From the NCBI GenBank assembly GCA_024276465.1, contig JAJRXD010000145.1, positions 1 to 40,224 of the forward strand: a stretch of 40,224 nt of DNA, written 5' to 3'. Positions 1 through 40,224 of the stretch are shown in pieces (the first letter of the stretch is position 1; each line of letters opens with the position of its first letter). This DNA is from Deltaproteobacteria bacterium (GTDB lineage: Bacteria; Desulfobacterota; WTBG01; CAIYCZ01; CAIRTM01). Under the pieces are notes generated by a model. That model saw only the letters and a list, made by a program, of their open reading frames with translations. It was not told the origin of the DNA and ran no database searches. Made by a program: the position numbers and the translations under genes.

Positions 1-81
1 ATGTCTGCTTCCGAGGTAAGCATTACACTTCACTATCCAGGTGAAGCTTTTGTAATGCTTAAATCCGTTCAATGCTATTAC

Positions 82-123
82 ACAAATCCCGACACAGCGG
101 GATTTGTGGCATCATGTTTTTTT
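82..123 (+). terminator. Terminator-like hairpin with offset T-run
   Basis: ACAAATCCCG (82-91) pairs perfectly with CGGGATTTGT (98-107) around a 6-nt loop, and a run of T follows at 115-121 after a gap of about 8 nt. It could end transcription entering from the left of the window. The gap between stem and T-run is larger than in a classic intrinsic terminator. Nothing recognisable is encoded in 1-178. Confidence 0.35.
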
Positions 124-184
124 AGAATCGCTCAATTTAGGATAGAATATACTTTGCCACACTTGTTTTGTCAATTTTATAGAA

Positions 185-549
185 ACAGGAGTATCACCAA
201 AAAACAGGCAATAATGGAGGGAAGAAAGCAAAAACGAGAAAAGGGAAAGTGTTTTTTCAACCCATTGCACCGCAGCCGGGCATGAGTGTCTTTCTGCAGA
301 TGAAGGGTCCAAACTGTTTGAGTTCCGCCCAAGCGGAACGAGTTTTTGGACCCGCTGCAGAAGATGCTCATGCCCGGGAAGCCGCAGGCTAAAAAGCAGG
401 TCAAAGATCCCGGGCTTGTCTCGGGAGTGCCTTTTCTTTTGGTGCTTTTCTTTGGAGCAAGCAAAGAAAAGTACATGTTCGTTGCCATCCTTAATCATTC
501 AGGATGACTGATCTTAAATCTGTCCTGCAATTTTTTAGGAAATTCCTGT
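185..549. mobile_element. 365-bp inverted-repeat element, copy 1
   Basis: A non-coding element with imperfect terminal inverted repeats: the left end starts ACAGGAGTATCACC and the right end read on the other strand starts ACAGGAATTTCCT. It is flanked by a possible 6-bp direct repeat ATAGAA (179-184 and 550-555). Inside are nested perfect stems: CCGGGCATGAG (276-286)/CTCATGCCCGG (367-377); TTCTGCAG (292-299)/CTGCAGAA (355-362); GGGTCCAAA (305-313)/TTTGGACCC (345-353); and GTTCCGC (322-328)/GCGGAAC (333-339). A further hairpin lies at 442-474 (CTTTTCTTTG/CAAAGAAAAG). A homologous copy sits at 15291-15675. Antisense open frames inside it resemble each other only because the DNA repeats. No transposase is encoded, so it would be non-autonomous if mobile. 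Confidence 0.7.
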
Positions 550-678
550 ATAGAAAATAAAAATTTTTCAAGAGCTGCTTTGGTTGTTTACAGAAAGGGA
601 TGAAAAAGTTATAGTAGGTAAATGACTAAAATGTTTTCTGCAGGTTACAGGTTTTGATAAGGGAGAGCGCACATTACC

Positions 679-939
679 ATGAGCATGAGCCTTACAACAA
701 CGATTGGACTGATAGCAGGTGTATGTACAACAAGTTCTATTTTGCCACAGGTTATTAAAATTTTAAAAACCAGGCAAACCAGTGATATTTCACTGTTGAT
801 GTATGTATTTTTAACCCTTGGCATATTATTATGGATTGTGTACGGATTCATGATAAATGAAATGCCGATAATATTTGCAAATGGAGCTTCTTTTATACTC
901 ACAATAAGTGTTTTGGTTTTGAAAGTGAAACACGGGTAA
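679..939 (+). CDS. SemiSWEET-type sugar transporter (PQ-loop/MtN3 family)
   Basis: An 86-residue integral membrane protein with three predicted helices (about 7-27, 38-58, 63-82). The first carries the PQ-loop signature, with Leu-Pro-Gln near residue 23 followed by a cytosolic loop rich in Lys/Arg/Thr/Ser (KTRQTSDIS). This length and triple-helix bundle are typical of bacterial SemiSWEETs, which dimerise to move mono- or disaccharides across the inner membrane. Substrate cannot be read from sequence. The first ATG is used; a second in-frame ATG at 685 is possible, and neither has a strong Shine-Dalgarno (GGGAG lies 13 nt before the first). It stands alone, between the 365-bp element and a palindromic repeat. 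Confidence 0.85.
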   Translation: MSMSLTTTIGLIAGVCTTSSILPQVIKILKTRQTSDISLLMYVFLTLGILLWIVYGFMINEMPIIFANGASFILTISVLVLKVKHG

Positions 940-960
940 AAGCAGGGGAGGGTACGATTT

Positions 961-1039
961 GTCATTCCCGGCTTTGACCGGGAATCCAGGAAAACATAGT
1001 AAACTTCAATAAATAGATTCCCGCTTTCGCGGGAATGAC
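961..1039. repeat. GTCATTCCCG ... CGGGAATGAC palindromic repeat
   Basis: A 79-bp inverted-repeat pair: GTCATTCCCG with an internal CCCGGctttgaCCGGG hairpin, a short AT-rich middle, then CCCGCtttcGCGGGAATGAC. Half units of the same type appear at about 15197-15227 and 27889-27915. It starts 22 bp after the SemiSWEET stop codon and may serve as its transcript end. Similar GTCATTCCCGC hairpins are common intergenic repeats in many proteobacterial genomes. Confidence 0.7.
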
Positions 1040-1196
1040 AAGTGGGAACGACAATGACAGTGTTTTAGAAAACTGTTAAGAGGCACTAATAAGGGGAGAC
1101 AATCTGTTTTACATTAACGCTCTGATATTTCAAAGTATTTAAAACATTGATTCTAAAAAACTTTTGAGATAACAGACAAACATTAGGGGAGGTACC

Positions 1197-1436
1197 ATGA
1201 AAAGAATACTTATATACCCGGTCGCAGCATTAATTGCTTTGTGTCTGAATTTTTCAGCATGTTCCAAGAGTGAGGAGGTAGTGTCTGAAAAAGAAAAGGG
1301 GAAGGTTGAGAAGATTACCGATCAGGTTGCAAAAGACGCGGTGAAAGGGATGAATTCTGCCATTAACAAAGCAAAAGTCCTTCAGAAAAAGATGGACGAA
1401 AAGACCAAAGCCCTTGACGAAACATCATCAGAATAG
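1197..1436 (+). CDS. Small predicted lipoprotein
   Basis: A 79-residue protein with a type II signal peptide: Lys-Arg at 2-3, a hydrophobic core, and a lipobox ending at Cys22 (LNFSAC), so the mature protein would be lipid-anchored. The mature part is about 57 residues, very rich in Lys and Glu, without aromatic residues, and predicted as one long amphipathic helix or coiled coil. The start has a good ribosome-binding site (GGGGAGG, 4-5 nt before ATG). No family was recognised. A strong hairpin follows directly. Its helical, Lys/Glu-rich make-up recalls small outer-membrane spacer lipoproteins, but that is a shape analogy only. Confidence 0.7.
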   Translation: MKRILIYPVAALIALCLNFSACSKSEEVVSEKEKGKVEKITDQVAKDAVKGMNSAINKAKVLQKKMDEKTKALDETSSE

Positions 1437-1443
1437 AAAAAAT

Positions 1444-1473
1444 CCAGGCCTTTAGCTTCAGCTAAAGGCCTGG
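1444..1473 (+). terminator. Strong hairpin after the lipoprotein gene
   Basis: CCAGGCCTTTAGCT and AGCTAAAGGCCTGG form a 14-bp perfect palindrome with almost no loop, beginning 7 nt after the stop codon. No T-run follows, so it is better called a transcript-end or stabilising hairpin than a proven intrinsic terminator. Confidence 0.5.
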
Positions 1474-1584
1474 CATGGCCTGAGTTCACATCCGGAACAC
1501 TTGTCAGAAGGTACAAACGTTTTCTGGCTGATATAAAATTGAAAAGTGGTGAAGTAGTTACAGCTCATTGTGCAAATTCAGGAA

Positions 1585-1681
1585 CCATGAAGCAATCCCC
1601 CTGTTTTCAAGAGATTGCTTCGGTCGTGCTTCCCTTGCAATGACAGATAAATACCATTAATGGGGTTTCGTTCAGGCACTA
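1585..1681. mobile_element. Truncated TA-flanked inverted-repeat element with CATTGC cargo
   Basis: The right end GGGTTTCGTTCAGGCAC (1663-1679) followed by TA matches the terminal repeat shared by elements at 12113-12283, 14195-14358, 15776-15931 and 20925-21091. The interior (GAAGCAATCCC ... GAGATTGCTTCGGTC ... CTTGCAATGACA) is the reverse complement of the interior of the 15776-15931 element. The left terminal repeat is not recognisable, so this copy looks 5' truncated. It encodes nothing. Confidence 0.6.
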
Positions 1682-1815
1682 TATAGCTTTCAGTTCATTG
1701 AGGGAACTGCATTATCAGTTAAGTTTGTCAAAGCGTTTGGGGTTCTTGCAAAACCATGATTCATCTCTGCTTGAAGCAAAAATTGTCGAAACAGAGAAAG
1801 TCCTGATTCTATGCT

Positions 1816-1927
1816 GTAGGAGCGCCTTCAGGCGCGAAAAACAGAATTGATATCGCCCCTGAAGGCGCTCCTGCAGAAAATTATTTTTCGGTTTCCAACC
1901 TTACTCAGGGTTTTCGTTCAGCCACTA
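1816..1927. mobile_element. Inverted pair of GTAG-type REP units ending in a CGTTCAG terminal repeat
   Basis: GTAGGAGCGCCTTCAGGCGCGA (1816-1837) is a REP-like hairpin preceded by the GTAG tetranucleotide typical of bacterial REP units; its inverted partner lies at 1853-1874 (ends GCGCTCCTGC). The segment ends at GGGTTTTCGTTCAGCCAC (1908-1925) plus TA, the terminal repeat of the element family described elsewhere in this window. The matching left end would be expected near 1800 (AAAGTCCTGATTC is present) but the CTGAACG part is missing. No RAYT transposase is visible in the window. Confidence 0.6.
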
Positions 1928-2009
1928 AAAACCTGGATACTTATGATATGCTTCAGCCTTCAACCTTCAGGCTAAATACCTGCTTCACCTGTAAGGAATT
2001 GCAATTTTT

Positions 2010-2693
2010 ATGAAAAAAAAAAGTGCTTGGGTTTTATGCCTTGATGAGATCAGATATGAGGATGCTTTTGATCTGCAGAAAAAGCTTGTTGATGCACGCT
2101 CCAGCGGTAAAATAAAAGACACGCTGGTTTTGCTTGAGCATTCTCCGGTATTTACTGCAAACAGGAACGAAACTTTTAAAAATATCCTTGCACCAAAAGA
2201 GATAATTGAGTCAAAGGGGATACAGATCTGTAAAACCGACCGGGGTGGGGATGTGACATATCATGGACCTGGACAGGTGGTGGGATATAACATAATGGAC
2301 CTGAATGACCATGGCAGAGATCTGCATGCCTATATTCGAAGTATCGAGCAGCTTCTGATTGATACACTGGAGGACTATGGCATTAAGTCAGGAAGGGACA
2401 GAAAGCATCCAGGTGTGTGGGTGGGTAATGAAAAAATTGCTGCTATTGGAATAGCTGTTAAAAAAGGGTGGATATCCATGCATGGATTTGCCTTAAACGT
2501 TAAACCTGACATGGAACATTATAAAATGATTATTCCCTGCGGAATAACTGACAGGGGTGTAACTTCCATGAGCCTGGTGCTTGGCAGGACCGTCTGTCTC
2601 AACGAGATTCAAGAAAAACTTGTTGAGCATTATGGCAGGATTTTTTGTATTGAGCCTGAAAAAATCAGATTGGGGGATCTGCCATGGTTATAA
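2010..2693 (+). CDS. lipB: Octanoyltransferase LipB
   Basis: Transfers the octanoyl group from acyl carrier protein to lipoyl domains, the first step of lipoate synthesis in the cytosol. The 227 residues show the BPL/LPL fold motifs: RGGDVTYHGPGQ at 78-89, Lys142 in GNEKIAAIG, and Cys177 in IIPCGITDRGVTSM, the Lys/Cys pair used for acyl transfer. Length is normal. The start is the ATG at 2010, with AAGGAA about 13 nt upstream. It overlaps lipA by 10 nt, so the two are translationally coupled and make a complete endogenous lipoylation route (LipB then LipA). Targets outside the window could include the glycine cleavage H protein or 2-oxoacid dehydrogenases. Confidence 0.95.
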   Translation: MKKKSAWVLCLDEIRYEDAFDLQKKLVDARSSGKIKDTLVLLEHSPVFTANRNETFKNILAPKEIIESKGIQICKTDRGGDVTYHGPGQVVGYNIMDLNDHGRDLHAYIRSIEQLLIDTLEDYGIKSGRDRKHPGVWVGNEKIAAIGIAVKKGWISMHGFALNVKPDMEHYKMIIPCGITDRGVTSMSLVLGRTVCLNEIQEKLVEHYGRIFCIEPEKIRLGDLPWL

Positions 2694-3550
2694 CAAAAAA
2701 GCCGGAGTGGATACGGGTCAGGGGTGTTGATGAAAGCGTACTGAACAGAATGAAGCTGCTCCTGGACAAATACCATCTTCACACAGTGTGTGAAAGCGCA
2801 GTTTGTCCAAATATGGGTGACTGTTTCAAGGCAGGCACAGCAACCTTTATGATTTTAGGGGATGTCTGTACGAGGGATTGTGCATTCTGCGGTGTTGCAA
2901 ACGGAAAGCTCTTGCCGCCTGACTCTGAAGAGCCTGAAAATGTTGCACGTGCAGCAAAAGAGCTGAACCTGAATCATGTTGTCATAACATCTGTCAGCCG
3001 GGATGACCTTCCTGACGGTGGGGCGGATCAGTTTGCCAGAACTATTAATGCAGTTAAAAGAGTTTTGCCAGGAGCCACAACTGATGTTCTTGTACCTGAC
3101 CTGAAAGGATCTGAGGAGAACCTTTCTGTTGTTCTGGGTGCCGGGCCTGACATCCTTGCCCATAACCTTGAGACTGTTCCGCGCCTGTATGCAGCATGCA
3201 GACAGCAGGCAGATTATAACACATCGCTCAAGGTGCTTGAAGACTCAAAAAAAACAGCGCCTGGTATTTTTACAAAATCAGGGGTAATGCTGGGGATGGG
3301 GGAAACCAGGGATGAAGTTATTGAGGTTATGAAAAACCTTCGAAAAGTTGGCTGTGATTTTCTCACTCTGGGCCAGTATCTCAGGCCTGCTGCTGATAAT
3401 ATTGAGGTGAAAGAGTTTATAAAACCGGATATTTTTGATGAATACAGGCGGATCGGAGAGGAGCTTGGATTCCGGTATGTTGCCTCATCGCCTTTTGTAA
3501 GGAGTTCTTTTCATGCTGAGGAGGCCTTGAAGCATGTCAGGAAAAGATAG
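2684..3550 (+). CDS. lipA: Lipoyl synthase LipA (radical SAM)
   Basis: Inserts two sulfur atoms into the octanoyl chain on lipoyl domains. The 288-residue protein has both iron-sulfur sites of the family: the auxiliary CX4CX5C cluster (Cys36, Cys41, Cys47) that is sacrificed as sulfur donor, and the radical SAM CX3CX2C cluster (Cys62, Cys66, Cys69). The C-terminal RSSFHAEE segment matches the conserved RSS(Y/F) motif that completes the auxiliary cluster. It starts inside the end of lipB, in another frame, and ends 6 nt before the PHP gene. Its stop codon is TAG, which matters for reading the in-frame TAG in gyrB. Confidence 0.96.
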   Translation: MVITKKPEWIRVRGVDESVLNRMKLLLDKYHLHTVCESAVCPNMGDCFKAGTATFMILGDVCTRDCAFCGVANGKLLPPDSEEPENVARAAKELNLNHVVITSVSRDDLPDGGADQFARTINAVKRVLPGATTDVLVPDLKGSEENLSVVLGAGPDILAHNLETVPRLYAACRQQADYNTSLKVLEDSKKTAPGIFTKSGVMLGMGETRDEVIEVMKNLRKVGCDFLTLGQYLRPAADNIEVKEFIKPDIFDEYRRIGEELGFRYVASSPFVRSSFHAEEALKHVRKR

Positions 3551-3556
3551 AAAATC

Positions 3557-4219
3557 ATGAAACTCAAAACAGACTTGCACGTGCATACAAATTACTCTTT
3601 CTGTGCTTTGCTTAAGACTGATGAGATAGAGAGTGTTGCTTTGAAACATGGCCTCAATTGCGTAGCTATTACAGACCACAACACAATTGAAGGAGCCCTT
3701 GAGGTACAGTCCTGTGCAAAGACCGTTAAAGTAATAGTAGGGGAGGAGATAATGAGCAGCCAGGGGGAAATAACAGGGTATTTTCTGAAAGAAAAAATCC
3801 CTCCTTTATTATCCCCCATTGAAACTATTAAAGAGATTAAGAAACAGGGCGGGCTTGTTTCCATACCGCATCCTTTTGACAGGCTGCGCTCATCAAGGAT
3901 TAAAAGAGAGGCGCTTGAATCGATTTTATCTGAGATTGATATGATTGAAGTGTTCAATGCAAGGGATATTCTGACGCTGGTGGATAACAGCCTTGTTGAA
4001 AGGGCAATACAAAACAGAGCTGTTCCAATCGTAAGCAGTGACGCTCACCTGAAAATTGAGGTTGGAAGGGCATACATGATAATGGATGATTTTAATACGC
4101 AGGAGGAGTTTTTTCAGAATTTAAAAACAGCTCAAAAAGTTTTAAGAAAAAGCCCTTTCTGGGTGCACATGGCTACAAAAATCATCAGGTTTTATAAAAA
4201 AAAGAAGACGGAAAAATAA
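3557..4219 (+). CDS. PHP-domain metal-dependent phosphoesterase
   Basis: A 220-residue protein of the PHP superfamily. It has the metal-binding motifs in order: DLHVHTNYS near the N-terminus, AITDHNTIEG near residue 40, IPHPFDR near residue 99, and SSDAH near residue 160. These His/Asp sites normally bind two or three divalent metals and hydrolyse phosphoester bonds of nucleotides or small phosphorylated metabolites; the true substrate cannot be told. It is the third gene of the lipB-lipA operon (6-nt gap), but a link to lipoate is only positional. The transcript ends in the hairpin at 4201-4242, whose left arm lies within the last codons. Confidence 0.85.
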   Translation: MKLKTDLHVHTNYSFCALLKTDEIESVALKHGLNCVAITDHNTIEGALEVQSCAKTVKVIVGEEIMSSQGEITGYFLKEKIPPLLSPIETIKEIKKQGGLVSIPHPFDRLRSSRIKREALESILSEIDMIEVFNARDILTLVDNSLVERAIQNRAVPIVSSDAHLKIEVGRAYMIMDDFNTQEEFFQNLKTAQKVLRKSPFWVHMATKIIRFYKKKKTEK

Positions 4220-4242
4220 GCAATCCTTTCCCCGTCTTCTTT
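4201..4242. terminator. Bidirectional terminator between convergent operons
   Basis: AAAGAAGACGG (4201-4211) pairs with CCGTCTTCTTT (4232-4242). The arms are A-rich on the left and T-rich on the right, so the hairpin can act for the lipB operon reading right and for the redox operon reading left. Confidence 0.75.
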
Positions 4243-4269
4243 GTTGTTGCTGGTCAAGAAATTTTTTAA

Positions 4270-4503
4270 TTAGCTCTTCAGTGGCTCAAGCTTTTTAAGA
4301 GCCATTGCAACAAAAGGCTTGGGTGTAATTTCTTTAACGCATTCCATTACCATATCTTCTGTTACGGTTCCTCCGTCACCTGCTTTTGCCTCAAGGCCTG
4401 CTGTGAGCTTTTTTTCCGTCATGGCCCTGAAAGGTTTTGGGGACCCCTCAATCATTGCGTCATACATTTTCTGACTGTTGCCTTCCCATTTTAAATCCGC
4501 CAT
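4270..4503 (-). CDS. PCP_red-domain small protein
   Basis: A 77-residue soluble protein that resembles the small domain found at the C-terminus of light-independent protochlorophyllide reductase subunit B and as a stand-alone domain next to redox proteins. It shows an N-terminal Trp, a P.PFRAMTEKKL segment, and a GGTVTEDMV segment. A second PKPFVAMALKKL segment near the C-terminus repeats the first PKPFRAMTEKKL, so the protein may contain an internal duplication of the helix. It has no cysteines, so it is not itself an iron-sulfur carrier. It is the last gene of the seven-gene redox operon. A structural or docking role is only a guess. Confidence 0.65.
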   Translation of the reverse strand: MADLKWEGNSQKMYDAMIEGSPKPFRAMTEKKLTAGLEAKAGDGGTVTEDMVMECVKEITPKPFVAMALKKLEPLKS

Positions 4504-4561
4504 AATTTTCTCCTTTTGTGATTATTAATAAAATATCCCTTTTAAAGGATGCTGCTGTATT

Positions 4562-5791
4562 TCATAGAGCCATCAACATAAGATCCATTATATCATACAT
4601 TTTAATATTTTCACCATTACGTTTTATGGGGTCGATCAGATTCTGCTCACAGTAGGGACAGCAGGTAGCTATGGCATCTGCCCCGGTTTCCATGGCCTCC
4701 TCAATCCTTTCTGATGCAATTTTAAAGGCAAGGTCAGGAAATGCTGTTCTGACCCCTGCGCCTGCACCGCAGCACCAGGACTGATCCTTAATCCTTTCCA
4801 TCTCAACGAGTCGTATGCCGGGAATGGCTTTAAGGATGTTTCGAGGCTCTTCATATATTCCGCAATGGCGACCAATGTGACAGGGATCATGCCAGGTAAC
4901 ACTCATTGGAACTTCCCTATCAAATTTAATTCTTCCTTCCTCAACAAGCTGTGACAGAACCTCTGTAACATGCAGAACCTGAAAATCAATATCCTGTATG
5001 CCGGGCACTTCCGGGAAGTCGTACTTGAGAACATGGTGGCATCCTGCACAGTGTGTTATGATTTTTTTTACACCAGAGTCCTTAAACAGATCAATATTTC
5101 TTTTTACCAGGCTGAAAAATGTTTCGCGGTCACCAATACGGATTGCAGGACTTCCGCAGCATATTTCCCTTTCGCCAAAAATACCTATGCTTATGCCGGC
5201 CTGTTTAAAAACTTTTACAGTATTTTCAATTTCATGCTGCAGCAGAGGATCAAATGAAGGTGTGCAGCCTGCAAAAAACAGGTATTCGCACCTGTCTTTT
5301 TCAAAATCGTTCACCTCAATATTTTTGGCCCAGTCCCGGCGCCGGGAGCGTGGCTTGAGCCATGGGTTGTCATAGTTTTTAATGCTGTTAATGAGTTTCC
5401 TGTGTGCAGGAAGCGGAGCAATGCCAAGCTCTATCAGCCTTGCTTTGAGCGCTTCGGCTGCCTTCAGGGGTTCCTTTTCATTGAGCCTCAGGCAGTTCAT
5501 CTCGCACGCACCGCAGGAGGTGCAGAAGTAGCATATCTCAAGAAGCTTTTCTGAGTCGCTGTAATCAAAGTCCCCTTCAAGCAGCGCACGGATGATATGA
5601 AATTTGCCCATGGCACTATGAGAAAAAAAGCGTGTGTACCTGAACTCAGGGCAAATTTCATTATATTTTGAGCTTTTTACGTTCCATCCCCACTGGTTCA
5701 TGCACCAGTTGCAGCGTGCATCACCCCAGGCCATTTCCCTGTAGTCCTCAAGGCTTCTCTCATGGACCTTTTTGTCAATTTTGGGATACAT
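4562..5791 (-). CDS. CCG-domain iron-sulfur protein (HdrD/GlpC-like), second of two
   Basis: A 409-residue cytosolic electron-transfer protein. The N-terminal part has CNWC (27-30) with CP at 47-48, then a [4Fe-4S] motif CX2CX2CX3C (Cys90, 93, 96, 100). The C-terminal two thirds hold two CCG domains, with CCGSP near 209 and CCGAG near 333, like the catalytic subunits of heterodisulfide reductase and the GlpC/GlcF electron acceptors. It follows the AOR-like gene by 4 nt. Its closest visible relative is the gene at 9149-10444; they share IIT.CAGC, VTWHDPCH.GR and YEEPRNILK.IPG, so one arose by duplication. It probably passes electrons between a flavoprotein and ferredoxin or membrane carriers. 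Confidence 0.85.
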   Translation of the reverse strand: MYPKIDKKVHERSLEDYREMAWGDARCNWCMNQWGWNVKSSKYNEICPEFRYTRFFSHSAMGKFHIIRALLEGDFDYSDSEKLLEICYFCTSCGACEMNCLRLNEKEPLKAAEALKARLIELGIAPLPAHRKLINSIKNYDNPWLKPRSRRRDWAKNIEVNDFEKDRCEYLFFAGCTPSFDPLLQHEIENTVKVFKQAGISIGIFGEREICCGSPAIRIGDRETFFSLVKRNIDLFKDSGVKKIITHCAGCHHVLKYDFPEVPGIQDIDFQVLHVTEVLSQLVEEGRIKFDREVPMSVTWHDPCHIGRHCGIYEEPRNILKAIPGIRLVEMERIKDQSWCCGAGAGVRTAFPDLAFKIASERIEEAMETGADAIATCCPYCEQNLIDPIKRNGENIKMYDIMDLMLMAL

Positions 5792-5795
5792 TCAA

Positions 5796-7151
5796 TTACT
5801 TGCTTTTTTCAATCAATTCAGCTGTAATTCTTTTCAGATCATCAAGGCTGAACTCATCCCACTCAGCTGAAACCTGAACAAATTCAACTATTTTCTCGTC
5901 GGTCATTTCAGGAACCATGAGCATGATAATTGGATCAAGTCCTAACACATATGATAAAGCCTGTCTGTGAATCCACCACTGAGCACTTTCTTCCTGGTTT
6001 GCAAATATTCCTTTTGGCGGAACAGCAGCAGAAAATGCCCCTGCTGTCTGAGAGATCTCTTTTTCGTTGTTGTTTTCAATGTCCCAGCAGGTTGCTGCCT
6101 CAGCTTTGTCATGGCCTGTTTCTGCCAGTTTATCCAGGGCCTCAAGGTTTGACGCACCCTGTTTTTTTAAAATCATGCCGGCAGATGTGGGGTCCAGGCC
6201 AAGCCTGCAGCACTTTTCCATTGCCCGGGGTCCGTCAAGCCCGGCACTCTGAAGGCTTGCAAATCCAGACAGATCAGACACAAGACACCCTGGTTCAGGT
6301 TCTCCATCCATTGCCATGGCATCAGGCGCTTCCCGGTACTTTAGAAACGTATAGTAGGGGTAAGGGCAATTAAAGCTTGCATTATTTCTGTGGGTCATGC
6401 TCTTCAGCTTTTCTATTATGTCTGAATCCATGCCAAGGTCAGCGGCTATATCTTTCAGCCCCGCTTTTCCCTTAATTGTGCCGTTAATGATTTCATTTTT
6501 CAGCTCCACGCATTTCTGAAAAAATCCCTCGGCAACCTCCAGAGCACCAAGCCCCCTCATGGCTATGGCTTTTATATTTTTTTCGCCAAACACAGCCCCA
6601 AGCCCTGCCTTGTCCCTGCTTCCCCAGTAGTTCTCAGACACCTGCGCAGACAAAACCCTGTTTTCTCCGGCCTTTCCGATAAGAAATGTCTGGATCATCT
6701 CATCACCATAGGCTTCACGGATTTTGTCGGTTGATTCCCATGTGTCCCTGCCCCAGATGTCACTGGAATCATCAATGTCAGATAAGCCGTCGTGGAGCCA
6801 TAACCTGACAGGGTTGTCCGATTTGCCAAGAATTACAACAAAGTCAAAACCAGTCAGCTTCAGTTCCACTCCTGTCTGCCAGCCAAAAGGAACGTGGGCA
6901 ACAGTACCAGTGACCGGGCTTTTCCCGGTTATAACTCCGGCACAGGCAAAAGGCATAAATGTAGCTGTAAAAAACCCTGACCCTAATATCAGGGGATCCC
7001 TGTCCTTATACTGTTCATAGAGTTCCATATTTACGGCAGCTCCCCCCAGTGCTTTCTCAAGAAGCTCTTCGCTCAGGTCTTCAGTCTCGCATTCCTTTGA
7101 TTCAAGGTCGACAATAAGAATAATGCCGTTATAGTTGTTCATAGTCTCCAT
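5796..7151 (-). CDS. Short AOR-family protein lacking most cluster ligands
   Basis: A 451-residue homologue of aldehyde:ferredoxin oxidoreductase (normally about 600 residues). The N-terminal domain that wraps the tungsto- or molybdopterin is clear: ITGKSPVTG near 75-82, ELKLTGFDFVVILG at 96-109, IWGRDTWES at 132-140, GLGAVFGEKNIKAIA at 183-197. The middle domain retains CCRLGLDPTSAG at 314-324. The CX2CX3C motif that holds the [4Fe-4S] cluster reads Ser259, Cys262, Tyr266, and the usual LGLC at the fourth ligand reads LGLD (Asp406). The protein then ends about 45 residues later, without a full third domain. The start is the ATG at 7151, with AAGGAG 9 nt upstream. It may be a pterin protein that gives electrons to the ferredoxin encoded just upstream, or a non-catalytic relative. 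Confidence 0.8.
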   Translation of the reverse strand: METMNNYNGIILIVDLESKECETEDLSEELLEKALGGAAVNMELYEQYKDRDPLILGSGFFTATFMPFACAGVITGKSPVTGTVAHVPFGWQTGVELKLTGFDFVVILGKSDNPVRLWLHDGLSDIDDSSDIWGRDTWESTDKIREAYGDEMIQTFLIGKAGENRVLSAQVSENYWGSRDKAGLGAVFGEKNIKAIAMRGLGALEVAEGFFQKCVELKNEIINGTIKGKAGLKDIAADLGMDSDIIEKLKSMTHRNNASFNCPYPYYTFLKYREAPDAMAMDGEPEPGCLVSDLSGFASLQSAGLDGPRAMEKCCRLGLDPTSAGMILKKQGASNLEALDKLAETGHDKAEAATCWDIENNNEKEISQTAGAFSAAVPPKGIFANQEESAQWWIHRQALSYVLGLDPIIMLMVPEMTDEKIVEFVQVSAEWDEFSLDDLKRITAELIEKSK

Positions 7152-7155
7152 AGTT

Positions 7156-7503
7156 TTATTCTCCTTCCATGCTCAAGACAGCATATGGACATGCCTGTAT
7201 ACACACAGGACCGTTTTCCTCTTCCCCGCAGCCATCACAGGCAATACGCAAGAGAATCGGCTTTGCGCTTGCACTGGCTCCTTCAATCTGCTCACCAGGC
7301 TGAAGTATCTGTTCACCTTCAGGCCTTCCCAAGTACAGGGTCTTTGCTCTTTTTACCATCATTCCATAATAATTTTTTTTCTCCTCCTGATAAAACATCA
7401 TACTTGATCCTATGGGGGAGATGCTGTCATCATGATGATAGTTACATGCAAATTCACATATTCTGCACCCCGTACACTTCAGGGCTTCCACCTTCAGCTC
7501 CAT
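7156..7503 (-). CDS. 2x[4Fe-4S] ferredoxin-type subunit
   Basis: A 115-residue electron carrier. The first cluster motif is CX2CX2CX3C (Cys10, 13, 16, 20); the second is CX2CX8CX3CP (Cys89, 92, 101, 105). The 68-residue spacer and the CDGC spacing resemble the iron-sulfur subunits of molybdenum/tungsten oxidoreductases (DmsB/HycB type) more than a small soluble ferredoxin. It lies 4 nt before the AOR-like gene and 61 nt after the FAD oxidase, so it is the natural electron link between those two. AAGGAGG sits just upstream of the start. Confidence 0.85.
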   Translation of the reverse strand: MELKVEALKCTGCRICEFACNYHHDDSISPIGSSMMFYQEEKKNYYGMMVKRAKTLYLGRPEGEQILQPGEQIEGASASAKPILLRIACDGCGEEENGPVCIQACPYAVLSMEGE

Positions 7504-7564
7504 TTCATACCTCCTTTAATCTGAGTTAGTATTTGTTTAATACAATTCATCCGGAATGCTGCAG

Positions 7565-9133
7565 TTAATCCTCAACAGGAATATTGTGAGGGGGGTTTGA
7601 CACCAGGTTTGGATCTATTGCCTTTTTTATTCCCTTAAGGAGTTTGTCATATTTAAAGACTTTTCCTGCCATGGCGTGATACGTGCCCCCGAGAAATGGG
7701 CCAATACCGTTTTCAATACCATTCTGCAGGTCTTCTTTGGTCATGCCAAGAAGTTTGTTCATAAGGTCACCAAGATCCTCCGGAGTTTTTTCCACAGGAA
7801 AGTCGGTTTCTCCAAACCCGAAATGGCCGAAATCATATCCGCCGATCCAGTCAGGCCCGTCACTGTCAAGTATGGGGGGTGAAAACTTGTTAACCCACTC
7901 ATATCCTGTTCGTACAACTCCTATGGAGTTTCGAAGTGTGTCAGTAGGCAGCCTGAGTGCAAGGAATGTTCCTGAAGGACGCATCATCCTTGATCCGTTG
8001 GTGTCACGGATCCAGTTGTTTGCCGTACGTGGCACCCACAGGTCATAAATTTCCCTGGGAATTCGTTTGCCGCCGGTTTCCTCAATTATATCTTCAAGAA
8101 CCCTTTTTTCATACTCAAACTGTTTTTTCGAGGTAAATCCCCACAGGGAAACCCCCACCGCGTTTTTCACATTGTCCTGGAAAGTACGTTTTTTCCATGT
8201 CTCCCAGTACTGCTCATTTGAGTTGGCCCACCACCATGCATAATATACTGTGGGCCATTTCTGCAGCACAGCAGCAATTTCAGCCCGGCCAACTTCATAC
8301 ATAAAGTTAATGGCACCTTCAAGATCATCATATTTTACAATATCCCATGAAAACCTGTCCTCCGGCAGTATGGAAACCTGATTGGGTATATGTCCCTCAC
8401 ATGGCCACGTGCGTGGCCCTGGATATGGGTGAAGCTTGACAGCCATTTTTGTTACGACACCCACGCCCCCCAGGGCACCTGCATAGCCGCGAAGCATACC
8501 CCGCAGGTCAGGCCCGGGGCCTTCACCCCAGAAGCCGCATGCAGGATCCTGGGAAAAAGAACCGGTTCTTAAAATTTCCCCGTTTGGCAATACCCATTCT
8601 ATACCAAGGATGTTGCGATAGGCAACACCAATTCTGTGCCCTACACCCCACATACCCTGAAAAAGATGTCCTGCCACTGCTGAAGACTGGGCGCTGGCTT
8701 CAGGAGATCCAATGTAGAGGCCGCGCTTGTTTGCCTCAGCGTGCAGCTGTGCAAGGCTTACAAGTGGTTCGATTACTGCAAACATGTTCTTTTCATCTAT
8801 TTCATGAATTTCCCCCATGCGCTTGCAGTCAATGATAACAGTTCCTGGCCTGTTGGGTGCACTGCTCAAAGACCACTGGTTTGACCCGACTGGGATAAAG
8901 GGTATTTTAAACCGGTTGCAGATCTTTACAATTGCCTGGGTTTCCATTGTGCCGTTTGGAAGCACTACAAACTCGGGTGGTACGGATGTCCCAAGGGTTT
9001 TAGGCGGAAGCCAGTCCCCGAAGTAGGCATTCATTGTGGCCGGGCCATCAGATACATTTTCCTGTCCCAGCGCTGTTTGAAATGCCCCTAATATCTGCTG
9101 GTGCTGCTCATTGTTCCTGTCTCTGTTTTTCAT
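7565..9133 (-). CDS. FAD-linked oxidase of the VAO/4-cresol dehydrogenase type
   Basis: A 522-residue flavoprotein with a PCMH-type FAD-binding domain: PPEFVVLPNGTMETQAIVKIC (55-75), PVGSNQWS near 87-94, and a second nucleotide-contacting segment around 150-235 with GHRIGVAYRNILGIEWVLPNGEILRTG. The C-terminal cap ends in KAIDPNLVSNPPHNI, the position of the conserved DP..(V/L)(L/S)NP motif of this superfamily. Overall shape resembles vanillyl-alcohol oxidase and 4-cresol dehydrogenase, which oxidise para-substituted phenols, but the substrate cannot be named from sequence. It lies between two Fe-S protein genes, 15 nt after one, so electrons likely leave through CCG or ferredoxin subunits rather than to oxygen. 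Confidence 0.85.
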   Translation of the reverse strand: MKNRDRNNEQHQQILGAFQTALGQENVSDGPATMNAYFGDWLPPKTLGTSVPPEFVVLPNGTMETQAIVKICNRFKIPFIPVGSNQWSLSSAPNRPGTVIIDCKRMGEIHEIDEKNMFAVIEPLVSLAQLHAEANKRGLYIGSPEASAQSSAVAGHLFQGMWGVGHRIGVAYRNILGIEWVLPNGEILRTGSFSQDPACGFWGEGPGPDLRGMLRGYAGALGGVGVVTKMAVKLHPYPGPRTWPCEGHIPNQVSILPEDRFSWDIVKYDDLEGAINFMYEVGRAEIAAVLQKWPTVYYAWWWANSNEQYWETWKKRTFQDNVKNAVGVSLWGFTSKKQFEYEKRVLEDIIEETGGKRIPREIYDLWVPRTANNWIRDTNGSRMMRPSGTFLALRLPTDTLRNSIGVVRTGYEWVNKFSPPILDSDGPDWIGGYDFGHFGFGETDFPVEKTPEDLGDLMNKLLGMTKEDLQNGIENGIGPFLGGTYHAMAGKVFKYDKLLKGIKKAIDPNLVSNPPHNIPVED

Positions 9134-9148
9134 GGTTGAAAACTCCCT

Positions 9149-10444
9149 TTAAAGTGCTTTAACCATAAGGTCAAACAAATCAACTGTTTCCATTTTTTCA
9201 TTCATGCCTGCTGCTCCGGCCCTCAAGCTGGTCTCACACCACGGGCAGCTGGTAACAACCATTTCAGCACCAGTGTCCATGGCCTCTGCAAGGCGCTCAC
9301 GGGCTGTCCACCTGGCAAAGTCCTTAAACCCTGTAAAGGCTCCACCCCCCCCACCGCAGCACCATGCATATTCCCTGATCCTTTCCATTTCCACAAGCTC
9401 AACACCTGGAATTGATTTCAGGATGTTTCGAGGCTCTTCATATACCCCTTCAAGGTCCCTGCCCGGCACATAGGGACGTCCCAGCCTTCCCATGTGGCAT
9501 GGGTCATGCCATGTTACCGTAATGCCCAGCTCTTTTTTGTAGTTAATTTTTTTATCCTGGCAAAGACGATCAAGATACTCGGCAACATGGAGCACCTCAA
9601 AATTTTTCTTCTCCTCTATTTCATCATATTCAACCCTCAGTGTCCCATAGCAACCGGCACATGGGGTGATAATGGTTTTAACACCAAGTGCATTAAACTG
9701 CTTGATATTGGAAACAGCAAGACGTTCAAATTCATCAAGAATGCCTGTTTTTGAGGGCGGGCTTCCACAGCACAGCTCCTTATTGCCCAGGATGCCAAAA
9801 TCAATATTGTTTTTTAGCAGGATTCTGGCAATGTTTACAATGGTGCCTTTCAATTCGTCTGAAAGGCCATAGGTACAGCCTGCAAAAAAGAGAATATCAG
9901 ATTTTTCCCTGTTTAAATCCTTAATGCCCATTCCCTTCAGTTCCTTAACCCAGTTGTTTCTCTTTAAGCGTGGCTGAAGCCATACATTATCATACTCCCT
10001 GATGCTGTCCGTCATGGTTTTATGTTCAGGCAGAGGTCCAAAGCGTTTAACGTATTCAGAGCGAAGCCAGCGGTACATTTTTATCAGTTCAGCGTCCCTG
10101 ATGCCCTTGTCCATAGCATCACAGCCACCGCACATGGTGCACTGGAAAAGAATGTTTTTTATTTCCGGGTCGTCATCCCATTGCAGTTTTCCATCAATCA
10201 GGGCAAGTGCAAGGTCGCATTTCCCCTGGCCGGAATGTGAGTCATACAGATATTTTGTATGCTGGGGACAGATACGGGCATATTTTGCGCTTTTTACGCG
10301 CCACGAATCAACCCATTTGCAGACCGAGCAACGAGAACAGTTAAAGGCTGTCCAGCGGGCTTTTTCCTGATCAAAGGGGCCGTCTGCCGGGTATTTCAGG
10401 TATCTTGTATCCTTTGGAAGCAGCATCTCCTTGTTTTCAGTCAT
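9149..10444 (-). CDS. CCG-domain iron-sulfur protein (HdrD/GlpC-like), first of two
   Basis: A 431-residue relative of the protein at 4562-5791. The N-terminal motif has Cys36, Cys39, Cys42 and CP at 59-60. The second motif has Cys102, Cys105 and Cys108, but the fourth position is Asp112, so that cluster may be [3Fe-4S], use another ligand, or be missing. Two CCG domains follow (CCGSPPSK near 226, CCGGGGG near 362). The second carries an added LGRPYVPGRDLEG segment not present in the paralogue. It sits between the two FAD oxidases, in the same order as GlcD/GlcF-type pairs where a flavoprotein hands electrons to a CCG partner. Confidence 0.85.
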   Translation of the reverse strand: MTENKEMLLPKDTRYLKYPADGPFDQEKARWTAFNCSRCSVCKWVDSWRVKSAKYARICPQHTKYLYDSHSGQGKCDLALALIDGKLQWDDDPEIKNILFQCTMCGGCDAMDKGIRDAELIKMYRWLRSEYVKRFGPLPEHKTMTDSIREYDNVWLQPRLKRNNWVKELKGMGIKDLNREKSDILFFAGCTYGLSDELKGTIVNIARILLKNNIDFGILGNKELCCGSPPSKTGILDEFERLAVSNIKQFNALGVKTIITPCAGCYGTLRVEYDEIEEKKNFEVLHVAEYLDRLCQDKKINYKKELGITVTWHDPCHMGRLGRPYVPGRDLEGVYEEPRNILKSIPGVELVEMERIREYAWCCGGGGGAFTGFKDFARWTARERLAEAMDTGAEMVVTSCPWCETSLRAGAAGMNEKMETVDLFDLMVKAL

Positions 10445-10468
10445 GGAATCCTCCAGTTCAGGAAAATG

Positions 10469-11896
10469 TCAGTGACAAAGTTTTCCTGGATTTAAAATAT
10501 TGTTCGGGTCAAAAACTTTCTTCAGTTTTTTCAGTGTGTCCGTATATGTTGTTGTCCGTCTGTATATCATATCAGCCCACGGCCCGTAGGGCCTTGTAAA
10601 AAAAGCACCCTCACTTATCAGTTTCATGCTTAGTTCAATATAAAGGTTTCTGATATTTGCCCTTTCTTTACTGCTATCCAGATCACAGGGAAAGGAAAAA
10701 CTGATATGACATGCGCGGCCACGCTCAAGAGGCTGCATATAGAGTCCAACCTCATTAATATTCAGTCCGTAACTTGCTGCACATCTGAATGCCAGGTCTG
10801 CATAGCCCTGAGCGCGATCCATGGTTGTTATGAAAAAAATGTCCTGAGTTGAATTTTTAAACCTTGTTTTCCAGTAACCCCCTTCTGAGGGCAGGTTTCT
10901 CAGCTTGTCCAGCATGCTGTGTTCGAGCCCGGAAATTCCCCCAACAGTCCTTCCCGGCTGAAAGTTCAAATCAGAAGCAATTTCCATAAGAGCCGCTTCT
11001 TCATAGGCAATTCTTTCCACTGGCCTTCTGGGAGAACCGGCAATGACAAGAATGAGTGTGTATGGGGGCAGCTCATCCATCAGCTTGCCAAAATCCCCAT
11101 GACGTTCTTCAGACAAAAGAGAAGCAAGCAGGAATCTGTTCAGAACAAAGCATTCACTGCCAATATGCTTTTTTTGTATCCTGTATACAGGTTCAGCTGT
11201 ATCTCCCATGTTGATGAAAGGTACAAAAAAGGCTTTTTGATGTTTGGGCCGGTATTCTGTCTTGAGGTTTAACCAGGTAACAATACCCATGGTACCCTGG
11301 GCGCCCTGAAAAAACCGGAAAAAATCAATCCCAGGACCTTCTGGGTATGCTCCGTCAGTGTGTTCGTCAGAAGCGGTTCCGGTTTTAAAGATGTCGCCAC
11401 TGGGAAGTGCTATCTGCATGGTGAGGACAGGATCACCGTATTCATACTTTGGAATCAGCATTGGTTCCCGTTCAAGAGAACTGGTAAGAGCTGAGGTCAT
11501 GGGATGTGGCATTAGCGGGTTGAGAGGTATCTGCTCATGCTCCTTTAACGCATCTTGAAGCTGATGCCATGTAACGCCAGGCTCAATTTTTACTTTACGG
11601 TTTTGTGTGTCAATCTCAAGAATTTTATTCATTCTTGAAAGATCAACAACAACTCCACCCTGTTCCGGGAGGGTTGCTCCCAGGAAATGAATGCCGGAGC
11701 TTGAAGGGATCAGGGGGGTTAGTGTTTTGTTGGCAAATCTGATTAGTTCCTGAACTTCCTCAGTGTTGTCAGGGCAGACTACAGCAGAAGGTTTTTTAGG
11801 AGGGTTAAGGCTTTTGTCTCTTGAATAGATGTCCAGGGTTGCCTGATCATCAAGGATGTTTCCCGCCCCGACAATGTTCCTCAGCTCTTTAAGCAT
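10469..11896 (-). CDS. FAD-binding oxidase (GlcD-like), first gene of the redox operon
   Basis: A 475-residue PCMH-type flavoprotein. It has the FAD-binding PSAVVCPDNTEEVQELI segment (37-53), PLIPSSSGIH (63-72), VKIEPGVTW (98-106), the TGTASDEHTDGAYPEGPG segment near 180, and the C-terminal KVFDPNNILNPGKLC motif. It belongs to the same superfamily as the 522-residue oxidase downstream but they are clearly diverged, so they probably act on different substrates or form a heteromer. A strong ribosome-binding site (AGAGGAGG) precedes the ATG. It opens the seven-gene minus-strand operon and is divergent from the RACo-like gene, with a 479-bp intergenic region. Confidence 0.85.
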   Translation of the reverse strand: MLKELRNIVGAGNILDDQATLDIYSRDKSLNPPKKPSAVVCPDNTEEVQELIRFANKTLTPLIPSSSGIHFLGATLPEQGGVVVDLSRMNKILEIDTQNRKVKIEPGVTWHQLQDALKEHEQIPLNPLMPHPMTSALTSSLEREPMLIPKYEYGDPVLTMQIALPSGDIFKTGTASDEHTDGAYPEGPGIDFFRFFQGAQGTMGIVTWLNLKTEYRPKHQKAFFVPFINMGDTAEPVYRIQKKHIGSECFVLNRFLLASLLSEERHGDFGKLMDELPPYTLILVIAGSPRRPVERIAYEEAALMEIASDLNFQPGRTVGGISGLEHSMLDKLRNLPSEGGYWKTRFKNSTQDIFFITTMDRAQGYADLAFRCAASYGLNINEVGLYMQPLERGRACHISFSFPCDLDSSKERANIRNLYIELSMKLISEGAFFTRPYGPWADMIYRRTTTYTDTLKKLKKVFDPNNILNPGKLCH

Positions 11897-12112
11897 GTTG
11901 CCTCCTCTGCAATGGAATTTTGACGACTTCGTAAAAAATCCTTCGATCCCTTAAATCGGGACATCCTGCAGTCATTTCCCTTAGAATAATCGGGATCTTT
12001 TAACAGTGCAGGAACAAAACCAAAAAATACTTAGCGTAAAAACTATCTATATCACAAATCAACTGATCGTTCCAAGATTTTTTTCTTTTTTTTCTGAAAA
12101 GCAGTCAATATT

Positions 12113-12283
12113 TAGTGTCTAAACGAAAACCTGGTGCCTGAACAAAACCCTGTTTTTTATCATTCCGATTCCGACAGAAGAGAGTCGGAAGGAGAAAGCT
12201 TTATCCATCTGTTTTTCAGCATGATTTTCAGATATCAGGCCCCTCGAAATGGTATCTTTTTATGGTTTTTGTTCAGGCATTTA
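12113..12283. mobile_element. TA-flanked inverted-repeat element (nested ends)
   Basis: The region between the redox operon and the RACo-like gene holds two left-type ends, TA-GTGTCTAAACGAAAACC (12113-12131) and GGTGCCTGAACAAAACCC (12133-12150), and one right-type end GGTTTTTGTTCAGGCATT-TA (12264-12283). The inner left end matches the right end better. The 110-bp interior shows a short TTCCGATTCCGACagaagaGAGTCGGAA hairpin. The right end lies about 90 bp before the RACo-like start and may affect its promoter. In the rest of 11897-12375, a TTTTGACGACTTCGTAAAAAA segment (11922-11942) is seen and no clear promoter. Confidence 0.5.
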
Positions 12284-12375
12284 CTACATACAGAGGAAAA
12301 AATCGTGTGCTTGACAACCGGTATATTAGATATTATCTTTCACCCTTGAAGCTAATTTTGGAGAAACAGACTGTC

Positions 12376-14055
12376 ATGTCAAAACATCTTAAGTTCCACA
12401 GGGTTACATTTCTGCCTGAAAACAGAACCATTAAAGTAGAGCACCTCAAAACAGTATTTGAGACCATTCTTGAAAACAATCCCCGGAACATACAGCTTAA
12501 TTTTGCATGTGGAGCTGAAGGTATCTGCAGGAAATGCAAAATAAGATCCTTCAAAAAAATGGGACCCTACACTCCAACTGAAAAAGGATGTCTCTCAGGG
12601 GAAGAGATTGATAAGGGGGTAAGACTGGCCTGTCAGGCCAGGGTAATTCAGGATATGAAAGCAGAAATTATTTTTAAAATGCCGTTTTCTATTATGCTGA
12701 TGGATGAACCCATTTGTGAAGAGGTTGATTTGAAACCCGGAGTTGAAAAACACCATTTTACTTCTGATGCAGATTTGGAAAAAGGGGATACCACAGATAA
12801 AAACTTTGCGGTTGCTGTTGATCTTGGGGTAAACACATTAGTTGCTTCGCTGATAGACCGGAATAAAGGCAGAAAAATTGCAGTTGTTTCAGACACCAAC
12901 CCTCAGATAGATATGGGCACTGACATTGAATCGCGGATTGATGAGGCAGCCCGTGACCCGGCTAATCTGGAGATACTGAACGAGGAGATCCTGCTGCGAA
13001 TTGATATTCTTGTTTGTGAACTGTGCAGGGTAAAAGACATTTCCCCTTTGCATGTCCATGAGATTGTCATTGCCGGAGCAACCGGTCTGCTTGACTTTTT
13101 GATAAATGGAGTTCCGGGGTTAAGTGAACACAAAGACTCTTTTGATAAAAAAAGGAAAATGGTTTTTCCTTCTGAACAGGCTGAAATAAGGTCTTCCCCA
13201 GGAGCCAGGATACATGCCTTTCCTGTAATATCTTCTTTTGTGGGGGCTGACACTGCAGCAGGCATACTGGCCACAGGACTTCACAGGTCGGAGGAAACAG
13301 TGCTTTTTTTAGATTTAGGTTATGTTGCGACAGCTGTTTTGTTTCATGAAGGCAAAATTGCAGCCACAGGTATTTCAGGCACGGGTGCTTTTGAATGTGC
13401 GGGAACAGGCTTTGGCATGCGACCTGTAGCCGGAGCTGTTGAAAGTCTGACATTTGGCAGTGATATGGATATGTCAGTTATAGGTGAAAGCCTGCCACGC
13501 GGAATCTGTGGAAGCGGCCTTATGGAGCTGACTGCAGAACTGAAACGAATCGGTGTGATTAATCAGTCGGGAGATTTTCAGGATCCATCTTCCTTGAAAG
13601 ATATGAATCCTGAAATTGTCAGAAGAGTTTCCAGTAAGGAAGGAAAGAGAATTTTTCTTTTGTATTCAGACGAAGGAGATTTTCAGACTGATATTTATGT
13701 TTCTCAGGAAGATATTTTCCTGCTCAGGCAGGCAAAAGCTTCTGTTTTGGCAATGATTAACAGTTTGTTAAGACAGATGGGAGTAACCGGCAATAAAATA
13801 AAAAGGGTTTTAGTAGGTGGAGCTTTTGGATACAGGGTTCGGACTGAGGTATTCTTTGAACTGGGACTGATCCCGCTGTTTCTCAAAGGAAATGTTTCAT
13901 TTGCAGGTAATACGTCAGTAAAAGGTGCACAAATGGCTCTTATGAACAACGATATTTTAGAAGAAGCTGAAAAAATGGTACAGGATGTTATCTGTATTCC
14001 TTTCGAAAAACCGGGAAACAGCGTAGATGATTTGCATTTTCTTCCATGGGTTTAA
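12376..14055 (+). CDS. RACo-like ferredoxin/ASKHA protein with altered ATPase motifs
   Basis: A 559-residue protein with an N-terminal [2Fe-2S] ferredoxin domain (CX5CX2CX31C: Cys45, 51, 54, 86), a linker, then the DUF4445 (ASKHA) region of reductive activators of corrinoid proteins. Supporting landmarks are GTDIESRIDEA (181-191), SSFVGADTAAGILATGL (286-302), GMRPVAGAVES and GICGSGLMEL. In characterised RACo proteins the core motifs read roughly DxGTTT, AGNTTM and DIGTNGE; here they read DLGVNT (149), AGATGL (233) and DLGYVAT (313). ATP use may therefore differ or be lost. The ATG at 12376 is chosen because it begins the ferredoxin domain and follows GGAG; a longer frame upstream to 12262 overlaps the repeat. 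No corrinoid protein or methyltransferase is in view. Confidence 0.8.
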   Translation: MSKHLKFHRVTFLPENRTIKVEHLKTVFETILENNPRNIQLNFACGAEGICRKCKIRSFKKMGPYTPTEKGCLSGEEIDKGVRLACQARVIQDMKAEIIFKMPFSIMLMDEPICEEVDLKPGVEKHHFTSDADLEKGDTTDKNFAVAVDLGVNTLVASLIDRNKGRKIAVVSDTNPQIDMGTDIESRIDEAARDPANLEILNEEILLRIDILVCELCRVKDISPLHVHEIVIAGATGLLDFLINGVPGLSEHKDSFDKKRKMVFPSEQAEIRSSPGARIHAFPVISSFVGADTAAGILATGLHRSEETVLFLDLGYVATAVLFHEGKIAATGISGTGAFECAGTGFGMRPVAGAVESLTFGSDMDMSVIGESLPRGICGSGLMELTAELKRIGVINQSGDFQDPSSLKDMNPEIVRRVSSKEGKRIFLLYSDEGDFQTDIYVSQEDIFLLRQAKASVLAMINSLLRQMGVTGNKIKRVLVGGAFGYRVRTEVFFELGLIPLFLKGNVSFAGNTSVKGAQMALMNNDILEEAEKMVQDVICIPFEKPGNSVDDLHFLPWV

Positions 14056-14194
14056 CCCTTTTTGTATCTAACCAAATACCTGAGATGGCTGATGAGAATA
14101 AGGGTGGAAAGCTCTTAGTTTGGGAAACAGTGTTTCCTGAAATAAAAAACAGAAATTATTTTTGCTTGGCATATTGTTTGCTTTTTTCTAAACA

Positions 14195-14358
14195 GTGTCT
14201 GAACGAAAAGCCTTGATTCAGGTTAAAATCTGATCAATAATTTTCTGTAGGAGCGCCTTCAGGCGCGATATACGCAGCAACAGGTCTGTTTTTCGCGGCT
14301 AAAGCCGGCTCCTACATATGCTGCGCCAACAAAAAACAGGGTTTTTGTTCACACACTA
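14195..14358. mobile_element. TA-flanked inverted-repeat element with REP pair
   Basis: Ends GTGTCTGAACGAAAAGCC (14195-14212) and GTTTTTGTTCACACAC-TA (14341-14358). The cargo is an inverted pair of GTAG-type REP hairpins: GTAG(GAGCGCCTTCAGGCGCGA) at 14247-14268 and the reverse unit TCGCGGCTAAAGCCGGCTCCTAC at 14293-14315. About 150 bp of this element recurs in the opposite orientation at 20925-21091 with only scattered differences. It lies 140 bp after the RACo-like gene. Confidence 0.7.
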
Positions 14359-14438
14359 AATATATAGGAATTTCCTTTTTGCATTCCAAAGAATGTGGAA
14401 GCCTGTAGTAGTTGTTTTTGTATCTGTTTCAAGGTTAA

Positions 14439-14560
14439 GATTGCTTTCCCGCAGTAGCGGGACAGCTCCCTTGCAATGGGCATGATCTGGTACGCAGTTC
14501 CCGGGCTTGTCTCGGGTCACAGTGGCGCCTGTCCCGATGAATATCGGGATGGCAATCTCG
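14439..14560. repeat. Decayed palindromic repeat cluster
   Basis: Remnants of the short-repeat families: GATTGCTTTCCCGCagtaGCGGGACAGC...CTTGCAATGG (14439-14478), CCCGGGCTTGTCTCGGG (14500-14516, also found inside the 365/385-bp elements), and CCCGATgaatATCGGG (14533-14548). The rest of the 14359-14620 gap shows no gene. Confidence 0.4.
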
Positions 14561-14620
14561 TTCTTGGACAACAATGAAATTAAATATAAAGATAAAAATG
14601 ATAAAGGAGGTTTTTCTGCT

Positions 14621-15172
14621 ATGGTCAAAAGGACATATTGTGTTTTTACAGTATTTTTAAGTCTAATTCTCTTTTCTGGATCCACTGTTTCTGCACAGGG
14701 ATTTGCAGGTAACAGTTATTATGTGTATGCTTTTGGTTTGCTTAAAAAGTCTTTAACAAATTACACGTTCACATTTGCAGACAATGAAACATCTGCAGGT
14801 TCTGATAATGGAACAGAGAGTAATTCAGATAATGCTACCCGTACCGGCTCTGTTACAATTTCTCAAGCTGGAAAGATTTTTGAAAGTTCTTCCGGTTCTT
14901 ATATTGCCACTGGCAATTTATATAATGGGACATGGGAAGCAACTGAAAAAGCATACAGCAGTTATTATGAAGAAAATATTTATAGCTACTATTCATTTCA
15001 GTTTTTTGGAACAACTTTAATGGAAGGTTTTTTCACATCCGGAATTATTTACAGTACACTGACTACAGAATCAGCATCACAAGGCAAGAATATTGAAACA
15101 GGTATTATACTTTTTTTCGGAACACTGGTTAATACTTCTCCAGCACAGACTGTGCACGGGTATGACAACTGA
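14621..15172 (+). CDS. Secreted protein of unknown function
   Basis: A 183-residue protein that I do not recognise. The ATG at 14621 is chosen over an upstream in-frame start at 14507 because AAAGGAGG lies 10 nt before it and it gives a standard signal peptide: Lys-Arg, a hydrophobic core, and a probable cut after VSA (near residue 25). The mature part is rich in Ser, Thr, Asn, Tyr and Gly, with an acidic Asn/Asp/Ser stretch near residues 55-72, and looks beta-rich. Glycine/serine runs such as FESSSGSYIATGNLYNGTWEA suggest a small barrel or sandwich. No cysteine lies in the mature part. It is a single-gene unit between repeat clusters. Confidence 0.65.
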   Translation: MVKRTYCVFTVFLSLILFSGSTVSAQGFAGNSYYVYAFGLLKKSLTNYTFTFADNETSAGSDNGTESNSDNATRTGSVTISQAGKIFESSSGSYIATGNLYNGTWEATEKAYSSYYEENIYSYYSFQFFGTTLMEGFFTSGIIYSTLTTESASQGKNIETGIILFFGTLVNTSPAQTVHGYDN

Positions 15173-15196
15173 CCCTTTGATGCCATACAGCACAAT

Positions 15197-15227
15197 GTCA
15201 TTCCCGTATGCTTTTAACGGGAATCCA
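15197..15227. repeat. Half unit of the GTCATTCCCG repeat
   Basis: GTCATTCCCGTatgcttttaACGGGAATCCA forms a CCCGT/ACGGG hairpin 25 bp after the secreted-protein gene, matching the left half of the repeat at 961-1039. It may serve as that gene's transcript end. Confidence 0.55.
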
Positions 15228-15290
15228 TAAAATCCGGATTAAAGTCTCAAATAATTTATTCTATATTGATTCTATCAATGGGAAAGTGAA

Positions 15291-15675
15291 CAGGAGTTTC
15301 CCCAAAAAAAGGCATCAAATCTCACTAAAGGCAATAATGGCAGTAACCCTGAAATACCAAGTGGTAAAGTGTTTTTTTTAAACCCATTGCACCGCAGCCG
15401 GCAACGAGTGTCTTTCTGCAGATGAAGGGTCCAAACTGTTTGAGGCACGGCCTTTGTGCCGTGGCGAGTTTTTGGACCCGCTGCTTTAAGATGCTCTTTG
15501 CCGGGAAGCCGCAGGCCAAAAAGCAGGTCAAAGATCCCGGGCTTGTCTCGGGAGTGCCTTTTCTTTTGGTACTTTTCTTTGGAGCAAGCAAAGAAAAGTA
15601 CGTATCTGCTACCATCGTTAAATACTCAGGATCACTGATCCTTAATCTGTTATGAAATTTTTGGGGAAACTCCTG
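15291..15675. mobile_element. 385-bp inverted-repeat element, copy 2
   Basis: Homologous to 185-549. The terminal inverted repeats are an 18-bp perfect match, CAGGAGTTTCCCCAAAAA at the left (15291-15308) and its complement at the right (15658-15675). Inside, CCGGCAA (15398-15404) pairs with TTGCCGG (15498-15504), GGGTCCAAA (15427-15435) with TTTGGACCC (15471-15479), and CACGGC (15446-15451) with GCCGTG (15458-15463). A 13-bp perfect hairpin GTACTTTTCTTTG/CAAAGAAAAGTAC lies at 15569-15601. Two of these stems differ in sequence from copy 1 but stay paired. No convincing target duplication was found. No real protein is encoded; the antisense frame at 15325-15615 is a by-product. Confidence 0.75.
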
Positions 15676-15775
15676 CTTATATACAACCCAGGGGTTTTTC
15701 AGTAATCCCGGCGTGGGGCAAAGTCCTGCATTTTCTGTTTAGTTTTAAGATGTTTTTCCCGATAATCTCTTTAAA

Positions 15776-15931
15776 TAGATACCTGAACGGAAAGTCCATT
15801 AATTACACTTTTTCTGTCATTGCGAGGGAAGCATGACCGAAGCAATCTCCTGGAAACAAAGGGATTGCTTCCCCGATTTTATCGGGGCTTGCAATGACAA
15901 CTCGGAATCAGGACTTTTCGTTCAGCCAGTA
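15776..15931. mobile_element. TA-flanked inverted-repeat element just before the pilT-like gene
   Basis: Left end CTGAACGGAAAGTCC (15783-15797) and right end GGACTTTTCGTTCAG (15911-15925), with TA at each border (15776-15777, 15930-15931); a longer direct repeat TAAATA (15772-15777 and 15930-15935) also flanks it. The cargo is a GTCATTGCGAGG ... CTTGCAATGAC palindrome with an internal CCCCGATtttATCGGGG hairpin. The right border lies 26 bp from the ATG of the pilT-like gene. Confidence 0.7.
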
Positions 15932-15957
15932 AATAAACAAAACAAGTGGTATGGACA

Positions 15958-17088
15958 ATGGATTTAAATCAACTCCTTAACACAATGCTTGAAAAAAAGG
16001 CTTCTGACCTTCACTTACGGGTTGGTGCCCCGCCTCTTATGCGTATTGACGGTGTTCTGCGGCCTGCAAATGAGGACAGGCTCACCATTGGAGAAATAAA
16101 CAAAACCAGGGACAGGATACTGACTGAAAAACAGAAAAAAATTCTTGATGAAGAACTTGCTGTTGACTCATCATATTCAGTTGAAAGCTTTTCCCGGTTT
16201 CGCCTTAATCTTTTTTATCAGCGCGGGACCCTTGCAATGGTTTTCAGAAACATTGCGACAAAAATACCAACGATTGAATCGCTGGGTCTTCCCCAGGTTT
16301 TAAAAACCTTTTGTGCAAAACCCCAGGGTCTTGTTCTTATATCAGGTCCCACCGGATCCGGGAAGTCTTCAACACTGGCTGGCATGCTTCAACACATTAA
16401 CCTTAACAGAAGGGTTCATGTTATAACAATAGAGGACCCGATTGAATTTCTTTTCCTGGACAATGCTGCTTTTATTACACAGAGAGAAATCGGGATGGAT
16501 ACACCGGACTATGAGACAGCACTGAAAAATGCCATGCGGCAGGACCCTGATGTGATGCTGATAGGTGAGATAAGAAACAGGGATACAATGGAAACAGCGC
16601 TGAGTGCCGCGGAAACAGGCCACCTTGTGTTCAGCACTGTTCATGCAAACAGTTCGTATGAAGCAATTCCAAGGATAGTTGATTCATTTCCCGTAGATGT
16701 CCGTTTTCAGGTAAGAAAGCAGATTGCAGAGGTTCTTGTTGCTTCTGTTTTTCAGAGGCTTGTGCCAAGAAAGGAGGGCTCCGGCAGGGTCCCTGCTGTT
16801 GAAATACTGGTGAAAAGCCCAAGGGTAAAAGAACTGATTGTAAAGAATGAAATAAAAGCCATACGGGAAGAGATTGAAAACTCTGTTTCTGTGTATAAAA
16901 TGCAGAGCTTTGAACAGTCTTTAATTGCCCTTCTGGCAAACAAGGTAATATCTTTTAAAGATGCCATTAATATCACCCTTTTGCCCGGGGAAATGAAATT
17001 AACAATGGACAGGATGGGTATTAGTGAAAATGGTGACATACAATACAGAAAAGGAGACACAGAAGATGCCCCAGGAATCATATTCTGA
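15958..17088 (+). CDS. pilT: PilT/PilU-type retraction ATPase
   Basis: A 376-residue hexameric ATPase that powers type IV pilus retraction. It starts like PilT (MDLNQLLNTMLEKKASDLHLRVG, with the SDLHL motif), then has the Walker A GPTGSGKSS at 130-138, an aspartate-box region with EDPIE, the Walker B DPDVMLIGEIRNRDT, and the His box TGHLVFSTVHAN. The agglutinin-like AIRNLIRE motif of PilT is replaced by a segment around EIKAIREEIENS, and a C-terminal tail continues past the usual end, so PilU is possible. The ATG at 15958 fits family starts better than the in-frame GTG at 15946. No strong ribosome-binding site is seen upstream, where the inverted-repeat element ends. The small coiled-coil gene overlaps its end. 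Confidence 0.88.
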   Translation: MDLNQLLNTMLEKKASDLHLRVGAPPLMRIDGVLRPANEDRLTIGEINKTRDRILTEKQKKILDEELAVDSSYSVESFSRFRLNLFYQRGTLAMVFRNIATKIPTIESLGLPQVLKTFCAKPQGLVLISGPTGSGKSSTLAGMLQHINLNRRVHVITIEDPIEFLFLDNAAFITQREIGMDTPDYETALKNAMRQDPDVMLIGEIRNRDTMETALSAAETGHLVFSTVHANSSYEAIPRIVDSFPVDVRFQVRKQIAEVLVASVFQRLVPRKEGSGRVPAVEILVKSPRVKELIVKNEIKAIREEIENSVSVYKMQSFEQSLIALLANKVISFKDAINITLLPGEMKLTMDRMGISENGDIQYRKGDTEDAPGIIF

Positions 17089-17413
17089 TTTTTCCATAAT
17101 TAAGGATTTTATTGAGCTGAAAAACAGATACGATGAAGAGGTCAGGGAAGTCAAAGACAAAGTGAAATCCATGGAGGAAAAGTTTAAAAAACATGCTGCA
17201 GCACTGGAAACAGAGATAAAAAAAAGAAATGATCATATAAAGGCCTGTGAAACAAAGATGGGGGAATTAAAAGCAGCGATTTCAGAAAAAGATGAACAGC
17301 TGAAAAATCTTGGTTTGCAGCTGCACAGGCTGAAAATGTCCCGGGAAGCACCCGGTCAATCTCATCAGGAGGAAAACAGCAGAAAAAAAGGTTTTTTCAG
17401 CAGAAACAGTTAG
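17066..17413 (+). CDS. Coiled-coil protein coupled to pilT
   Basis: A 115-residue, highly charged protein starting inside the end of the pilT-like gene in another frame (23-nt overlap), with AAGGAG 9 nt before the ATG. Residues about 15-90 form a continuous predicted coiled coil rich in Lys and Glu, ending in a basic RKKGFFSRNS tail. There are no membrane segments. The overlap suggests co-translation and possibly an adaptor role for the retraction ATPase, but no family was recognised. Confidence 0.65.
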   Translation: MPQESYSDFSIIKDFIELKNRYDEEVREVKDKVKSMEEKFKKHAAALETEIKKRNDHIKACETKMGELKAAISEKDEQLKNLGLQLHRLKMSREAPGQSHQEENSRKKGFFSRNS

Positions 17414-17435
17414 TCGGAAAAGCCTGACAAAACAG

Positions 17436-18515
17436 CTATTGCCTGACATGCAAAAACATGTAAATTCCCAGGGAAGCAAATGTTGTGTTTGCAATCCAGG
17501 CAGAAACAAAGGGAGGGATTGCGCCTCCCTTTCCCAGAGACAGACAAAAAGCAAAAAATGTCCAGTACAGAAACCCCAGGGCAATACTTATGGCAATTCC
17601 CAGAGACATCCCCCCACTCCTGCCAATCTTCAGGGCAAAAGGTATTCCAAGCAGAGCCATTATAACATTGATAAACGAGTATGAAATTTTTGCATGCATG
17701 TCAACTTCATATGCAGCAGAAGGATAGCCCGCTTTTTTTATATCTTTCACAAAATTTTTAATTTCAGAAAAACTCATTTCACTGCCCTCTTTATGCAGCA
17801 TTTTAAAATCTTCCGGTGTCTTGTCTATAGAAATTATTTTTGTTTTAAACCTGCTTGAAGTCATTTCCCCGTCCGGCTTGAAATAACGGATAAAGCCTTC
17901 ACTGAATATCCATTTGCCGTCTGACCAGACTGCTTTTTCAGCATCAATTCTTTTTTTAAGAAAAATCTTCGGGCCGAAATAGAGGATTGTAATGCTTTGC
18001 AGTATGTTTTGTTCAGAATCAAAAAATTCAATATTGTAAACATTGTCCTGGCTTCGATACCAGAAATGGGGCTTTTTTAAAATCCTCGTTTTTTTTTTGC
18101 CTTTTATGTGAACGTTCTTAATCTCCTTGACCCGTGTGTTGGTGTAGGGCAGCACATATTCCTGAAGCCAGAGAGAAAACAGGCACAGGCAAACCGAAAC
18201 CAGCAGAAACACTTTGAGTACGCGATAAAGGCTTATCCCGTGAGCCTTCAGAGCTGTTATCTCATTATGCCTGACAAAGACACCTATGGTAATAAATGTA
18301 CAGAGAAGCACTCCAAGGGGGCAAACCTGATAAATTATCAGGGGGATAAGGCACAGGCAATACTGTATTACAAGAGAGACCGGCACCTGGTGTTTGATCA
18401 TGTCGTCTAATCGGTCAAAAAGATCAACAAGGACATAAAGAGCTATAAATGAAGCAATGCATTGAAGAAAAATCTTTAAGAATTCTTTTGTAAAATACCT
18501 GGTAATAATCAGCAA
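17436..18515 (-). CDS. lptG: LptG, inner-membrane LPS export permease
   Basis: A 359-residue permease of the LptF/LptG (YjgP/YjgQ) family, which with LptB and LptC extracts lipopolysaccharide from the inner membrane. It has three N-terminal membrane helices (about 12-32, 50-78, 97-120) including the LKAHGISLYRVL coupling helix near 89-100, a periplasmic beta-jellyroll domain (about 120-265), then three C-terminal helices. It follows lptF by 39 nt, and the pair points to a diderm cell envelope. The LPTG name over LPTF rests on gene order and sequence pattern, so the two could be swapped. It converges on the coiled-coil gene with a 22-nt gap. Confidence 0.88.
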   Translation of the reverse strand: MLIITRYFTKEFLKIFLQCIASFIALYVLVDLFDRLDDMIKHQVPVSLVIQYCLCLIPLIIYQVCPLGVLLCTFITIGVFVRHNEITALKAHGISLYRVLKVFLLVSVCLCLFSLWLQEYVLPYTNTRVKEIKNVHIKGKKKTRILKKPHFWYRSQDNVYNIEFFDSEQNILQSITILYFGPKIFLKKRIDAEKAVWSDGKWIFSEGFIRYFKPDGEMTSSRFKTKIISIDKTPEDFKMLHKEGSEMSFSEIKNFVKDIKKAGYPSAAYEVDMHAKISYSFINVIMALLGIPFALKIGRSGGMSLGIAISIALGFLYWTFFAFCLSLGKGGAIPPFVSAWIANTTFASLGIYMFLHVRQ

Positions 18516-18554
18516 AACAGCGATCCTCTATCCGGTCAAACCGGGGCAGACAAA

Positions 18555-19748
18555 TTATTTTTTTCCTGTTTTTTTCTTAAACCATTGCTTTGTTTTTATA
18601 ATTGCAGGCTTGAGGTGCAAAACCCCGATCCACTGCAATGGCACTGGCTCTTCCCGGGCAACCTTCCGGAAAAGGGTTAAACCAAAGATCCCCAGAACTA
18701 CATTTGGCATCCATATCCCCATGAAAGGAAAGACATAGCCGCTTTTTGCCAGGTTTTCACCAATACTTAACAAAAGATAGTATAAAAAAACAATAACAAT
18801 ACTGAACACAAAGCCATAGGACCGTCCTCCCCTTCTCCATGTAACCCCCAGAGAAACACCCAAAAGGCCAAACACCAGGCACGCAAAAGGGAACGCAAAT
18901 CTTTTGTGGATTTCAACATCAATTCTGGCAGAGGATCGCCCTGTCTTTTTCCTGTCTCTTGAAATCTGCATAAGCTCGCCTATGCCCATTTCCCTCTTTT
19001 TCAGTTTTCTTTCATCTTCGGGCCCTTCAAGCTGCAAGTTCATCTCATAGGTGTTGAAAACAGCATATTGATATGACTTTGACTTGCGGTCCAGACGGTG
19101 CAGGCTGCCTTTAAAAAGTTTGAACAGAAACCCGCCTGTTTCAGGATCAGAAAAGATTTTGGCCTCTTCTGCCACTATCACTGTCGGCAAATCAGGATCT
19201 TTTTTGTCTGAAATAAGAATGCCGTTTATACGGTTTTTTTGCCTGTCAAACCTGTTAACATATATCACCATTCCTTCAAAAGAGTCGTTAAAAACACCCT
19301 CTTCAAGAGTTGCTTCAGAATACTTTTTTGCCAGCTCAAACAGATGATTTCTAAATGTATAATTTGCCCTGGGAAGCAGGTAAAGTGTAAGGACGCTTGT
19401 CAGCACAAACCCGAAAACACAGAAAACTGCAAAGGGTGGGAGCATCTGGTGGAGACTTATGCCCGAGGCTTTCATGGCTGTTATCTCTGAATCTCCTGAA
19501 AATTTTCCCAGGCATATTAAAATCGCAAGAAGAATGGACATGGGAATGGTCATCACTAAAAGGGAGGGCATAAGAAAAAGTATCAGGGTGCCTACTTCGC
19601 CAATGCCTACCCCCTTGTTGATAACCATGTCCATCAGCTTGAGAATTTTATTCATAAGCAAAATGAACGTAAAAATCAAAAGCCCCAGAACAAAAGGGCT
19701 GAACAGTTCTTTAATAGTATACCGGAAGAGTATCTTTCTTCTTATCAC
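18555..19748 (-). CDS. lptF: LptF, inner-membrane LPS export permease
   Basis: A 397-residue member of the same family as the next gene. It shows the MIRRKILFRYTIKEL amphipathic start, helices near 15-35, 53-78 and 98-120, a MKASGISLHQML coupling helix, a jellyroll domain with a GMVIYVNRFD strand, then the C-terminal RFAFPFACLVFGLLGVSLG helix typical of LptF. A basic tail (TKQWFKKKTGKK) extends into the cytosol. It starts 4 nt after gpsA and precedes lptG, so phospholipid precursor synthesis and LPS export are co-transcribed here. Confidence 0.9.
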   Translation of the reverse strand: MIRRKILFRYTIKELFSPFVLGLLIFTFILLMNKILKLMDMVINKGVGIGEVGTLILFLMPSLLVMTIPMSILLAILICLGKFSGDSEITAMKASGISLHQMLPPFAVFCVFGFVLTSVLTLYLLPRANYTFRNHLFELAKKYSEATLEEGVFNDSFEGMVIYVNRFDRQKNRINGILISDKKDPDLPTVIVAEEAKIFSDPETGGFLFKLFKGSLHRLDRKSKSYQYAVFNTYEMNLQLEGPEDERKLKKREMGIGELMQISRDRKKTGRSSARIDVEIHKRFAFPFACLVFGLLGVSLGVTWRRGGRSYGFVFSIVIVFLYYLLLSIGENLAKSGYVFPFMGIWMPNVVLGIFGLTLFRKVAREEPVPLQWIGVLHLKPAIIKTKQWFKKKTGKK

Positions 19749-19752
19749 GCTG

Positions 19753-20772
19753 TCAGATAATCTCTCTCTTTAAATCCCGGCTCATGAGATCCTTAACCGC
19801 CTCAACTGGCGGCTTGTTCTCAAAAAGAACATTATAAATCTCATGAACAATCGGCATGTCAATGCTGTTCTCAGCAGAAATGGTAAAAGCCGACTTTGCA
19901 GTATATACTCCTTCTGCAACCATTTTCATATTTTTCAGAATTTCTTCAAGGCTGAGCCCTCTGCCTATTTCAACCCCAACACTGTAGTTCCTGCTCAAAC
20001 GACTGGTGCAGGTAAGCACCAGGTCCCCCATTCCCGAGAGACCGGCAAAGGTTCGCTGGTCTGCACCCATGAAATTTCCCAGCCTGATGATCTCAGCAAG
20101 CCCCCTGGTAATAAGTGCTGCCCTGGTGTTATGCCCGTATCCTAAACCGTCTGCAATTCCTGATGCGAGAGCAATCACGTTTTTAAGAGCACCCCCCAGC
20201 TCCACCCCCACAACATCATCACTTGTATATGTTCTGAAGTAAGGTGTAGCCATTGCCTTTTGAACTGTTGCTGCGCTATCCTTGTCAGCTGATGCCACAA
20301 CAACAGCTCTCGGCATTTTTTTGCTCACCTCTTTTGCAAAGCTTGGTCCTGAAAGAACAACAAATTTACGGTCTGAAAAAGGCAGACTGCTTTCTTTGGC
20401 AATCTGTGAAACAGTTTTAAGAGTACGGATCTCTATTCCCTTTGAAGCACTTACATGTATTGTGTCCTGTTCTGCAAAGCGCAGCCCCTCTTTGAAAAGT
20501 TCCCTGAAAGCTTTAACCGGGGTAACCCAGAGCAGTATCTGCTTATCCCTTACAACCTCCTCAAGATCACTGGTGAATTGAAGATTCGGGGCAAGCTTTA
20601 CTTCAGGAAGGTAATATGTGTTGATTTTTTCTGAACCCAGTATCTCTGAAAGCTCTTTTTCATATACCCACAGGCTGACATTAAACCCCCTGCCGGCAAG
20701 CATATCAGCCAGTGTTGTCCCCCAGCTGCCAGCGCCTACCACACCTATTTTCAAGTTTTTTAAGTTGTTCAT
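19753..20772 (-). CDS. gpsA: NAD(P)H-dependent glycerol-3-phosphate dehydrogenase
   Basis: Makes sn-glycerol 3-phosphate from dihydroxyacetone phosphate for phospholipid synthesis. The 339 residues have the Rossmann GAGSWGTTLADMLA motif (14-27), VVLSGPSFAKEV near 140, the catalytic region GGALKNVIALASGIADGLGYGHNTRAALITRGLAE around 194-228, and GMGDLVLTCTS near 255. Length is normal for the family. It is the first gene of gpsA-lptF-lptG. The 389 bp upstream contains the inverted-repeat element at 20925-21091 and no clear promoter. Confidence 0.95.
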   Translation of the reverse strand: MNNLKNLKIGVVGAGSWGTTLADMLAGRGFNVSLWVYEKELSEILGSEKINTYYLPEVKLAPNLQFTSDLEEVVRDKQILLWVTPVKAFRELFKEGLRFAEQDTIHVSASKGIEIRTLKTVSQIAKESSLPFSDRKFVVLSGPSFAKEVSKKMPRAVVVASADKDSAATVQKAMATPYFRTYTSDDVVGVELGGALKNVIALASGIADGLGYGHNTRAALITRGLAEIIRLGNFMGADQRTFAGLSGMGDLVLTCTSRLSRNYSVGVEIGRGLSLEEILKNMKMVAEGVYTAKSAFTISAENSIDMPIVHEIYNVLFENKPPVEAVKDLMSRDLKREII

Positions 20773-20924
20773 TTTTAGAGCAATAATCCTGTGTGTTTAA
20801 AAGCCACCACTTTTTCTGGTGTTAGCATTTTTCTTATCGACACGGTTTTTAAGGATTCGGGTTCAAGCGGTTATCCGGGCTTTGCTTGTGATTACAGCCA
20901 CCTAAGCGCTTCTTTTTTTCTACA

Positions 20925-21091
20925 TAGTGGCTGAACGAAAACCCTGTTTTTTGTCAGCGCGGCGTATGTAGGAGCTGGCTTTAGCCGCGAAAAACAGACC
21001 TGTTGCTGCGTAATATCGCGCCTGAAGGCGCTCCTACAGAAAATTATTGATCAGATTTTAACCTGGATCAGGACTTTTCGTTCAGCCACTA
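20925..21091. mobile_element. TA-flanked inverted-repeat element with REP pair
   Basis: The clearest member of the family: TA-GTGGCTGAACGAAAA at the left (20925-20941) and TTTTCGTTCAGCCAC-TA at the right (21075-21091), giving a 167-bp element. The cargo is two inverted GTAG-type REP hairpins, GTAGGAGCTGGCTTTAGCCGCGA (20968-20990) and TCGCGCCTGAAGGCGCTCCTAC (21016-21037). It is the reverse complement of the element at 14195-14358 over most of its length. No gene is seen in the rest of 20773-21161. Confidence 0.75.
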
Positions 21092-21161
21092 CATATAATA
21101 ACAAGCAATCCTGCCTTTGCAATGCTTTTTTAGGAACCGGTTATAATTGTCTTTTAAATTA

Positions 21162-22886
21162 TCAAATGCGTTTTTTCCCGGGCAGGGGCTTTGTTTTTTG
21201 TCCGGGAGCCTGCAGCAGCATTTTTTGCTTCTCCCTGGCTTTGAAACTCTTTTCTGCAAAGCAGGGTTTGCCGGTAAAGGGATCCTTTTCGGTCCAGTAC
21301 ATGAGGGTAGAATAGGTTGATGGGGCAGGCGTGAAAACCTGGACCTGCCTGGGGAGGATTTTCAGCTTATCCATGGCAAATAATCTTAATTTTAACATAT
21401 CGCTCTGGGTACAACCTGGGTGCGCTGCAATCATGTAGTAGGTAAGGAACTGTTTTTTCCCCTCCCTGTTCGTAAGTTTTGTAAAAAGATTTTTGAACTT
21501 AAGGAGATCAGCACTGCCCGGTTTTCCCATCTTGTCCAGCACGTGCTGTTCCGAGTGTTCAGGCGCTACTTTCATCTGCCCGGAGACGTGGTGACGGACT
21601 ATCTCCTGCAGATACTCTGTTCCGTTTTTTTTGTCAGCCAGAACCATGTCATACCTTATACCTGAGGCAACAACCACCTTTTTAACACCAGCGACTCTGC
21701 GAATCGCTTTTAAAAGAGATATCTGTCTGGCGTGGTTAACTGTCAGCCCGGAGCATACTGTGGGGAAAAGACAGCGTTTTCCAGCACAGCATCCTTTTCT
21801 TTTTTTTTTTGAGCATTCATATCCATACATGTTGGCGGTTGGTCCGCCAACATCCTGAATGGTTCCCCTGAAACCGGGGAGTGATGCAATCTGCCTTGCT
21901 TCGGCCAGGATTGACCCTTTGCTGCGCCACCTTACTGTCTTTCCCTCATGGACTGTTATAGCGCAGAAATTGCATTCCCCATAGCATCCCCGGTGGGTGG
22001 AAATTGCAAAGCGAATTGTGTCCATTGCCCTTACCTTGCCATGCCTGTGGTAAAAAGGATGCACGTCCCTTTTGTATCCAAGACTGTATACTGTGTCGAG
22101 TTCCTTTTCAGACAGATAAAATGCAGGGGGATTCTGGATGAGATAGCGGGTGTCCTGTTTCTGGGCCAGTGCTGATGCTGTTACAGGGTCGTTATTGCGA
22201 TAGAACATGTGATACATTTTCGTGAACATGTTTTTGTCTTCAGCTGACTGCCTGAACGAAGGAAGCTCCAGGCATCCGGCAGGAATCTCTCCGGATGCAT
22301 AGCAGATCCCGCGTATGGCACGGGGGTTGCCCCCCTCCTTTATGCTGGCAGCAAGTTCTACAACAGATCTTTCTGCCATTCCGTAGAGAATGTAGTCGGC
22401 CTTTGCATCAAACAGGATCGATTTTCTGATCTTGTTTGACCAGAAATCATAATGAGCTATCCGCCGCAGACTGGATTCAATGCCGCCCAGCACGATTGGC
22501 CGGGTGTTTTTGAAGTTAGCCCTTATAAGATTGCAGTAGGAGATAACAGCACGGTCAGGCCGCCGGTTGTTTGTCCCGCCAGGCGTGTAGTCGTCCTGTT
22601 TGCGCTTTCGCCCTGATGCTGTACGGTTGGCGACCATGGAGTCTATGCATCCGCCGGTAACGCCCCAGAACAGTTTCGGCTCTCCTAACCTGGTAATGTC
22701 CCTGTTTGATCTCACCTCTGGCTGAGCAATGATACCCACACGATAGCCGGCATTTAGAAGAACTTTTCCTGTTACAGCTACACCCACATGTGGAGAGTCT
22801 ATATAGCTGTCACCAGTTATAAGAATGATATCGACATTGTCCCAGCCAAGAAATTTCAATTCCTTTTTTGTTGTGGGCAGAAACAT
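21162..22886 (-). CDS. YgiQ-family radical SAM protein (UPF0313)
   Basis: A 574-residue protein of the YgiQ family. It has the typical N-terminal FLGWDNVDIILITGDSYIDSPHVGVA region, a radical SAM cluster CX3CX2C in STHRGCYGECNFCAI near residue 310, and the family's conserved PAPSTYSTLMYWTEKDPFTG near the C-terminus, followed by a basic, poorly conserved tail. The biochemical role of YgiQ proteins is not settled; they bind a [4Fe-4S] cluster and S-adenosylmethionine. A GKRCLFPTVCSGL segment near 370 adds cysteines that could bind an extra cluster. It lies 9 nt after the HI0933-type flavoprotein gene. Confidence 0.9.
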   Translation of the reverse strand: MFLPTTKKELKFLGWDNVDIILITGDSYIDSPHVGVAVTGKVLLNAGYRVGIIAQPEVRSNRDITRLGEPKLFWGVTGGCIDSMVANRTASGRKRKQDDYTPGGTNNRRPDRAVISYCNLIRANFKNTRPIVLGGIESSLRRIAHYDFWSNKIRKSILFDAKADYILYGMAERSVVELAASIKEGGNPRAIRGICYASGEIPAGCLELPSFRQSAEDKNMFTKMYHMFYRNNDPVTASALAQKQDTRYLIQNPPAFYLSEKELDTVYSLGYKRDVHPFYHRHGKVRAMDTIRFAISTHRGCYGECNFCAITVHEGKTVRWRSKGSILAEARQIASLPGFRGTIQDVGGPTANMYGYECSKKKRKGCCAGKRCLFPTVCSGLTVNHARQISLLKAIRRVAGVKKVVVASGIRYDMVLADKKNGTEYLQEIVRHHVSGQMKVAPEHSEQHVLDKMGKPGSADLLKFKNLFTKLTNREGKKQFLTYYMIAAHPGCTQSDMLKLRLFAMDKLKILPRQVQVFTPAPSTYSTLMYWTEKDPFTGKPCFAEKSFKAREKQKMLLQAPGQKTKPLPGKKRI

Positions 22887-22895
22887 GGATTTTTC

Positions 22896-24143
22896 CTAAG
22901 TGGAGGATAAAGAGGCAGAACAGCCGGCAAGCCAGCCCGTAGAGAAAGCAGCCTGAAGATTGTATCCGCCTGTGTCTGCCTGGATGTCAAGAATCTCACC
23001 TGCAATATAGAGCCCCTTTATCCTGAGAGACTCCATGGTCCTGGGGTTGATCTCGCGTGTATCAACCCCACCAGCTGTTATGATTGCTTCTGTGAACGGA
23101 CGGTTTCCGGTTACTTCAAGCTGAAAATCTTTAAGCCATGTTTTCAGTCTCCTGCGCTGTTTTGCGGAAACCCGGCTGCTCTTCAGGTCCGGGGATATCT
23201 CTGTGAGGCTGATGCACACAGGAACCATCTCGCGCGGCATAAGGCCCCGAAGAAAGCTGCTAAGGGGTTCATCTCTGCGGGATGACAAATCGCGAAGAAG
23301 CCGTGCATCAAGTTTTTTCTCATCAAGCGCAGGTTTAAGATCAATGGAAAGAGATACTTTTTGCCCCTCGCTCATTGCCTTTACTGCCCCGCTGCTTAGC
23401 GTGAGGATAACCGGACCGGTTACACCGAATTTTGCGAATGTCATTTCTCCAAAAGCCTCTTTACGTTTCCTGTTATTGACAAGCATTTTTACATTGATGT
23501 TTCGCAGGTTGAGCCCGGCCATTTTGCCTGCTGCACTGCCTGCTGTTTCCAGGGGGACAAGAGCCGGGCGTATGGGTACAATAGTGTGTCCCGCTGATTT
23601 TGCAAACTGATATCCATCTCCTGTTGAGCCTGTTGCCGGATAAGATGCTCCTCCCGTGGCCAGTATAACAGCATCACACGGGATCTTTTTTTTGCGGGAA
23701 ACCACACCAGTGATACGGCCTTTGCTGGTAAGCAGTTTGTCAACGCAGGAAGTGCATTTAACCTTTACGCCACACTGGTTAAGCCATTGCAGTAAAACAC
23801 TCAGCAGATCTGATGCTGTGCTGCCTGCAGGAAAAACGCGGCCTCCCCTCTCTGTTACAAGCTCCAGGCCAAGCTCTTTGAAAAAATCCATGAGGTCAGT
23901 GTTGAAAAACCGGGAAAAAGCCTGGTGGAGGAAACTGCCTGTCTTGCCGAAGTGTGCAATGAACTCAGCTGTTTCTTCAATGTTTGTGATATTGCCCCGG
24001 CCCTTGCCTGTAATACAAAGCTTTCGGCCGGGGCGTTTCATTTTTTCCAGAAGGAGTGTTTCAGCTCCGTTTTCAGCAGCCTGACCAGCAGCCATAAGCC
24101 CGGCTGCCCCACCTCCAATCACAATGACTCTGCGTCCAATCAT
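22896..24143 (-). CDS. HI0933/YhiN-type FAD-dependent oxidoreductase
   Basis: A 415-residue flavoprotein. It has the N-terminal dinucleotide-binding motif VIVIGGGAAGLMAAGQAAENGA (6-27), the family signature RPGRKLCITGKGRGNITN near 37-54, ATGGASYPATGSTGDGY near 165-181, and the C-terminal GLYIAGEILDIQADTGGYNLQAAFSTGWLAG block that closes the FAD site. Members reduce flavin or bile-acid-like substrates in some hosts, but most have no known substrate. It sits between the SPASM radical SAM gene and the ygiQ-like gene with short gaps, suggesting one transcript. Confidence 0.9.
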   Translation of the reverse strand: MIGRRVIVIGGGAAGLMAAGQAAENGAETLLLEKMKRPGRKLCITGKGRGNITNIEETAEFIAHFGKTGSFLHQAFSRFFNTDLMDFFKELGLELVTERGGRVFPAGSTASDLLSVLLQWLNQCGVKVKCTSCVDKLLTSKGRITGVVSRKKKIPCDAVILATGGASYPATGSTGDGYQFAKSAGHTIVPIRPALVPLETAGSAAGKMAGLNLRNINVKMLVNNRKRKEAFGEMTFAKFGVTGPVILTLSSGAVKAMSEGQKVSLSIDLKPALDEKKLDARLLRDLSSRRDEPLSSFLRGLMPREMVPVCISLTEISPDLKSSRVSAKQRRRLKTWLKDFQLEVTGNRPFTEAIITAGGVDTREINPRTMESLRIKGLYIAGEILDIQADTGGYNLQAAFSTGWLAGCSASLSST

Positions 24144-24177
24144 AAATTATTCTTCTATCATGCTGCAAGGGGCCGGG

Positions 24178-25431
24178 TTACGGGCACTGAACCACACCCT
24201 GAGCCCACAAACATCCCCCGCATGTGGGGAAGGAACTTCCAAAACAGTCCTCCATATTGCCCAGAGACCTTTCACAGCCTCCGCAGGCAGTGCATGGCGA
24301 AAAATCAAATCTTTGAACTTTTTCACGGAAAGCGACATGCTCTGGTTTGTTCCAGAGACTGACCAGGGGTTGATCAGCCACATTACCAATGATATGTTTT
24401 TTTATTAAGCGTTTCCGGTCCCCGAGAAAAAATGTGTGGTCGTGCAGCAAAGGCAAACAGGGGGAGAGACTTCCATCCCAGCCAACAGACGTGGTGCCAT
24501 CTTCAATAAAGGGGCAGCAGGGATTTTCTTCGTTCAAATTAGAACCGCCAAACAAGAGATTCCATCCTCTGGAAACAGCTTCTGAAATTGCATCACCAAA
24601 CTCTGCGGTGTTGTATGTTTTTGGAATTTTTATGTTCGGGACCCACTGTGAGGGTTTGGCCCCTGTTTTTTTCAGCAGACGCGGGAACAGTGTCTCTTTT
24701 CGAAGTTCCCCGGTGTAAGGGATAACATTGCTGACCATAAGGCGGCTTGCCCCGAATGTTTTTGCCATGCGCATAACAGCCGGTAAATCTGAAATATTCC
24801 TCCTCATTGCCACAAAAGCAATTCCAATTTCAGGAGTGGGCACGTGTGAAAGAGGGCGTGCAGATCTGAAAAATTTTATCTTTTGAACAACCCTGTCCAA
24901 AGATGCCCCGACACGCACATCTGCGTAGCTTTCCTGTGTTGCGCCGTCCATGGAGACCCACAGCATATCAAGCCCTGAGTCAATAAGGCTGCGGGACATC
25001 TGCTCATTTAGCAGTGTTGCGTTTGTAATCAATTCAACCCTTGAGCCAATGGTTTTTGCCTGCTTAATCATTTCTGTTACATGTTCATGAAGAAGAGGTT
25101 CGCCAAGACCGCCAAAAAAAACTGTCGGAGAAGGTGAAACTGTCTGCAGGCTTTTGATAATACAATCAAATACAGTTTGGGGCATAATGTCACAGGGCTC
25201 ATCCCATACATTACGAATGCAGGTACAGCAGCCCAGGTTGCACCTGTTTGTTATCTCAACATATACTTTTTTAAGCAGGGTTATTGGCTGCCTGACAGTC
25301 AGGCTGTTTGTGCCCTGTTCAATAAAAAGTTTTGTTCCCGGTGTGAGACCGTATTGAGAGCGTATTTCCGGGGAAACCACAATGCGTCCGGAATTATCAA
25401 TGTACCCCGTGTTTTTTGATTTTTTGTTCAT
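24178..25431 (-). CDS. AbrB-radical SAM-SPASM protein, tungsto-enzyme maturase type
   Basis: A 417-residue fusion. Residues about 8-48 form a SpoVT/AbrB-like DNA-binding or dimerisation domain (IDNSGRIVVSPEIRSQYGL...). The radical SAM domain follows with CX3CX2C in NRCNLGCCTCIR, GGLGEPLLH and LITNATLLN. The C-terminus is a cysteine-rich SPASM-type region ending in FSPCTACGGCE ... CGGCLWAQGVVQCP. From memory, this domain order and C-terminal block fit the family called tungsten-cofactor oxidoreductase radical SAM maturase, which co-occurs with AOR-family enzymes; that naming is recall, not a search. The ATG at 25431 is used; a GTG at 25440 is possible. It heads a three-gene minus-strand unit. 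Confidence 0.75.
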   Translation of the reverse strand: MNKKSKNTGYIDNSGRIVVSPEIRSQYGLTPGTKLFIEQGTNSLTVRQPITLLKKVYVEITNRCNLGCCTCIRNVWDEPCDIMPQTVFDCIIKSLQTVSPSPTVFFGGLGEPLLHEHVTEMIKQAKTIGSRVELITNATLLNEQMSRSLIDSGLDMLWVSMDGATQESYADVRVGASLDRVVQKIKFFRSARPLSHVPTPEIGIAFVAMRRNISDLPAVMRMAKTFGASRLMVSNVIPYTGELRKETLFPRLLKKTGAKPSQWVPNIKIPKTYNTAEFGDAISEAVSRGWNLLFGGSNLNEENPCCPFIEDGTTSVGWDGSLSPCLPLLHDHTFFLGDRKRLIKKHIIGNVADQPLVSLWNKPEHVAFREKVQRFDFSPCTACGGCERSLGNMEDCFGSSFPTCGGCLWAQGVVQCP

Positions 25432-25440
25432 AGCTGCCAC

Positions 25441-25695
25441 TGCTGACAGGTCTGCATGTTATATTGATTTCAATGTGATATTACAATAATAACAAATTAT
25501 CTTATTTTCCATGTCATGTCACAGAAAATTTATATTTTAGATTAATTTATTGTTGTCGATCTGCCTTTTTGACCAGGTAAGGGAGGGGATGATGAGTTAA
25601 TTGTTAAAAACAACCAAGGAACTTCTAAGCCAGAAAACGTTTGTGTTTGGAATGATAATAATGCTGCTTTAGAAGGTTAGCCTGGTGACTCTACC
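25441..25695. other. AT-rich gap without a gene
   Basis: The first 120 bp are AT-rich and probably hold the promoter for the radical SAM gene. From about 25560 there are short broken frames and no recognisable coding sequence. The stretch leads into the IS21-type remnant. Confidence 0.4.
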
Positions 25696-25867
25696 GACAT
25701 ACCCAAGGTTGAGACCGGGGTAAAATTTGCCGAGACCTGGATACTGGCAGCGCTGCGTAATCACACATTTTTCTCTCTGGGTGAAGTCAAATCAGGCAAT
25801 TGGAGAGAAACTCACTGAGTTGAACAACAAAAAGTTCCAAAAGCTGCTTCCTGATCGTCGTTTATGA
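25696..25867 (+). pseudogene. IS21-family IstA transposase remnant
   Basis: Translated frames match the C-terminal part of IstA transposases: KVETGVKFAETWILAALRN and HTFFSLGE in one frame (25696 to about 25784), then AIGEKLTELNNKKFQKLLPD in the next frame (from about 25787). In intact IstA proteins these read as one continuous segment (roughly VE.AV..VERWILA.LRN..F.SL.ELN.AI...L..LN...F.K). The frameshift and missing rest show a dead fragment. It runs into the 3' end of the broken toxin gene on the other strand. Confidence 0.6.
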
Positions 25868-26298
25868 GTATGCTGTCCCGGGTTTGCCTCATGACAAAAT
25901 TGCAACCTGGCTGCGGAGAGCAACCCCTTGTCTGAAGTAGCGATCGGTATTCCTGACCTCATTGCAAGGTCTAAATATGAAGCATCATAAGTCGATATTT
26001 TGTGCTTTCTTGCCAGGCTTAAAATCTCCTTCATCATCCTTTACGGTGATTCCTGTTCAATCATTATTGGAAGTTCGGATAGCAGTGCTGTAAATCGAGT
26101 GCTGTCAGCCTCACTGAGACGTTTTTTACGTTCAGCAACTAATAATAGTACATTTCCAACCTCCAATGGCCAGATTGCCGGCACGAATGCTGTAAACAGA
26201 TTCAAACAGTCCAGAACAGAATCAGCATATTGGCTTGTTTCATCTTTAAAACACCATGCCATAACGATAGAATTATCAACAACAAAATCTCTGCTCAT
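25868..26298 (-). pseudogene. VapC-like PIN-domain toxin, interrupted
   Basis: A PIN-domain ribonuclease toxin whose start overlaps the antitoxin stop (TGATG type overlap at 26296-26301). The first 85 codons have the acidic residues of the family: Asp8 in FVVDNS and Glu46 in PLEVGN. A TAA at 26041-26043 (codon 86, after QESP) interrupts the frame. The same frame then continues with MMKEILSLARKHKISTYDASYLDLAMRSGIPIATSDKGLLSAA, which supplies the other conserved Asp residues. After about 25905 the sequence stops looking like PIN and reads into the IS21 remnant, so the true C-terminus is lost or shortened. The toxin is very likely inactive unless the stop is read through. Confidence 0.75.
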
Positions 26299-26547
26299 TC
26301 AGCGCCTGCCTTCATTTATCATATCACGGAGAGAAATCCCTTTAAGATGATGTTTGTCTCGAAACTTACGCAATTCCGCAATGGCGCTCTTGGGTTTTGC
26401 CTTTCGTATAGAATCTGGGGGCTGTAACACGGTTACAGGCATGCCATGTTTTGTAATAGTTATTCGTTCTCCCTTTATTTACAAGCTCAAGTGCTCAAGT
26501 AGTTTTGAAAGATGTGTTTTGGCTTCATATGCACCTACTGTTTTCAT
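26299..26547 (-). pseudogene. Phd/YefM-type antitoxin, interrupted
   Basis: The partner of the PIN toxin. It starts MKTVGAYEAKTHLSKLLE, a Phd/YefM-type DNA-binding start, and resumes as KGERITITKHGMPVTVLQP further on, ending in SLRDMINEGRR. A TAA lies at codon 23 (26479-26481). Near it is a perfect 8-bp tandem duplication GCTCAAGT (26485-26492 and 26493-26500 on the + strand). Removing one copy and one G of the GGG run restores a continuous LLELVNKGERITITKHG frame, so two frameshifts of +8 and +1 seem to have cancelled and left a stop between them. Confidence 0.75.
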
Positions 26548-26564
26548 GTTGTCACCTTTTAGAA

Positions 26565-26707
26565 TAGTGTTGTGTCAAACCTGTAACGGCGTAACAAAGA
26601 TAGTCATTGCGAGGCCGAAGGCCGCGGCAATCTTTTTGGCAAAAAGCACAAGATTGCTTCGCTAAGCTCGCAATGACATGCGACTTTATATTGTTGACAC
26701 GACGCTA
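26565..26707. mobile_element. TA-flanked element with a different terminal repeat and CATTGC cargo
   Basis: Ends TA-GTGTTGTGTCAA (26565-26578) and TTGACACGACGC-TA (26694-26707), inverted repeats with two mismatches. The cargo is GTCATTGCGAGG (26603-26614) ... GCAATGAC (26670-26677) with an internal GGCCgaaGGCC hairpin, the same palindrome family that sits in the 15776-15931 element behind unrelated ends. No gene is visible between here and 26880. Confidence 0.65.
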
Positions 26708-26880
26708 GTTTAAAACCAGCAAGAATACTGTGGTATTAAGTTGTCAAACAATAAATTTGCTGTTATTGACAAAATATTACATATATGATGAAAAATGATA
26801 TTTTTTAAGCCAGGCTGCATAGAGCAAATGTTAACATGAGTCAAAAGGAGACTTGGCCCCCGGCTTTTACCTTTGCAAAA

Positions 26881-27273
26881 TCACTCTTCAGCCTGTCTGC
26901 TCACGGTTTCAATAAAATCTTTTGATTGTTGGATAAGAGGCTCAACGGTACCAACTTCAAAAACAACAAAATCCACATAATCACCTTCCTGCCGGTTCTC
27001 ATAAAGATGATTATAAAGTGAGCCATGTTTTCTGCTAATTTTACCTGTTTTGATGAAGTTTTGATTAAAAAAAGATTTCACACCACTGTGTTTGCTTGAG
27101 GAAAGGCCATGCTTTGCAAGCAAGGCAGTGACAGCATAAAAACAGGCATAGTACAGTCTATTCAAGCAGGCATTCCAGTGTTCCTCCCGCCCCATCAATA
27201 GAGCTTCTTCAAATGTTTCATTGGCACGTTCAATCCGATATTTTATGAGCGCTTTAATATTTTTTTCCATCAC
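26881..27273 (-). CDS. HEPN-domain protein, toxin of a HEPN/MNT pair
   Basis: A 130-residue all-helical HEPN protein. It shows the family features RIERANETFEEALLM near the start, NACLNRLYYACFYAVTALL near 36-55, and RKHGSLYNHL ... NRQEGDYVDF near 86-107. In characterised HEPN/MNT modules the HEPN partner is an RNase toxin that is AMPylated on a C-terminal tyrosine by the MNT partner. The start overlaps the MNT stop by 4 nt (ATGA), so the two are coupled. Whether the RNase residues are intact cannot be settled by eye. Confidence 0.85.
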   Translation of the reverse strand: MMEKNIKALIKYRIERANETFEEALLMGREEHWNACLNRLYYACFYAVTALLAKHGLSSSKHSGVKSFFNQNFIKTGKISRKHGSLYNHLYENRQEGDYVDFVVFEVGTVEPLIQQSKDFIETVSRQAEE

Positions 27274-27617
27274 AAAACAATACCCTCTGCTTCAACTGCC
27301 TGTTTAAAAGGAATTGCTGCGTAATTTTGAGACCCCCACTCATTTTTTGTTCTTACAATACTACTGATTACAGTATCGGACTCCAGCTCTATGTCAAACA
27401 ATCTTTCTCTGATTTCGCAGGTAATGTCGTAACTCAACGGTGGATCAACCAATATCAGAAAATCCCAGTCAGAAAACGGGATAGCATCACCACGGGCACG
27501 TGAACCATAAAGCACAATATCTGCCCCAGGGACAATATCATGCACTGCAATTTCAACCTTTTTTATGAGTTGTTCAGCAGCTGGAGATTTTTTGTCCCAA
27601 CTATCATAAGATTGCAT
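27270..27617 (-). CDS. MNT-domain nucleotidyltransferase, antitoxin of a HEPN/MNT pair
   Basis: A 115-residue minimal nucleotidyltransferase. The active-site pattern GSRARGD...SDWD is complete: Gly38-Ser39, Asp50 and Asp52. A third acidic position may be Glu in FDIELES. In related pairs this protein neutralises the HEPN toxin by AMPylation. A strong AGGAGG precedes the ATG. It is the first gene of the pair and is transcribed towards the broken PIN locus. Confidence 0.88.
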   Translation of the reverse strand: MQSYDSWDKKSPAAEQLIKKVEIAVHDIVPGADIVLYGSRARGDAIPFSDWDFLILVDPPLSYDITCEIRERLFDIELESDTVISSIVRTKNEWGSQNYAAIPFKQAVEAEGIVL

Positions 27618-27916
27618 TTGCTAACCTCCTGGTTTAGATTTTATATTTTCTCTGAGTCTGGAGTCTGAGTATTTTTATCCATATTTTCCAGTGAAAGCAA
27701 GAATTAATTTATTTGGCAGCCGCAGGCTTCAGCCTGAGTATAATGCTATCGTGCGCCGATACCGAAAAGCAGATTAATATACAATTAATGTATGCTGTTT
27801 TCCGTTTTTTTTCCATTTTCCTGATATGCATCAATTGTAATTTTTAGCTTCGTCGATAAAATCCGCGGGTTATTTTTCTGTCTGATCGTGGATACCCATT
27901 TGTACGGGTATGACAA
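27618..27916. other. Intergenic gap with short repeats
   Basis: Holds the upstream region of the HEPN/MNT pair, a small CGCAGGCTTCAGCCTG palindrome (27721-27736) and, at 27889-27915, a half unit TGGATACCCatttgtacGGGTATGACA of the GTCATTCCCG repeat family. No gene is seen. Confidence 0.45.
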
Positions 27917-28320
27917 TTGCTAAGGAATCCAGAGCAACTTGTTGCTTTTAAAAATTCAAATAAATTACCTCAAAAACAACTTCACCCAATTATTGCCGAA
28001 AAGATTTGGTCACTTTTTCTCAGGGCGAATATGAAACAGCTGTTTTTCAAGCATTCAAGGAAGTTGAGGTTTTAGTTCGTTATACGGGTGGATATGCTTC
28101 TACTGATTTAGGTGTTGATTTAATGAGAAAAGCATTCAATAAAGACAATGGCCCATTAACTGATATGAGCACTCCCGTATCCGAAAGAGAGGCACTCGCT
28201 CATCTTTTTGCAGGAGCAATTGGGTCATATAAAAATCCATCAAGTCATCGTCATGTTAAAATTGATGCAGAAGAAGCAGTTGAGATGATAATCCTCGCAA
28301 GTCATCTTATGAGTGATTGA
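27917..28320 (+). pseudogene. TIGR02391-type protein with a frameshift
   Basis: The 3' part reads QGEYETAVFQAFKEVEVLVR ... DLMRKAFNKDNGPLTD ... ALAHLFAGAIGSYKNPSSHRHV, the conserved core of the TIGR02391 (Ymh) family. A distinct upstream part, LHPIIAEKIWSLF, lies in another frame and joins it at a run of five T (28014-28018); one more T would make a single frame. Upstream the frame is open only to a stop at 27911-27913 with a TTG at 27917 and no ribosome-binding site, so the 5' end is also missing or unusual. Members occur in accessory regions with restriction or abortive-infection genes; the function is unknown. Confidence 0.6.
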
Positions 28321-28356
28321 CGTCAACAGTTTTTTCCCTCGGGAATTTACATTGTC

Positions 28357-28467
28357 GCTCATCAATATTACAGGTTTTCTCCTGCCATCACAAGGATACT
28401 TGAGGAATGGCCGGAGTGGGTGGAGGAATTGAAGGGATGGTGGAAAGATAAAACAGAGCGTAAATAG
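28357..28467 (+). pseudogene. C-terminal fragment of an unknown protein
   Basis: A frame of 36 codons without a start, reading AHQYYRFSPAITRILEEW followed by a Trp/Glu/Lys-rich end and a TAG stop. The YYR.SP.I motif is like the C-terminal tail of CFI-box-type proteins, so it may be the end of a decayed gene. It lies between the TIGR02391-type gene and gyrA. Confidence 0.35.
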
Positions 28468-28523
28468 TTGTTACTTAAAAAGTCCAGCGATTATTTTTTT
28501 CAGCAATGATGCGACAAAAGCAG

Positions 28524-30947
28524 TTATTTTTCCGCAAGCTTTGTCATCCCCACAACACGCTCATCAGGCTCTACATTTATAAGCCTGACCCCTTTTGTGT
28601 TTCTTCCAATGACAGAGATTTTTTTCATATCAATTCTGATTATTTTACCCTTGCTGGTTATCATCATAATATTATCCTCCTCCACCACCTGTTTGATACC
28701 AACGACATTACCGTTCCGCTCGTCTGTTTTAATCGTAATGATTCCTTTTCCGCCCCGGCTCTGCCTTCTGTACTCTGAAGCATTGCTTCTTTTCCCGTAG
28801 CCCCTTTCAGTTACGGTTAAAAGTGTTGCATCGCCGCGCAGAATCTCCATACCCACAACCTCATCACCCTTTGCAAGGGATATTCCGCGGACACCCCGTG
28901 AAACTCTTCCTATTGGCCTGGCATCCTCTTCTTTGAATCTTATTGCCATGCCCTTTTTTGTGCCCATAAAAATTTCCCTGCTTCCATCTGTAATATCCAC
29001 GCCTATGAGACTGTCATCAGGGTCAATGGTTATGGCAGCAATACCGTTTGCCCTTGGCCGGCTGTATGCTTTGATGTCCGTCTTTTTTATAATGCCGTTC
29101 TTTGTTGCCATGACAACATATCCTTCTTCCTCAAAGCTGTTAACCGGCAGGACTGCTGAAATGTTTTCACCGGGTGCAATGTTGAGAAGGTTAACAATGG
29201 CTTTTCCACGGGCTGCCCTTCCTGCCTGGGGTATTTCATATGTCTTTATCCAGTACACCTTTCCCTTATCAGTAAATACGAGGATATAGGCATGGGTTGA
29301 AGCAACAAAAAGGTTCTCTACAAAATCTTCTTCCCTGGTGGTCATACCGGTGACACCCTTGCCTCCCCGGAGCTGTGTCCTGTAGAGGCTAACCGGATTT
29401 CTTTTTATATATCCGCTGTTTGAAACAGTGATGACCATCTGCTCTTCAACAATCATATCCTCAATATTAATCTCTTCGGACTGTTCAACAATTTCGGTTC
29501 TGCGCGGGGTATTGTACTTTTCCTTCAGCTCTTTAAGTTCAGTTATAATAATCTCAAGAACAAGGCCTTCGTTTTCAAGAATCTGCCGCAGCTTTTCAAT
29601 CAGTTTAATTAATTCAAGATACTCTGCATTTATTTTATCCCGTTCAAGGGCTGTCAGTCTCTGGAGGCGCATGTCAAGAATAGCCTGGGCCTGAATTTCC
29701 GTCAGGCTGAATTTGTTCATAAGGTTTTGTTTTGCTGCTGCAGGTGATTCAGACTTTCTTATCAGCTTTATAATTGCATCCAGATTATCAAGGGCGATTT
29801 TCAGGCCTTCGAGTATATGAGCACGATGTTCAGCCTTTTTCAGTTCAAAGACTGTTCTTCTTGTAACAACCTCCTTTCGGAAGCTGATAAAATTTTCAAG
29901 CAGCTCTTTCAGTGTAAGAACACGCGGCCTGTTGTTAACTATTGCAAGAAAAATTATTCCAAAAGCAACCTGCATCTGGGTGAGCTTATAGAGCTTGTTC
30001 AGGATAACCCTGCTTATCTCATCTTTCTTCAGGTCAATTACAACCCGGACTCCATCCCTGTCTGATTCATCTCTGATGTCTGATATCCCCTCAATTTTCT
30101 TGTTCTGGACAAGCTCGGCAATCTTTTCAATCAGGCGTGCCTTGTTAACCTGAAACGGTATTTCAGAAATAATAATACTTTCCCTGTCCCCCTTCTTCTT
30201 TTTTTCAATAAAAGCCTTTGCCCTTATCTTAAGAATACCCCTTCCTGTTTTGTAGGCTGAAACTATTCCCTCATTACCGTAAATAAACCCCCCTGTTGGA
30301 AAATCAGGCCCGGGAATAATTTTCAGCAGAGCTTTTGTGTCTGTTTCCGGGTTGCTGATTAGAGTAATTAAAGCATCGACCAGTTCACCCAGGTTGTGCG
30401 GGGGTATGTTTGTTGCCATTCCAACAGCAATACCCGAGGAGCCGTTCAAAAGAAGATTGGGCACCTTTGCCGGAAGCACAGTGGGCTCTTTCATGGTTTC
30501 ATCATAGTTGGGGATAAAGTCAACGGTATCTTTTTCCAGGTCTGAGAGCAGTTCCGAGGAGATATGGGTCATCCGTACTTCAGTGTACCTCATTGCTGCA
30601 GGCGGATCGCCGTCCATGGAGCCAAAGTTTCCCTGGCCGTCAACAAGGGGGCTGCGCAGGGAAAAGTCCTGGGCCATCCTTACTATTGCATCATAAACAG
30701 CAGTATCTCCATGGGGGTGATACTTACCTATAACATCACCAACAACGCGGGCGGATTTTTTAAAGGGCTTATTCCTCTGAAGGCCCATGTCATGCATGGC
30801 ATAAAGTATTCTGCGGTGAACCGGCTTCAGCCCGTCTCTTGCATCAGGAAGCGCCCTCCCGATAATAACGCTCATGGCATAGTCCATATAGGACTTTTTC
30901 ATTTCATCTTCTATGTTTACCGGTATGTCATTTGAGTGTATCTGCAT
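28524..30947 (-). CDS. gyrA: DNA gyrase subunit A
   Basis: The 807-residue cleavage and DNA-wrapping subunit. The catalytic tyrosine is Tyr121 in AAMRYTE. The quinolone-pocket region reads HGDTAVYD at 79-86, with Thr82 at the position of Escherichia coli Ser83, a natural variant in some groups. The C-terminal pinwheel repeats are present, with the gyrase-specific box as QSRGGKG near residue 735, which separates it from ParC. The start is the ATG at 30947. It lies 209 bp after gyrB; that gap has no convincing gene. Confidence 0.97.
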
Positions 30948-31156
30948 AATACTAAGCTGCTCCTGTGATCAAAATATCACCTTTACAGGTGGCCGTCTGT
31001 TTTATTGGTTTATTGACCCTATCAGTACAATGGGAGTAAATCTCTCGCCTTTAGTACTCTCGTTCATAAATTCAGCGACGTATCTCATAGCATTTTTCAC
31101 CGCCTGCTCGCTTTGTTAGTTCGGGACGCGGAGGCCGCAGAGGAAATGCTTTATCT

Positions 31157-32179
31157 TTATATATCAAGATTTTTAACCTGTAATGCATTAGCATAAATAA
31201 AATCGCGCCTTGGCTGTACCTGATCTCCCATCAGAATGGTAAAAACCTCCTCTGCCTCCACACCATCTTCAATCTTTACCTGCAGCATCCTTCTGTTCTC
31301 AGGGTCCATTGTGGTTTCCCAGAGCTGGTCAGGGTTCATTTCTCCCAGGCCTTTGTATCTTTGAATATCCTGAAATTTTTTGCCCCGTTCAAGGATTCGG
31401 GCAAGAACTTCTGAAAGGGTTGGGGCTTCAAATTCGTTCCCATTCTCTGCTGTTATGAAAGGAGGCTCGCCAATATTTTTAAGTGCCGAGGCAATTTTTT
31501 TCAGCTCTGCCATGTCAGGCGAAACAAGAAGCTCAAAATCAATCACCATTTTTTTTGTCTTGCCGTTTGTCTTTGTTGTGCATTCCAGCGCAAAACAGTT
31601 ATGCTCTGTATCTTCAATAAGTTCATACTTTGCAGGTGTAATATATTCATAAAAAAAGCTGGCATGCTTTTTCAGAGAATCAAGCAGCTTTTTTATCTCC
31701 TCTTTGTTTTTCAGCGTACCCTTGTCATAGGAACCTTCTATGGCAATGGCGCTGAGAATGTTTTTATCCAGATCTTTCTTTTCCATTTTTGCCAGGGTTT
31801 TTTCAAAAAGTATGGCTTTTTTTATGAGGTGGAGAAGTCTCTGGCCGGTCACAGGAGTGCCCCCGTTTTTAGAAACCACTTTCATTGATTCAATGCCGCT
31901 CTCTAACAGATAGTTTTCAAGTGCTGTTTCATCATTTATATAGCTTGCCTTTTGCTTGCCTTTTTTAACCCTGAAAAGCGGGGGCTGGGCAATATAAAGA
32001 TAGCCCCTTTCTATAAGCTCCGGCATCTGCCTGAAGAAAAAGGTAAGAAGAAGTGTCCTGATGTGGGACCCGTCAACATCGGCATCTGTCATGATGATTA
32101 CCCTGTGATATCTGAGCTTTGAAATGTCAAAATCATCCTTTCCTATGCTGGTTCCAAGAGCTGTAATAATAGTTTTAAT
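31157..32179 (-). CDS. gyrB: DNA gyrase subunit B, part after the in-frame TAG
   Basis: The same frame as 32180-33592 continues after the TAG with IKTIITALGTSIG ... DDFDISKLRYHRVII, then MTDADVDGSHIRTLLLTFFFRQM, the second TOPRIM metal motif (DADVDG), and the C-terminal GyrA-contact region with QRYKGLGEMNPDQLWETTMDP. An insertion of roughly 165 residues between these two, as in Escherichia coli GyrB, makes the full protein about 811 residues. If translation restarts, the ATG at 32092 is the likely site, with AGGG about 9 nt upstream, but that product would lack the first TOPRIM half. Confidence 0.85.
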   Translation of the reverse strand: MKTIITALGTSIGKDDFDISKLRYHRVIIMTDADVDGSHIRTLLLTFFFRQMPELIERGYLYIAQPPLFRVKKGKQKASYINDETALENYLLESGIESMKVVSKNGGTPVTGQRLLHLIKKAILFEKTLAKMEKKDLDKNILSAIAIEGSYDKGTLKNKEEIKKLLDSLKKHASFFYEYITPAKYELIEDTEHNCFALECTTKTNGKTKKMVIDFELLVSPDMAELKKIASALKNIGEPPFITAENGNEFEAPTLSEVLARILERGKKFQDIQRYKGLGEMNPDQLWETTMDPENRRMLQVKIEDGVEAEEVFTILMGDQVQPRRDFIYANALQVKNLDI

Positions 32180-34453
<2,274 letters not shown>

Positions 34454-34461
<8 letters not shown>

Positions 34462-35233
34462 TAATATTTCCTTTCATTCCTAAAACATGTTGAGCAAGCT
34501 CAATGTAGCTTTTTGATCCGGCAGATTGTTTATCATAATAAAATATTGGCTTACCGTGGCTCGGGCATTCGGCAAGCCGGACATTTCGAGGAATGATAAC
34601 CTCAAAAACCTTTGTGGAAAAATGTTCCATTATTTCACTGGACACCTGGTGGCAGAGATTATTCCGTTTGTCAAACATGGTAAGCAGAATGCCTTCCAGC
34701 ATCAGGTCTGGATTTAATCTTGTTTTTACAAGCTTAACAGTATTTAAAAGATCGCTTAAACCTTCAAGGGCATAATATTCACACTGGAGAGGGATCAGAA
34801 CAGAGTCCGAAGCAACCAGTGAGTTAATTGTCAGAAGTCCTAAAGATGGGGGACAGTCTATAATAATAAAATCAAAATCCGGTTTTACTGCTTCCAGGCT
34901 TTTGCGAAGACGGTATTCTCTCTGGGTCATGCCAACCAGCTCGATCTCAGCTCCTGCAAGATCTCTGCTGGAAGAAACAATAAAAAGATTAGGGACCCCT
35001 GTCTGCCTGATTATTGAAGTAATGTTTCTTTCAAGCACAAGTGCATGGTAAATGTTTTCCAGATCGCTTTCCTTGTTAATTCCTATACCGCTCCCGGCAT
35101 TTGCCTGCGGATCAATGTCTATAATCAGGATTTTTTTGTTGTGAAGCGCAAGGGAGGTTCCCAGATTTATCGCAGTAGTAGTTTTCCCTACACCACCTTT
35201 CTGATTAGCAACACAGATTGTTTTTCCCTTCAT
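34454..35233 (-). CDS. parA: Chromosome partitioning ATPase ParA (Soj)
   Basis: A 259-residue Walker-type ATPase. It has the deviant Walker A KGGVGKTTT near residues 11-19, DIDPQANAGSGIG near 40-52, FIIIDCPPSLGLLT near 122-135, and a C-terminal region with RNVRLAEC. Together with ParB it moves replicated origins apart. The chromosomal short form (no N-terminal DNA-binding domain) matches placement beside rsmG and parS. A probable promoter lies at 35309-35338. Confidence 0.96.
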
Positions 35234-35308
35234 TTATCACCCTCAAAGACCTTAGAATAGCTGTCCAGGCGCTATATATGGTGGTTACAAACCACGCACA
35301 TTAGAGAT

Positions 35309-35338
35309 ATAGTATCACAAACATAGAAGAATAGTCAA
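35309..35338 (-). promoter_or_regulatory. Likely promoter of the parA-parB-gyrB operon
   Basis: On the minus strand TTGACT (35333-35338) and TACTAT (35309-35314) are spaced by 18 nt and lie 76 bp upstream of the parA start. A perfect GTGGTT-tgt-AACCAC palindrome (35281-35295) lies just downstream of it and could be an operator; this last point is only a guess. Confidence 0.5.
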
Positions 35339-35494
35339 AAAAATTTTGCAGGCAGAAAAAAGAAAGAAGCTGTTGCCCAAAAAGGCCAGGGAGATCCACT
35401 CTTTTTAAAAAATAAAATATTATCACACCCTGACTGTTTATTAAAGAAAAAACTTGTCAGGGGAAGTGGTGAATCTTTCGGGTTAGACAAAAAA

Positions 35495-35510
35495 TGTTTC
35501 ACGTGAAACA
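35495..35510. promoter_or_regulatory. parS centromere site
   Basis: TGTTTCACGTGAAACA is a perfect 16-bp match to the universal chromosomal parS sequence bound by ParB. It overlaps the 3' end of rsmG, so its bases also encode the last residues Cys-Phe-Thr and the stop. It lies about 260 bp from parA. Perfect parS sites cluster near replication origins, so the window is probably origin-proximal. Confidence 0.95.
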
Positions 35511-36170
35511 TTTCTCTTTTTTAAGGACAATTATCGTTCTTTCCCCGCGGTTAAACGGCAGAAAAAAAGAATTGATTTTACTGACAGAAATATTATCAGA
35601 AAGTGTTGTTTGAGCAGTGTTTTTCAACTCTTTTTCAGGGTTTTTTCCTTTCATGGCAACAATAGATCCGCTGTTTTTTATTAGCGTCAACGCTGTTTCA
35701 GAATATGTTTTCAGATCAGCAAAAGCCCTGCTTACAGAATAATCAAAATATTCTCTGCGATTATAATGCTCTGCCCTGCCATTATAAACTTCTATTCCTT
35801 CCAGGTTTAATGTGCGAATTATGTGCCTTAAAAAATTAGCTTTTTTTCTAATGGACTCTATTAATACAATTTCAAGTGAAGGTTTTTTTATTTTCAGAGG
35901 AATTCCGGGGAAACCTCCACCAGACCCCAAATCAACAATTTTTCCGGAAAGGGGAACATAATGCAGAACCGTAACCGAATCAAGAAAATGTTTTATGATT
36001 ATGTCTTCTGTGCTGATGATAGAAGTAATGTTTATTTTTTTGTTCCATACCAGTAGTTCGATTAAATAGGTCTCAAACAGCTCAATTTCGGCACTGTTGA
36101 AATTAATTGATAGTTTTGATGCAGCCTCTGTAAAAAAAGACCTGAAGTTTTTGTTAGTATTGTTTTTCAT
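35499..36170 (-). CDS. rsmG: 16S rRNA (guanine-527-N7) methyltransferase RsmG
   Basis: A 223-residue SAM-dependent enzyme that methylates G527 of 16S rRNA. It has KHFLDSVTVLHY near 59-70, the SAM-binding VDLGSGGGFPGIPLKI near 78-93, and SRAFADLKTYSE near 145-156. Its length fits the family. It is the usual neighbour of parA-parB near origins. Its final codons form the parS site. 300 bp separate it from the divergent cstA-like gene. Confidence 0.95.
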   Translation of the reverse strand: MKNNTNKNFRSFFTEAASKLSINFNSAEIELFETYLIELLVWNKKINITSIISTEDIIIKHFLDSVTVLHYVPLSGKIVDLGSGGGFPGIPLKIKKPSLEIVLIESIRKKANFLRHIIRTLNLEGIEVYNGRAEHYNRREYFDYSVSRAFADLKTYSETALTLIKNSGSIVAMKGKNPEKELKNTAQTTLSDNISVSKINSFFLPFNRGERTIIVLKKEKCFT

Positions 36171-36307
36171 GTTGTAAGGTTACGCCCCCTGCTTTTTTCT
36201 TTTGCTTTTTTAAGAATACTTACCACTTTTTTTCCACTGTTAACAAGAAAAACTTTTTATGGAAAAACAGGAAAAAGCAACCCGTGTTTTTTTCTTAAAA
36301 AGAATAT

Positions 36308-36337
36308 TTGAACGTAAGTCTTGTTGGGTGTTATAAT
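36308..36337 (+). promoter_or_regulatory. Likely promoter of the cstA-like gene
   Basis: TTGAAC (36308-36313), an 18-nt spacer, then a perfect TATAAT (36332-36337). It gives a leader of roughly 125 nt before the transporter start, enough to contain the short ORF at 36378-36440. Confidence 0.6.
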
Positions 36338-36377
36338 ATGCCTGCTCTCATAACGGCAGAGTCACGGAGAGGAAAAA

Positions 36378-36440
36378 ATGAAAAAACATCCAGCTCATAG
36401 ATTTTTCAAACAAATCCCAGTGTTCTGTGGTTTGTTTTGA
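36378..36440 (+). CDS. Possible leader peptide upstream of cstA
   Basis: A 20-residue ORF with a strong ribosome-binding site (GGAGAGG, 5 nt before ATG), basic at the start (MKKHPAHR) and hydrophobic at the end (VFCGLF). It lies inside the presumed leader of the transporter gene and ends 30 nt before its start. It may be a translated leader or merely chance; length gives no statistical support. Confidence 0.35.
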   Translation: MKKHPAHRFFKQIPVFCGLF

Positions 36441-36470
36441 CATGAGGAGAACAATGACAGGGAGACTTTT

Positions 36471-38168
36471 ATGAATGCATCTGTAATAGCCATTGCCGGA
36501 CTGATTATCTATTTTCTTGGCTATAAGTTTTATGCCAGATATCTTTCTGAAAAAATTTTCAAGCTTGATCGTAATGCTCCAGTGCCTTCCAGCACAATGC
36601 GTGACGAAGTTGACTATGTTCCCACAAATAAATATGTTCTGTTCGGGCATCACTTTGCTTCAATTGCAGGAGCTGCGCCGATTGTTGGCCCTGCACTTGC
36701 TGTAATATGGGGATGGCTGCCTGCTTTTCTGTGGGTGGTTCTGGGATCGGTTTTTTTTGGATGTGTGCACGATTTCAGTTCCCTGGTTGTTTCAATGAGA
36801 AACAAAGCAAAATCAATGGGGGAAATATCCAGGGAAATTATTGGGAAAAAAGCTACAATCGCGTATCTGATTATTATGTTTTTTGTTCTTTTGCTTGTTC
36901 TTGCTGTTTTTCTTCTGGTAATTTCAGGACTACTCATAGAATATCCTGAAGTTGTTTTTCCTGTTTTTTCTCTTATGGCCATAGCTGTTTGTACAGGCCT
37001 GCTGATTTACCGTACCAGCATAGGTCTTGGGCCTGCAAGTATTGCAGGTATTGTTTTGATGGTTTTAGCCATCTGGTGGGGTGCAGGTAATCCCTACCCA
37101 ATGCCTGAAAACACTGTTTTAGGCTCAGCAAAAACAACATGGATTTTTCTGTTGGCATTCTACAGCCTTGTTGCATCTGTTCTTCCTGTATGGCTGCTCC
37201 TTCAGCCCAGGGACTACCTTGAATCCTTTAAATTATATGCAGGGCTTATTTTGCTGTATGGTGGAATTATTATTACCAGTCCTGAAATTGTTGCGCCGGC
37301 ATTAAGGCTTGATGTTCAGGGAGCCCCCCCTGTCTGGCCGTTCCTGTTTATAACCATTGCCTGCGGAGCTTTGTCCGGATTCCACTCGATTGTCTCTTCA
37401 GGAACTTCATCCAAGCAGATTGAAAATGAAAAAGATGCAACATGTGTTGGATATTGTGCAATGATGGGGGAGTCAATACTTGGTCTGGCTGCAATTATAG
37501 CCTGTACAGCAGGATTCCGGACCACCGGTGACTGGCTGGAGCATTATTCAACCTGGTCAAGTGCAGCCGGACTGGGTTCAAAGCTGACAGCGTTTGTTGA
37601 TGGGTCAGCTTCTTTCATCTCTGTTTTCGGGATTCCCCTGCAGGTTGGAAAGACTTTTATAGCATTGATTATTGTTGCTTTTGCAATGACAACCCTTGAT
37701 TCAGCCTGTCGTCTCGGACGTTATATTGTTGCTGAATTTGGAGAAGAGTATAGCGTGCCTGTTCTGAAAAACCGGTATGTGGGGGCTTCAATAATGGCTT
37801 GTCCTGCTTTTATTCTTGCACTTGGCACATATGGAGGAAAACCAGCCGGGCTTATTCTCTGGCCTCTGTTTGGGACTACCAATCAGCTTCTTGCTTCCCT
37901 GGTTTTTGCTACTGTTACCATTTATCTTTTTAAGAAAAAAAAACCGACCTTGTTTGTTGCCATACCACTTGTCCTTGTGTCAATAACCACGCTGTATGCC
38001 ATGTTATGGAATATAAAAAGTTATATCCAGGATGAAAACTGGATTCTTGCCATAATAGGCAGTACCATACTCATAGCTGGTTTTGTTCTGATATTTTTAT
38101 CATGCTGCGCATATTTGAAAACCAGAAAAAGTGCTGGTTTAGACCTGAAGGGCACTGCTCAGGGATAA
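36471..38168 (+). CDS. cstA: CstA-family carbon starvation/peptide-pyruvate transporter
   Basis: A 565-residue integral membrane protein with about 15 hydrophobic segments. It shows the CstA family motifs: DYVPTNKYVLFGHHFASIAGAAPIVGPALA near 47-76, CVHDFSSLVVSMRNK near 99-113, and a GFHSIVSSGTSSKQIENEKDA block near 304-324, plus ALIIVAFAMTTLDSACRLGRYI near 400. Characterised members import peptides or pyruvate under carbon limitation. It is shorter than Escherichia coli CstA (about 700), a common length in this phylum. GGGAG precedes the ATG. Confidence 0.9.
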   Translation: MNASVIAIAGLIIYFLGYKFYARYLSEKIFKLDRNAPVPSSTMRDEVDYVPTNKYVLFGHHFASIAGAAPIVGPALAVIWGWLPAFLWVVLGSVFFGCVHDFSSLVVSMRNKAKSMGEISREIIGKKATIAYLIIMFFVLLLVLAVFLLVISGLLIEYPEVVFPVFSLMAIAVCTGLLIYRTSIGLGPASIAGIVLMVLAIWWGAGNPYPMPENTVLGSAKTTWIFLLAFYSLVASVLPVWLLLQPRDYLESFKLYAGLILLYGGIIITSPEIVAPALRLDVQGAPPVWPFLFITIACGALSGFHSIVSSGTSSKQIENEKDATCVGYCAMMGESILGLAAIIACTAGFRTTGDWLEHYSTWSSAAGLGSKLTAFVDGSASFISVFGIPLQVGKTFIALIIVAFAMTTLDSACRLGRYIVAEFGEEYSVPVLKNRYVGASIMACPAFILALGTYGGKPAGLILWPLFGTTNQLLASLVFATVTIYLFKKKKPTLFVAIPLVLVSITTLYAMLWNIKSYIQDENWILAIIGSTILIAGFVLIFLSCCAYLKTRKSAGLDLKGTAQG

Positions 38169-38366
38169 TTACCTGTTCTGTAATCAGCTAACAACGCAAA
38201 ATAACACCAATTTTAATTTATTTCTTGCAATTTATTTTTCGCTATGATATGATATTAGTGTTTTCATATTGAATCAATCAGCAGCGGCGCAGCATTTCTC
38301 GTCCTCATTAGTTTGACTTTTTACAACTGTTTCAGGGTGACAAGTGGAGCCGGGAAAGGATTTCAA

Positions 38367-38735
38367 ATGCCAGGTAAAGAAACTACTTCAGCTGTGTTGG
38401 GTTTCCGCTTTTCCGTTGGAAGTGCTCAGCAAATTGGATGGTTAAACAGTATTGTCAAAGCCGTACTTGTCCTGAATCTTCTGGACAGTGTACTTACTCT
38501 AATATGGGTTAACACCGGAATTGCAGAAGAGGCTAACATATTCCTAAGGGATCTTGTGAACAACAGCCCTGTTACATTTATGTTTGTAAAAATTTCTCTT
38601 GTCTCTTTAGGTTCTTTGCTGCTTTGGAGGTTTAGGAGGCATCCGTTTGCTGTGGCTGGTCTTTTTTTAGTGTTTATAGCTTATTCTGCCATTTTTGTAT
38701 ATCACCTGCATTTTCTGAGTTTGCTGGTCGGTTGA
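38367..38735 (+). CDS. DUF5658-like membrane protein
   Basis: A 122-residue protein with three predicted membrane helices (about 30-50, 68-88, 93-115). The pattern LNLLDSVLTLIWVNTGIAEEANIFLRDL ... PVTFMFVKISLV fits DUF5658, where Asp in the first helix, Glu-Ala-Asn after it, and Lys in the second are typical. The ATG at 38367 follows AAAGGA by 6 nt and is preferred over the upstream frame start at 38313. No function is known. No link to the transporter or to the BREX-like genes is apparent. Confidence 0.65.
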   Translation: MPGKETTSAVLGFRFSVGSAQQIGWLNSIVKAVLVLNLLDSVLTLIWVNTGIAEEANIFLRDLVNNSPVTFMFVKISLVSLGSLLLWRFRRHPFAVAGLFLVFIAYSAIFVYHLHFLSLLVG

Positions 38736-38962
38736 CACAAAAACCTGCGGGAATAATCTTTAAGTATTTGTTTCTCAGCAGGATTTCTCGTCACAGCCTG
38801 CTCCGGTTTATGGGAGTTCCTTGAAATTACAGTTTTTTTATAGTTTTCGCCCAGCCTGTTGTGCGAATGTTTGTTTGTCTGCGCACGTCCGCGGAATACC
38901 AAATAATGGTTACTAATTTTAAATTCCCTCTTTTCACGCTAATTTCACGAGATTGGCGGTAC

Positions 38963-39745
38963 TCATTTGATACCTTCATTCCGGGCTGCCTGGTCTTCTT
39001 CCCGCAACATCACCAAATTATCATCCAGGCCATGGCGCAACAGGTCCAGGCGAGGTGACATGGAAACCAGGTGTTCTGCCGGCATATGCGTGAGGCGAAA
39101 GGGGAAAAGACTTGTGTTGCCGAGCAGGTCTTTTATCGCAGCAGAACCGTTGGACCGCGTATGCAAAGAAGCTTCGATAAGCCAGGAGATAAGTCTGGGG
39201 TTATCTATGGAATACACACGTCCCTGAATGTAAATACCTTTTTCCTTTGTTTTGTTTAAAACACCCCAGTCAACAAAAGCCTGAATAACACGTCCAGCAG
39301 TTCTTGACGCTGTTTCTCTCTCACCATATTGTTCTCGAATACGTCGCTGTATTTGGTTTGCAGCTACATGTTCCTGCAGACAAAGAAGGCGCCCAACTTG
39401 TCCGGCTACAGCACTCCAAAATGGGTAAGCAGTCATTATCATTCCCCAGTGAATTGCGATATGGTCAACCTTATTTGCTGATTGAAGAAGTTCAAGGCCA
39501 GTATCTCTTAATAAATGAATGTTTTGATGTACATGCAACCATGTCTTTAACAAAATTGTGAGTGTTTTAGAAAGGGAGCCTCTTTTCGTTTTAGATGAGG
39601 CAAGGAAAGAAGTTGTTAAAAATTGTTCAAGATCTTCTTTAACAGTATTTTCATTGTTGCCAGCAAGCACCAACTTCGAGGTATACTCAAGCCATTTCAA
39701 ACGAATGAGTCGGTCAATCCCAATCTGTTTCTGACGATTGTTCAT
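38963..39745 (-). CDS. BrxA-like (DUF1819) protein of a BREX-type locus
   Basis: A 260-residue soluble protein that follows pglZ with an ATGA overlap. The central region VDHIAIHWGMIMTAYPFWSAVAGQVGRLL ... ETASRTAGRVIQAFVDWGVLN resembles BrxA family proteins, which fold as winged-helix DNA-binding domains. Position is consistent with type 3 BREX, in which brxA is the last gene after pglZ. The C-terminal 60 residues (LTHMPAEHLVSMSPRLDLLRHG ...) have no pattern I recognise. Call rests on context and weak motif similarity. Confidence 0.55.
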   Translation of the reverse strand: MNNRQKQIGIDRLIRLKWLEYTSKLVLAGNNENTVKEDLEQFLTTSFLASSKTKRGSLSKTLTILLKTWLHVHQNIHLLRDTGLELLQSANKVDHIAIHWGMIMTAYPFWSAVAGQVGRLLCLQEHVAANQIQRRIREQYGERETASRTAGRVIQAFVDWGVLNKTKEKGIYIQGRVYSIDNPRLISWLIEASLHTRSNGSAAIKDLLGNTSLFPFRLTHMPAEHLVSMSPRLDLLRHGLDDNLVMLREEDQAARNEGIK

Positions 39746-40224
39746 GTCTCCCTCCGTTCAATTTGAATCAGAGGGACAATCAGCTCTTCGACAGAAATTC
39801 CGCCGTGCCCAACAATGGTTTCTCCGGCGCGAATGAATGCCTTTCTATGTGGAGCCAGCAGGGGGCGATAATCATCCGGCAGACCAAGCGACGGCCATTC
39901 TATGGCATCAGTAAAGCGTTCCCTGACTGCTGCCCGCAACAGGTCATCCGGATACACCCGAACGCGTTCACCCCGTATATCCGCGACCGCACCTTCAGCC
40001 GGTCGCCCACAACCTCTTGCCTCGATGTTGCCATGGTCAGAGCTCAATAAAATCTGAAAGCCCTGGTCGAGAAGGGTGTCAATAAGTTCGGACATAAAGC
40101 CCTGCATAGCCCATTGGCGCACCTGGTTGAGCATACCGGCGGCACCCAGCTCCATGCCGTGCATAATCTTGTCGACCTTGTCGACAACAAGCCCGGCAAC
40201 ACGAATCTGTGGATGTGATAAAAT
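39742..40224 (-). CDS. pglZ: PglZ phosphatase-domain protein, partial (cut by window edge)
   Basis: The C-terminal 160 residues of a PglZ protein, running in from beyond the right edge. Visible motifs are RVAGLVVDKVDKIMHG, the metal-binding SSDHGNIEARG (Asp-His) of the alkaline phosphatase superfamily, and a final KAFIRAGETIVGHGGISVEELIVPLIQI block with Gly-His-Gly-Gly. PglZ is shared by all BREX types. The first codon of the window side is not a true start. The other BREX genes (brxC, pglX, helicase) are expected to the right. Confidence 0.85.
   Translation of the reverse strand: MLSHPQIRVAGLVVDKVDKIMHGMELGAAGMLNQVRQWAMQGFMSELIDTLLDQGFQILLSSDHGNIEARGCGRPAEGAVADIRGERVRVYPDDLLRAAVRERFTDAIEWPSLGLPDDYRPLLAPHRKAFIRAGETIVGHGGISVEELIVPLIQIERRET

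Follow-up and report, generated by a model that had tools for sequence, protein, structure and literature searches.

The window, by which we mean the whole stretch of 40,224 nucleotides analyzed here, carries seven consecutive minus-strand open reading frames (g1 to g7), running from position 11896 to 4270 and separated by intergenic gaps of 24, 15, 61, 4, 4 and 58 bases (Table 1). The operon is genuine and compact, and the open reading frame check returned the same coordinates and strand that the initial annotation had assigned to the set. Directly 3' of g7 we found a hairpin of 16 bp followed by a U tract (-19.5 kcal/mol, z -3.66 on folding). With a loop of more than 8 nt, this hairpin was missed by a simple terminator scan and detected by RNA folding.

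Table 1 Features of the seven-gene operon and its probable terminator.
Feature	Coordinates	Strand	Basis
g1, GlcD-like FAD subunit, 475 aa	10469..11896	-	Pfam FAD_binding_4 + FAD-oxidase_C
g2, HdrD/GlcF-like, 431 aa	9149..10444	-	Pfam: two CCG domains
g3, VAO/PCMH-superfamily FAD subunit, 522 aa	7565..9133	-	Pfam FAD_binding_4
g4, small Fe-S protein, 115 aa, 8 Cys	7156..7503	-	Pfam 4Fe-4S
g5, shortened AOR-fold protein (predicted), 451 aa	5796..7151	-	Pfam AFOR_N; AF2 model for whole fold
g6, second HdrD-like CCG protein, 409 aa	4562..5791	-	Pfam CCG
g7, conserved 77-aa protein	4270..4503	-	weak DUF2621
Probable operon terminator: hairpin + U tract	4201..4242	-	RNA folding

Pfam bore out six of the seven product labels first given to these genes. 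The exception was g7, labelled PCP_red: a search up to E 10 gave no match to that family. DUF2621 was matched weakly by all five g7 orthologues (best 1.2e-4), and the window's own g7 scored 15.9 bits, below the cut-off of 27.7. Two flanking genes were considered and rejected as members. The divergent gene at 12262-14055, a RACo/AcsV-like corrinoid activator, was not found by tblastn beside the operon in other genomes, and the downstream PHP gene is convergent, although it is shared at some loci (L051, L034). Reading of the neighbours revealed no CoA ligase, MaoC or CoA-transferase gene beside the operon, and a search of viral contigs returned no match.

Searching relatives for the same gene order, a check that the initial annotation had proposed, recovered it complete in four further genomes of the window's family (L034, L036, L037, L038) at 58-83% identity. 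Hereafter, f1 denotes this family, f2 its order-mates (L099 and L100), and f3, f4 and f5 further families of the same class. In the intact copies, the order GlcD-like FAD/CCG/VAO-like FAD/2[4Fe-4S]/AOR-like/CCG/small protein is preserved, with identities to the window of 68-72% for g1, 76-79% for g2, 78-82% for g3, 80-83% for g4, 58-67% for g5, 79-81% for g6 and 64-72% for g7. Partial copies at contig edges agree with this order in other f1 genomes and in both order-mates (L031, L039, L099, L100), while operon parts are rearranged at the f5 loci (L041, L045, L101). Judged from these sequences, the seven-gene order is more than chance. Within f1, the identity of g3 ranges from 78 to 84%, close to the 79-85% seen for GyrB in most genomes (60% in one), which makes g3 roughly as slow to evolve as a core gene. 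The 14 g3 orthologues group in a single well-supported clade, found only in families f1, f2, f4 and f5 of the class; one f1 genome, G001 (76% complete), yielded no orthologue. The operon is core in metagenome-assembled genomes from lakes, wastewater and coral. Pyrrolysine was considered as an explanation for a gyrB stop and rejected, PylS being absent.

The first three genes have the layout of a flavoprotein trio of wide distribution. Single-strand GlcD-CCG-VAO layouts occur in many Desulfobacterota families, with several copies per genome. The window's genome (4.1 Mb, 181 contigs) has further trio sets on other contigs (L119, L120), as well as one set lacking the CCG gene (L121). Elsewhere, trios neighbour genes for EtfAB (L141, L146, L155), thiolase (L156), a xanthine-dehydrogenase-type molybdoenzyme (L157), NuoEF-type proteins (L119) and other kinds of flavoproteins (L119, L124, L141). 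Two studies published in 2026 brought such trios to attention. BzS1_12970/80/90 were the most abundant proteins in benzene-degrading enrichments (PMC13416013), and the 'Magic' proteins 24-26, a trio modelled with AlphaFold 3 as a GlcDEF-like complex, were dominant in the anaerobic benzene degrader Ca. Anaerobenzenivorax ORM2a (PMC13101534). Both papers term a role in benzene activation unproven. Trio proteins of benzene degraders are 63-89% identical among themselves, and homologues at 23-42% identity occur in strains incapable of benzene use (Musat 2026, PMC13416013). The order FAD oxidase/Hdr-like Fe-S/FAD oxidase on a single strand, by which BzS1-type trios are recognized, is present in g1-g3; their kinship to the BzS1 and ORM2a trios was judged by layout and domains only.

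On its own, g3 matches solved VAO/PCMH and related flavoproteins over the FAD domain only (about residues 52-239), and searches with its C-terminal half, whether as a single sequence or as a profile, matched none of the solved structures covered. A profile of ten diverse trio proteins extends over PCMH residues 52-512. By these comparisons, g3 probably shares its fold with PCMH, and the fold would not reveal a substrate. An AF2 model of g3 built from seven close relatives was unusable (pLDDT 28). The aromatic substrate that the initial annotation had read from the 'VAO-like' label thus carries little weight, since only the FAD domain of g3 matches VAO/PCMH and the lineage is without the benzoyl-CoA ring hydrolase. 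For this enzyme (6-oxocyclohexene-carbonyl-CoA hydrolase; curated cut-off 464), the best scores in f1, f2, f4 and f5 are about 72 bits, a crotonase-like level, in contrast to about 440 bits in class-mates of f3, which are without the operon. No f1, f2, f4 or f5 genome has a dsrA above cut-off, and CdhC of CODH/ACS was found in all f1 and f2 genomes. This suggests a fermentative, syntrophic or acetogenic anaerobic lifestyle for the lineage, as opposed to sulfate reduction combined with the classical benzoyl-CoA route.

The second half of the operon is built around g4 and g5. The eight cysteines of g4 leave room for two [4Fe-4S] clusters, and the protein is similar to the small Fe-S subunit in the AOR of Aromatoleum (8c0z_C). 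For g5, Pfam detects AFOR_N only, the AFOR C-terminal domain giving no match even at E 10. The AF2 model of g5 (pLDDT 82), however, aligns 432 of 451 residues with PfAOR (1aor) at Z 35.9 and 24% identity, and on this model g5 is predicted to be a shortened version of the whole AOR fold and not a lone N-terminal domain. In an alignment of g5 with 11 full-length AORs and 27 further short forms, the NRxxGRxG motif of full-length AORs is replaced by an NYWGSxD-type motif in nearly all short forms, and by our own residue count it includes Arg182-Ala183 of PfAOR, of which Ala183 is a magnesium ligand (PMC12096430). The columns of the PfAOR catalytic residues Glu313 and His448 hold Gly and Phe in f1 g5, in a region where the alignment is uncertain.

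The ligands of the [4Fe-4S] cluster vary between families, the equivalence of the fourth cysteine being an alignment judgement that rests on a shared GxCP motif. The window's g5 has S, C, Y and D at these positions, so that one of four cysteines is left, and the eight f1 sequences seen read S/G/A-C-Y/A-D. Short AORs of Desulfobacteraceae-like loci, an affiliation that we guessed, mostly have C-T-T-H. All four cysteines are kept in f2 (L099/L100), L057, the archaeal forms, L096, L104, L105 and L116 (loci L050-L059 come mostly from the same genomes as L031-L038). Tungsten oxidoreductases are defined by both the N- and C-terminal family domains (PMC13328260), and g5, with AFOR_N only, falls outside this definition. 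The alignment strongly suggests that g5 has no tungsten cofactor, residual pterin binding being conceivable, and g5 is unlikely to act as a tungsten aldehyde oxidoreductase.

Full-length short-AOR matches above 300 bits were present in 34 of 395 Desulfobacterota genomes. Ordinary AORs stood clearly apart at about 155 bits or less, mostly with an N-terminal match only. Wherever the contig permits, and also in distant families, g4 lies directly upstream of the short AOR. At 18 of the 23 loci outside the window's class, a GlcD or CCG homologue, or one of each, lies no farther than about 10 kb away, and 12 loci have both kinds (binomial 3e-9 and 6e-4, respectively, at an assumed background of 0.2 that was estimated from copy numbers, with related loci not being independent). 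Two distant loci, L111 and L117, repeat the order GlcD-CCG-FAD-Fd-AOR on a single strand, and in L117 an additional flavoprotein gene separates FAD from Fd. At other loci the pair is followed by different partners, namely a BPL_N-domain protein, multihaem cytochromes, a cytochrome-b-like protein and a DsrK-like CCG protein in L115, and NrfD, a molybdopterin oxidoreductase and similar genes in L103. By sequence, the Fd/short-AOR pair is a separate, undescribed branch. Our broader proposal, in which we place slightly less than even confidence, is that the pair represents a widespread branch of the AOR fold that has abandoned tungsten chemistry and now serves as a structural or electron-transfer hub for flavin/HdrD dehydrogenases, that its [4Fe-4S] ligands were lost in several lineages, and that the seven-gene complex belongs to the core energy metabolism of this uncultured Desulfobacterota class.

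For the operon as a whole, we hypothesize that a GlcDEF-like dehydrogenase carries an added electron-transfer arm built around an AOR stripped of its cofactors, a reading that we consider about equally likely to be right or wrong. The products would form one cytoplasmic multi-subunit flavin/iron-sulfur dehydrogenase (or reductase) in the core metabolism of the lineage. In this model, g1, g2 and g3 would assemble into a GlcDEF-like heterotrimer in which two FAD sites are linked by an HdrD-like Fe-S subunit, with substrate chemistry at one flavin, most likely that of g3. Electrons would pass through the two predicted [4Fe-4S] clusters of g4 onto g5, which, without the tungstopterin residues and, in f1, without the cluster residues, may act as a docking hub and scaffold. 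The second electron port would be g6, in which both CCG cysteine sets are complete and which is 55% identical to the CCGs of other GlcD-CCG-VAO trios of the same lineage; the arm g4-g5-g6 would move electrons to or from it. We infer the assembly of the complex, the electron path and the role of g5 from gene order and family knowledge. The multi-subunit electron-transfer complex that the initial annotation had suggested is well supported by the conserved order, the trio resembling GlcDEF and 'Magic', and the Fe-S wiring, its assembly being the conjectural part.

A serious rival, though the less probable reading, is that a single transcript encodes two enzymes that work independently: a dehydrogenase made of the GlcD-CCG-VAO trio, and an electron carrier complex of the Fd/AOR-like/CCG type. 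It is common to find a trio that lacks Fd/AOR, or an Fd/AOR pair that lacks a complete trio. Accordingly, g1-g3 and g4-g7 could each be an enzyme of their own, and co-transcription is no proof of a single complex; however, the joint order is kept in f1, and GlcD-CCG-FAD-Fd-AOR recurs in the distant L111 and L117. We consider it improbable that the operon encodes a flavin-based bifurcating or confurcating complex in which ferredoxin and a high-potential acceptor are coupled to NADH or to an organic donor. The two flavoproteins and several Fe-S subunits would fit this idea, as would the EtfAB or NuoEF-type neighbours of related trios, and a similar speculation has been published (PMC13416013), but by Pfam the operon encodes neither HdrA nor Etf nor a subunit that binds NADH.

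The likeness of the trio to GlcDEF also raises the idea of a 2-hydroxyacid (glycolate- or lactate-type) dehydrogenase akin to GlcDEF/LctD, with electrons transferred through Fe-S centres. Both g1 (103.5 bits) and g3 (85.2 bits) match the GlcD model TIGR00387 over the FAD domain, yet these scores are 5-7 times below the curated cut-off of 567.9. GlcD and D-LDH typically carry an HxGDGNxH-type metal motif, which is missing from g1 and g3, and solved 2-hydroxyacid dehydrogenases are matched no farther than the end of the FAD domain in g3 and about residue 294 in g1; such an activity seems to us quite improbable. Activation of benzene or another unsubstituted aromatic feeding the benzoyl-CoA pathway, as proposed for BzS1 and Ca. 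Anaerobenzenivorax, would agree with the identical subunit order and domain make-up and the similar sizes (PMC13416013, PMC13101534) but is very improbable for this operon, benzene being an unlikely substrate because the lineage has neither the ring hydrolase nor dsrA and does have CODH/ACS, and it is further opposed by the neighbouring genes, by the core status of the operon in lakes, wastewater and coral, and by the homologues of benzene-incapable strains.

How benzene is activated anaerobically is a long-standing question, for which the GlcD-FeS-VAO trio offers the leading candidate. Because the layout is widespread and multi-copy, and is here core in a lineage that has no benzoyl-CoA ring hydrolase, the architecture alone is no marker for benzene use. 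Trios of the window's type supply relatives with which the basic chemistry of this architecture can be worked out, and the loss of the cluster seen between families offers a natural experiment on the conversion of a metalloenzyme fold into an electron-transfer scaffold. The short-AOR branch also warns against labelling its genes aldehyde oxidoreductases.

The initial annotation did not recognize the gene set as a described pathway. This view holds for the full seven-gene set, of which our literature searches found no description, and not for g1-g3, which match the architecture reported in 2026 (PMC13101534, PMC13416013). As in the BzS1 trio, likewise encoded in one operon, the first protein has the FAD-oxidase C-terminus, the middle one has two CCG domains and the third has an N-terminal FAD domain only (PMC13416013). 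In addition, g2 has N-terminal cysteine motifs beside its CCG domains, the second without its fourth cysteine, and ORM2a protein 25 likewise misses a cysteine in one motif. The third subunit is shorter in the window (522 aa) than BzS1_12990 (65.8 kDa). In contrast to the 'Magic' and BzS1 trios, the window's operon adds a ferredoxin, a short AOR, a second CCG protein and a 77-aa protein, and it has no CoA ligase, MaoC or CoA-transferase neighbours in a lineage without the ring hydrolase. When we sought the published 'Magic' cluster among genomes of the phylum, trios were present and the described neighbours were unrecognized in the loci read. With VAO/PCMH aryl oxidases, g3 shares the FAD-binding domain, whereas its substrate half is unmatched alone and the operon has no cytochrome subunit. 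E. coli glycolate dehydrogenase GlcDEF, like g1-g3, combines two FAD subunits with one CCG Fe-S subunit, but the window's proteins score far below curated cut-offs and the operon has extra subunits. With the AOR/WOR family (PfAOR 1aor, Aromatoleum AOR 8c0z, YdhV), g5 shares the whole modelled fold (Z 31-36), and in both cases the gene of a small Fe-S partner lies directly upstream. In contrast to this family, g5 is about 150 residues shorter, has no AFOR C-terminal domain and has a changed pterin-region motif, and the Fe-S ligands are lost in f1. The operon is a real, conserved and larger variant of a flavoprotein architecture known since 2026, and the short-AOR branch is its most unusual part.

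The window's gyrB is split at 32090-32200, in the reading LQNE*IKTIITALG, while the frame is open over about 810 codons in most relatives. The TAG may be a sequencing error, may reflect recoding, or may mark a broken gene; no PylS was found in the window's genome. That genome, which carries the RACo/AcsV-like gene, also has CODH/ACS. By eye, the radical-SAM-like protein looks to start with an N-terminal AbrB/MazE-type DNA-binding domain.

Features of the window and of the distant loci L111 and L117
Feature	Position	Strand	Remark
gyrB	33592 to 31157	minus	interrupted by in-frame TAG
Radical-SAM-like protein gene	window 24178-25440		
RACo/AcsV-like corrinoid activator	window 12262-14055		divergent from operon
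SCP2 sterol-carrier-like protein	L111:15147-15566		directly upstream of GlcD-CCG-FAD genes
SCP2 sterol-carrier-like protein	L117:1159-1572		directly upstream of GlcD-CCG-FAD genes

The placement of the SCP2-like genes hints at hydrophobic substrates for some trios (GlcD-like FAD, CCG and VAO-like FAD genes). In genomes of the window's family, several copies of an FAD oxidoreductase (~440 aa) surround the trios (L119, L124), and NuoEF-type genes also lie near that of L119, another contig of the window's genome.

Short AORs of ~390-400 aa occur in Thermoplasmata-type archaea (L061, L062, L064), where all four Fe-S cysteines are retained, a small Fe-S gene lies directly upstream and the neighbourhoods are similar. 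Loci of the L115, L110, L113 and L114 type, from genomes that we take to be Desulfobacteraceae-like, share a conserved set: a divergent GlcD-CCG, and Fd, short AOR, BPL_N protein, multihaem cytochromes, cytochrome b and a DsrK-like CCG. This set appears to lead into electron transfer at the membrane or in the periplasm.
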